Part shown: positions 1-41,399 of the stretch, one piece after another
Numbering within the stretch: position 1 is the first letter of the stretch
Layout: each line of letters opens with the position of its first letter
Assembly (NCBI GenBank): GCA_004376465.1
Contig: SOJU01000008.1
Span: 1-41,399, forward strand
Direction: 5' to 3'
Source: Anaerolineales bacterium
GTDB taxonomy: Bacteria; Chloroflexota; Anaerolineae; Anaerolineales; E44-bin32
Length of the DNA stretch: 41,399 bases
Made by a program: the position numbers and the translations under genes
Notes under the pieces: model-generated
What the model saw: the letters and a program-made list of their open reading frames with translations, nothing else
What the model was told of the DNA's origin: nothing
The model's database searches: none

Positions 1-590
1 CGCAGGTCGAAAATCATGGAGAGGATGGGATTTGCCCGGTCGGAGCCGATCTTTCTTACGTAAGCAGTCGGCATAAGACTGTGGATGCCCTGATTCCCCA
101 GATATTCCCGGTATGAGAAACCCTCCATCTCCGGTGGAGTTTCGAGCAACCCTTGCGCATGAACCCAATCGCCATAACGCCAGTCGATCAAGCGGGAAGC
201 GCGCACGAGAATTCGCCCTTCCACCGTCTTCGTTATCCCCATCTGTGGGATCCGGACTCGCTCCACGGAGAGGACAAGTGCGGTGTACCGATCGCGAACA
301 TCCGGATCTGCCACGACGACACCCGTAACCGTTGTCTTAACGTCCAGGTCGTTATAGAAAGCAATATGCCCTGGCTGCTTCATAATCTCGGAGGGGAGAT
401 ATCGTGCAGCCCCGAGGCATAAGGGAATGAGCAGCAGGAAAAGCCAGCGATGAAGTTGGTTTCTTCGGAAGAGGAGAGCGAAAAGAAAGGCACCGGCGGC
501 GAGCGTTAGCCACTGCCAACCGATCAGCGGTAGATGCCGACCAGCGGTAATGCCGAGCAGCCACATCATGCCCAGCACAAACAATTTCAT
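1..590 (-). CDS. comEC: ComEC/Rec2 DNA uptake channel, N-terminal part (cut by window edge)
   Basis: Translating the minus strand from an ATG at 590 gives an open frame of 196 codons that runs off the left edge. It starts with hydrophobic segments (MKLFVLGMMWLLGITAG, then a second around RWLFLLLIPLCLGAARYL) and continues into a soluble stretch with GHIAFYND, a VTGVVVADPDVRDRYT block and GRILVRAS. That order (two membrane segments, then the DUF4131-type OB-like domain beginning with a GHIAFYND-like motif) is typical of the N-terminus of ComEC/Rec2, the inner-membrane channel for transforming DNA. A GAAGGGGG ribosome site lies just upstream. The competence domain and the metallo-hydrolase-like C-terminus would lie outside the window, so completeness cannot be judged. 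It is separated from the next gene upstream by about 150 bp. Confidence 0.8.
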   Translation of the reverse strand, partial: MKLFVLGMMWLLGITAGRHLPLIGWQWLTLAAGAFLFALLFRRNQLHRWLFLLLIPLCLGAARYLPSEIMKQPGHIAFYNDLDVKTTVTGVVVADPDVRDRYTALVLSVERVRIPQMGITKTVEGRILVRASRLIDWRYGDWVHAQGLLETPPEMEGFSYREYLGNQGIHSLMPTAYVRKIGSDRANPILSMIFDL

Positions 591-742
591 TAAACCCCCT
601 TCATCCCCCTGTTCTACCTACGTCCTGTTCCACTGGAGCTTGTGAGCTCTACCGCGAAAATTCAAAACCAGAGACGGACGTTAGTAACACTCCTTGATCT
701 GTGGAGTTAAGGCTCTATCACACGAGTATCAGGGACCTGGAT

Positions 743-1276
743 CTACCCTGGTATTTTCGGAATCTCATCTTTCGGGAGCATCGCCACGGCATCGACCATT
801 CGCCGATTGAATATCATCGCTGCGCTCTCCGCCTCTACGTTGGGAAAGAGGATCGCAGTTAGCGACGCGTTGTACAACGGCATAAAGAAGCGCTCACTAT
901 CGAACATCAGCGATCCGAAATTGAATTTACCAGGTGTCTCGATAATCCCCATTAATTCATACCCGCCCATAATCACGCGTACCCAGTGAGGGACATTGGT
1001 TGTATATCCCCCTCTGGTGAAACCTGTGGGACCCATTTCGTTGCGTCCACTTAGAAGGATGACAACGATTTCGCTCTTCACGAGCCATAAGGTTGGATAA
1101 CGAGCGACCAGCTTGCCGGGCTGATGAAGCCGCATCAAGTGGGCTCCTTCAATCTCGATATAGGAGGATGTGGGCATGTTGAGGAAACTGAATAGACCGC
1201 TAGCCGATGGATGTACCCGGCCAAGCACGCGGTGACTGGCTGTATAGATCTCGATTGAAATTGACCTGTTTGCCAT
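743..1276 (-). CDS. Conserved-looking protein of unknown function, 177 aa
   Basis: I do not recognise this protein. It begins MANRSISIEIYTASHRVLGRV and has no signal peptide, membrane segment, cysteine cluster or nucleotide-binding motif. The sequence alternates short hydrophobic strands with charged turns, which suggests a mostly beta fold. Its start lies 14 bp after the stop of the receiver-GAF-ATPase gene on the same strand, so the two are almost certainly co-transcribed. That makes a partner or output role for the signalling protein the most natural guess, but this is inference from position only. Codon phase and length support a real gene rather than a shadow. Confidence 0.75.
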   Translation of the reverse strand: MANRSISIEIYTASHRVLGRVHPSASGLFSFLNMPTSSYIEIEGAHLMRLHQPGKLVARYPTLWLVKSEIVVILLSGRNEMGPTGFTRGGYTTNVPHWVRVIMGGYELMGIIETPGKFNFGSLMFDSERFFMPLYNASLTAILFPNVEAESAAMIFNRRMVDAVAMLPKDEIPKIPG

Positions 1277-1290
1277 AGATTTCTCTTCCT

Positions 1291-2925
1291 TTAGAGAATG
1301 GGTAGGGCAAAGGTGATGGATGTGCTTGCTGGGGTATGCTCATACCACATCACACCTTTCATGCTCTCCACGATCATGCGGATCTCGCCCATAGAAAGGC
1401 CCGGTCCCATTTGACCGGCGACTGGATCTATCTCTGGGGCCGTGATCGCCTGTACGGTGTCAGGCGAAAGCCCTGGGCTGGAGTCGGAGACACGGACAGC
1501 AGCCCAGGCTCCGTCATGCATTTCGACATTTACTGTCAATGGAAACTCCTCACTCTGCGAGCGGAGGATTTCGAAGTAATGGGTCTCCAGGATAACTCTG
1601 CCTCGGACCGTCCGACGGACCGCTGCTGCAACTACAGCCTCCAAGATCTGCTGCACTTTCTCGGGGTCGCCACGGAAGAGAGGGATGTTTTTTCCTCTCT
1701 CAGAGATGAGTTCTAGGCCCTTCGCTTCTGCCGCATTCTTCATTGATTCCACAGTCTCGTTCACAAGACCGGAAATATCCACCATCTCACTGGATTGTTC
1801 AGCATCGAGGTTGACAACTGGCATCGCGTCCAAACCGCGCAGTTGTCCCATCAATTGGTCCAGCGCCTGGCGGATGCTCTCCTCATTCCCGGGATTCGAT
1901 TTCAAAATACCCTCTAATGTCTCCAGCGCCTGGCTTACCCCAAGTGAAAATTCCGGGGTTGCTGCCGAGGAGACTGGCTGCGGGGTGAGAGGTTTGGTTT
2001 TTACACTGCGTTTTAGTGTGGCTTGTTCAAGCGCAACACCAGCCCAATCAGCTAGAGCCATCATCAGCGTTAGGTGATGCTCATTGAAGGTCCGTGGAGC
2101 GAGACGGTTGTAAACTCCAAGAACACCGACGACCTTGTTTCGCATCCGCAGGGGAACATTGACGATAGACTGTACGAGAAAACCAGTCTGGACCTTGACC
2201 GGCCCGGCTTCCATTGAAGGCTGGCGCAGGATTGGTTGACCGCTATGGAACACTTCTCCAACAATCGTATCGCTTACCCGCAGCTTCTGTAGGGTGGCAT
2301 GCTTGTCACCTGCCTGTTTGCTCGCCCGCAGTACGAGTTCCTTGCTCTCAGGTTCCGCCAGGTAAATTGAAGCCTCTTCCGCATCGGTAACAAAGGCGGC
2401 TGCCTCAACAACACTGCGGAGGATCTCGTTCAGGTCGTCCAAGCTGACGACGGCCCGACCGATCTCGCTGAGCATCCGAATTTCATCGGTTCGCCTTCGA
2501 AGCTGCTCCCGTAATCCATCCATCCGCGAAGTGAGGATCTCAGTATCCGCTTGGGCGGATCGGGTTTCGCTCACATCGGTTATCGCCTGACACAATTCAG
2601 TGGGACGGTACGGTTTCAACAGAAAATCGTTTACACCGAGTCGAAAAAGCTCTCTCAAACGAGATAGCGGAAAGTGTGCTGCGAGTAGGATGGCGGGCGA
2701 ATCATCCCCGTTAGAGCGGAAGTTCCTAAGGCTTGCGAGCGGATCCCCGCGCAACTGGGTCACATCCACGACCAATATGTCTGGGTCAGGCGCTTGCTCA
2801 CTTTGCACCCATGCATGAAACCCGGATGGTTTAAGGATGCGTTCAACGATCGCTTGTGCGTTCGACTCAACATCAGCGATCACAATAATTTGCGGGGATG
2901 TCTCAGAAGACGGGTTCTCGCTCAT
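1291..2925 (-). CDS. Receiver-GAF-HATPase-like signalling protein with degenerate kinase core
   Basis: Residues 12-120 form a response-regulator receiver domain, with a likely phospho-acceptor Asp54 (LVVDV) and conserved Lys104 (FLLKPYRP). A coiled-coil linker leads to a GAF domain at about 155-305 (EILRSVVEAAAFVTDAEEAS through VVGVLGVYNRLAPRTFNEHH). The C-terminal third resembles a histidine-kinase ATPase domain: an N-box position (KVQQILEAVVAAAVRR), a DxGxG-like site (VSDSSPGLS) and a G2-like GPGLSMGEIRMIVESMKG. The N-box lacks its conserved Asn, the DxGxG motif is altered, and I see no H-box histidine. It may therefore bind a ligand or act as a sensor without autokinase activity. It is cytoplasmic, with no membrane segments, and is the first gene of a two-gene unit with the 177-aa protein. 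Confidence 0.85.
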   Translation of the reverse strand: MSENPSSETSPQIIVIADVESNAQAIVERILKPSGFHAWVQSEQAPDPDILVVDVTQLRGDPLASLRNFRSNGDDSPAILLAAHFPLSRLRELFRLGVNDFLLKPYRPTELCQAITDVSETRSAQADTEILTSRMDGLREQLRRRTDEIRMLSEIGRAVVSLDDLNEILRSVVEAAAFVTDAEEASIYLAEPESKELVLRASKQAGDKHATLQKLRVSDTIVGEVFHSGQPILRQPSMEAGPVKVQTGFLVQSIVNVPLRMRNKVVGVLGVYNRLAPRTFNEHHLTLMMALADWAGVALEQATLKRSVKTKPLTPQPVSSAATPEFSLGVSQALETLEGILKSNPGNEESIRQALDQLMGQLRGLDAMPVVNLDAEQSSEMVDISGLVNETVESMKNAAEAKGLELISERGKNIPLFRGDPEKVQQILEAVVAAAVRRTVRGRVILETHYFEILRSQSEEFPLTVNVEMHDGAWAAVRVSDSSPGLSPDTVQAITAPEIDPVAGQMGPGLSMGEIRMIVESMKGVMWYEHTPASTSITFALPIL

Positions 2926-3178
2926 AACATTTCTTTCTGTGAGGACGCAGCAAGGACTGCGCTCGGTGGTGATATGAAGATGTGGTTCCGACCAAGATTA
3001 AGTTGATGCCCGGCTATTATCTTGCTGCCAGTAACCGTAATTATTCATCAAACGGGTCTAAAAAGACAATCTGGGTGATAAGGAACGTCGACCTTCGCCG
3101 TGCGTGCACAAACATAGGCTTCGTAGTTATGCTTCTTCGATTGTAGCATAAGGAGGGATAGATGAATCGTTACTTTGG

Positions 3179-3784
3179 TCACTCTTCCGCGGCGACGGCG
3201 AGATCATAATGTGGGATTATCCCCGCCTCTGAGGGAGGCCAATAGACAAGGACAGCCTTGCCGATGATTTCCTCGATCGGTAGAGGTCCCCAATTCTGAG
3301 AGTCAGAGGAGTTATTGCGGTTGTCACCGAGGACGAAGAGTTCATCTGGGCCGATGACCCACTCGCCGTCATAGCGGGGGGTGGCTGCGAGATAAGGTTC
3401 ATCAAGGATTTGTCCGTCGATGTACACATCCCCCCCGCGGATCGTGACTGTGTTTCCGGGAAGGCCGATCACGCGTTTAATAAATCGTCGTGAGGGGTTG
3501 AGCGGGAAGCGGAAGACGATGATGTCTCCCCTATCCGCATCGTTCCACCGATAAGCGATGCGGTTTACAACGACGAATTGCCCTTCGTGCAAACTCGGCT
3601 CCATACTGATACCTTCTACACGAATTCGTGCCGTAAGGAGATTGACGGCGAGGAAGAGCACTCCGGCGATCGCAACAGTCTGGATGAGTTCTCCAAAAAA
3701 CCGTAAGATCCGCGTTCGGAGCGATGGTGAGACGGAGGCGCCCCACTCAGGGGGCGCGGTTTCATGCGTCGGAGTGTCTTGCAT
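3179..3784 (-). CDS. lepB: Signal peptidase I
   Basis: Type I signal peptidase cleaves signal peptides from exported proteins at the outer face of the membrane. The 201-aa protein has a short cytoplasmic N-terminus and one membrane segment at about 33-51. All family boxes are visible: the catalytic Ser60 in VEGISMEPSLHEG, the catalytic Lys103 in RRFIKRVIGLPGNTV, a GDIIVFRFP strand, and the C-terminal signature ELFVLGDNRNNSSDS. Length is typical of the single-anchor Gram-positive-style enzymes. It lies 68 bp after der on the same strand, at the end of the TPR-cdaA-cdaR-der run, and could share its transcript. Confidence 0.97.
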   Translation of the reverse strand: MQDTPTHETAPPEWGASVSPSLRTRILRFFGELIQTVAIAGVLFLAVNLLTARIRVEGISMEPSLHEGQFVVVNRIAYRWNDADRGDIIVFRFPLNPSRRFIKRVIGLPGNTVTIRGGDVYIDGQILDEPYLAATPRYDGEWVIGPDELFVLGDNRNNSSDSQNWGPLPIEEIIGKAVLVYWPPSEAGIIPHYDLAVAAEE

Positions 3785-3852
3785 GGCGATAGATTATATC
3801 ATGGCCTCCGGCCACGAAAGTGCAAAGATACCAGCAAGAATTGGCGCAATCT

Positions 3853-5226
3853 TTATCTGTCTCGCTTGCGGAAAGAGAGCCGTATTGGTGTACCAATGAA
3901 ACCATATTCGTTGCGGATCTGATTTTCAAGGTAGCGGACGTACGAGAAATGGACTAAATCCGGATTGTTGACATGGAAGAGGAAGGTAGGAGGGTTGGTC
4001 CTTACCTGAGTGACAAAGAGAATGTTCAGGCGCTTACCCTTGCGTGTGGGAGGGGCATGAGAGTTGAGAGCTTTTTGGAGCAAGCGATTAAGCTCTCCGG
4101 TCGGTATCCGAATAAGGCGTTCTTCCTGAACTCGCAGTGCTGCCGGTAGCACTTGGCTTACACGCTGACCTGTCTTGGCTGAAATGAAGAGTACGGGTAC
4201 GAAGTCCAAGAAGTTGAGTGTTTGGCGGACCTGCTCCGTATATGCGTTTATGGTGTGAGAGTCTTTTAGTACGAGGTCCCATTTGTTTACAAGTACGACG
4301 ACGCTTTTCATCTTATCGATGACCATCCCGGCTATGTGGGCATCCTGGGCGGTGCCACCTTCAACAGCGTCGATCAGCAGCAGAACAACATCCGCTCGTT
4401 CAATCGCCTTAAGCGCACGCAAAACAGAATATTTTTCAACGCCGGGCTCGATCCTTCCCCTGCGCCGGATCCCCGCGGTATCGATGAGCGTAATTGGCAA
4501 GCCCTGGTGAACGAGATGTGTATCAACCGCATCTCGGGTTGTGCCGGGTATGGGCGAGACGATGACGCGTTCTTCACCGAGGAGTCGATTCAGCAAACTC
4601 GATTTGCCGACATTGGGTCTGCCCACTATTGCGATTTTTAAAGATTCGTCGTCAGTCTCTTCGAGCGCACCTTCTGGTTTAATGGTTTCGATTAATTGGT
4701 CAAGCAGGTCTCCTGTGCTGGTTCCATGTAGGGCGGAGATGGGGATCGGATCTCCCATACCCAATGCGTAGAATTCGGTGGTTCCGGCACGACGCTCTGC
4801 GTTGTCGCAGCGATTGACAACAAGCAGAACGGGGGGGTGTAACTTGCCCGCAACCAGGCGCTGCTGTTTTCGCAGGATCTCAACAATCTCTTCGTCCGCG
4901 GGTGTGACCCCGCTCTCTACGTCCACCAAGAAGAGCACTGCATCGGCTTCGCGCGCAGCAATCTCCGCTTGATCGCGGATGCTGGAGATGTAATCCGCAG
5001 AATCGATGGAGAGCGGCTCTAACCGGCTCATGTTGGTTGGGTCGATCCCGCCAGTGTCGACGATGTCAAATATGATCCCGTTCCATTCCGCTTCAGCCAC
5101 AAGACGATCGCGAGTGGTGCCGGGTTTATCGTCGACGACAGCAAGACGTTCGCCGGCAAGACGGTTGAAGAGTGTTGACTTGCCAACATTTGGGCGTCCA
5201 ACCAATGCAACAATAGGGCGGGTCAT
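3853..5226 (-). CDS. der: Ribosome-assembly GTPase Der (EngA)
   Basis: Der is the tandem-GTPase factor required for 50S subunit maturation. The 457-aa protein has two G domains and a KH-like C-terminal domain. First domain: GRPNVGKST at 10-18, DTGG at 57-60, and NRCD at 138-141, a mild variant of the usual NKxD. Second domain: GRPNVGKSS at 202-210, DTAG at 249-252, and NKWD at 314-317. The KH-like domain covers about 350-457 and ends in the usual basic tail (RLSFRKRDR). The start is six bases after the cdaR stop, so the two genes are co-transcribed. Confidence 0.98.
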   Translation of the reverse strand: MTRPIVALVGRPNVGKSTLFNRLAGERLAVVDDKPGTTRDRLVAEAEWNGIIFDIVDTGGIDPTNMSRLEPLSIDSADYISSIRDQAEIAAREADAVLFLVDVESGVTPADEEIVEILRKQQRLVAGKLHPPVLLVVNRCDNAERRAGTTEFYALGMGDPIPISALHGTSTGDLLDQLIETIKPEGALEETDDESLKIAIVGRPNVGKSSLLNRLLGEERVIVSPIPGTTRDAVDTHLVHQGLPITLIDTAGIRRRGRIEPGVEKYSVLRALKAIERADVVLLLIDAVEGGTAQDAHIAGMVIDKMKSVVVLVNKWDLVLKDSHTINAYTEQVRQTLNFLDFVPVLFISAKTGQRVSQVLPAALRVQEERLIRIPTGELNRLLQKALNSHAPPTRKGKRLNILFVTQVRTNPPTFLFHVNNPDLVHFSYVRYLENQIRNEYGFIGTPIRLSFRKRDR

Positions 5227-5232
5227 AATGGA

Positions 5233-6483
5233 TTACGAGCTAGGTGTGGCCGTCGGGCGTGGGGTGGCGGTGAGGACGACTTCGATGACGGAGGGGTTTG
5301 GCGTCTCCCAGGCGAGACCGTCCGGCAGTACGATCACCTCAGGCTCCAATTGATACGTGCCTATGGTAAGGCCCTGCACGTCTAAAACGGCTCTTACGTC
5401 TTCCGGCTTAAGTGTGTCAAGTAATTCCGCAGGGCCGGAAAGAATTAGGTTCACCCTCTCAGGAGATGGATAGCTGTAGAGACCTAAGCCAACCCCCTCA
5501 ATTTCCACGGGGAGGAAGATCGTGATAGATGTTTCGATCGGGTCGATCTCAACCTGAACTAGAGCGATCTGTTCTCCAATCAGGATGAACCCCGGTGGAA
5601 GATCGAGGGGAACACGTTCTTCGAAATCATCGGTCCGTCCAGCCACATTCACAGGCAGAGTCTGCAGGTAGCCCGGAAGAGCTTCCAAAGCCTCTGGGTC
5701 GTCTGAAAAAACCGCAACTTCTTGAGGGGATACGGAAATGCGAGCTACCCGGTAATACCCCTGTTCCTCTAGTATGTCCTGTCCTTCAATGACTGGAATG
5801 ACCAACAACCGGCGAATGTTCTCGATCTTGGTGATCTCAATACTAACGTGAACTTGTTCTTCAGCGGAATTCACATCAGTGACAACATTGCCTTCGCTAT
5901 CGATGAAATTTATTGTGTAAACCTGATCGATTGAGCTCTGGCGATCTGTAAGATCGACGACAACCTGCCCGATGACAACTTGGTCTACTCGACTGGCTGG
6001 TCCGAAGATAGTCGTCTCGGTTAGATCGGTAACCGGCTTCTCTGCGCGGTAATCAGGCGCTGGGTCTCCTATGGTGCTCACTTCGATGTTGACTGTCTTT
6101 GTGGCGAGCGGCTCGATGGTCAGGGTTACGGTTGAGGGGTCAATCGAAGTATGTTGGATCGCGCGGCGGCTGGTGTGGAATTTCAGGGTCACATGCGTGG
6201 TCCCCTCCTCAAGCTGGCTCAGGTCGGCATACACCTCCAGATCGGAGATGGTTAGATTGCGCCAAACGGAGGTGGGCGCACGCAAGGTCACATCTGCAAA
6301 CTCCGGGAAGTCCCCCACAATGGTTAATCCAGCCTTCAGATTGCGGTAGTCAATGGCAACTTGCTCGGGAAAGATTTGCTCGACGACGGGATCCTGCTGC
6401 CCTACTGCGGCAACCCATGCAGTAAGCGCCAGGATTAAGGACATGAGCAGTGTTCCAAGATTCTGTCGAAGCCAGCTGATCAT
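5233..6483 (-). CDS. cdaR: YbbR-domain protein, CdaA regulator (CdaR-like)
   Basis: This 416-aa protein has an N-terminal membrane segment (about 9-28) followed by a long extracytoplasmic region of repeated beta-rich YbbR modules, roughly four at about 35-115, 120-210, 215-305 and 310-400. Each carries the pattern of a hydrophobic strand ending in a proline-rich turn (for example VNIEVSTIGDPAPDY). It ends in a short Thr/Pro tail. YbbR proteins encoded beside cdaA regulate the membrane diadenylate cyclase, and here the ATG overlaps the cdaA stop by four bases (ATGA), the classic coupled arrangement. The family is known from Firmicutes; the role here is inferred from domain and position. Confidence 0.92.
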   Translation of the reverse strand: MISWLRQNLGTLLMSLILALTAWVAAVGQQDPVVEQIFPEQVAIDYRNLKAGLTIVGDFPEFADVTLRAPTSVWRNLTISDLEVYADLSQLEEGTTHVTLKFHTSRRAIQHTSIDPSTVTLTIEPLATKTVNIEVSTIGDPAPDYRAEKPVTDLTETTIFGPASRVDQVVIGQVVVDLTDRQSSIDQVYTINFIDSEGNVVTDVNSAEEQVHVSIEITKIENIRRLLVIPVIEGQDILEEQGYYRVARISVSPQEVAVFSDDPEALEALPGYLQTLPVNVAGRTDDFEERVPLDLPPGFILIGEQIALVQVEIDPIETSITIFLPVEIEGVGLGLYSYPSPERVNLILSGPAELLDTLKPEDVRAVLDVQGLTIGTYQLEPEVIVLPDGLAWETPNPSVIEVVLTATPRPTATPSS

Positions 6484-7349
6484 TGCTTAGACTCTCGTTC
6501 GCCCTGGGTGCGGGCAAGGAAGCGCTCGAGCCACCCAGGAAATCTCCCGGTCGTCCGCGGCCGGAAGAATGCGGTCAGGATGTTTTTCAAACGTGCTTGA
6601 TCCAGCCGGCGGATCATCCGGCCATTATGTGTGACCGAGATGCCGCCCGTCTCCTCCGAGACGACAACAGACACGGCGTCACTTACCTCACTGATCCCCA
6701 GAGCCGCACGATGCCGCAGGCCCATCGACCGATCGGTTGAACGGGAAAGTGTGCCGCTGGAAGAGAGCGGCATAACGCACCCAGCGGCTGCAATCCTGTC
6801 TTTTTCGATGATCGCGGCGCCATCGTGGAGCGGAGTGTTGATATGAAAAATTTGGAGCAGTAGTTGCGGTGTAAGCTCTGCATCCAGCGTCACGCCGGTT
6901 TCTTTGTAATCGGCAAGAGGGATTTCACGCTCGATGACGATTAAAGCGCCATAGCGCCGGTCTGATAAGCGCTGGGCGGTGACGCATACGGTCTCGATGA
7001 GCGCTTCAATGTGATCCGGAGTTGCGCTCAGGAAGAACATATTGTTTGTACGACCGAGGCGCTCCAACGCACGCCGGATTTCCGGGGCGAAGATCACCGG
7101 AATTGCTATTAGCAGAGCGGGTAAAGAGGCCTCTAATAACCATGTGAACGCCGGGAGGTTGAGCAGGCTGGTGAGTACAGCGATGGTGATGACCAATACG
7201 ATCATCCCGCGCAGAAGGGCGACGGCCTGTGTCCCACGGACCAGGCGCAGCAGGAAGAAAACTGCCATGGTCACGAGAAGAACATCTACTGCACTCAGTA
7301 GGTCGAACCGTTGGAAGAAGAAAGTCAATTCTGAGATGAAATTTGTCAC
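6480..7349 (-). CDS. cdaA: Membrane diadenylate cyclase CdaA (c-di-AMP synthase)
   Basis: CdaA condenses two ATP into the second messenger c-di-AMP, which controls potassium and osmolyte balance and wall homeostasis. The 289-aa protein has three N-terminal membrane segments (about 18-38, 45-62, 70-88) and a DAC domain at about 105-260. Both catalytic signatures are present: DGA at 176-178 (LHDGAAIIEKDRI) and RHR at 212-214 (MGLRHRAALGISE). The start is a GTG (MTNFISEL) with only a weak purine stretch upstream. It lies 29 bp after the TPR gene and overlaps cdaR by four bases, giving the conserved cdaA-cdaR pair. Confidence 0.96.
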   Translation of the reverse strand: MTNFISELTFFFQRFDLLSAVDVLLVTMAVFFLLRLVRGTQAVALLRGMIVLVITIAVLTSLLNLPAFTWLLEASLPALLIAIPVIFAPEIRRALERLGRTNNMFFLSATPDHIEALIETVCVTAQRLSDRRYGALIVIEREIPLADYKETGVTLDAELTPQLLLQIFHINTPLHDGAAIIEKDRIAAAGCVMPLSSSGTLSRSTDRSMGLRHRAALGISEVSDAVSVVVSEETGGISVTHNGRMIRRLDQARLKNILTAFFRPRTTGRFPGWLERFLARTQGERESKQ

Positions 7350-7378
7350 GACGATACTCTTTACTGAGCGGTTAGGAC

Positions 7379-9715
7379 TTAAGCGCCGTCTTTAAGATTG
7401 CGCAAGAGATCATGATAGCCCTCAATGTTTGGGGGATCCAGATCGATGATTGTCTGAATTGTCGTAATAGCGTCCTTGGCCTGACCCGCGTCCAATTGGA
7501 TCTCACCCAGCGCGTCGTATTGGGCGATCGCGTCGGCGGTTCTCCCAGCTGCCCGGTATGCCTCTGCCAGGCGGGAATGGAGCGCCTGTTTCCCGGGATA
7601 TTCACGAGCAAGATCTTCCAAAAGGGTGAGAGCTTCCAGTGCATGATCCGACTGCACGAGATGGTCCAGCTGGATGTCCAGGGCAACTGCTGCCTGTTCC
7701 TCATGCCCAAGCCGCAAGTTCAGATCAATCAGATGGGAACGGGCTTTCTCGTTCTGTGGGTCGATCTCGCAGATTTCTTCAAAGGTTTGCAGCGCCTGAC
7801 GCAGATCCAATCTCGAGAGATCGATATCCCCCATCATGTCCAGGGTCTTAATTTTCCACTCTCGGCTTACAGGGCCGCGTTGGCTGAGTTTATAGGCATC
7901 ATCCAGTGTTGAACGTGCGGAGTCGATTTCCGCCATCTGCCGGTAAAGCTCGGCCAGGTCGAGATATTGTTTAAGCGCCTCTTCGGTTCTGTCTTGTTGC
8001 GCCAGGAGATCGATAAGCTGCTTCCTCGCGGCGATGTCGATTGGGGAATGACGGATAATGCGGGCGTAGACGTTGGATGCGGCGGAGATTTCGCCGCGGA
8101 CGCGGTGTGTCTTGGCGATGATTCGCAGTTTGGTCATGCCTCCGGTTGTGTTGCCTTGCCGGATCATAATCTCCGCCATCCGTAAGTGCAGCCCGAGATA
8201 GCCGGGAATTAGGTCGAGCGCCAGCATGGCTTCTTCCATGGCGACTTCGTACTTCTTGTTTTTGACCAAGTCGTCGATCCGACCGATGGCTTGCAGAATG
8301 CGTTCTGTTCCACCCACTGCGAGCATATCGGCGATCGGCACCAAATCTGCCCCTTCTGACTCGCCTTCGAGCTGGCGGCGCGCCTGACGGAGACGTTCGA
8401 GCCACTCCGGACCGCTCAAGAAGCTGAGTGTGTTTTCAACGATCTGCGAGAGCGTCTCATCATCTCCCTCGCTCATTGTAGCCATGATCGTATCGTAGAG
8501 CTGATTAAGATCGCCGGACTGGTTCTCATCGACAGAAAGAGTGTCTGCGTAGCGCAGAGCCTGAAGCAGAAAACGGGCCGCTTCTGGAAGGTCGGCACGC
8601 ATGCGAGCCAGGCGGCCGAGGGCGAGGTTTGCTCCTAGATCGAGATCGGGATGGCCAAGGGACTGGGTTAGGTATTTCGTTGCCCCTTCTTGGTCACCAT
8701 GGTTCTTGAGCAGAATGCCGAGGTTGTAATAAACTGCAGGATGGTCCAATCCGGCTTTGATCGCGCTCTCGTACTGTTTGATCGCCTGCGTGATATTGTC
8801 GTGGGTTTGATAATCAATCGCCTGCCCTAGATAGCGGAGCATCTGCGGCTGGCCGACGCTCTTTCGCTCCTGGCTGATGCGGCTCTTTGTGAGTTCTGAC
8901 ATATCTATCGGAGATGACCCATTTCCGTTCTCGTCACCTGTCTCTTCAAAGATCAATCCCGCAAGGATAGTCAACGCTCGAGCCTGGGCTGTCGTCTCCG
9001 GGTCAGCCTGCTGGCTGTCGTCGATTTCCTCAACATCATCGGCTTTCAGGTAATCTTTTACCTGATCCATCCGCAGAGGGGCAGTGGTCCCTCGCGGTTC
9101 TGAGGGAGGTGGCAAAGGTTTGCCCTGCTGGAGAAAGCGCAGTGCCCGAGCGGCTTCCTTCTCACCGGGGATCAGGCGTAGCGCGCGCTCAGCGGCATCT
9201 TTAGCGAGATCTACCTTCCCGTCTGATTGTAGGATCGAGGCAACTGCGAGATATTCATAGACCGCCTCTCGCTTGCGGCCCAACCGTTCGAAGGTCATGG
9301 CCAATTTGGTCCGCGTGTTGAGCTCGCCGGGAACCATCCGGGCGATTTGGGACCAGTTATCGATGGCTTTATCCGCGTCTCGACGCTTGAGGTGCAGCTC
9401 AGCCGCGGCGGTTCTCTGGGCGACAGCGCTGTCGATTTGATTCATGAGTTCGAGAATTTCGGATGTTTTTTCTACGGGTACGGGGTCATCCGGGGCTAAT
9501 TTCGCTGCGTGTTGATAGATTTCGAGTGCTTCTTGGTACTTTTCTGACTCTAAGAGTGCCAGCCCGAGACTCGTCAAAGCCCCAGGATCGTCGGCTTTCA
9601 GTGCGAGCGCCTTGCGGTAATACTCGATCGCTCGGTCCCATTGGAGATCCCAAGCTGCGGAGTGCCCAAGGCGCATGGATTCTTCGAAGAGTTCTTGGCG
9701 TTCTGTCATGCCCAT
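7379..9715 (-). CDS. Large tetratricopeptide-repeat protein, 778 aa
   Basis: The protein is built almost wholly of TPR-like helical pairs, without a signal peptide or membrane segment, so it is probably a cytoplasmic scaffold. Clear repeats include AIEYYRKALALKADDPGALT near the N-terminus, AIKQYESAIKAGLDHPAVYY at about 315-335 and ALQTFEEICEIDPQNEKARS near 635-655. A proline-rich linker (GKPLPPPSEP) and an acidic stretch at about 200-265 split the repeats into an N-terminal block and a longer C-terminal block. It is the first gene of the run leading into cdaA, with 29 bp between them. Its partner is unknown; a structural or sensing role linked to c-di-AMP synthesis is only positional inference. 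An alternative ATG lies two codons downstream. Confidence 0.9.
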   Translation of the reverse strand: MGMTERQELFEESMRLGHSAAWDLQWDRAIEYYRKALALKADDPGALTSLGLALLESEKYQEALEIYQHAAKLAPDDPVPVEKTSEILELMNQIDSAVAQRTAAAELHLKRRDADKAIDNWSQIARMVPGELNTRTKLAMTFERLGRKREAVYEYLAVASILQSDGKVDLAKDAAERALRLIPGEKEAARALRFLQQGKPLPPPSEPRGTTAPLRMDQVKDYLKADDVEEIDDSQQADPETTAQARALTILAGLIFEETGDENGNGSSPIDMSELTKSRISQERKSVGQPQMLRYLGQAIDYQTHDNITQAIKQYESAIKAGLDHPAVYYNLGILLKNHGDQEGATKYLTQSLGHPDLDLGANLALGRLARMRADLPEAARFLLQALRYADTLSVDENQSGDLNQLYDTIMATMSEGDDETLSQIVENTLSFLSGPEWLERLRQARRQLEGESEGADLVPIADMLAVGGTERILQAIGRIDDLVKNKKYEVAMEEAMLALDLIPGYLGLHLRMAEIMIRQGNTTGGMTKLRIIAKTHRVRGEISAASNVYARIIRHSPIDIAARKQLIDLLAQQDRTEEALKQYLDLAELYRQMAEIDSARSTLDDAYKLSQRGPVSREWKIKTLDMMGDIDLSRLDLRQALQTFEEICEIDPQNEKARSHLIDLNLRLGHEEQAAVALDIQLDHLVQSDHALEALTLLEDLAREYPGKQALHSRLAEAYRAAGRTADAIAQYDALGEIQLDAGQAKDAITTIQTIIDLDPPNIEGYHDLLRNLKDGA

Positions 9716-9744
9716 ACTTTTTATTAAAATAGGTTAGAGAGGCG

Positions 9745-9753
9745 AGTATAGCA
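9745..9753 (-). promoter_or_regulatory. Extended -10 promoter for the TPR-cdaA-cdaR-der operon
   Basis: The minus strand reads TGC-TATACT, an extended -10 element (TGN plus a 5/6 match to TATAAT). It would start transcription about 23 nt before the TPR gene's ATG at 9715. No good -35 box is seen at the usual distance, which fits an extended -10 promoter. Confidence 0.45.
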
Positions 9754-9844
9754 CAAGTTGAAAGCGGTCGCCGTTCAGGTTGTCAGGCATAAACAGCCTG
9801 CTAGAAAGTTTGAAATTTCAGATGATGTGGAAGCAGCCCTGCGC

Positions 9845-12625
9845 TCATAGCGACTGCATGTCTGCCCAATTCGACCCCGCTTTTGCATCCGTCTCTAATG
9901 GCACGACAAGACGATAAGCATTCTGCATGACATCCTGAACGGTGGCGGTGGTTTGCTCTATCTCACCTTCAGGACATTCAAGCACAAGCTCATCATGCAC
10001 CTGCAGCAGCATGCGGGCTGAGAGGCCGGCGCTCACCAACCGTTCGGGCAGGTTGAGCATCGCCAGTTTGATGATGTCAGCGGCCGTACCCTGGATGGGT
10101 GCGTTTATAGCTTCACGGTTCGCCCGGCCGCGGTCCATCTCAGAGACGGAGGCACCGCTCACCAATTGTGGGAAGTACCGTCGCCGGCCTAGAAGGGTGG
10201 AGACATAGCCCTTCTCGATGACCTCTTCTCGAATGCTGTCCAAGTAGCTTTTTACTCCCGGGAAGCGTTCAAAGTATGCACTAACGAAGTTTTCAGCTTC
10301 AGCCAGGGTGAGATCTGTGGTTCGTGTTAATCCAAAGGGGCTCATACCGTAGATCAAACCGAAATTGACAGCTTTGGCGTGGCGACGCATGGCAGGGGTC
10401 ACATCCTCGATGCTGGCCCCATAAATCGCCGCCGCCGTCGTTGCGTGGATATCCTGATCATCTTGGAATGCTTCGATCATCGCCTCGTCCTCTGCGATGT
10501 GAGCGACGATGCGCAATTCAATCTGTGAGTAGTCCACACTAAGTAGTAACTGACCGTCAGCGGGGATGAATGCGCGGCGAATCTCCCGGCCGAGATCTGT
10601 CCGGATTGGGATATTCTGTAGATTGGGGCTGGACGATGCCAGGCGGCCCGTCACGGATCCGGTTTGGTTGTAGGATGTATGCACCCGGTTTGTCTCCGGA
10701 TTCACCTGTTGGGGGAAAGAATCCGCATACGTCGACTTGAGTTTAGCGATTTCGCGCTGCTTAAGGATTAATTCAATGATGGGGTGAGCTTCTCTCAGTT
10801 CATTCAGCACCGCAGCCGCTGTGGAATAATGCCCGGAAGAAGTGCGGCGGGTGCGGCCAGGAGGTTCTAAACCTAGCTCTTCGAATAACACAGTCGAGAG
10901 CTGCTGCGTTGAGTTGATGTTGAAACTATGACCGACAATTTCATAGATCTGCTGTTCGAGGGTCTCTAGTTTGGCCGCCATTTTTTTTGAGAGGTCAGCC
11001 AGGAAATCGGTGTCCAGCGAGATCCCGGCTAGTTCCATGTCGGCAAGGATGGGGATGAAAGGCATCTCCACCTCTTCGAAGACCGACATCTGGCTCTTCT
11101 CTTCTAATTCACCTTTCAACTCAGGCTTCAGGCGGAGGCAAATCTCAGCATCGGCGATAGCGTATGGGGCAACTTCCGAAATGGGAACATCCGCCATCGA
11201 TTTCTGCCCACGACCGCTGCCGATCAGTTCTTTAATCTCCATCATCTGGGTGCCTAAACGAACCCAGGCTAAATTTTTCAAACCCAGATTGCGAGAGGAT
11301 GGATCGCAAAGCCACTCGGCGATCATCGTGTCGAACGACAAAGGTTCAACGATCAATCCGTTCCGGGCAAGAATGGTGAAATCATATTTAAGGTTGTGTC
11401 CTATCTTTGGAATCTTGGTATCCGTGAAAGACTCGCCCAGCGCCTGGATCACGTCTTCAAGATTAAGCTGCGGACCGCCGGCGTACAGCGGATTGTGTCC
11501 AACGGGCAGGTAATAGCCTTCTTCCGGTTTCAACGCCAGGGATATGCCCACAAGGTCTGCGGTTATGGAGTCAGTGCTTGTGGTTTCGGTGTCGAAGGCG
11601 ATCTGCTTGGCAGTTCGCAGCTCAGCCTTTAAACGGGTGAGGGCCTCAAGTGAATCAACCACAGTGGTCTGGATAAGGCTATCTACCGGTGTGATTGTAT
11701 TAGAGGTGAACATGTTGAGTTGTCCAGCCTCGACGGGCTCCGTCCCCCCGGGGATTCTGTCTACGAGAGTGCGGAACTCCAATTCACGGAAGAGTTTCAA
11801 TACCCCATCACGGTTGTATCCAGTAGCACGGCAAGCATCCAGGTTGAATTCAATCGGGACGTCGGTGACGATCTCACCCAACTTGCGGCTGAGATAAGCA
11901 ATCTCCCGGTTCTCTTCCAGTTTCGACTGAAAACGCTTCGGTATGTCTTCGAGATGTTCGTAGATTCCATCCAGGTCGTCGTATTCTTGCAGGAGTTTGA
12001 CAGATGTTTTCTCGCCGATTCCGCGCACCCCGGGGATGTTGTCGCTTGAATCTCCCACCATGGCTTTATGATCCACTAGCTGGGATGGTTCCAGGTTATA
12101 ACGGTCTCTCACTTCCTTGGGCCCGTAATCCAAAGCCTCGGACAGTTTTTTTCCGGCTAAGCGTATGAAGACATTATCGTCAACGAGTTGGAGGAGATCA
12201 CGATCGCCGGTGAGGATGATGACCTCTACTCCCTCGTTGGATGCCAGGCGAGCGACTGTGCCGAGTACGTCATCCGCTTCGAATCCATCGGCCTCAAGAA
12301 TCGGGATCCCGAAGGTTTTCACCACTTCACGAATGCGGTCGATCTGCAGGCGCAGATCGTCGGGCATTTTTTCGCGAGTTGCTTTGTACTCCGGGTACAG
12401 GTCGTCTCGAAATGTCTTGCCAGTATCGAAAGAAACCGCGAGATATTCTGGTGTTTCAGTCTCAAGCAAGCGGAGCATAACGGACGTGAAGCCATACGTC
12501 CCAGCAGTGGGTTCGCCTGATTTTGTGATCCAGAGTGACCCTCCGCCCACGCCTGTCAGCGCGAAGTAGGTTCGATAGGCAAGCGCGTGGCCGTCTATAA
12601 GAAAGAGGCGTGGCTTAGAGGGCAT
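9845..12625 (-). CDS. polA: DNA polymerase I with intact proofreading exonuclease
   Basis: The 926-aa enzyme fills repair and Okazaki gaps. The 5'-3' exonuclease occupies about 1-290 (FLIDGHALAYRTYFAL, EADGFEADDVLGT, GDSSDNIPGVRGIGEKT). A 3'-5' exonuclease domain at about 320-510 keeps all DEDDy residues: Asp345 and Glu347 in FDTETTS, Asp415 in HNLKYDF, and Tyr488/Asp492 in YAIADAEI. This differs from many thermophile Pol I enzymes, which lost proofreading. The polymerase domain shows motif A SVDYSQIELRI (around 696-706), the O helix RRHAKAVNFGLIYG (747-760) and motif C VHDEL (876-880). It appears to be a single-gene unit, with 129 bp after it and 147 bp before it. Confidence 0.98.
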   Translation of the reverse strand: MPSKPRLFLIDGHALAYRTYFALTGVGGGSLWITKSGEPTAGTYGFTSVMLRLLETETPEYLAVSFDTGKTFRDDLYPEYKATREKMPDDLRLQIDRIREVVKTFGIPILEADGFEADDVLGTVARLASNEGVEVIILTGDRDLLQLVDDNVFIRLAGKKLSEALDYGPKEVRDRYNLEPSQLVDHKAMVGDSSDNIPGVRGIGEKTSVKLLQEYDDLDGIYEHLEDIPKRFQSKLEENREIAYLSRKLGEIVTDVPIEFNLDACRATGYNRDGVLKLFRELEFRTLVDRIPGGTEPVEAGQLNMFTSNTITPVDSLIQTTVVDSLEALTRLKAELRTAKQIAFDTETTSTDSITADLVGISLALKPEEGYYLPVGHNPLYAGGPQLNLEDVIQALGESFTDTKIPKIGHNLKYDFTILARNGLIVEPLSFDTMIAEWLCDPSSRNLGLKNLAWVRLGTQMMEIKELIGSGRGQKSMADVPISEVAPYAIADAEICLRLKPELKGELEEKSQMSVFEEVEMPFIPILADMELAGISLDTDFLADLSKKMAAKLETLEQQIYEIVGHSFNINSTQQLSTVLFEELGLEPPGRTRRTSSGHYSTAAAVLNELREAHPIIELILKQREIAKLKSTYADSFPQQVNPETNRVHTSYNQTGSVTGRLASSSPNLQNIPIRTDLGREIRRAFIPADGQLLLSVDYSQIELRIVAHIAEDEAMIEAFQDDQDIHATTAAAIYGASIEDVTPAMRRHAKAVNFGLIYGMSPFGLTRTTDLTLAEAENFVSAYFERFPGVKSYLDSIREEVIEKGYVSTLLGRRRYFPQLVSGASVSEMDRGRANREAINAPIQGTAADIIKLAMLNLPERLVSAGLSARMLLQVHDELVLECPEGEIEQTTATVQDVMQNAYRLVVPLETDAKAGSNWADMQSL

Positions 12626-12662
12626 AGGGTCTCCGGAAAAGGCTTATTTTAATGATTGTAGC

Positions 12663-12693
12663 ATTATATATCTGCTGCAATAGTTCTATTCAA
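12663..12693 (-). promoter_or_regulatory. Possible polA promoter
   Basis: On the minus strand there is a perfect TATAAT at 12668-12663 and a TTGAAT at 12693-12688, with a 19-bp spacer, slightly long. It lies about 38 bp upstream of the polA ATG. A second TACAAT occurs nearer the gene at 12660-12655. The -10 elements are good; the -35 assignment is weak. Confidence 0.35.
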
Positions 12694-12718
12694 GTAAGTA
12701 CCAGCTGGCGCAATAGAT

Positions 12719-12743
12719 AACGCCTGGTGTTGAGCCAGGCGTT
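12719..12743 (-). terminator. Stem-loop downstream of the NBR1-Ig lipoprotein gene
   Basis: A perfect 9-bp stem, AACGCCTGG (12719-12727) with CCAGGCGTT (12735-12743), closes a 7-nt loop. It sits 30 bp after the minus-strand stop at 12773. The bases following on the minus strand are only moderately T-rich (ATCTATTG), so it is a plausible but not ideal intrinsic terminator. Confidence 0.6.
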
Positions 12744-12772
12744 AACGTTATGGGTTCTCGGGCTAGACTGTT

Positions 12773-13885
12773 TCACCGTCGAATATGCGGGAAAAGCCAG
12801 AACGCCGCATCATCATCGGGTGAACCATTGGCTGTTACTGCTAGAACGAACTCGACTGATTTTCCGGCCAAGAAACTTAAGTCGACGTCAAGAAATCGAA
12901 TACTATTATTGTAGGTCTCTGTCCATGAATCGATGTTTTGCAGTGGACCGCCGTCTGCTCGATAATTCAGTTGAAATTTCACGTTACAGTTGGGGCTGTT
13001 GTGGAGACAACCGATGATTGTCTTGAATCGGTCTCCTGCCTGGACGTTGAATGCCGGGAATTTGCCCGTAATCACGCCAGTGTTGGCCCATTGGGGAAAA
13101 GTGAGTAATGCGGGCTCATTTTCAGTAGTGCCATCTTCCAGTTTTGGCTCGTCAATTTTTACGACGAAACCGTCGTTCGATAATGAACCTGGACATGGGA
13201 GCACACCTGCAGCGCTGCGCCACTCGGCCGAGCAGTAATTGGCGATGAAGTCATATACAATCGTATCGCCAACGCCCGGTGTTTTAATCTCAACATAGAA
13301 GGCGACGTCCCCAGAACCGCCGACGCCAAACAGCACACCGCCATCTGAACGGAGCTTCCAGTTGCCCTTGAACGTCCCACTTTCATTTGGAGCCGTGAGG
13401 TCCACCGAGATATCAACTGTCTGATTGGGAGCAACACTGCCGACAAGCGACTTCGAAGCAGGACCGCCCATGGAATCACCGGAATCGAAGACAAGTGAAT
13501 AACTGGAATTCCATGTGCAAGACCCGGTATTGCGCAAGCGCCAGGTCTTTGTGAATGCCTCACCCTGAGCGAGTTCGGTCCCGTCTGGGATGGTTACATC
13601 GGATACAAAGGCGGCGCGGTTACAGGGTACTTCGGTCGTTGTGGGAATAGGCGTATTCGTGTTCGTTGGCGATGCCGAAAGTTCGGTCGCTGTCGCCGGA
13701 GGAGGCGTTAGGGCGATGGTTGGCGGCGGTTCCTGCGTTTCACCAGCAGAATCCGTCAGCCGGGCCTCCACAGTTTGGGCGGCATACGTGGGGAGCGGAT
13801 CCGGAGTGGAAGCTACCCCGGGAAGATTGCAGGCGATCGCACCGAGGATTAATACTGCGGAAAAGAGTAAAGGGCGTTTCATCAA
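12773..13885 (-). CDS. Lipoprotein with NBR1-type Ig-like domain
   Basis: The 370-aa product begins with a lipoprotein signal (KRPLLFSAVLILGAIAC) with the likely lipidated Cys19. A Pro/Thr-rich linker follows at about 25-85. Residues 87-205 match the bacterial NBR1/Next-to-BRCA1 central Ig-like domain, with diagnostic strings such as DGTELAQGEAFTKTWRLRN, TGSCTWNSSYSLVF and VDISVDLTAPNESGTFKGNW. The last 150 residues form a beta-rich, probably jelly-roll-like module with paired cysteines (IGCLHNSPNCNVKF). Proteins of this build are common in Anaerolineae, usually of unknown extracellular function, perhaps ligand or glycan binding. It is transcribed alone, with a hairpin just after its stop. 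Confidence 0.85.
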   Translation of the reverse strand: MMKRPLLFSAVLILGAIACNLPGVASTPDPLPTYAAQTVEARLTDSAGETQEPPPTIALTPPPATATELSASPTNTNTPIPTTTEVPCNRAAFVSDVTIPDGTELAQGEAFTKTWRLRNTGSCTWNSSYSLVFDSGDSMGGPASKSLVGSVAPNQTVDISVDLTAPNESGTFKGNWKLRSDGGVLFGVGGSGDVAFYVEIKTPGVGDTIVYDFIANYCSAEWRSAAGVLPCPGSLSNDGFVVKIDEPKLEDGTTENEPALLTFPQWANTGVITGKFPAFNVQAGDRFKTIIGCLHNSPNCNVKFQLNYRADGGPLQNIDSWTETYNNSIRFLDVDLSFLAGKSVEFVLAVTANGSPDDDAAFWLFPHIRR

Positions 13886-14081
13886 ATACCTTCCTTACGA
13901 ATCGATCATTCGAATGAAATGAGCTTTCATCGCATATTCCACTTTCTACCCAGCATGCTACAGCGCACTCGCTTTCGGGTCAAGTGGGATCAATCGGCAC
14001 GAAGTGCGATCGATCCGCTGCAGAGCGAGTGTATACAACTTAATGGCAAAAGAAACAGGGCAGGCAAAGTTTTGGATTGTC

Positions 14082-15404
14082 TCAGCCGTCCAACACTGGC
14101 GCGCCGATCATGCTCCACGGACCAGCCCACTCGATCTTCACCTTGACGAGTTCACCGAGGAGATCCGCTTCGGATTCAAAGAAGACCAGCTTGTTTGTGC
14201 GCGTCCTCCCTTTCCAGCGGGCATCACGTTTCTCCTCGACAAGTACCTCCTCCGTGTTTCCAATGAAGTGGGCGTTTATCCGATCTGCGATCTCCGCCTG
14301 CAAACCCTCTAGCGCCCGAAATCGGCGCATTTTTTCTTCCGCAGAGATGTCGTCTTGCATACGCCGTGAGGAAACCGTCTGCGGTCGGGGGGAGTATCGA
14401 GCCAGATGAGCAACGTCTAGTGCGAGCTCTTCTAAAAGATCGTATGATCTCTGGAATTGTGATTCTGTCTCACCCGGGAATCCAACGATGATGTCTGTGG
14501 CGATTGAAACTCCGGGGATGGTCTCCCGGATTTTATGGATGAGGCGACGGTAATCGTCGGAGGTGTAACCGCGGTGCATGCGGTCGAGAATTTCGTCGTC
14601 GCCAGATTGAATCGGGACCTCAATGTGTTCGCAGACCTTGGGAAACGAGGCTACAGCTTTAATCAGCTCGTCATTCATCCAATTAGGGTGAGAGGTGAGG
14701 AAGCGTATTCGTTTTAACCCATTGATCTCGTGGAGCGCAGAAAACAGATCGACAAGGTCGGGGCTGCCTTCGATGTCCATGCCGTAGCGGTCGACGATCT
14801 GACCGAGCAGGGTCACTTCGCGCACCCCTTGTGAGACGAGGGATTCAACTTCTATTGCGATCTCGTTGATCGGGCGACTCCGTTCAACGCCTCGTCGGAA
14901 GGGGATGACGCAGTAAGTGCAAGCGTGCGAACAACCATAGACGACAGGTACATAGGCGGAAATTAATCTCCCCTGTTCTCTCTGCGGGAGGAGAAGTTCA
15001 TCATCCATTATTTCATATCGGCTCTGCGTCTTGGCTTCAACCGTTTCCTTGCCCTCAAGGTTGAGCAGGTGATCTATCAAGGGAATAGGGTCGGAGGGCG
15101 GGGAGAAGACATCCACGAAGGGGTATCTCTCACGCATTTGTTGATGACCCATTACACCAACCATGCAACCCATAAGATTGATAACGAGGTTGGGACGGTT
15201 CTCCTTCAGGGGGCGCAAGGAGGTAAGCCTGCCGTGGGCTTTGTCCTCAGCGCTTTGCCGCACAACGCAAGTGTTCAACATAATTACGTCGGCTTGATCC
15301 GCTTTTGACGTTGGCTGATAACCGAGTCTCTCGAGGGCTGAAGCCACTCGCTGCGAATCAGCGACGTTCATCTGACAGCCAGAAGTCCAGATGTGATATT
15401 TCAT
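14082..15404 (-). CDS. miaB: tRNA-2-methylthio-N6-isopentenyladenosine37 synthase MiaB
   Basis: MiaB is a radical-SAM methylthiotransferase that modifies A37 of tRNAs reading UNN codons. From MKYHIWTSGCQMN the protein has 440 aa, the usual length. The N-terminal UPF0004 domain carries the auxiliary-cluster cysteines in TSGCQMN, LNTCVVRQSA and NLMGCMVG. The radical-SAM CxxxCxxC lies in GCSHACTYCVIPFRRG. A C-terminal TRAM domain (LVEEKRDARWKGRTRTNKL) ends the protein. An in-frame ATG at 15563 would add 53 residues with no family similarity and would overlap the divergent promoter region, so I place the start at 15404. No strong Shine-Dalgarno site precedes it. Confidence 0.95.
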   Translation of the reverse strand: MKYHIWTSGCQMNVADSQRVASALERLGYQPTSKADQADVIMLNTCVVRQSAEDKAHGRLTSLRPLKENRPNLVINLMGCMVGVMGHQQMRERYPFVDVFSPPSDPIPLIDHLLNLEGKETVEAKTQSRYEIMDDELLLPQREQGRLISAYVPVVYGCSHACTYCVIPFRRGVERSRPINEIAIEVESLVSQGVREVTLLGQIVDRYGMDIEGSPDLVDLFSALHEINGLKRIRFLTSHPNWMNDELIKAVASFPKVCEHIEVPIQSGDDEILDRMHRGYTSDDYRRLIHKIRETIPGVSIATDIIVGFPGETESQFQRSYDLLEELALDVAHLARYSPRPQTVSSRRMQDDISAEEKMRRFRALEGLQAEIADRINAHFIGNTEEVLVEEKRDARWKGRTRTNKLVFFESEADLLGELVKVKIEWAGPWSMIGAPVLDG

Positions 15405-15480
15405 GGCGAGGATTATAACGTGAGACAGTCCGAATTTGCGCGTATTGTTAGCTAAGCATGACCAGGAAAACTGACAGTTG

Positions 15481-15508
15481 TTGAGTTCGATTAGGGTTGG
15501 AGTATGAT
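15481..15508 (+). promoter_or_regulatory. Sigma-70 type promoter for the esterase-like lipoprotein
   Basis: TTGAGT at 15481-15486 and TATGAT at 15503-15508 are separated by 16 bp, matching the consensus at 4/6 and 5/6. Transcription would begin near 15515, about 80 nt before the chosen ATG. It lies in the gap between miaB and this divergently transcribed gene. Confidence 0.5.
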
Positions 15509-15595
15509 AGTAGCGTTTGGATGGTCCCTCCCGGCATCCATAGAATAGAAGGTTTTTGGGCAATGCGAGCTTCCCGATGGAACGGATTCAGATGG

Positions 15596-16510
15596 ATGAG
15601 CATGAGGCGATTGTCGATTTCGCTGCTTGTGCTGGTCCTGTGCATCCTCCCAACGAGCTGTCGCCCGTCTCCCGGGAAGATAAGTGATGGGGTTAACCCA
15701 AAAGCCACCGCCACGCGATCCACAGAACCGATTTTACCGACCGTAACTGCAGCTGGGCCACAGGCCAACCCGACGGCGCAAGGAGAATGCCAGGAGAAAG
15801 CTGGTGAAGTGCGTTCTTTGACTTATCCCGGGGCAGTTTTCCATGAAGACGTGCGGCTGACGGTTTACCTTCCACCATGCTATTCATCCTCAAATGAGCG
15901 ATACCCCAGCCTCTATCTCTTGCATGGTTACCCACAGGACGAACAACATTGGGAGATGCTGGGGGTGATCGATCTTGTCGAGGAAGGTATCCTCACCGAT
16001 AAATGGCCGCCAACCCTGCTGGTCTTGCCAAATCAACCAGAACCTCTATTTACAAAGACCGATGGCGGTCCTGGCTCTTATGAGCAGGAGATGATCGAAG
16101 GGTTAGTTCCGTTCATTGATGAGACTTTCAGGACACTTGCAGAACCGCAGTCCCGGGCAATTGCGGGGGTCTCGCGCGGGGGCGTATGGGCGCTCGAGAT
16201 AGGGCTTCGCAACCCGGATGTTTTCAACACGATCGCCGCTCTCAGCCCTTCGTTGCACGTCAACCACCCGCGGGGGCCCTATGATCCCTTTAAAATTGCG
16301 GGCGGGGACAACCCTTTGCCAGAGATGATTTTCATTAGTGGAGGCGCAGGCGAACCATTGTTCCTCACGAAGATCGAGTTGTTTGCGCAGCATTTGACAG
16401 AAGAAGGTATCAAGCGCACATTTCTGTTCACAGATGGCAACCATACCGATGAGTCTTGGAAGGGCATATTGCCTGAGGTAATCCAATTTGTCATGAAAAG
16501 CTGGAGTTAA
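15596..16510 (+). CDS. Secreted esterase-like alpha/beta hydrolase (lipoprotein)
   Basis: Starting at MSMRRLSISLL the product has 304 aa. It opens with a signal peptide ending in a lipobox-like LPTSC, so it is probably anchored outside the membrane, and continues through a Thr/Pro-rich linker. The body is an esterase-D/putative-esterase fold: YPSLYLLHGYPQDEQHW (oxyanion region), PPTLLVLPNQ, the nucleophile elbow GVSRG with Ser193, and a late His283 in TDGNHTDESW. The acidic triad member is probably in SGGAGEPLF. Upstream in-frame ATGs exist (15497, 15563), but only starts at 15596 or 15602 give a proper signal peptide. The substrate cannot be told; relatives cleave acyl or feruloyl esters or transfer mycolates. 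Confidence 0.82.
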   Translation: MSMRRLSISLLVLVLCILPTSCRPSPGKISDGVNPKATATRSTEPILPTVTAAGPQANPTAQGECQEKAGEVRSLTYPGAVFHEDVRLTVYLPPCYSSSNERYPSLYLLHGYPQDEQHWEMLGVIDLVEEGILTDKWPPTLLVLPNQPEPLFTKTDGGPGSYEQEMIEGLVPFIDETFRTLAEPQSRAIAGVSRGGVWALEIGLRNPDVFNTIAALSPSLHVNHPRGPYDPFKIAGGDNPLPEMIFISGGAGEPLFLTKIELFAQHLTEEGIKRTFLFTDGNHTDESWKGILPEVIQFVMKSWS

Positions 16511-16612
16511 GGGCTAAAAGGACATTTTAAACCCGGCACTTGGATTTCAGGTACAATGGGGGGCGCTAACCTTTTCAGTACCTCACCCTGCTAAAGGGGA
16601 GGAGAGTGAATC

Positions 16613-17308
16613 ATGACCGAGATTGATAGCGAAGCAGCAGACGTAATTGAATCCTATCGAAAGCGGAAAGAGCGATTGGTTCCACTGATCCTTGGTGGGT
16701 TGGCAATCGTCCTGCTTGTGGTTGGTATTTTCTTCGTTGTTCTCTGGTTCACGGGGGATTCTCCGCCAGCGTTACCTGGCTTCTTGGCCTCGAAGACGCC
16801 GACACCAACCGTGACTCAAACACCGCGCCCGCCAACTGCGACGCCGACTGTCACGCTCACATTAGCGCCGACACTCACACCGACCCCGTCTGGGCCGATT
16901 GTATACATCGTCGAACCCGGTGATACGCTAAGCTCGATCGCGGAGAAATTTGGCGTCGAGATAGTCTTGTTGATGGCGCTGAATAACATCACAGATCCTA
17001 ATCAACTTTTCGTCAATGTACAAATCACCATTCCCGAGTCGGGATCGCTGCTTCCGACAAAAACGCCCCTGCCCGAGGATCTATACCCAGGACAGAAAAT
17101 TGAATATCAGATTCAATCCGGGGATACGCTGGAAACCATCGCCGCGGAATTCAACAGCACAGCCTTGGCGATCGCTGAACTGAATGAAATTGAAGATCCA
17201 AATTCGATTGGCGTTGGGCAGATCATACTTGTGCCAGTGAATATTGCCACACCAACACCAACCTTCACTCCGGTGGTCGGGGAGGCGACGGCGACAACCG
17301 GATCCTAA
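16613..17308 (+). CDS. Membrane-anchored protein with two LysM domains
   Basis: The 231-aa protein has a charged cytoplasmic N-terminus, one membrane segment at about 22-46, and a Thr/Pro-rich spacer at about 57-95. Two LysM modules follow: IVYIVEPGDTLSSIAEKFGV (from 97) and IEYQIQSGDTLETIAAEF (from 163), each ending in an IxIP or ILVP strand. LysM binds N-acetylglucosamine polymers, so this is likely a cell-wall-binding surface protein. No catalytic domain is attached; it may localise or stabilise partners. GGGGAGGAG stands 8 bases before the ATG. A strong terminator hairpin follows the stop. Confidence 0.88.
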   Translation: MTEIDSEAADVIESYRKRKERLVPLILGGLAIVLLVVGIFFVVLWFTGDSPPALPGFLASKTPTPTVTQTPRPPTATPTVTLTLAPTLTPTPSGPIVYIVEPGDTLSSIAEKFGVEIVLLMALNNITDPNQLFVNVQITIPESGSLLPTKTPLPEDLYPGQKIEYQIQSGDTLETIAAEFNSTALAIAELNEIEDPNSIGVGQIILVPVNIATPTPTFTPVVGEATATTGS

Positions 17309-17335
17309 AACGAAATATCAAAAGAAATAGCGTAC

Positions 17336-17364
17336 CGCCCCCGGGAATAGTTACACCGGGGGCG
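17336..17364 (+). terminator. Intrinsic terminator after the LysM gene
   Basis: A GC-rich 9-bp stem, CGCCCCCGG (17336-17344) with CCGGGGGCG (17356-17364), closes an 11-nt loop 28 bp after the LysM stop and is followed by a T-containing stretch (TCTGTATTT). It lies between convergent genes and may also stop transcripts from queG. Confidence 0.75.
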
Positions 17365-17426
17365 TCTGTATTTCCAGCAACCTTCGTGTTATGCAACAGG
17401 GTTACCGACTATTTTGTCTTTTCGGC

Positions 17427-18569
17427 TTACGAAGTGGATAACGCTTTGTCGATTTCTCCTTGTACGATGGAATCTGTTTCATGATCAGCGGCGATCCGTA
17501 AGGAAGATTGTGCTTCGCGGCCTGGGATTTGACCAAGAGCCCAGGCGGCGTGAGCCCGGACGACAGGTTCAGGATCAGAGTGAAGAAGTTTCGCAAGGAA
17601 GGGAGTGGCTGACTCATCACGTGCGTTGCCGGCGACGATGATGGCGTTGCGAACCAATCCCTTCCGCCTTGGTCTCTCGAGCGGGCTCCCTTTAAGTGGT
17701 TTCCGCCATGCTTCTGGCTTAAGCAAGAGGAAATCGGCGAGGGTCGGTTGTTTCAGGAAGGGGCGCGGTTGAAATACCGGGTCTTCCGTTGGTTTTGCGA
17801 ATCGTTGATTCCAGGGGCACACCTGCTGGCAGATATCACAACCGAAGAGCCAGCTCCCGATTGCGCCGCGCAGGTCATGGTCGATGGATTGTTTTTCTTC
17901 GATCGTTAGATACGAGATGCAGCGTCGGGCATCCAGCGTTCGATCCGGAAGGATGCAGCTGGTTGGACACGCATCAATGCAGCGAGTACACGTCCCACAA
18001 CGATCGAAAGGAAAAATCGGATCGAGTCGGAGTGGAATATCGAGCAGCAGCTCCGCGAGCAGGAGATATGAGCCGAGTTGAGGGTGGATCAAACAGGTAT
18101 TCTTGCCTATCCAACCCAGGCCTGCTCTTTGGGCAAGCTCGCGTTCGAGCATAGGGCCAGTGTCTGTATAGACGCGGTGCTTAACCGGTTTGTCCAACCG
18201 AACCTCGATTATGTTGACAAGGCTCTCCAGGCGCTCCTTCAAGACGGTGTGGTAATCCTCTCCCAGGGCATAGGCAGAGATTTGAACAGGTGAAGTTGGG
18301 GTGCTGGTGGAGGAGTCCTGGGGGAGATACATCGTTCCACATACAAGGATAGATTGGCATTCAGTGAAGATGGTGCGTGGGTCGGCGCGTCGTTGGAGAG
18401 CTCGCTCGGATGAGAGGTAGCTCATGCTTCCGTGGTTGCCCTGATCAAGCCAACGCCGGTAGACATCGAAATGTGAAAGGGGATCGGGTGTTGTAATGCC
18501 GACAAGCGTGAAACCGAGGCGGCGTGCCTCTTCTTTAATAAACCGCGTCAGCTCGTCTCGTTTATCCAT
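17427..18569 (-). CDS. queG: Epoxyqueuosine reductase QueG
   Basis: QueG performs the last step of queuosine tRNA modification, reducing epoxyqueuosine with cobalamin and two 4Fe-4S clusters. The 380-aa protein has the N-terminal cobalamin-binding module (AQRAGLGWIGKNTCLIHP, with the catalytic-region YTDTGPMLERE), a ferredoxin part with CGTCTRCIDACPTSC and CDICQQVCPWN, and a C-terminal HEAT-like segment (LLHSDPEPVVRAHAAWALGQ). It faces the LysM gene convergently and shares the terminator region with it. No other queuosine genes lie in the window. Confidence 0.95.
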   Translation of the reverse strand: MDKRDELTRFIKEEARRLGFTLVGITTPDPLSHFDVYRRWLDQGNHGSMSYLSSERALQRRADPRTIFTECQSILVCGTMYLPQDSSTSTPTSPVQISAYALGEDYHTVLKERLESLVNIIEVRLDKPVKHRVYTDTGPMLERELAQRAGLGWIGKNTCLIHPQLGSYLLLAELLLDIPLRLDPIFPFDRCGTCTRCIDACPTSCILPDRTLDARRCISYLTIEEKQSIDHDLRGAIGSWLFGCDICQQVCPWNQRFAKPTEDPVFQPRPFLKQPTLADFLLLKPEAWRKPLKGSPLERPRRKGLVRNAIIVAGNARDESATPFLAKLLHSDPEPVVRAHAAWALGQIPGREAQSSLRIAADHETDSIVQGEIDKALSTS

Positions 18570-18654
18570 ACCGCTTATTCGTGGCTTCTCTGGATCCTTC
18601 GTCGCCTAAATTAAACCCCGATTCTATGTCTAGTTCCAAGGTGAGTTGAAAAAA

Positions 18655-18684
18655 GGAATACGACGGCGTTTGCTATCGTATTCC
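18655..18684 (-). terminator. Intrinsic terminator of the GltD-like gene
   Basis: Read on the minus strand, a perfect 9-bp stem (GGAATACGA with TCGTATTCC, 12-nt loop) is followed directly by six T residues, seen on the plus strand as the A-run at 18649-18654. It sits 17 bp after the stop of the GltD-like gene. This is a textbook rho-independent terminator. Confidence 0.85.
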
Positions 18685-18700
18685 CATAAGTTAATATTCG

Positions 18701-20140
18701 CTACTCTACTTGCTTCGATAGATACTCGGAGATTGATTGCGCCGCATGGCGACCTGCGGCTGTAGCGGTGACGACAAGGTCAGGCCCAGTCACTGCATCT
18801 CCCCCTGCGAATACGCCTTCTCTTGAAGTCTCCCCAGTCTCCGCGTTGGCAACAATAAGACCCCAGTTGTGGATTTCAAGGTCGGGTGTGGTTTCGCCGA
18901 TGGAAGTATCTGGCCAGTAGCCCAGAGCGAGCACTACTGTGTCGGCGGGTACTGTGAAGTTAGAGCCTTCGATGGGAATGGGGCGTCGGCGTCCGCTATC
19001 GTCGGGTTCGCCGAGCTCGCATTGCAGGCATTCTACGGCTGAAACCTTCCCGTCCATGTCGGCGATGTAGCGAATGGGCTGGGCGAGGAAGCGGTAAATA
19101 GCGCCCTCTTCTTTGGCGAGTTCACGGTCTTTCTTGCCGCCGGGCATCTCAGCCTCGGTCCTTCGATAAAGGCAGGTTACCTCATCTGCACCTAGCCTCA
19201 ATGCGCTGCGTAGACAGTCAGAGGCGGTGTCGCCGCCGCCGATGACGGCAATTTTTTTGCCAATTTCAAGCTTGCCGCGCTTATCTTCCGGGAGTTGATC
19301 GGGGTGGACGTTCGCCCTGATCAGGAATTCCGTAGCTAAGTAGACTCCAGGGAGCTCAGCCCCGGGGACATCCATCGTGGCATCGATTCCAGTGCCCACG
19401 CTAATGTAAACGGCTTCGTAACCATCCTCGAAGAGGGAATCGATCGTTTGATCTTTTCCGATGCGGGTGTTCAGAATGAACTCCACACCGGCTTCTTTTA
19501 GATCATTAACAACCGCCTCGACGACGTCCTTAGCAAGCTTGAAATTCGGGATGCCATATAGGAGTAGTCCGCCGGGTGCAGGTGCAGCCTCGAAGATCGA
19601 AACCGAATATCCCTTGGGGATCAGCTGTTCAGCGCAAGCCAGACCCGATGGCCCAGACCCGACAATGGCAACCTTCTTGCCAATGGATTTTCCGACAGGG
19701 ATTTTCGTCGGCGCATTCTCCCTCTGGTAGCTGGTAACAAAGACTTCAAGGGCACCGGTAATAACCGGCTCACTGCGTTTATCGCGAACGCATGCTCCCT
19801 GGCATAAGGCTTCGTGCGGGCAAACGCGCCCACAGACTTCTGGCATCGTACTCGTCTGGCGGTATATTTCGGCCGCGCCGATGAAATCACCGTGTTCAAT
19901 GAGCCACATCGCCGAGGGGATGTCGTTGTGCAGTGGACACGCTTCAACGCATGGGGCAGGATCCGCACAATGAATGCAGCGTTCGGCTGCTTGCATCGCC
20001 TCTTCGGGCGTCATCGTAATAAAGGTAGGCTCAAAATCACGTGTCCGGACTTCGGGGGGGCGCGCCTTAACCTCCACGTAGGGCAGCTTCATTCGCGCTT
20101 TTCGATCAATTACTACATCTGAACCTTCAGGACCTGACAT
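18701..20140 (-). CDS. gltD: GltD-like NAD(P)H-dependent Fe-S/FAD oxidoreductase
   Basis: The 479-aa protein belongs to the glutamate synthase small-subunit family. An N-terminal Fe-S domain has CIHCADPAPCVEACPL and VCGRVCPHEALCQGAC. An FAD site (KVAIVGSGPSGLACAEQL) and an NAD(P)H site (KKIAVIGGGDTASDCLRSAL) follow, and the C-terminus ends with the family's VFAGGDAVTGPDLV block. In glutamate synthase this subunit feeds electrons to GltB, but no large subunit lies next to it, so it may serve GltB elsewhere or act like the NfnB or YgfK/PreT-type relatives. It is a single-gene unit with a clear terminator and a long regulatory region upstream. Confidence 0.85.
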   Translation of the reverse strand: MSGPEGSDVVIDRKARMKLPYVEVKARPPEVRTRDFEPTFITMTPEEAMQAAERCIHCADPAPCVEACPLHNDIPSAMWLIEHGDFIGAAEIYRQTSTMPEVCGRVCPHEALCQGACVRDKRSEPVITGALEVFVTSYQRENAPTKIPVGKSIGKKVAIVGSGPSGLACAEQLIPKGYSVSIFEAAPAPGGLLLYGIPNFKLAKDVVEAVVNDLKEAGVEFILNTRIGKDQTIDSLFEDGYEAVYISVGTGIDATMDVPGAELPGVYLATEFLIRANVHPDQLPEDKRGKLEIGKKIAVIGGGDTASDCLRSALRLGADEVTCLYRRTEAEMPGGKKDRELAKEEGAIYRFLAQPIRYIADMDGKVSAVECLQCELGEPDDSGRRRPIPIEGSNFTVPADTVVLALGYWPDTSIGETTPDLEIHNWGLIVANAETGETSREGVFAGGDAVTGPDLVVTATAAGRHAAQSISEYLSKQVE

Positions 20141-20186
20141 AACAGTTCTCCATCTTCAAGACAGTTGTTCAACTCTAAGAATTTTA

Positions 20187-20203
20187 CAGACCAAAGTGGT
20201 CTG
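20187..20203. promoter_or_regulatory. Perfect inverted repeat, candidate operator for the GltD-like gene
   Basis: CAGACCA-AAG-TGGTCTG is a 7-3-7 perfect palindrome centred about 55 bp upstream of the gltD-like ATG, where its promoter should lie. A dimeric regulator is likely; I cannot name the family from the sequence. Confidence 0.45.
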
Positions 20204-20230
20204 ATATTAGTCGAAAACGTCACTCAAGTC

Positions 20231-20246
20231 TGTGACGGTTGTCACA
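20231..20246. promoter_or_regulatory. CRP/FNR-like palindrome TGTGA-N6-TCACA
   Basis: The site TGTGACGGTTGTCACA is a perfect match to the core CRP half-sites with 6-bp spacing. It lies about 90 bp upstream of the gltD-like start and 330 bp before the efflux operon, so it more probably serves the former. CRP/FNR-family regulators occur widely; whether this organism has one with this specificity is not shown here. Confidence 0.5.
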
Positions 20247-20409
20247 AGCTCGGATGGCTTATCAATGTTGCGGTAAAATTCATCTTGCCTTGAAGCACCT
20301 TGTCATCCAACGGCGATGTTGAAGATACACTCGGGGTGCTAAGAACCTTTATAATCAGAAGTCTTGGAATCAGATTTGGGCAAGGGGATGCTCGACTCGT
20401 TTGTTTCCG

Positions 20410-20453
20410 GTGTCAGAATATTGTCAGTATATCTTCATAACAGCTTCATATTT
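20410..20453 (+). promoter_or_regulatory. Four tandem 11-bp units, Pho-box-like response-regulator site
   Basis: Four 7-bp elements, GTGTCAG, TTGTCAG, TCTTCAT and GCTTCAT, follow each other head to tail, each separated by a 4-bp A/T-rich spacer (AATA, TATA, AACA, with ATTT after the last). This is the geometry of OmpR/PhoB-family DNA sites, and the first two elements closely resemble the PhoB element CTGTCAT. The array covers the -35 region of the promoter for the MacA-MacB operon. Confidence 0.6.
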
Positions 20454-20462
20454 AGATATTAT
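20434..20462 (+). promoter_or_regulatory. Promoter of the MacA-MacB type efflux operon
   Basis: TTCATA at 20434-20439 and TATTAT at 20457-20462 are spaced by 17 bp (4/6 and 5/6 matches). The -35 lies inside the tandem 11-bp array, as expected for a PhoB-type activated promoter in which the bound regulator replaces a strong -35. The leader to the ATG at 20561 would be about 90 nt. Confidence 0.45.
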
Positions 20463-20560
20463 CATTCTGCGCATAGTAGAATCCGGAAGTTGACGATGCC
20501 CGCATTGTTAATATTTGAATCACGCCAGATTTCCGATTGGTGTATGGAGGGAATGGTTAC

Positions 20561-21973
20561 ATGAAGCGTTGGGTAGTTATCTTAATTGTTGTCGGGGTAT
20601 TGGTCGCCGGGTACTTTGGCGTTCAAGCATACAGCCAATCTCAGGCTCGGCAGAGTATTGAGGATCTTCAAACGGAGATCATCGCCAAAGGTGATTTAAC
20701 GGCGACCGTCGGCGCGACGGGAAGCGTGCGCTCGAATCAAACTGCCCTGCTTAGTTTCCAAACGAGCGGAACAGTAGATTTCGTCCATCAGAGCCTGGGT
20801 GAGCACGTATCTGCGGGAGAAGTGTTGGCTACATTGAAGATGAGTTCACTTTCCTCACAGATCATCTTGGCCGAAGCTGAACTCGTTTCTGCAAAGCGTG
20901 CTCTGGATGATTTGCTATATTCCCGGCAGGCCTCCGCCGCGGCGCAGCTGGCGCTGGCGCAGGCGCACGAGACGCTTGAGGATGCAGAGTACGTAGAGTA
21001 CGTGCGACAGGAAGGATATCGAGCCAGTTCGGACACAATCAAAGCTGCAGAGGCGAATCTTTTGTTAGCGAACGAAGAGGTGGATGTTGCCCAGCAGCGT
21101 TACGACCATGCTAGTGGTGATACGGGGAGGGCACTAGCCCTTTCGAATCTTATCTCGGCGAAAAAGAAGCGGGATTCAATCCAAAGGAATTTAAATTGGT
21201 ACCAGGGTTCCCCAACCGAAGGTGAACAAGCATTGCTCGATGCCGATGTTGCCATCGCCGAGGCGCGTCTGGCTGATGCGCAGCGGGAGTGGGAGCGGGT
21301 GAAGGATGGTCCTAGTCCGAACGATATTCGCGCAGCAGAGGCGCGTGTAGCAGCGTCGGAAGCTACGCTGGATATGGCGCGCATCACTGCTCCCTTTGCA
21401 GGAAGCATCACCTCGATCGACGTGCTAGCAGGAGATCAAATATCTCCTGGTACACAAGGGTTCCGGATTGATGACCTCTCCCGCCTGTTGGTGGAAGTGG
21501 AAATATCTGAGGTGGATATCAACCGCGTCGCCTTAGGGCAGTCTGTAACCTTGAATTTCGACGCTGTGTTGGATCAAGTTTACAACGGAGTTGTCGTGGA
21601 AAAGGGCTTGATTGGCACCTCCCTGCAAGGTGTTGTAAGTTTCCCCGTGATTGTTGAAGTAATTGATGCCGATGAAGCCATCAAGCCTGGAATGACAGCG
21701 GCAGTGAATATCATCGTTGAGCAGATTGAAAACGTCGTGCTCGTTCCAAATCGTGCTGTGCGTGTTCGGGATGGAGAACGAGTAGTTTACCTGCTCGTGG
21801 ATAGCGTGATAACACCAACGCCGGTCGTGCTTGGCGCAACGTCCGACCTCTACAGCGAAATCGTAGAAGGGGATGTGAACGTGGGGGATGAGATCATTCT
21901 GAATCCACCATCGTTCATTTTTGAGGCGGGAGAACCGCCTGGATTCATGGGTGGAATGGGTGGAATGCGATGA
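20561..21973 (+). CDS. MacA-like membrane-fusion (periplasmic adaptor) subunit
   Basis: From MKRWVVILIVVGVL the product has 470 aa: one N-terminal membrane anchor (about 3-20), a lipoyl/biotinyl-like half-domain (TATVGATGSVRSNQTALLSF), a long helical hairpin at about 95-275 rich in Ala/Glu, the second lipoyl half (ITAPFAGSITSIDVLAGDQI), a beta-barrel domain, and a Gly/Met-rich tail. It is the adaptor of an ABC exporter, like MacA or Bacillus YknX. The ATG at 20561 is preceded by GGAGGG with 9-nt spacing, which decides it over the in-frame ATG at 20537. The stop overlaps the ATPase start by four bases. Confidence 0.92.
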   Translation: MKRWVVILIVVGVLVAGYFGVQAYSQSQARQSIEDLQTEIIAKGDLTATVGATGSVRSNQTALLSFQTSGTVDFVHQSLGEHVSAGEVLATLKMSSLSSQIILAEAELVSAKRALDDLLYSRQASAAAQLALAQAHETLEDAEYVEYVRQEGYRASSDTIKAAEANLLLANEEVDVAQQRYDHASGDTGRALALSNLISAKKKRDSIQRNLNWYQGSPTEGEQALLDADVAIAEARLADAQREWERVKDGPSPNDIRAAEARVAASEATLDMARITAPFAGSITSIDVLAGDQISPGTQGFRIDDLSRLLVEVEISEVDINRVALGQSVTLNFDAVLDQVYNGVVVEKGLIGTSLQGVVSFPVIVEVIDADEAIKPGMTAAVNIIVEQIENVVLVPNRAVRVRDGERVVYLLVDSVITPTPVVLGATSDLYSEIVEGDVNVGDEIILNPPSFIFEAGEPPGFMGGMGGMR

Positions 21974-22662
21974 GCGATTGGGTCATCGAGGCTGAGGGTA
22001 TAACAAAGGTTTACCGCATGGGCGACATCGAAGTTCATGCGCTGAGCGGGGTTGATTTGCGTATTGCTCGCGGCGAGATTGTCTCCATCATGGGACCCTC
22101 CGGCTCTGGCAAGACTACGTTGATGAACATTCTGGGCTGCTTGGACCGGCCCACTTCAGGAAGTTACAGTTTGGACGGCAGCCAGGTGGCTGAGTTGAGC
22201 GATGATCAGCTGGCGGCAATCCGCAATAAAAAGGTGGGTTTTGTGTTCCAGAGCTTCAACCTTCTCGGGCGCCAGACTGCTTTAACCAATGTCGAGCTGC
22301 CAATGCGGTACGCCGGAGTATCGAACGGCCGCCGTAAGCGTGCCATGGAGGCGCTTGAAGCAGTCGGGCTTGGGGATCGAGTCCAGCATCGCCCTAACGA
22401 GTTGTCCGGCGGGCAGCAGCAGCGCGTGGCTATCGCCCGCGCGCTGGTCAACAACCCGGCCATGATTATGGCTGATGAACCGACAGGCAACCTGGATTCA
22501 AAATCGGGCGTTGAGATTGTGCAGATTCTCCTTGACCTGAATAGGAATATAGGCACGACCCTCATATTCGTCACGCATGATCCGGAGATAGCTGCACATA
22601 CGAAGCGGGTGATCAGCCTGCTAGACGGATTAATCACGGAAGATCGGATTGTAGAGAAGTAA
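21970..22662 (+). CDS. ABC transporter ATPase, MacB/LolD type
   Basis: The 230-aa ATPase has Walker A GPSGSGKTT (about 41-49), Q-loop FVFQSFNLLGR, signature LSGGQQQRVAIARAL, Walker B MIMADEPTGNLD and H-loop FVTHDPE. The sequence LLGRQTALTNVELPM is typical of the MacB/LolD/FtsE group that drives MacB-type (type VII) mechanotransmission exporters. It overlaps the adaptor gene by ATGA and is followed, after a 51-bp gap with a hairpin, by the permease. Together they form a three-gene efflux system exporting a substrate that cannot be told from sequence, such as an antimicrobial peptide, macrolide or lipid. Confidence 0.95.
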   Translation: MSDWVIEAEGITKVYRMGDIEVHALSGVDLRIARGEIVSIMGPSGSGKTTLMNILGCLDRPTSGSYSLDGSQVAELSDDQLAAIRNKKVGFVFQSFNLLGRQTALTNVELPMRYAGVSNGRRKRAMEALEAVGLGDRVQHRPNELSGGQQQRVAIARALVNNPAMIMADEPTGNLDSKSGVEIVQILLDLNRNIGTTLIFVTHDPEIAAHTKRVISLLDGLITEDRIVEK

Positions 22663-22672
22663 ATCCCCACTG

Positions 22673-22690
22673 CATCAGCAGAGGCTGATG
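22673..22690 (+). other. Intercistronic hairpin between efflux ATPase and permease genes
   Basis: CATCAGC (22673-22679) pairs perfectly with GCTGATG (22684-22690) around an AGAG tetraloop. There is no T-tract, so it is not a terminator. It may set RNA processing or the relative dosage of the two cistrons. Confidence 0.5.
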
Positions 22691-22713
22691 TCACCGGTAA
22701 TTCGAAATTAGGT

Positions 22714-23946
22714 ATGCAAATGGATTTGTGGAGAATCGTCTTAGAAGCGCTGGACAGTCTGGCTAGTAACAAAGTGCGCTCGGCGCTAACCGTATTGGGC
22801 ATTGTGATCGGCGTAGGTGCTGTAATTGCAATGCTTGCCATCGGCGCCGGAGCACAGAATACCATCACTGGATCGATCAGCGGAATTGGGACCAATCTGC
22901 TCTTCGTTATGCGTGGAGGCAGTGAAGAAGTCCGCAATCCCCAACCTCTCACACTCGGTGATGCTGAGGCGATGCGCGATCCCTTCGCCGCGCCATCGGT
23001 TATTGGTGTGGCTCCAGTTCTTCAAGGCAGCGCGGAGATCACGTTCACAGGAGAGGGTGATATTGTTGCCGCGGTTGGCGTGACCCCTGAACATGAGTCG
23101 GTTCGCAACGTCGAAATAGCCGAAGGTGAGTTTATCAACGAAATCCACCTATTGGGTCGTTCAGCAGTGGTGGTGTTAGGACCGGATATCGCCGAAACTC
23201 TATTTGGTAGGACGGAGAGCATCGTTGGCGAGTCGGTCCGCATCGAAGGGCAGCCTTTTAGAGTCATCGGTATTACAATCGCGAAAGGTGGGCAGGGGCC
23301 AACCAACGAAGACAATCAGATATATATCCCGATGTCCACGGCACAGACTCGACTTTTTCGGCGGTCGGGAAGCGATCATGTGGACATGATTTTAGTACAG
23401 GCCCTCAACGCGGATGCCGTCACCACTGCTGAAGAAGAGATATCCGCAATATTGCGCAATCGCCACCGCACGGCCATTGGTGAGGACGATTTCACCACTT
23501 TCAGCCAACAGAGCTTTCTGGAAGTGGCGGAAACCATCACAAACGTGTTCACGATCTTCCTCGGCGGCGTTGCCAGTATTTCGCTCCTCGTCGGTGGGAT
23601 TGGAATCATGAACATCATGCTGGTGTCGGTGACCGAACGCACACGCGAGATCGGCTTGCGGAAAGCTGTAGGCGCTCGAAAACGGGATATCATGCTCCAG
23701 TTCCTGGCTGAATCAGCTTTGTTGAGCCTCTTCGGAGGGCTCATCGGCATCGTCCTGGGATGGGCGCTCTCTATGCTCGTAGGCGCCATAGCTGCTGCCT
23801 CGAATGCGGATATTAACCCTGTCGTGGGTATTGACGCGGTCCTGCTGGCGACAATCTTCTCCGCAGCAGTGGGCCTCTTCTTCGGTTTGTACCCCGCCAA
23901 GCGCGCTGCCGATCTTGAACCGGTAGAGGCGTTGCGTTACGAGTAG
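22714..23946 (+). CDS. MacB-type ABC permease (FtsX/MacB domains)
   Basis: The 410-aa permease starts with a MacB-family N-terminus (ALDSLASNKVRSALTVLGIV, then GVGAVIAMLAIGAG), giving TM1 at about 20-42. A large extracytoplasmic MacB_PCD domain spans about 50-265 (VVVLGPDIAETLFG, ESVRIEGQPFRVIGI). The FtsX core follows with three membrane segments: ITNVFTIFLGGVASISLLVG, LLSLFGGLIGIVLGWALSML and LLATIFSAAVGLFFGLYPA. The diagnostic SVTERTREIGLRKAVGARK lies between them, and the protein ends in PAKRAADLEPVEALRYE. It is the last gene of the efflux operon and is followed by a hairpin terminator. A second in-frame ATG two codons later is a possible start. Confidence 0.95.
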   Translation: MQMDLWRIVLEALDSLASNKVRSALTVLGIVIGVGAVIAMLAIGAGAQNTITGSISGIGTNLLFVMRGGSEEVRNPQPLTLGDAEAMRDPFAAPSVIGVAPVLQGSAEITFTGEGDIVAAVGVTPEHESVRNVEIAEGEFINEIHLLGRSAVVVLGPDIAETLFGRTESIVGESVRIEGQPFRVIGITIAKGGQGPTNEDNQIYIPMSTAQTRLFRRSGSDHVDMILVQALNADAVTTAEEEISAILRNRHRTAIGEDDFTTFSQQSFLEVAETITNVFTIFLGGVASISLLVGGIGIMNIMLVSVTERTREIGLRKAVGARKRDIMLQFLAESALLSLFGGLIGIVLGWALSMLVGAIAAASNADINPVVGIDAVLLATIFSAAVGLFFGLYPAKRAADLEPVEALRYE

Positions 23947-23983
23947 AGCTGGAATTTCCCTTCGCCTGACGATGAAAAAGCAG

Positions 23984-24007
23984 CGGGTCGACCTCAGGGT
24001 CGACCCG
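23984..24007 (+). terminator. Terminator of the efflux operon
   Basis: A perfect 10-bp stem, CGGGTCGACC (23984-23993) with GGTCGACCCG (23998-24007), closes a TCAG tetraloop 37 bp after the permease stop. TTAGGTTT follows on this strand and five A residues precede it, so it could work on both strands between these convergent genes. Confidence 0.75.
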
Positions 24008-24167
24008 TTAGGTTTAAGCAAAATGTTACCGGCAGCGTTGGGATGTGCTTTTTTCGGAAGAAGCCCTTAGACCTACCGCAAGAGAGGGCGAGGGGCCCAG
24101 TGCTTACAATCCCAGGATTATCTATACCCCCCTGTTTTATCTCCATGGCATCTATGTCAACTGGCGC

Positions 24168-25343
24168 TTACCCTACAATGCTGTAATCATACTGCCCGCG
24201 GACGGGTTTGCCCTCTTCATAGCGGGTTCGGCGGAAGAGGTGTCGCTTCATTCCCGGAGTCTCCACACCGATGACCATATCGGCAGTCATCAAGCCCACG
24301 GCCGGACCAAGCTTAAACCCATGGCCACTGAAACCTGCGCAGACGTAGAGCCCGCTCCCTTCAATCATTTCATCGATGATGGGATGCCAATCCGGTGTGA
24401 TTGCATATAGCGCCGCGAACCCGCCGGCGCTTTCGCTATCTTCGAGTGCGGGGAACCGTTTAACTAAACGCTCACCGGCGTCGGCGATGAAGTCGAAATC
24501 GACATTCTCGTTGTAGGCGTCAGGATCGACGATGTAATTCTCTTCTTCGGGATCGATCAAGCCGACCAGTGTTAGATTACCTGTTTCTGGGCGCCAGTAC
24601 ACGGCGTGAACGAAATCCGCAACAATAGGATGAGGGTCTTTATAAGGAGATGGTCGGCGGAAGAATGCAGCCTGCACCCGGCACGAATTAATGGGCAGCT
24701 CAACGCCGGCTAAGCGGGCGATCCCGGCACCCCAGGGGCCGCCGCAGTTGATGACCACCGGGGCGTCGAAGCTCTCAAGTGGAGTATCTACTCCGTTCAC
24801 TTTTCCCCCGGAGAGACGTATTCCTGAAACGAGGGTTTCCTGATAGACACGTGCCCCCTGATCTTTAGCAGCCTGAACATAGCCGTTCAATGTGAGGTTC
24901 GGGTCCGCATACCCAGCCTGCGGTTCGTACGCGGCGAGGGTCGTTTCGCCAAGTGCGATGTACGGCCAACGCTTCAGGATTTCATCACGGTTGATGATCT
25001 CGGTTTCAATTCCCAGCTTTCGATGGAGGGCGACATTTTCCTGCAGCCCTTTTCCATCGCTCGCGGAGGTCAGGACCAAGAAACCGGCTTGTGTGAAACC
25101 ACACTCACCGGTCACCGCGTCCGAGAAATTCTGAAAGACGCCCAGGCTGTGATGCGCCATTCGGGCGGTGACTTCATTCGAGTAATGCTGGCGTATGATA
25201 GCCGAGGACTTACCGGTTGAGCCGGTACCGACCGTGCTTTTCTCTAGTACAGCGACTTTCAACCCTCGTTTTGAGAGCTCCAATGCAGTGCTGCAGCCCA
25301 TGATGCCAGCGCCGATGATGATGACGTCGTAGGTTTGACCCAT
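24168..25343 (-). CDS. DAO-family FAD oxidoreductase, sarcosine oxidase beta-like
   Basis: The 391-aa protein has an N-terminal dinucleotide-binding fold (DVIIIGAGIMGCSTALELSK, then an acidic strand end at VAVLEK), the FAD motif GSTGKSSAIIRQHYSNE, a substrate domain, and the closing FAD loop SGLYVCAGFSGHGFKLGPAV. This is the D-amino-acid oxidase/SoxB/glycine-oxidase family, which oxidises secondary or primary amines such as sarcosine, N-methyl amino acids or glycine. No SoxA, SoxD, SoxG or glycine-cleavage gene is adjacent, so it may be a monomeric form. The start has a good site, GAGAGGAG, six bases upstream. The exact substrate is undetermined. Confidence 0.88.
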   Translation of the reverse strand: MGQTYDVIIIGAGIMGCSTALELSKRGLKVAVLEKSTVGTGSTGKSSAIIRQHYSNEVTARMAHHSLGVFQNFSDAVTGECGFTQAGFLVLTSASDGKGLQENVALHRKLGIETEIINRDEILKRWPYIALGETTLAAYEPQAGYADPNLTLNGYVQAAKDQGARVYQETLVSGIRLSGGKVNGVDTPLESFDAPVVINCGGPWGAGIARLAGVELPINSCRVQAAFFRRPSPYKDPHPIVADFVHAVYWRPETGNLTLVGLIDPEEENYIVDPDAYNENVDFDFIADAGERLVKRFPALEDSESAGGFAALYAITPDWHPIIDEMIEGSGLYVCAGFSGHGFKLGPAVGLMTADMVIGVETPGMKRHLFRRTRYEEGKPVRGQYDYSIVG

Positions 25344-25373
25344 GTTTCTCCTCTCAATTCGTGATGTCTCCTA

Positions 25374-25403
25374 ATCATATATCCAGAAGTGTATAAACGG
25401 CAA
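25374..25403 (-). promoter_or_regulatory. Possible promoter of the DAO-family oxidoreductase
   Basis: The minus strand carries TTGCCG (25403-25398) and TATGAT (25379-25374) with an 18-bp spacer. It lies about 30 bp before the ATG at 25343, leaving a short leader. Match quality is moderate (4/6 and 5/6). Confidence 0.4.
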
Positions 25404-25507
25404 CGACCACCATCAACCCCTCACCAGCGTGGGAACAACCGCAATGTACATTCCAAATATTCGGATTTGCATGGTTGGTTTGAGTTGAGAGCTTGATGTT
25501 TGACCCA

Positions 25508-25546
25508 GGGGGTGCAGGGGACCATTTCATCGTCCACCGCACCCCC
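25508..25546 (-). terminator. Long stem-loop downstream of uvrA
   Basis: GGGGGTGC (25508-25515) pairs with GCACCCCC (25539-25546). The inner bases extend the stem to about 15 pairs with one mismatch and one wobble, around a 9-nt loop. It lies 100 bp after the uvrA stop and ahead of the DAO gene on the same strand. It lacks a T-tract, so it may be a 3'-end stabiliser or a factor-assisted terminator rather than a simple intrinsic one. Confidence 0.5.
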
Positions 25547-25645
25547 TTCCGAATGGCTAGATATGCAATCCACATACGTCCGAGTTCCAAAGCCAGTCTC
25601 TGTCCAATCTGCTCCGGATTGCGCTTCATTGGAGGAGAGATGAAA

Positions 25646-28528
25646 TTATTTCTTCAGGTGAGGTTTTAAGAATTTGCCCGTATAGGAAGCGCTATTCATC
25701 GAGATCTCTTCCGGTGTGCCCTCGGCGATGATCCGACCACCCCCATCGCCGCCATCAGGGCCTAAATCGATGACCCAATCGGAAACTTTAATGATATCTG
25801 GATGGTGTTCGATGATCAGGACCGTGTTGTCCTGATCGACGAGGCGCTGCAGAACCTCGATAAGTTTGTGGACGTCGGCGGCGTGTAAGCCGACGGACGG
25901 TTCGTCGAGCACATACAGCGTATGCCCGTTCCCTCTTCGGGAAAGTTCCCGCGATAACTTCACGCGTTGGGCTTCGCCACCGGAGAGAGTCGGCGCGGGT
26001 TGGCCGATTTTCAAGTAGCCGAGACCGACATCTTGGAGCGTTTCCAGCCGACGGATCATCTTCGGGAAAGCCGAGAAGAATTCGAACGCTTCGCTAATCG
26101 GCATGTCCAGGACGTCGGCGATGGTCTTCTCTTTAAACCTGACCTGCAGGGTTTCACGATTGAAGCGTGCACCCTGGCATATTTCACAGGGGACGTAAAC
26201 GTCGGGAAGGAATTGCATCTCGATGCGCAGCTGCCCCTGACCCTGGCATGCTTCGCATCTCCCACCGCGGACATTGAAAGAGAAACGCCCGGGCTTATAT
26301 CCACGAACCTTTGATTCTGGAAGCTCGGCATAAAGCGCGCGGATGTGGTCGAAGAGCCCGGTATACGTTCCGGGGTTGGAGCGCGGCGTACGACCGATGG
26401 GACTCTGGTCGATGTTGATCACTTTGACAATGTGTTCGATACCTTCGATTTGGTCGTGCTCTCCCGGTCTGGAGCGCGCCTTTTGGAGTGCTCTGGCCAG
26501 GGCTTTATAAAGCACTTCAACCATCAGGCTGGATTTCCCTGACCCAGAAACCCCTGTGATACAAGCGAACACGCCGAGTGGAAAATGAACTGTGATGTCC
26601 TTGAGATTGTTTTCGCGGGCGCCGATCACGGTCAGGGTGTTCCCATTCCCCTCTCTGCGAGTTTTTGGAGTTCCTATTTTCAGTTTCCCCGCCAGATAAC
26701 GACCGGTGATTGAGCGCTTGTTTTTCGTGACTTCCTCAACCGTACCTTCCGCGACCAACCGACCGCCTGCTTCTCCCGCGCCAGGTCCAAGGTCGATGAT
26801 CCAGTCAGCGGCACGGATGGTCGCTTCATCGTGCTCGACGACCAGAATCGTATTGCCTAGATCGCGCATACCTTCCAGGGTTTTAATAAGCCGCGTGTTA
26901 TCGCGAGGGTGGAGGCCGATCGATGGCTCATCGAGCACATACAAGACCCCCATTAAACGAGAACCAATCTGGGTTGCGAGGCGGATGCGTTGCGCTTCCC
27001 CTCCGGAGAGGCTGCCGGCAGAGCGGTCGAGCGAGAGATATTCCAAGCCCACATCCACCAGAAAGCCTAACCGATCCTCGACCTCTCGTAGAATTCGACT
27101 CGCGATCGTCTTCTCACGCTTGTTAAGTGGGCTCTTCCTGCCGCTCAGCCTCCGGATCCAATTCAGCCCTTCTGACACGGGCCAGTGTGTGGTCTCGACG
27201 ATGTTGTTCCCATCCACCGTGACTGCGAGCGCTTCCATTCGCAAACGTTTCCCGTTGCAGGATGGGCATAGGCGTTCCGACATATATTCCTGGATCTTCC
27301 CGCGGACGTAGTCCGATTGGGTCTCCTGGTATCGCCGCTCGAGGTTACCAATCACGCCCTCGTAGGCGGTCCACCATGTGGAGGAGCGACCATCACGGCT
27401 TTCATAATGAACCGGGACTTCCTTCCCATCAGTGCCATGTAGGAGGACTTGAAGTTTATCATCAGGCAGATCACCGATGGCGGAATCCAGGTCTATTTCG
27501 AAAGCTTTCGCGGTGGCTTCAAGCATCTGCCAGTAGTATCCCTTGTGATCACGGCTCTGTTTGGACCACTCCATTGCCACCAGCGCGCCTTCAGCGATAG
27601 AAACAGATTTATCTGGGATAACTCGATCGGGGTCGATTTCGAGTTTATTGCCCAACCCCTGGCACTCTGGACATGCGCCGTGAGGTGTATTGAATGAGAA
27701 TGTGCGCGGCTCGATCTCAGCTAAAGTTGTGCCATGGTCAGGGCAGGCAAGGTGTTCGGAGAAGGGGATATCGACCGGTGGATCAGAACTCAAGTCGGTG
27801 ATATAGAGGATACCCTCGCCCCAGCGTAAAGCGGTCTCAATTGAATCTGTTAGTCTGGTCAGGAAGGCGTCTCCATCCTCGGTCGCATCGTGGTGGATGA
27901 CGAGGCGATCGACGACAGCTTCAATGTCGTGTTTCTTGTAGCGATCGAGTTCAAATTCATCATCAAGCGCTTTGACATCTCCATCAACACGGGTTCTTAC
28001 GAATCCAGAGCGCCTGAGCTCTTCAAAGATGGCCAGGTGAGTGCCCTTGCGACCACGGATCATCGGCGCAAGGATCATGATACGACTGCCGTCCGTCATT
28101 GTTGAGACAGCGTCGACGATTTCCTGGGCAGATTGTTGTTTGACTTCCTTACCGCAGATTGGGCAGTGAGGTAGACCAATGCGGGCGAAGAGCAACCTCA
28201 GATAGTCGTACACCTCTGTAACGGTCCCGACAGTCGAGCGCGGATTATGGGAAACACCGCGTTGATCGATCGAGATGGCTGGGGAGAGCCCATCAATGTA
28301 GTCAACATCCGGCTTATCGAGCTGCCCCAAGAATTGCCGCGCATAGGCCGACAATGATTCGACATAGCGGCGCTGTCCTTCGGCGAAGATCGTATCGAAA
28401 GCAAGCGATGATTTCCCTGACCCGGAAATACCGGAGATGACGACGAGCTTGTCGCGGGGTATCTCGACTGAGATGTTCTTGAGGTTGTGCTCGCGGGCGC
28501 CAACGACTGTTATTTTATCTTCCGCCAT
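25646..28528 (-). CDS. uvrA: Excinuclease ABC subunit A
   Basis: UvrA recognises bulky DNA damage and loads UvrB in nucleotide-excision repair. The 960-aa protein has two ABC ATPase halves. First half: Walker [10 protein letters not shown] (33-41), zinc-site cysteines in [19 protein letters not shown] and [17 protein letters not shown], and signature [16 protein letters not shown]. Second half: [15 protein letters not shown], zinc finger CEACQGQGQ through CEICQGARF, signature [15 protein letters not shown], and Walker [14 protein letters not shown]. Length and order are standard. I see no SOS box in its upstream region. Confidence 0.98.
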
Positions 28529-28569
28529 GTGCTTTTTGACCCAGGTCGGTGTTGGATAGTCGAATCGTT

Positions 28570-28578
28570 ATTATATCA
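28570..28578 (-). promoter_or_regulatory. Extended -10 promoter of uvrA
   Basis: The minus strand reads TGA-TATAAT, a perfect -10 with the TGN extension. It would start transcription about 35 nt before the uvrA ATG at 28528. A TTGAAG lies 20 bp upstream of the -10, longer than ideal, so recognition probably relies on the extended -10. Confidence 0.55.
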
Positions 28579-28789
28579 GGCGCTTGAAATTACCCCTTCA
28601 ATTTGTCGGAAAGAGAATACGAGAGGCGCGATCGGGAAAGGTTATGAGACTGACAAAAACGAGATGTTTGTTATTGCGGTGAGGTCTCAGGGGCTCAAAA
28701 GGGGAGGCGGGGATATCTGTGGTGACAAATAGACAGTTCCTTACTTTAGCTGCAAAGGGAGCAAACAGGGGAGAAGGGGTGAATTCAAG

Positions 28790-29389
28790 CTACTCTGCAG
28801 ATTCGCCACACCACTGGCAACACTCATTTCCATGAGGGATTAAAGCGTCGCACTTCTTGCAGCGAAGGAGTTCACCTGGCGGCGCTAAGCCGCCTCCCAT
28901 ATCCGCGGCCATGCGGATAACGTCGTATGGGCTCATCGCCGCGGGAGTGCCGCCTCGACCAACAAGAGCACCCCCGAGATGCATACCTTTTTCGTCTTCA
29001 TGGATGACGTATCCTTGGTCGCGTAGGGCGTTAGCGAGGTCGTCGCTCAGCTTAGGCCCCAGACTCGGTCCGGTGGGAAGTTCATTACCTGAAAGGAGGC
29101 GCCGGGCTTCCTCGGGAAGCTCGTCCATCATCCAACCTGGAAGAGGGTCATCTTTCGTTCTTTGCTCCTCTGCGAGGATTTTTCTAAATCGGCTGGAGGA
29201 GTCATCTTTCGAAGCTGGAGAGGGATGCAGGTTAGCCCCAAAGGATTTAAGCCCGGGCTCACGCTCTTTTGAACACTGCAGGCAGACAGGGACGTCATGT
29301 GAGCCGTTCAGCGCGGTTAACAGCTGCATAGGCTCGCCGCATACTGGGCAAGGAGCGGTTTCGCCAGGGGGATAGTGTGGTGAGGACAT
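28790..29389 (-). CDS. Small protein with zinc ribbons at both ends
   Basis: I do not recognise this 199-aa protein as a named family. It has an N-terminal zinc ribbon (Cys14, Cys17, Cys36, Cys39; CPVCGEPMQL and CLQCSK) and a C-terminal one (Cys177, Cys180, Cys190/191, Cys194; CKKCDAL and CQWCGE). The middle, about 45-165, is charged and has no membrane segment; it contains LPEEARRLLSGNELPTGPSL and a Gly-rich HLGGALVGRGGTPAAM. It starts 25 bp after the stop of the larger zinc-ribbon gene, so both are co-transcribed and may act together. Nucleic-acid or protein binding is possible but not shown. Confidence 0.8.
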   Translation of the reverse strand: MSSPHYPPGETAPCPVCGEPMQLLTALNGSHDVPVCLQCSKEREPGLKSFGANLHPSPASKDDSSSRFRKILAEEQRTKDDPLPGWMMDELPEEARRLLSGNELPTGPSLGPKLSDDLANALRDQGYVIHEDEKGMHLGGALVGRGGTPAAMSPYDVIRMAADMGGGLAPPGELLRCKKCDALIPHGNECCQWCGESAE

Positions 29390-29414
29390 TATGATCCAGG
29401 GTCAGGCGATCGAG

Positions 29415-31211
29415 TCAGCCGAGGTCTCTGGGTGGAGCTGTCCGGTCCTTGATCTTGGAGAGCTTGCCGAGCGTGTGAGCCTCATTCGCTTCAAAGAATC
29501 GTTCGGCATATTCCGGGTTGCGCCACTCGAAGGCTGTCTCGAGCCCCTGTGTTTCCTTGGGCACAAGTAGTGTGGAGCGTACGTACGATGCGCTGGCCGG
29601 TGGTGGGTGTTTTCCAACACGACCCAGCAGGAAAAGGGCTGGTAAGGTGTAACCAACGATGAATAGAATGGCAAGGATGAGAATATCAAAGAACTGTAAT
29701 TCGGCTGGCTTGATGATTCCGAGTGCGAGTGCGCCGACGACCAGCAGCATCCCGCCGATTGCAGATAGCAGATGGGCCTGTAGTCTTGCCTCTTTAGCCT
29801 CATCACTGAGTTGGCTAGCGCGCTTACGGCATTCGGCGCAAAGCGGGATTTTGAAGTTCGTAGTTTTTCGGTGAGTAATGTTCTGGCCATCGGGCAGTGA
29901 TCCCACAACGGTGAGGTGACCTTTGACCGGGGTCCGACCGCAGTGGGCGCAATCGCCGCCCGGGAAGACAGCTTTCTCGCCACGGAGTACAACCCGATAA
30001 CGATGACCCCGCGGCGGATCTGTATCCAGGAGAGCAACTTCCTCTTCTATGACCGCTGCGGCAATAGCCACATCAATCTCTTGAGAAGGTGCTTCCGGCT
30101 CGCTCGGCATTTTCTCGATCGGTTCCAGGTCCGTTGGCGGTATCTGGGAAAGCGACTCGATTCTTGATGCGAAGGATTCCGGTTCCACAGCGCTCTCGAC
30201 TGCCTCTGCATCAGCAAGCGGTGGGAAGATTGGCTGAGATTCGAGTGGAACCTCGGAGATGTGCAGATCTGGGATGGGCTCGGATTCCAGCGGAACGCCG
30301 GCGGATTGGCGAAGATTCGAGAGAAAATCTTGTTCAGGCTCCTCGGGTGCGGGCAGGTTGTCGAGGGGTGTCTCAATTTCCTGGGCGAACCCCTCGAGCG
30401 AGGGCTCGACGCTATCGTCTGCGGGTTGGGCCCAGTCCGGGAGTGGGATTTCATCCGCTTCAGGGACTTCTTGTTTGATGGGTTGGTCCCAGGCATCGCC
30501 GGGTTCACTGAAGCTTTCTTCGCTTTGAGCATCTGCGATCTCTGGCAGCGCCTGATCATCCGCGTGTTCAAGTCCGATTTCGCCCAAGATTCCCGCGCTG
30601 ATGGGCAAATCTCCTTCTTCTGGCAGGGATGGCTCCAAATCGGCTTCTGCATCTGGGGTGATCGACCGGAAATAAGAGGCGAGATCATCCGTTTCTTCGG
30701 AGATGGGATCCTCTGAATCCCCCTCAAAATCGCTTACGCCGGGAATCGCAGCTGCTTCTAAACCAAGATCTAGCTCTCCGAGTCGTTCTTCGAGGAGGTC
30801 AACAGATTCGGGTTCTTCCGGAAGTTCGGCCGCTGTCTCCGAAATGGGCGCTTCAGGGCTTTCGATTTCGGTTTCGAGCGGGGTGATTTCTTCTAGTTGA
30901 GGTTCAGCGTAGGTTGGGGTTTCCTGTTCAGGCGCGATCCGCTCCTCGCGTGCTCTGTTATCGACCGCCTCCAGCCAAACCCACTGTTTGAGTGCGAACC
31001 GCTCCGTCAATGGGTAGCCTTCGCTGATTTGACCATAAAAGACACGTTCTCCACCGTCTTCGGAGAGAAATGCGGATTTACAACTCTCACAACCGACGTA
31101 ATCGGGCAGGTTCTCCATGTGAACGAGATGCAGCGCATCTGCGCCGCATATCGCGCAAAGGAGGCCATCGATAAGACCATCATCGAGCGTGGATTTTGGA
31201 GTCGAAGCCAT
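29415..31211 (-). CDS. Zinc-ribbon membrane protein with long acidic linker
   Basis: The 598-aa protein has no recognised full-length family. Its order is: a zinc ribbon (Cys19, Cys22, Cys41, Cys44), a short conserved-looking stretch (GYPLTERFALKQWVWLEAVDN), then about 300 residues of Glu/Pro/Ser-rich, probably disordered linker (about 88-390). A beta-rich part follows with a second zinc site (Cys421, Cys424, Cys458, Cys461), then two membrane segments at about 479-500 and 507-530 and a C-terminal tail. The acidic linker and zinc sites are probably cytoplasmic. Together with the 199-aa zinc-ribbon gene it forms a two-gene unit. Any role as a membrane-tethered adaptor is inference. Confidence 0.8.
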   Translation of the reverse strand: MASTPKSTLDDGLIDGLLCAICGADALHLVHMENLPDYVGCESCKSAFLSEDGGERVFYGQISEGYPLTERFALKQWVWLEAVDNRAREERIAPEQETPTYAEPQLEEITPLETEIESPEAPISETAAELPEEPESVDLLEERLGELDLGLEAAAIPGVSDFEGDSEDPISEETDDLASYFRSITPDAEADLEPSLPEEGDLPISAGILGEIGLEHADDQALPEIADAQSEESFSEPGDAWDQPIKQEVPEADEIPLPDWAQPADDSVEPSLEGFAQEIETPLDNLPAPEEPEQDFLSNLRQSAGVPLESEPIPDLHISEVPLESQPIFPPLADAEAVESAVEPESFASRIESLSQIPPTDLEPIEKMPSEPEAPSQEIDVAIAAAVIEEEVALLDTDPPRGHRYRVVLRGEKAVFPGGDCAHCGRTPVKGHLTVVGSLPDGQNITHRKTTNFKIPLCAECRKRASQLSDEAKEARLQAHLLSAIGGMLLVVGALALGIIKPAELQFFDILILAILFIVGYTLPALFLLGRVGKHPPPASASYVRSTLLVPKETQGLETAFEWRNPEYAERFFEANEAHTLGKLSKIKDRTAPPRDLG

Positions 31212-31331
31212 TCCCCTTCCTCAATAAACGAGAGGTGCATCGAATCTAACATATCGATCGGCGGATAGCAACCAAGCTCTGGTCCCAGAATCTCTTAATG
31301 GTGATGCGGGGACCAGTTTATATCTATTGAT

Positions 31332-31442
31332 GTGCAAGATTTGTTCTCGCTCTTATTGGAGGAGGATGTGAGCGGGGACTTCTTCAACTGCGTGCGTTGT
31401 CATCCGACGAGTAACAAGGAGAGGTTAGACGAGGATGATTGA
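31332..31442 (+). CDS. Possible 36-codon ORF with a CxxC motif
   Basis: A GTG-initiated frame reads VQDLFSLLLEEDVSGDFFNC and then a VRCHPTSNK-like stretch before an acidic end. The composition looks protein-like, with a CxxC. An internal GTG at 31368 has GGAGG five bases upstream and would give 24 codons. It could be a real small protein, or the eroded end of a former gene. I have no family match. Confidence 0.2.
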   Translation: MQDLFSLLLEEDVSGDFFNCVRCHPTSNKERLDEDD

Positions 31443-31626
31443 GGTTGAAGTGGACCGCTAGCCACCGACTTTCGGAAACCAAGTTCAATTTCTCAGTCTG
31501 GCCTTGTTTCTGTTCACTCGTTTGGTAGGCCGCCCAATCCTCTGAGCCGTTCAACGTAGATTCCAGGATGTCCCCACCACCGCCGTATCACTAGTTGGAG
31601 GGTTGGTCATGGATCGCCTCTTTTTT

Positions 31627-31674
31627 TGTCGTCGTCCCTCTGACAGCAGTCGGCTAGGGAGGACGCCGACGACA
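31627..31674. other. Two-step hairpin upstream of the membrane protein gene
   Basis: TGTCGTCG (31627-31634) pairs with CGACGACA (31667-31674), and TCCCT (31635-31639) pairs with AGGGA (31656-31660), leaving a 6-nt bulge on the 3' side. A run of T precedes rather than follows it on the plus strand, so it is not a terminator for that strand. It could be a structured leader element. Confidence 0.35.
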
Positions 31675-31777
31675 CCAAACACAAAATTGGTTACAATATT
31701 CCATGTCCTCAACGGGGTGATTTTACTGCTGCTGATGTTTGCCATATGATGATGGTTCTCGCCATGCATGGAGCTTA

Positions 31778-32464
31778 ATGATGACAAGCACAAATGAACA
31801 TACAGACGTATCGGGAGAGGTAGAAGCACAATTCCGAGCGATCCGCAAAACGATCGGCGAGCAGTGGAGCGAGATCCTGTCGGCCACTTTGCTTGCCGTG
31901 GTGGCCATCGGCACAGCCTGGAGCGGTTATCAATCCGCGCAGTGGGGGGGCATCCAGTCGATTAAGTTCAGCAGGGCTTCCTCCCTGCGGGTCGAATCGA
32001 CGCGCGCTTCCACGCTTGGGGGTCAGTTGGTCACGATTGACGTGATCCTCTTCGAGGGTTGGGTGGATGCATACGTCGCGAAGAATGAGGATTTGATGCA
32101 CTTCTATGAAGGTCGTTTCCGAGACGAGTTCAACCCAGCCTTCGAGGCCTGGGTTGCAACCGATCCGGTCAACAACCCGGATGCACCCTCTCAACCCTTC
32201 CTCATGGAGGAGTATCAGGTCGCCTCGATGCAGGAGGCGGAACAATTGGAAGAAGAGGCGAGCGCTTTGTTCGACGAGGGAGAGCAGGCGAACCAGACGA
32301 GCGATGATTATGCCTTCAGCACGGTGCTGCTGGCGACCGTGCTCTTCTTCGCCGGCATCGCCACTCGCTTCGAATGGCAGCCAATCCGCTGGGTGCTGCT
32401 CGCCATCGGCATCGGATTGCTGATTTTTGGGGTGTACAATTTACTGTCGCTGCCGATTGCATGA
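31778..32464 (+). CDS. Small membrane protein, DUF4337-like
   Basis: From MMTSTNEHTDVSGEV the product has 228 aa. It has an amphipathic N-terminus with FRAIRKTIGEQWSEILSATL, a membrane segment (about 31-48, LLAVVAIGTAWSGYQSAQWGG), a soluble helical middle of about 120 residues rich in Glu, and two closing membrane segments (AFSTVLLATVLFFAGIATRF and a second at VLLAIGIGLLIFGVYNLL). This layout resembles DUF4337-type membrane proteins of unknown function. GGAG stands five bases before ATG 31778; the in-frame ATG at 31739 lacks such a site. Function unknown. Confidence 0.75.
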   Translation: MMTSTNEHTDVSGEVEAQFRAIRKTIGEQWSEILSATLLAVVAIGTAWSGYQSAQWGGIQSIKFSRASSLRVESTRASTLGGQLVTIDVILFEGWVDAYVAKNEDLMHFYEGRFRDEFNPAFEAWVATDPVNNPDAPSQPFLMEEYQVASMQEAEQLEEEASALFDEGEQANQTSDDYAFSTVLLATVLFFAGIATRFEWQPIRWVLLAIGIGLLIFGVYNLLSLPIA

Positions 32465-32537
32465 TTCCTGGGTAAAGGCGATTTCTTACTAGGTCAGAGT
32501 TCCTAAAACCACAACTTGGCCATTCAAGGAGGAAACC

Positions 32538-33539
32538 ATGGCATTCAATCTTCGTAACCGGAATTTCCTAAAACTCCTGGATTTCACACCTGAGGAGATC
32601 AAATTTCTACTCAAGTTATCTGCAGATCTAAAAGCTGCCAAATATGGCGGCTACGAGCAGCAGACCCTAACGGGTAAGAACATCGCCCTAATATTCGAAA
32701 AAGCCTCAACAAGGACACGCACTGCATTCGAAGTCGCGGCGTTTGATCAGAGAGCTAATGTGACTTACCTGGGCCCTAGTGGTTCCCACATTGGTCACAA
32801 GGAAACCATGAAAGACACCGCCCGTGTTTTAGGACGCTCTTACGACGGGATCGAATACCGAGGATTCGGCCAGGAAATTGTTGAGACTCTTGCGGAGTAC
32901 GCCGGTGTGCCGGTGTGGAACGGATTGACGAATGAGTTCCACCCTACACAGATCCTGGCAGATGTGCTGACGATGACCGAGCACAGCTACAAAGACCTGC
33001 CGGATATTGCCTACTGCTACATGGGTGACGCGCGTAACAATATAGGCAACTCACTCTTAGTTGGCGGTGTGAAATTGGGCATGGATGTGCGCTTGTGTGC
33101 TCCGAAGGCGAACTGGCCTGAAGAGAGACTGGTCAAAACGTGTAAAGCGATAGCCAAGGAGACCGGCGCTCGATTAACTATCACCGATGATGTGGCCAAA
33201 GGCGTGAAAGGCGCCGATTTCCTCTACACCGATGTCTGGGTCTCCATGGGTGAGCCTGAAGAAGTCTGGGCAGAGCGCGTTAAGCTCATGCAGCCCTACC
33301 AAGTGAATGCGGAGGCCATGGAGTTAACCGGCAATCCATATGTGAAATTCATGCATTGCCTGCCAGCGTTTCACAATACAGAGACTAAAATTGGCAAGAA
33401 GATGAACGAAAAACTGGGTCTCGAGAGCATGGAAGTGACCGAGGATGTATTTGAATCGGCCGCCTCAATCGTATTTGATGAAGCAGAAAACCGCATGCAT
33501 ACGATCAAGGCCATCATGGTGGCGACACTGGGGGACTGA
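32538..33539 (+). CDS. argF: Ornithine carbamoyltransferase
   Basis: This enzyme joins ornithine and carbamoyl phosphate to citrulline. The 333-aa protein has the carbamoyl-phosphate motif STRTR (57-61), [20 protein letters not shown], the ornithine/phosphate loop [12 protein letters not shown], and the catalytic [12 protein letters not shown]. The length and the SGSHIGHKE block fit the long-form ArgF/ArcB group, so a catabolic role in arginine deimination cannot be excluded, but no arcA or arcC is nearby. An AAGGAGG site six bases before the ATG predicts strong translation. It stands alone among unrelated genes. Confidence 0.96.
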
Positions 33540-33618
33540 TTCGTCATGAAGTCCTGCCAGGCGAACATTTTTAAATCCGGTTTTTTCTTATTGAACACAT
33601 ACAACCTAGAGGTAATCC

Positions 33619-35718
33619 ATGAAAACTGTTGGAAACAAACCGAGTACGCTCCACTCCATATTGCGTGTGCTCGTCATCTGGGCAATTTCAACTGTCGCCC
33701 TTATAATCATGGGCTTTCTCCTCGATGGTGTCCAGATAGAGAGCCCTGGCGTGGCGATTGTGGCGGCGGCGGTTATCGGCCTTCTCAATGCGCTGCTGTG
33801 GCCTTTGCTGAGCTTTGTTTTGGTCCCGTTTGCCGTCGTGACATTGGGTTTTGCCGCGCTGCTTATGAATGGCCTCGTCGTGTGGTTTGCCGCGCAATTG
33901 GTGGGTGGGTTCAGCATCGATGGCTACTGGACGGCGTTCTGGCTGGCACTGGGCATGTCGGCGATTAACATCATCGTTAGCACCTTGCTCACAATTGACG
34001 ACGACAGCTCCTATTACCGCAGCCTGGTGAAGCGGCGTATGAAGCGCACAGCCAAGCCCGAAGTCACAGACGTACCTGGTGTCTTATTCCTGGAGATCGA
34101 TGGTCTGGCGCGACCCATCCTGGAGAAAGCCCTTGCGGAGGGTCACGTGCCCACGTTGCAGCGCTGGCTGGAAAGTGGAAGCCACACGTTGTCGAGCTGG
34201 GAGACGGATACCTCTTCGCAGACCTCCGCTAGCCAGGCAGGGATCCTGCATGGGGATAACAGCAACATCCCCGCTTTCCGCTGGTATGACAAGGAAACCG
34301 GCGAGGTCGTCGCATCGAGCAACCCTAGTCTATTGCCCGGAATTGAAAAATCTCACTCGGATGGGAACGGATTGCTCTCTGATGATGGCGCCAGCCGCGG
34401 GAACCTGTTCTCCGGGGATGCAGAATACGTCATGGCTACCGCAAGCGCGATAACGGACAAGACCAAGTTTCACACCTCCGAATTCCAGGCGTATTTCACC
34501 AATCCCTATAACGCTTCCCGGACACTGCTGCTCTTCTTGTGGGATGTCATTCTTGAGTGGCGCCAGTTCCGGGCAGCGCGAAAGAACAACGTCCAGCCCA
34601 TCCTCGACAAGAGTCATCGCGGCGGGCTCTATCCCTTCATCCGCGCGGCGATGACGATCCTGATGCGCGAGCTGAATATCTATACACTCATCGGCGATGT
34701 GTTTGCCGGACGGAAATCAGCCTACGCCACGTTTGTGGGGTACGACGAGATCGCACACCACTCCGGAATTCTCGATCCAGGGGCGTTCGATACCTTATTC
34801 AAGCTCGATCGGCAGTTCGGCCGTTTGGAAACTGCTATTCGAGATGCACCGCGCCCCTATCATCTCGTGATCCTCTCCGATCACGGTCAAACCGGTGGGG
34901 CAACATTTAAACAACGTTACGACATGTCGCTTGAGGAGTTCGTGCAGCAGCTCATGCACGAGGGCATCGAAGTTGGCAGCTTTGAGACCGCTGGAGAAGC
35001 CTATGGCCATCTGAGCGTGGTCATGACGGACACGATTCATAACGAAACCACGGGGGCCTCAAAAGTCATGGGAAGGGCGCTCAAGGATCAGACTGTGGAT
35101 GGGCAAGTGCACATTGGCCCGGAGGCAGAACAGGCTCTCGAGCGCGCACAGAAGGAAGATGAGGAGGAGAAACCTCATGTAATCGCGCTGGCCTCGGGCA
35201 ACCTGGGCCTGATCGCTTTTACGGAGTGGGACCATCGAATGACTTTGGAGCAAATCGAAGAGTCATTCCCGGATGTGATCCCCGGTTTGCGAGCACACGA
35301 AGGCATCGGTTTCATCATGGTGCGTTCTAAGAAAAATGGGCCTGTCGTGATGGGCGCAAACGGCGTTTATTATCTGGACGACGATCGGGTTGAAGGTGAA
35401 AACCCACTGGCCCCCTTCGGTTCGAACGCGCCGGCCCACTTGAGGCGCACCGACAGTTTCCCGAATTGCCCCGACATTCTCGTCAACAGCTTTTACGATC
35501 CCGAGACAAATGAGGGCGCAGCGTTTGAGGAGTTGATCGGGTTCCACGGCGGCCTGGGCGGCACGCAGACACACCCCTTCCTGCTGCACCCATCAGAAAT
35601 GCCTGTCGATGGGGAGTTGATCGGTGCGGCGAGTGTATATCACGTCTGTAAAAGCTGGTTGAATCAACTTCATAATGGTGGAGATACCGATTCAGAGGAG
35701 GTACAGATCGAAGGATAG
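33619..35718 (+). CDS. Four-TM (phage holin IV-like) domain fused to a phosphodiesterase
   Basis: The 699-aa protein has four membrane segments in residues 15-125 (RVLVIWAISTVALIIMGFLL, VAIVAAAVIGLLNALLWPL, VLVPFAVVTLGFAALLMNGL, and WTAFWLALGMSAINIIVSTL), matching the small PF04020-type membrane domain. The rest is an alkaline-phosphatase-superfamily phosphodiesterase: metal-binding Asp161 in LFLEIDGLARPIL, a nucleophile region in TDTSSQTSASQAGILHGDN, YDEIAHHSGI, LVILSDHGQT and FHGGLGGTQTHPF. The enzyme may act on nucleotide, lipid or glycan phosphoesters at the membrane. GAGGT precedes the ATG by eight bases. It follows argF by 79 bp, with no clear functional link. Confidence 0.85.
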   Translation: MKTVGNKPSTLHSILRVLVIWAISTVALIIMGFLLDGVQIESPGVAIVAAAVIGLLNALLWPLLSFVLVPFAVVTLGFAALLMNGLVVWFAAQLVGGFSIDGYWTAFWLALGMSAINIIVSTLLTIDDDSSYYRSLVKRRMKRTAKPEVTDVPGVLFLEIDGLARPILEKALAEGHVPTLQRWLESGSHTLSSWETDTSSQTSASQAGILHGDNSNIPAFRWYDKETGEVVASSNPSLLPGIEKSHSDGNGLLSDDGASRGNLFSGDAEYVMATASAITDKTKFHTSEFQAYFTNPYNASRTLLLFLWDVILEWRQFRAARKNNVQPILDKSHRGGLYPFIRAAMTILMRELNIYTLIGDVFAGRKSAYATFVGYDEIAHHSGILDPGAFDTLFKLDRQFGRLETAIRDAPRPYHLVILSDHGQTGGATFKQRYDMSLEEFVQQLMHEGIEVGSFETAGEAYGHLSVVMTDTIHNETTGASKVMGRALKDQTVDGQVHIGPEAEQALERAQKEDEEEKPHVIALASGNLGLIAFTEWDHRMTLEQIEESFPDVIPGLRAHEGIGFIMVRSKKNGPVVMGANGVYYLDDDRVEGENPLAPFGSNAPAHLRRTDSFPNCPDILVNSFYDPETNEGAAFEELIGFHGGLGGTQTHPFLLHPSEMPVDGELIGAASVYHVCKSWLNQLHNGGDTDSEEVQIEG

Positions 35719-35721
35719 ATC

Positions 35722-35946
35722 ATGCCTATCCGAACCTAAGTATCCGGCCGCAGGCAGCTTGAGCTCACAAATTTCATCTGGGTGATCCTGGGCATCATCT
35801 TCCTGACCTGGATCACGCTCATGCACGCCCTCGTTTTTCCGGGTGGGATCATCGGATTTGACAGGATTTGGATGGGTTTGACGCGGTTGAATCGAGCCTC
35901 GGATGGGTCGCAAAATCTCCTCATCTCAGGCGCGCGAGGAAAATGA
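35722..35946 (+). pseudogene. Short membrane-protein ORF interrupted by a stop at codon 6
   Basis: An ATG three bases after the phosphodiesterase stop reads MPIRT, then TAA, and the same frame continues for 68 codons: VSGRRQLELTNFIWVILGII, a single membrane helix ending near TLMHALVFPGG, then a basic amphipathic tail (RIWMGLTRLNRASDG). The composition is clearly coding-like. Either a nonsense change inactivated the gene, or translation starts later (GTG at 35782 would remove part of the membrane helix). I treat it as a probable recent pseudogene. Confidence 0.45.
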
Positions 35947-35981
35947 GTCGTTCAGATTTGAATTAATGATATTTGCCCTAG

Positions 35982-36011
35982 TTGACATGCCCCTTCGTGC
36001 TGTGCTACATT
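35982..36011 (+). promoter_or_regulatory. Strong sigma-70 type promoter ahead of the Tad locus
   Basis: A perfect -35 TTGACA at 35982-35987 and TACATT at 36006-36011 are separated by 18 bp, with TGC directly before the -10, giving an extended -10. Transcription should start near 36018. This is the best core promoter match in the window. Confidence 0.7.
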
Positions 36012-36017
36012 CGACCT

Positions 36018-36100
36018 ACGATGAAACACAGACTGGGGGACTTGATGAGAGACAACCAAAGGTGACCTAAAAAGCGGCTACGTCAGCCGCTTTCTTTGTT
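36018..36100 (+). ncRNA. Candidate short transcript: small RNA or attenuator leader
   Basis: A strong promoter upstream and an intrinsic terminator downstream bound a transcript of about 80 nt. Inside it, at 36021-36065, is a 14-codon frame (MKHRLGDLMRDNQR) starting within a few bases of the predicted start, which would be nearly leaderless. The terminator lies about 60 bp before cpaB, so read-through would express the pilus genes. It could be a free small RNA or an attenuator leader; I cannot match it to a known riboswitch class. Confidence 0.4.
36071..36093 (+). terminator. Intrinsic terminator or attenuator upstream of cpaB
   Basis: AAAGCGGCT (36071-36079) pairs perfectly with AGCCGCTTT (36085-36093) around a 5-nt loop, and is followed by CTTTGTT. 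It lies directly after a strong promoter and before the first Tad gene, so it can end the short transcript or limit read-through into the pilus genes. Confidence 0.75.
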
Positions 36101-36154
36101 CCAAGAAACGCCATTGCGCGGGAAGTTGGATTTTCAACAAAGAAGGATTTCAAT

Positions 36155-36829
36155 ATGGATGGCAAGCCGACACCGACACCGGAAACAACCCCGAGCTGGG
36201 CCGCAGGATTCCGCCGGAGAATCCCATTCTACATCATCCTGGCGGTGCTTCTCGCTGCGCTGGCGGGGATTCTCACCTTCTTTTTCCTCAATCGCCTGCA
36301 GGCGAACGCTCTCCCTACTGCGCGCGCCCTGGTGGCGCAGCAAGACCTGCGGCCAGGCACGGAAATCACCGTGGAGATGGTCGAGACCCGCCCCGTGCCG
36401 GAAGGACTTCTGCCGGAAGGGCATCTGACAGATGCCGCACAAGCGATAGGGCGGATGTTGATCGCGCCGGTAAAGGCAAATGAAGTGCTTCTCAACTCCG
36501 ATTTCTCCGGTGAGAGAGGTTCGGGACTGTCGGCGCGCCTGCCTGATGGACGCTGGGCGATCGTGATCCCGGCAGGTTGGTTCGCAAGCCCGGTTCCACA
36601 GGTGATCACGGGTGACCACATCGATCTCCTCGCCTATCTCGCCGGTCAACCAGTTGAGGAAGCGGGTCTGATCGTCTCATCGGTGGAGATCCTGGGCTTT
36701 GACGGTGCAAGCGATCATCCGGATCAATTGACGCTGGCCGTATCTATTGAGGAGGCGGTCGCCATTCTATACGCTCGTGCGAACGGTTTCTCCCTGTTGA
36801 TCCTGCTCCAACCCGAGGGAGGTTCGTAG
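36155..36829 (+). CDS. cpaB: Flp/Tad pilus assembly protein CpaB (SAF domain)
   Basis: The 224-aa protein has a cytoplasmic Pro/Thr-rich start, one membrane segment at about 25-47 (FYIILAVLLAALAGILTFFF), and a SAF domain (ARALVAQQDLRPGTEITVEM through IAPVKANEVLLNSDF), followed by the RcpC/CpaB region (GRWAIVIPAGWFASPVPQVI). CpaB/RcpC proteins sit outside the membrane and help assemble Flp pili. GAAGGA precedes the ATG. It opens the Tad cluster; the next gene begins one base after its stop. Confidence 0.88.
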   Translation: MDGKPTPTPETTPSWAAGFRRRIPFYIILAVLLAALAGILTFFFLNRLQANALPTARALVAQQDLRPGTEITVEMVETRPVPEGLLPEGHLTDAAQAIGRMLIAPVKANEVLLNSDFSGERGSGLSARLPDGRWAIVIPAGWFASPVPQVITGDHIDLLAYLAGQPVEEAGLIVSSVEILGFDGASDHPDQLTLAVSIEEAVAILYARANGFSLLILLQPEGGS

Positions 36830-36830
36830 C

Positions 36831-37595
36831 GTGACGGTCATCGGGATCCTCTCGGCGAAGGGCGGCGTGGGTGCATCGCTGGTGGCGACGAATCTCGGGT
36901 GCGACCTCGCCGGCTATGGTCAAACGCTGCTCCTCGATCTCAACCCGGGATCCGGCGCTGACGACCTTCTATTGAATCTCTCGCCGCAGCGATCCTGGGC
37001 GGATCTGCTGCCGGTCGTAGAGGAGATCAGCCCAAAGCATCTGCAGCTCATCATTGCCCAGCATCCAACAGGTTTGAACTTCATGCGAGCTCCTGAAGTG
37101 TGGCTCAACGATGTCGATTGGCTGGCGGCTGTCCAACTGCTCGGTTTTCTCGCAGACGAGAACGAGTGGCTCTTGCTCGATATGCCCACCGGGATGCCTG
37201 CGGTTACGCAGAACGTCTTTTCAACCATGGATATTGCGCTGGTTGTGACCACGGCCGATCCGCCGGCTTTGCGCGCCGCTGGACGTCTGATTAAATCCCT
37301 GCCGCCTGACTTGCGGGATCAGAGCGGTCTGGTGGTCAATCAAATCACGCGGCGGCATCCCGCCAACCCAGCGGAGATCGCCGGGTCATTGGGAATTCCG
37401 CTGCTGGCGGCGCTCCAGCCGGATCCGCGCGCCGTTGGATACCAGGTGAGTTTTGGAAACCCCTGCGTCAGCGACCAGCGCAGCAGTTTCGGGCGCGGAG
37501 TTGTTTTGCTGGCCGCGAGATTGCGGAACGCGGTAGCGGGGCGCAAGGAATTGGGTCACGCTCCAGCGATAAAAAACGCGTCGATAGAGAGCTAG
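36831..37595 (+). CDS. tadZ: TadZ/CpaE-like ParA-family protein lacking the P-loop lysine
   Basis: The 254-aa protein is MinD/ParA-like (MTVIGILSAKGGVGASLVAT, LLDLNPGSGADDLLL, LLLDMPTGMP, VVTTADPPALRAAGRLIKSL). In Tad systems this protein places the pilus machine, typically at a cell pole. The deviant Walker A normally reads KGGVGKT/S; here residue 15 is Ala, so the P-loop lysine is missing while signature Lys10 remains. Nucleotide hydrolysis is therefore doubtful. Unlike many CpaE proteins it has no N-terminal receiver-like domain. The start is a GTG one base after the cpaB stop, with GAGGGAGG upstream. Confidence 0.88.
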   Translation: MTVIGILSAKGGVGASLVATNLGCDLAGYGQTLLLDLNPGSGADDLLLNLSPQRSWADLLPVVEEISPKHLQLIIAQHPTGLNFMRAPEVWLNDVDWLAAVQLLGFLADENEWLLLDMPTGMPAVTQNVFSTMDIALVVTTADPPALRAAGRLIKSLPPDLRDQSGLVVNQITRRHPANPAEIAGSLGIPLLAALQPDPRAVGYQVSFGNPCVSDQRSSFGRGVVLLAARLRNAVAGRKELGHAPAIKNASIES

Positions 37596-37611
37596 CCGCC
37601 AAGGACCGTCT

Positions 37612-38820
37612 ATGGCAAAGAAGAAGCCATCAACTCAATCCATTGATCTGCTCGATCTTGAAGATCGCATCCATCGGCTGCTCTCGGATGACCTCGAAGC
37701 CGAGATGGAAGCCGGTGATCTGGATGGTGTGCCCGACCGGGATGCGTTGATCGTGCGAACACGCCGTGTGTTGGAAGGTGAGTCGTTGATTCTCACCAAG
37801 GACCAAACTGAGAAACTCATTCGCGGCGTCGTCGACCGCATCGTTGGATTAGGACCACTCGAGCCGCTGTTGGAGGACCCCGCCATCACGGAGATTATGG
37901 TCAACGACATCCAGAATGTTTTCATCGAACGCGAGGGAAGGATCGAGCGGGTGGACGTGGCTTTTCGCGATGATGCTCATCTGCGGCACGTAATCGACCG
38001 CATCGTTGCGCCCATCGGCAGGCGGATTGATGAGAGCAGCCCGCTGGTCGATGCCAGATTGCCAGACGGCTCGCGTGTAAACGTCATCATCCCACCCCTG
38101 GCAATCGGAGGACCGGCGTTAACGATCCGAAAGTTTGCCCGCGATCCGTTCACGCTGGAGAAACTGACCTCGCTTGGCACAATCAACGCGGAGATCGCGG
38201 AATTCCTGCGTAAGTGTGTGATCGATCGTGTGAGCGTCATCATTTCTGGCGGTACGGGTTCGGGGAAAACCTCGACGTTAAACGCGCTTAGCCTTTGCAT
38301 CCCGGAGGGGGAGCGCATCATCACGATCGAGGATGCTGCCGAGCTGCAGCTTAAGCACCCGGATCTGGTGTCGCTCGAATCTCGACCGCCGAACATCGAG
38401 GGGAAAGGGGAGATCCCCATTCGCACGCTCGTACGCAACGCGCTGCGCATGCGGCCGGACAGGATCATCATCGGGGAGGTTCGAGGCGGTGAAGCCTTCG
38501 ACATGCTTCAGGCGATGAACACCGGGCATCGCGGTTCCTTGACTACGCTGCATGCCAACTCTCCCGCCGATGCCATGATTCGCTTGGAGTCGATGGTTTT
38601 GATAGCGGGCTTCGATATGCCGGTAACGGCCATACGCAGGATGATCTCCGGAGCGGTCGAAATCGTCCTTCAGCAGGATCGTCTGGCTGATGGTCGTAGG
38701 GTGGTCACAGCCATCACTGAACTCTCGGCGAAAGAGGGTGAAGCGCTCAAGCTTGTCCCGCTCTTTCGATATGATCTGAAGAAAGGGGCGCACAAGGAGC
38801 GCACAACCCCGAAACGGTAA
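37612..38820 (+). CDS. tadA: Tad secretion ATPase TadA (CpaF)
   Basis: TadA is the hexameric motor that powers assembly of Flp pili. The 402-aa protein has the N-terminal all-helical/NTD1 region (EGESLILTKDQTEKLIRGVV), the CpaF core (GPLEPLLEDPAITEIMVND), Walker A GGTGSGKT at 213-220, an Asp box IEDAAEL at 239-245, Walker B RIIIGEVRGGE at 284-294 and the His box GHRGSLTTLHA at 305-315. All catalytic features are intact, in contrast to the neighbouring TadZ. It starts 16 bases after tadZ, probably in the same transcript. Confidence 0.97.
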   Translation: MAKKKPSTQSIDLLDLEDRIHRLLSDDLEAEMEAGDLDGVPDRDALIVRTRRVLEGESLILTKDQTEKLIRGVVDRIVGLGPLEPLLEDPAITEIMVNDIQNVFIEREGRIERVDVAFRDDAHLRHVIDRIVAPIGRRIDESSPLVDARLPDGSRVNVIIPPLAIGGPALTIRKFARDPFTLEKLTSLGTINAEIAEFLRKCVIDRVSVIISGGTGSGKTSTLNALSLCIPEGERIITIEDAAELQLKHPDLVSLESRPPNIEGKGEIPIRTLVRNALRMRPDRIIIGEVRGGEAFDMLQAMNTGHRGSLTTLHANSPADAMIRLESMVLIAGFDMPVTAIRRMISGAVEIVLQQDRLADGRRVVTAITELSAKEGEALKLVPLFRYDLKKGAHKERTTPKR

Positions 38821-38857
38821 CTATTCGCAGTACGAGACTTCAAGGGGAGAGTCCGCC

Positions 38858-39946
38858 ACGTTTGAGAATATTCGAAGCCGAATCTTAAACCGTACTACAC
38901 TGATTGGCGCCGCGCTCATCGCGCTCTTTGTGCTGATCGTCTGGCTGTTCCGCCGCCAATTGCAGTCAGCTTCATGGGCGCATCCAGCCTTTTTCCCGGC
39001 GATCGCCCTCGCATCTGCGACTCTGGTGGTCGTCTTGTCGCTGATCCTGTGGGTGGAAGCTGGCACGATGCGCAGGGCCTGGAAGGCGCGCACGGCTGAT
39101 GTTTCTCAACTGCCCGCCTTAGAGCCGGAACCCATTATCTTATGGCTGCTGCGCAGGATTCCAGACCCTCTGGAGTGGCTGGCGAAACCCATATGGAGGA
39201 CAACGTGGGGGTTAGCGCTGTTCGAGGAATGGCAGGACGCCGAACTGGGCGGTAAACCCTCGCGCTACTTGGTGCTCCTCATCGCCGCGGCAATGGCGGG
39301 TGGTTTCATCGGCCATCGCATTGGGGGTGTATTGCTTGGGTTCGCACTGGCTTTCATCCTGCCGATTTTGCCGAGGACATTGATTCGCAATCGGGCGCAA
39401 ACTTATCGCCGCCGGTTCGGAGAGCAGCTCCCGCAGGCGCTTGACTCGTTCGCCTCCGGCCTTTCGGCTGGTCTGTCCTTCGAACAGGCAATTCGCTTCG
39501 CAGAGGAAGATTTGCCTTCGCCGATCCGAGAGGCTTTTGCGAAACTCTCAAGACGAATTTCCCTGGGACACCCGATTGATGAAGCCCTGCGCAAGCTTCT
39601 TTCAGAGCACCCCGATGAATCTCTGGCGCTGGCATTGGATGGCTTGATCCTGCAGCGGCAGTTCGGTGGAGATATGGTCCGTATGCTGGAAGAGTCCGCC
39701 GATCTACTGCGCGGCCGCGTGGAGCTTGAACGCGAAGTGCGAGCGGTCACCACACAGGGAAGACTCACGGGCACAGTTATCGCCGCGTTGGTTCCCGTAT
39801 CCGCGGGCATTCTTCTGGCTTTTAACCCCCGTTATATCGACGTGCTCTTCGATACGCTCATCGGGCAGTTGCTTGTCGTGGTCGCATTCGTTTTGCAGCT
39901 TGTTGGCTGGGCGATCATCTCACGCATGGTCCGGATCCGTTATTGA
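38858..39946 (+). CDS. tadB: Tad inner-membrane platform protein TadB
   Basis: TadB with TadC forms the membrane platform on which TadA acts. The C-terminal half has the T2SSF domain (EQLPQALDSFASGLSAGLSF, FGGDMVRMLEESADLLRGRV), with membrane segments near the ends and in the middle (YLVLLIAAAMAGGFIGHRI). The first conventional start in frame is GTG 38930, which has no ribosome site and would begin inside a membrane helix. The open frame continues upstream to ACG 38858, which lies eight bases after GGGGAG and restores the full helix (TTLIGAALIALFVLIVWLF). I place the start there tentatively; if wrong, use 38930. Its stop lies just before the tadC ATG. Confidence 0.85.
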   Translation, partial: TFENIRSRILNRTTLIGAALIALFVLIVWLFRRQLQSASWAHPAFFPAIALASATLVVVLSLILWVEAGTMRRAWKARTADVSQLPALEPEPIILWLLRRIPDPLEWLAKPIWRTTWGLALFEEWQDAELGGKPSRYLVLLIAAAMAGGFIGHRIGGVLLGFALAFILPILPRTLIRNRAQTYRRRFGEQLPQALDSFASGLSAGLSFEQAIRFAEEDLPSPIREAFAKLSRRISLGHPIDEALRKLLSEHPDESLALALDGLILQRQFGGDMVRMLEESADLLRGRVELEREVRAVTTQGRLTGTVIAALVPVSAGILLAFNPRYIDVLFDTLIGQLLVVVAFVLQLVGWAIISRMVRIRY

Positions 39947-39948
39947 AC

Positions 39949-40815
39949 ATGGACATATTACTTCTCTCTCTTGTGATCTCCACACTTGCCGGCCTGGTTG
40001 TGCTCATCGTTGTCTTTATTGCGTTTATGGGGGTGCAGGTTCGGGTGGGATCGCCCGGCGCAGGCAAGCAGATCAGTTTAGCAGATCGCATTAAACCCAT
40101 ACTGGGGGTCGTCCCTCTGCCTGAAGCTTTATTTCGGGGTTGGCTCTCTAAAAACGGGGAGTCGCGATTGATGCATTCAGGGATGCCGTGGTCCGCCCGC
40201 GATTTTGCCGCACTCCGATGGCTTCTCCTGCTGGGATCCATTGCGTTCGGCGTACTTCTTGGCATCTGGCGAGGGTGGGATCTGTTCGGGTGGTTTCTCG
40301 CCATTGCATGGATGGTCGCAGGTTTTTACGGGCCTCAAATGTGGCTCGACTGGCGGGTCGAACGGCGCCAGATGGATATCGATAACGAACTGCCTTACTT
40401 CATGGATCGATTGACTCTGGGAATGGAAGCGGGGCTCGGATTTGAAACCGCACTGCGCAGGGTTGCGGAGAGATATCCAGGATTGCTCGGGGATGAACTC
40501 CGCCGCATGGTCCGGCAGCTAGACCGCGGCCATCCGCGCGGGCAGGCTCTAGAAGAACTCAGTGAGAGGAATCCATCCCCGGATTTAGGCGCTTTCGTTG
40601 CCGCGGTGAGGCAAACCGACCGTTTGGGCACCTCGCTGGCTCGAATCTTACGGGTTCAAACTGAACTGCTGCGATCCAGACGCAGGCGCAGGGCGGAGGA
40701 GGCCAGCCGCAGGCTGCCGATCCTGATCGTCTTCCCGTTGGTTTTCTTCTTCCTTCCCGCGCTGTTGATCGTCTACCTGGCGCCGCCGATCCTGCATCTA
40801 TTCCTGGGGCGTTGA
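39949..40815 (+). CDS. tadC: Tad inner-membrane platform protein TadC
   Basis: The 288-aa protein opens with a membrane segment (MDILLLSLVISTLAGLVVLI), has a second pair at about 90-130 (LRWLLLLGSIAFGVLLGIWR, FGWFLAIAWMVAGFYGP), and a T2SSF domain (ELPYFMDRLTLGMEAGLGFE, RQTDRLGTSLARILRVQTEL) before a last segment (ILIVFPLVFFFLPALLIVYL). This is the usual TadC layout. ATG 39949 follows the tadB stop by two bases; a TTG at 39943 is in frame but less likely. Confidence 0.93.
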   Translation: MDILLLSLVISTLAGLVVLIVVFIAFMGVQVRVGSPGAGKQISLADRIKPILGVVPLPEALFRGWLSKNGESRLMHSGMPWSARDFAALRWLLLLGSIAFGVLLGIWRGWDLFGWFLAIAWMVAGFYGPQMWLDWRVERRQMDIDNELPYFMDRLTLGMEAGLGFETALRRVAERYPGLLGDELRRMVRQLDRGHPRGQALEELSERNPSPDLGAFVAAVRQTDRLGTSLARILRVQTELLRSRRRRRAEEASRRLPILIVFPLVFFFLPALLIVYLAPPILHLFLGR

Positions 40816-40872
40816 TTGTGGAAGTAAATAGCTTCACACTGGAAGACATAGTACCAAGGAAAATTTGCTTCG

Positions 40873-41361
40873 ATGTATGAGAACGGATGGGGCTGCAACC
40901 TGCGTCGATCAATTGGAATCATGTTGATACATCAGAAGCCGGAACGTCAAAAGGTTTGCCAGGGTCAGGCGATCGTGGAGTTCGCTGTCGTCTTGCCAAT
41001 CCTGCTGCTGTTGATGCTGGGGCTGATCAACCTGGGTGTGCTGATCAACGCCCAGATCATCCTCACGCAAGCAGCCTGGGAAGGCGCGCGCGCCGGGACC
41101 ACGCTGAATCCAAACTTGGGGGAGGGGGATGCTGAGATAACAGGCACCGTGCAGGCCTCCTTGATTGGGTTGAGCGACCCCACTTCCGTGACCGTAAACA
41201 TAAGTCCAGATGAGGTGACGCGCGCCGCCATGTCGTGGCCAAAACCGCGGGGTGAGCCGCTTACGGTTCGGATTGCCTATCCCATGAATCTAGCCTTGCC
41301 GCTGCCTATCACCATAACGCTTGGTGCGGAAGCAACGAGCCGCATCGAGTATTCTAATTAG
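40873..41361 (+). CDS. tadE: TadE-like pilus minor subunit
   Basis: The 162-aa protein carries the TadE signature: a charged start, then GQAIVEFAVVLPILLLLMLG followed by LINLGVLINAQIILTQAAWE, with a Glu at the +5-like position after the conserved Gly. TadE-type proteins are pseudopilins or minor subunits processed like type IV prepilins. The rest is beta-rich (SVTVNISPDEVTRAAMSW). An in-frame ATG at 40921 would give a shorter, more typical leader of about 15 residues before GQAIVEF; both starts have only modest ribosome sites, so the start is uncertain. Confidence 0.85.
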   Translation: MYENGWGCNLRRSIGIMLIHQKPERQKVCQGQAIVEFAVVLPILLLLMLGLINLGVLINAQIILTQAAWEGARAGTTLNPNLGEGDAEITGTVQASLIGLSDPTSVTVNISPDEVTRAAMSWPKPRGEPLTVRIAYPMNLALPLPITITLGAEATSRIEYSN

Positions 41362-41363
41362 CC

Positions 41364-41399
41364 ATGAGACGTAAGGGACAGATCCTGATTGTTGTTGCT
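41364..41399 (+). CDS. Start of another Tad pilus protein, possibly TadE/TadG-like
   Basis: Two bases after the tadE stop a new ATG reads MRRKGQILIVVA and runs off the right edge. The MRRKGQ opening before a hydrophobic run is typical of TadE/TadG-type proteins that follow tadE. Only 12 codons are visible, so the identity is a guess from motif and position. Confidence 0.55.
   Translation, partial: MRRKGQILIVVA

Follow-up and report, generated by a model that had tools for sequence, protein, structure and literature searches.

What would control a MacAB-type exporter operon that is preceded by four tandem 11-bp repeats in a Chloroflexota bacterium? The window (the whole stretch of 41,399 nt analyzed here) had been given a preliminary description that likened the repeats to a Pho box and tied the exporter either to phosphate starvation or to another envelope two-component system. 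We found by computation that the array is conserved in close relatives, that its layout recurs before other operons, and that this layout is linked to BaeR-like regulators and macAB operons. From its sequence, the array is probably a class II activation site of a BaeR-like regulator for a MacAB-type exporter in this uncultured Anaerolineales bacterium.

Four direct repeats in front of an exporter operon

The four 7-mers, at positions 20410, 20421, 20432, and 20443, and their spacers read GTGTCAG-AATA-TTGTCAG-TATA-TCTTCAT-AACA-GCTTCAT (20410-20449), followed by ATTT as the 4 nt behind unit 4 (Table 1). The 7 + 4 units and the direct-repeat geometry of the OmpR/PhoB family proposed earlier were thus borne out on direct reading, and the array contains the head-to-tail half-sites at an 11-bp period (at least two) that define a class II direct-repeat operator. 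Specifically, four TCA cores at an 11-bp period occurred once in the window (mean of 0.02 in 100 dinucleotide shuffles, 2 of which reached 1) and once in the 2.9-Mb genome (302 contigs, 81% complete), in which a reversed control pattern had no match. Column agreement over the 4 × 7 positions was 23 of 28, which 5 of 2,000 shuffles of the 420-bp intergenic region reached, and 11 was the best of the periods from 7 to 15 in that region (agreement of ≤21 for the others).

Of the −35/−10 pair described previously, the −10 part stood, being a good and conserved hexamer that begins 10 nt past unit 4 in all five species compared (TATCAT or TATTAT), but the −35 part did not: the repeats cover that position and no good hexamer is found there, which is how an activated promoter is expected to look. 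Domain matches confirmed the MacA-MacB efflux operon downstream. As in MacAB and the YknXYZ-like exporters of monoderms, a membrane fusion protein (MFP), an ATPase, and a MacB_PCD/FtsX permease are encoded in one operon; here, however, ATPase and permease occupy separate genes in place of a fused MacB, and the scores fall below the MacA and MacB equivalog cut-offs. No regulator gene lies beside macA within the window, where the search for one turned up only a GAF/HATPase_c protein (1291-2925).

Table 1. Coordinates of the macA promoter, the adjacent genes, and two promoters on other contigs
Feature	Position	Strand	Remark
Unit 1, GTGTCAG	20410-20416	+	Distal; GCGTCAG in four congeners; poor fit to BaeR-like matrix
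Unit 2, TTGTCAG	20421-20427	+	Distal; poor fit to BaeR-like matrix
Unit 3, TCTTCAT	20432-20438	+	With the next AA, gives TCTNCANAA, the published BaeR consensus
Unit 4, GCTTCAT	20443-20449	+	Invariant in five species
−10 hexamer, TATCAT	20460-20465	+	Exactly 10 nt past unit 4; TATCAT or TATTAT in congeners
Probable RBS, GGAGGGA	20546-20552	+	8 nt ahead of the macA ATG
MacA-like periplasmic adaptor	20561-21973	+	HlyD_D23, HlyD_3; RND_mfp
MacB/LolD-type ABC ATPase	21970-22662	+	
MacB-type permease	22714-23946	+	MacB_PCD and FtsX
GltD-like Fe-S oxidoreductase	18701-20140	-	Divergent; neighbor retained in many relatives of the order
Promoter of DUF2202 lipoprotein gene, this genome	L050 3487-3542		Unit 3 is ACGGCAC; Pfam match
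pstS upstream region, CTGTTAC CTGT TTGTTAC CGCT CTGCAAC .. TTGTTAC	L070 about 4150-4240	-	

Two further features of the window were recorded. On the gltD side of the intergenic region, the perfect palindromes CAGACCAAAGTGGTCTG and TGTGACGGTTGTCACA (20187-20203 and 20231-20246) form a block that is nearly invariant within the genus and recognizable in other genera (L025, L027, and L035); TGTGACGGTTGTCACA fits TGTGA-N6-TCACA, which we take to be a CRP/FNR-type site. In addition, three ORFs of 199 to 598 aa (29415-31211, 28790-29389, and 31739-32464), adjoining an ornithine carbamoyltransferase gene, had no Pfam match.

Conservation of the array before macA

We compared the regions upstream of macA using orthologues from 60 relatives; the related records are Anaerolineales/Anaerolineae MAGs, in keeping with the Chloroflexota host proposed earlier, and all of the compared genomes are fragmented. 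The array was present at the same position in the congeners G002 to G005 (~90-92% identical in amino acids across the available part), a conservation that partly reflects shared descent within the genus. All four TCA cores are kept in G002, G003, and G004 and three in G005, where unit 2 contains TGTAAG. In the five-species comparison, invariant positions made up 15 of the 16 core columns but 11 of the 22 spacer columns (p = 0.004). Both checks suggested in the preliminary description left the array unrefuted, with the repeats conserved in the intergenic region of close relatives and similar sites present elsewhere in the genome. The array was absent before macA in G001 (same genus, 60% identity) and in most of the other genera whose macA promoters were compared, a comparison in which the control windows contain overlapping ORFs and training promoters. 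Both G009 and G013 have a macA without the array, though an RR054 orthologue (see below) is present in each. The G002 assembly holds the macA promoter in two variants, on contigs C124 (L087) and C174 (L019), which probably represent a mixture of strains in the MAG.

The same layout precedes other operons

Four 11-bp units, 10 nt, and a −10 element are also conserved before three further operons: that of the DUF2202 gene and the two that encode the BaeR-like two-component systems of this genome. The RR054 operon (contig C131; 155-aa membrane protein, regulator, and kinase), reached via a one-mismatch search, has the promoter TCTCCCC-GAGT-TCTCCAT-TCTC-CGTTCAT-GCTC-AGTTCAC, 10 nt, CAGAAT, a block kept in this genome, G002, G003, and G005 while the DNA further upstream diverges. 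The RR055 operon (contig C35; 175-aa protein, regulator, and kinase) has CCTTCAT-ACAT-TCCCGAT-ACTC-TCTTCAT-CGCT-TCTTCAT, 10 nt, TATCCT, likewise conserved in G002, G003, and G005. The layout is retained by RR054 relatives in G013, G029, and G027 and by an RR055-like regulator in G006. A genus-wide three-unit search yielded the DUF2202 promoter (TATTCAT-CAGA-TCTTCAT-ATAA-ACGTCAC-CGCA-TATTCGA, 10 nt, TATAAA); we take DUF2202 to be ferritin-like, and the start of the gene in this genome shows an apparent frameshift relative to the congeners. When the −10 score was averaged for 11 such promoters at offsets 0 to 19, only offset 10 stood out, with a mean of 4.8; all remaining offsets gave negative means (next best, −0.5). 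At macA, DUF2202, RR054, and RR055 alike, the operator takes the place of the −35 at this fixed step.

Arrays of the macA type also precede macAB operons that have their own regulator and kinase in G003, G005, G008, G013, G029, and G057. The paralogous operons of G003, G005, G008, G009, and G013 encode MacA, ATPase, permease, a lipoprotein (in most), regulator, and kinase, and those of G029 also encode their own regulator. Examples are the G013 promoter (TCCACAC-AATT-CCTTCAC-AACA-TCCTCAT-CACT-CTTTAAC, 10 nt, TATACT) and that of G057 (TCTCCAG-AAAA-TCTCCAG, 10 nt, TAAAAT), in which macAB continues into a regulator and a kinase with 48% and 40% identity to RR054 and HK054. Array matches before the G009 paralogue operon and the first G029 operon were weak.

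Beyond macA and DUF2202, matches of the strict three-unit scan of the genus seemed unrelated, several of them within coding sequence. With two units, matches were roughly twice as numerous as in the control, and most fell within or close to coding regions. In G005, the DNA ahead of a thiolase-like gene contains a possible further array (L270 1141-1196, minus strand), TCTCCAT-ATTC-CCGTCAT-CAAC-CCGACAC-TACT-TCGTCAT. Since TCA-rich 11-bp runs also arose by chance in the controls of the one-mismatch search, the macA array could in principle be a repeat without function; yet its cores are conserved while its spacers diverge in five species, it is placed at a −10, and it recurs before other operons, and we regard coincidence as extremely unlikely.

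We built a unit matrix from the RR054 and RR055 promoters alone (consensus TCTTCAT), holding out macA and DUF2202, and joined it to a generic matrix for the −10 element, placed at offset 10; these matrices are small. The scan covered 277 kb, or ~10% of the genome, on contigs picked for regulators and pst/phoU genes, and the DUF2202 contig had entered it for its phoU before the DUF2202 site was known. With training sites and register shifts set aside, macA (16.6) and DUF2202 (14.3) were the top two new sites, and the next scored 9.05. The combined macA score was reached by 2 of 3,000 shuffles of the intergenic region. On units alone, macA scored 10.2 (16 of 3,000 shuffles) and a few chance sites ranked above it, because units 1 and 2 fit the matrix poorly; its rank improves once the correctly spaced −10 is counted.

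A BaeR-like clade of regulators

In a tree of 24 regulators, RR054, RR055, the macAB-linked regulators (except that of G057), and E. coli BaeR, a long branch, formed one clade (96/92), apart from the ten remaining OmpR-type regulators of this genome that the tree included. BaeR (4b09) was the best solved match for both RR054 and RR055. Against NF007982, the NCBIfam BaeR equivalog, RR054 and RR055 scored 253.5 and 250.5 bits, with BaeR ranking first but below the cut-off of 380, and we therefore call them BaeR-like and not BaeR. The NCBIfam first match of the macAB-linked regulators is MtrA. The RR054 and RR055 genes both lie away from macA in this genome, and each adjoins one for a membrane histidine kinase.

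The assembly, at 81% completeness, has 15 OmpR-type wHTH matches. Another OmpR-family regulator, MtrA-like or missing from the assembly, might occupy the whole array, and this genome yielded no counterpart of a class 3 BaeR-like regulator present in G002, G003, and G005. The array type nevertheless tracks the BaeR-like clade, and such an occupant appears very improbable.

BaeR consensus sequences have been reported as TTTTTCTCCATDATTGGC and TCTNCANAA, with the conserved element CTNCA (PMC3799227). The BaeR site at Salmonella sodA includes GCTTCAT (PMC3799227) and that at Erwinia acrD is TTCTTCACGATTACTGGC (PMC3915751), and the boxes of E. coli, Salmonella, and Erwinia (mdtA, acrD, and sodA) share the CTNCA core and TCTNCANAA (PMC3799227, PMC3915751). 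At macA, unit 3 in the form TCTTCATAA agrees with CTNCA and TCTNCANAA, and unit 4 is GCTTCAT. Unit 3 with its flank is TCTTCACAA in three congeners, while CCTTCATAG in G005 fits TCTNCANAA incompletely; the 18-mer TTTTTCTCCATDATTGGC is matched at ~11 of 18 positions around unit 3 (hand count). The systems are also alike in having a BaeR-clade regulator with a neighboring kinase and exporters among the targets (PMC3799227, PMC3915751). They differ in that published BaeR boxes are single 9- to 18-mers, whereas here four tandem 11-bp units precede the −10 by a constant 10 nt, and in that BaeR exporter targets are of the RND type, whereas this exporter is of the ABC/MacB type. A literature search on MacAB and two-component systems in Chloroflexi and on PhoB promoter geometry returned nothing useful.

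Phosphate starvation as an unlikely signal

If the array were a true Pho box, phosphorylated PhoB would occupy the four units and tie the exporter to phosphate starvation. The Pho box consists of CTGTCAT repeats with 4-nt A/T-rich spacers (PMC3131613), and the 7 + 4 geometry, the overlap with the −35, and the TGTCA of units 1 and 2 agree with it (PMC3131613); units 1 to 4 match CTGTCAT at 5, 5, 4, and 4 of 7 positions (hand count). The array scored +9.2 with an approximate matrix of E. coli Pho units, a value that fell to +3.2 for the congener consensus. In contrast to the TCTTCAT and GTGTCAG of the macA units, the pstS promoter of the same genome (Table 1) bears YTGTTAC repeats, as does the G013 pst promoter (TTGTTAC CCTT TTGTTAC GGCC CTATCAC), and the macA array scored −11.5 bits with a matrix built from these pst promoters of the lineage versus +10.1 with the BaeR-like matrix. 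The pst-linked regulator falls outside the clade whose promoters bear macA-type arrays; that of G007, encoded beside pstS and close to C201a here, has the recognition helix DMLRQ-VHRLR and not ERxxDxHIKNLR. In the 277-kb scan, pstS had no macA-type array, and on the phoU contig such an array occurred solely at the DUF2202 gene. Having read the pstS and phoU loci and compared pst promoters, we found membership in a Pho regulon unsupported and consider it quite unlikely; the fallback offered in the preliminary description, another envelope two-component system, is the part that gained support.

Separately, the YTGTTAC repeats with an 11-bp period before pstS (L070; L095) are a lineage-specific candidate Pho box for Anaerolineales. 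The pstSCAB contig C17 (L070) opens with an apparent kinase C-terminus.

One regulator or two

The BaeR-like matrix splits the array cleanly (+10.4 and +7.5 for the proximal units; −5.3 and −2.4 for units 1 and 2), and the poor fit of the distal pair makes a second input conceivable: GTGTCAG and TTGTCAG may represent either poor half-sites for the protein that would occupy units 3 and 4 or a binding site for another regulator. A BaeR-like regulator could bind TCTTCAT/GCTTCAT and a different OmpR-family regulator the distal pair, with RR058 (C41) as a candidate. The RR058 and Pho matrices favor the distal pair, which is conserved like the proximal pair (except for unit 2 of G005), and the RR058 box itself is identical in five species. 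However, degenerate outer units (TCCCGAT and TATTCGA) are frequent in BaeR-like promoters, a fixed 11-bp register over four units suits one protein, and the step from the RR058 box to its −10 is 11 nt instead of 10. Overall, a division between two proteins seems unlikely to us, and a promoter that integrates a proximal BaeR-like dimer with a second, distal OmpR-family regulator, exporter output then needing two envelope signals, is best treated as a minor possibility. As the sole macA regulator, RR058 (YycF/PhoB-like) was rejected on the differing box and its 11-nt distance.

The RR058 promoter (L058 1255-1320, minus strand; L123-L126) reads CTGCCGA-AAAG-CTGTCAC-AAAA-TAGTCAC, 11 nt, TATAAT and is nearly identical in five species. 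It is Pho-box-like in sequence, and the OmpR-type regulator gene adjoins one for an FTR1-like permease.

A model for control of the exporter

In the model that we favor, control by a BaeR-like regulator, the four head-to-tail half-sites would stand in for the −35 and end 10 nt ahead of the −10. A response regulator of the OmpR family, from the BaeR-like clade, would occupy them as phosphorylated dimers and recruit RNA polymerase, leading to transcription of the exporter operon. Candidates in this organism are RR054, RR055, or the class 3 regulator missing from the assembly. We infer binding at the array, activation, and envelope stress as the signal. Judging by their macA-type promoters, RR054 and RR055 are apparently autoregulated.

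An attractive but unsupported phosphate story is thus replaced by a BaeR-like reading. The BaeR-like systems of the order appear to use a strict promoter layout both for their own regulation and for driving MacAB-type exporters. If this is true, the TCTNCA half-site of E. coli BaeR would also serve relatives that are very distant in evolution, and the layout would provide this order of uncultured Chloroflexota with a regulatory code that can be tested, with targets that may be predicted from sequence.
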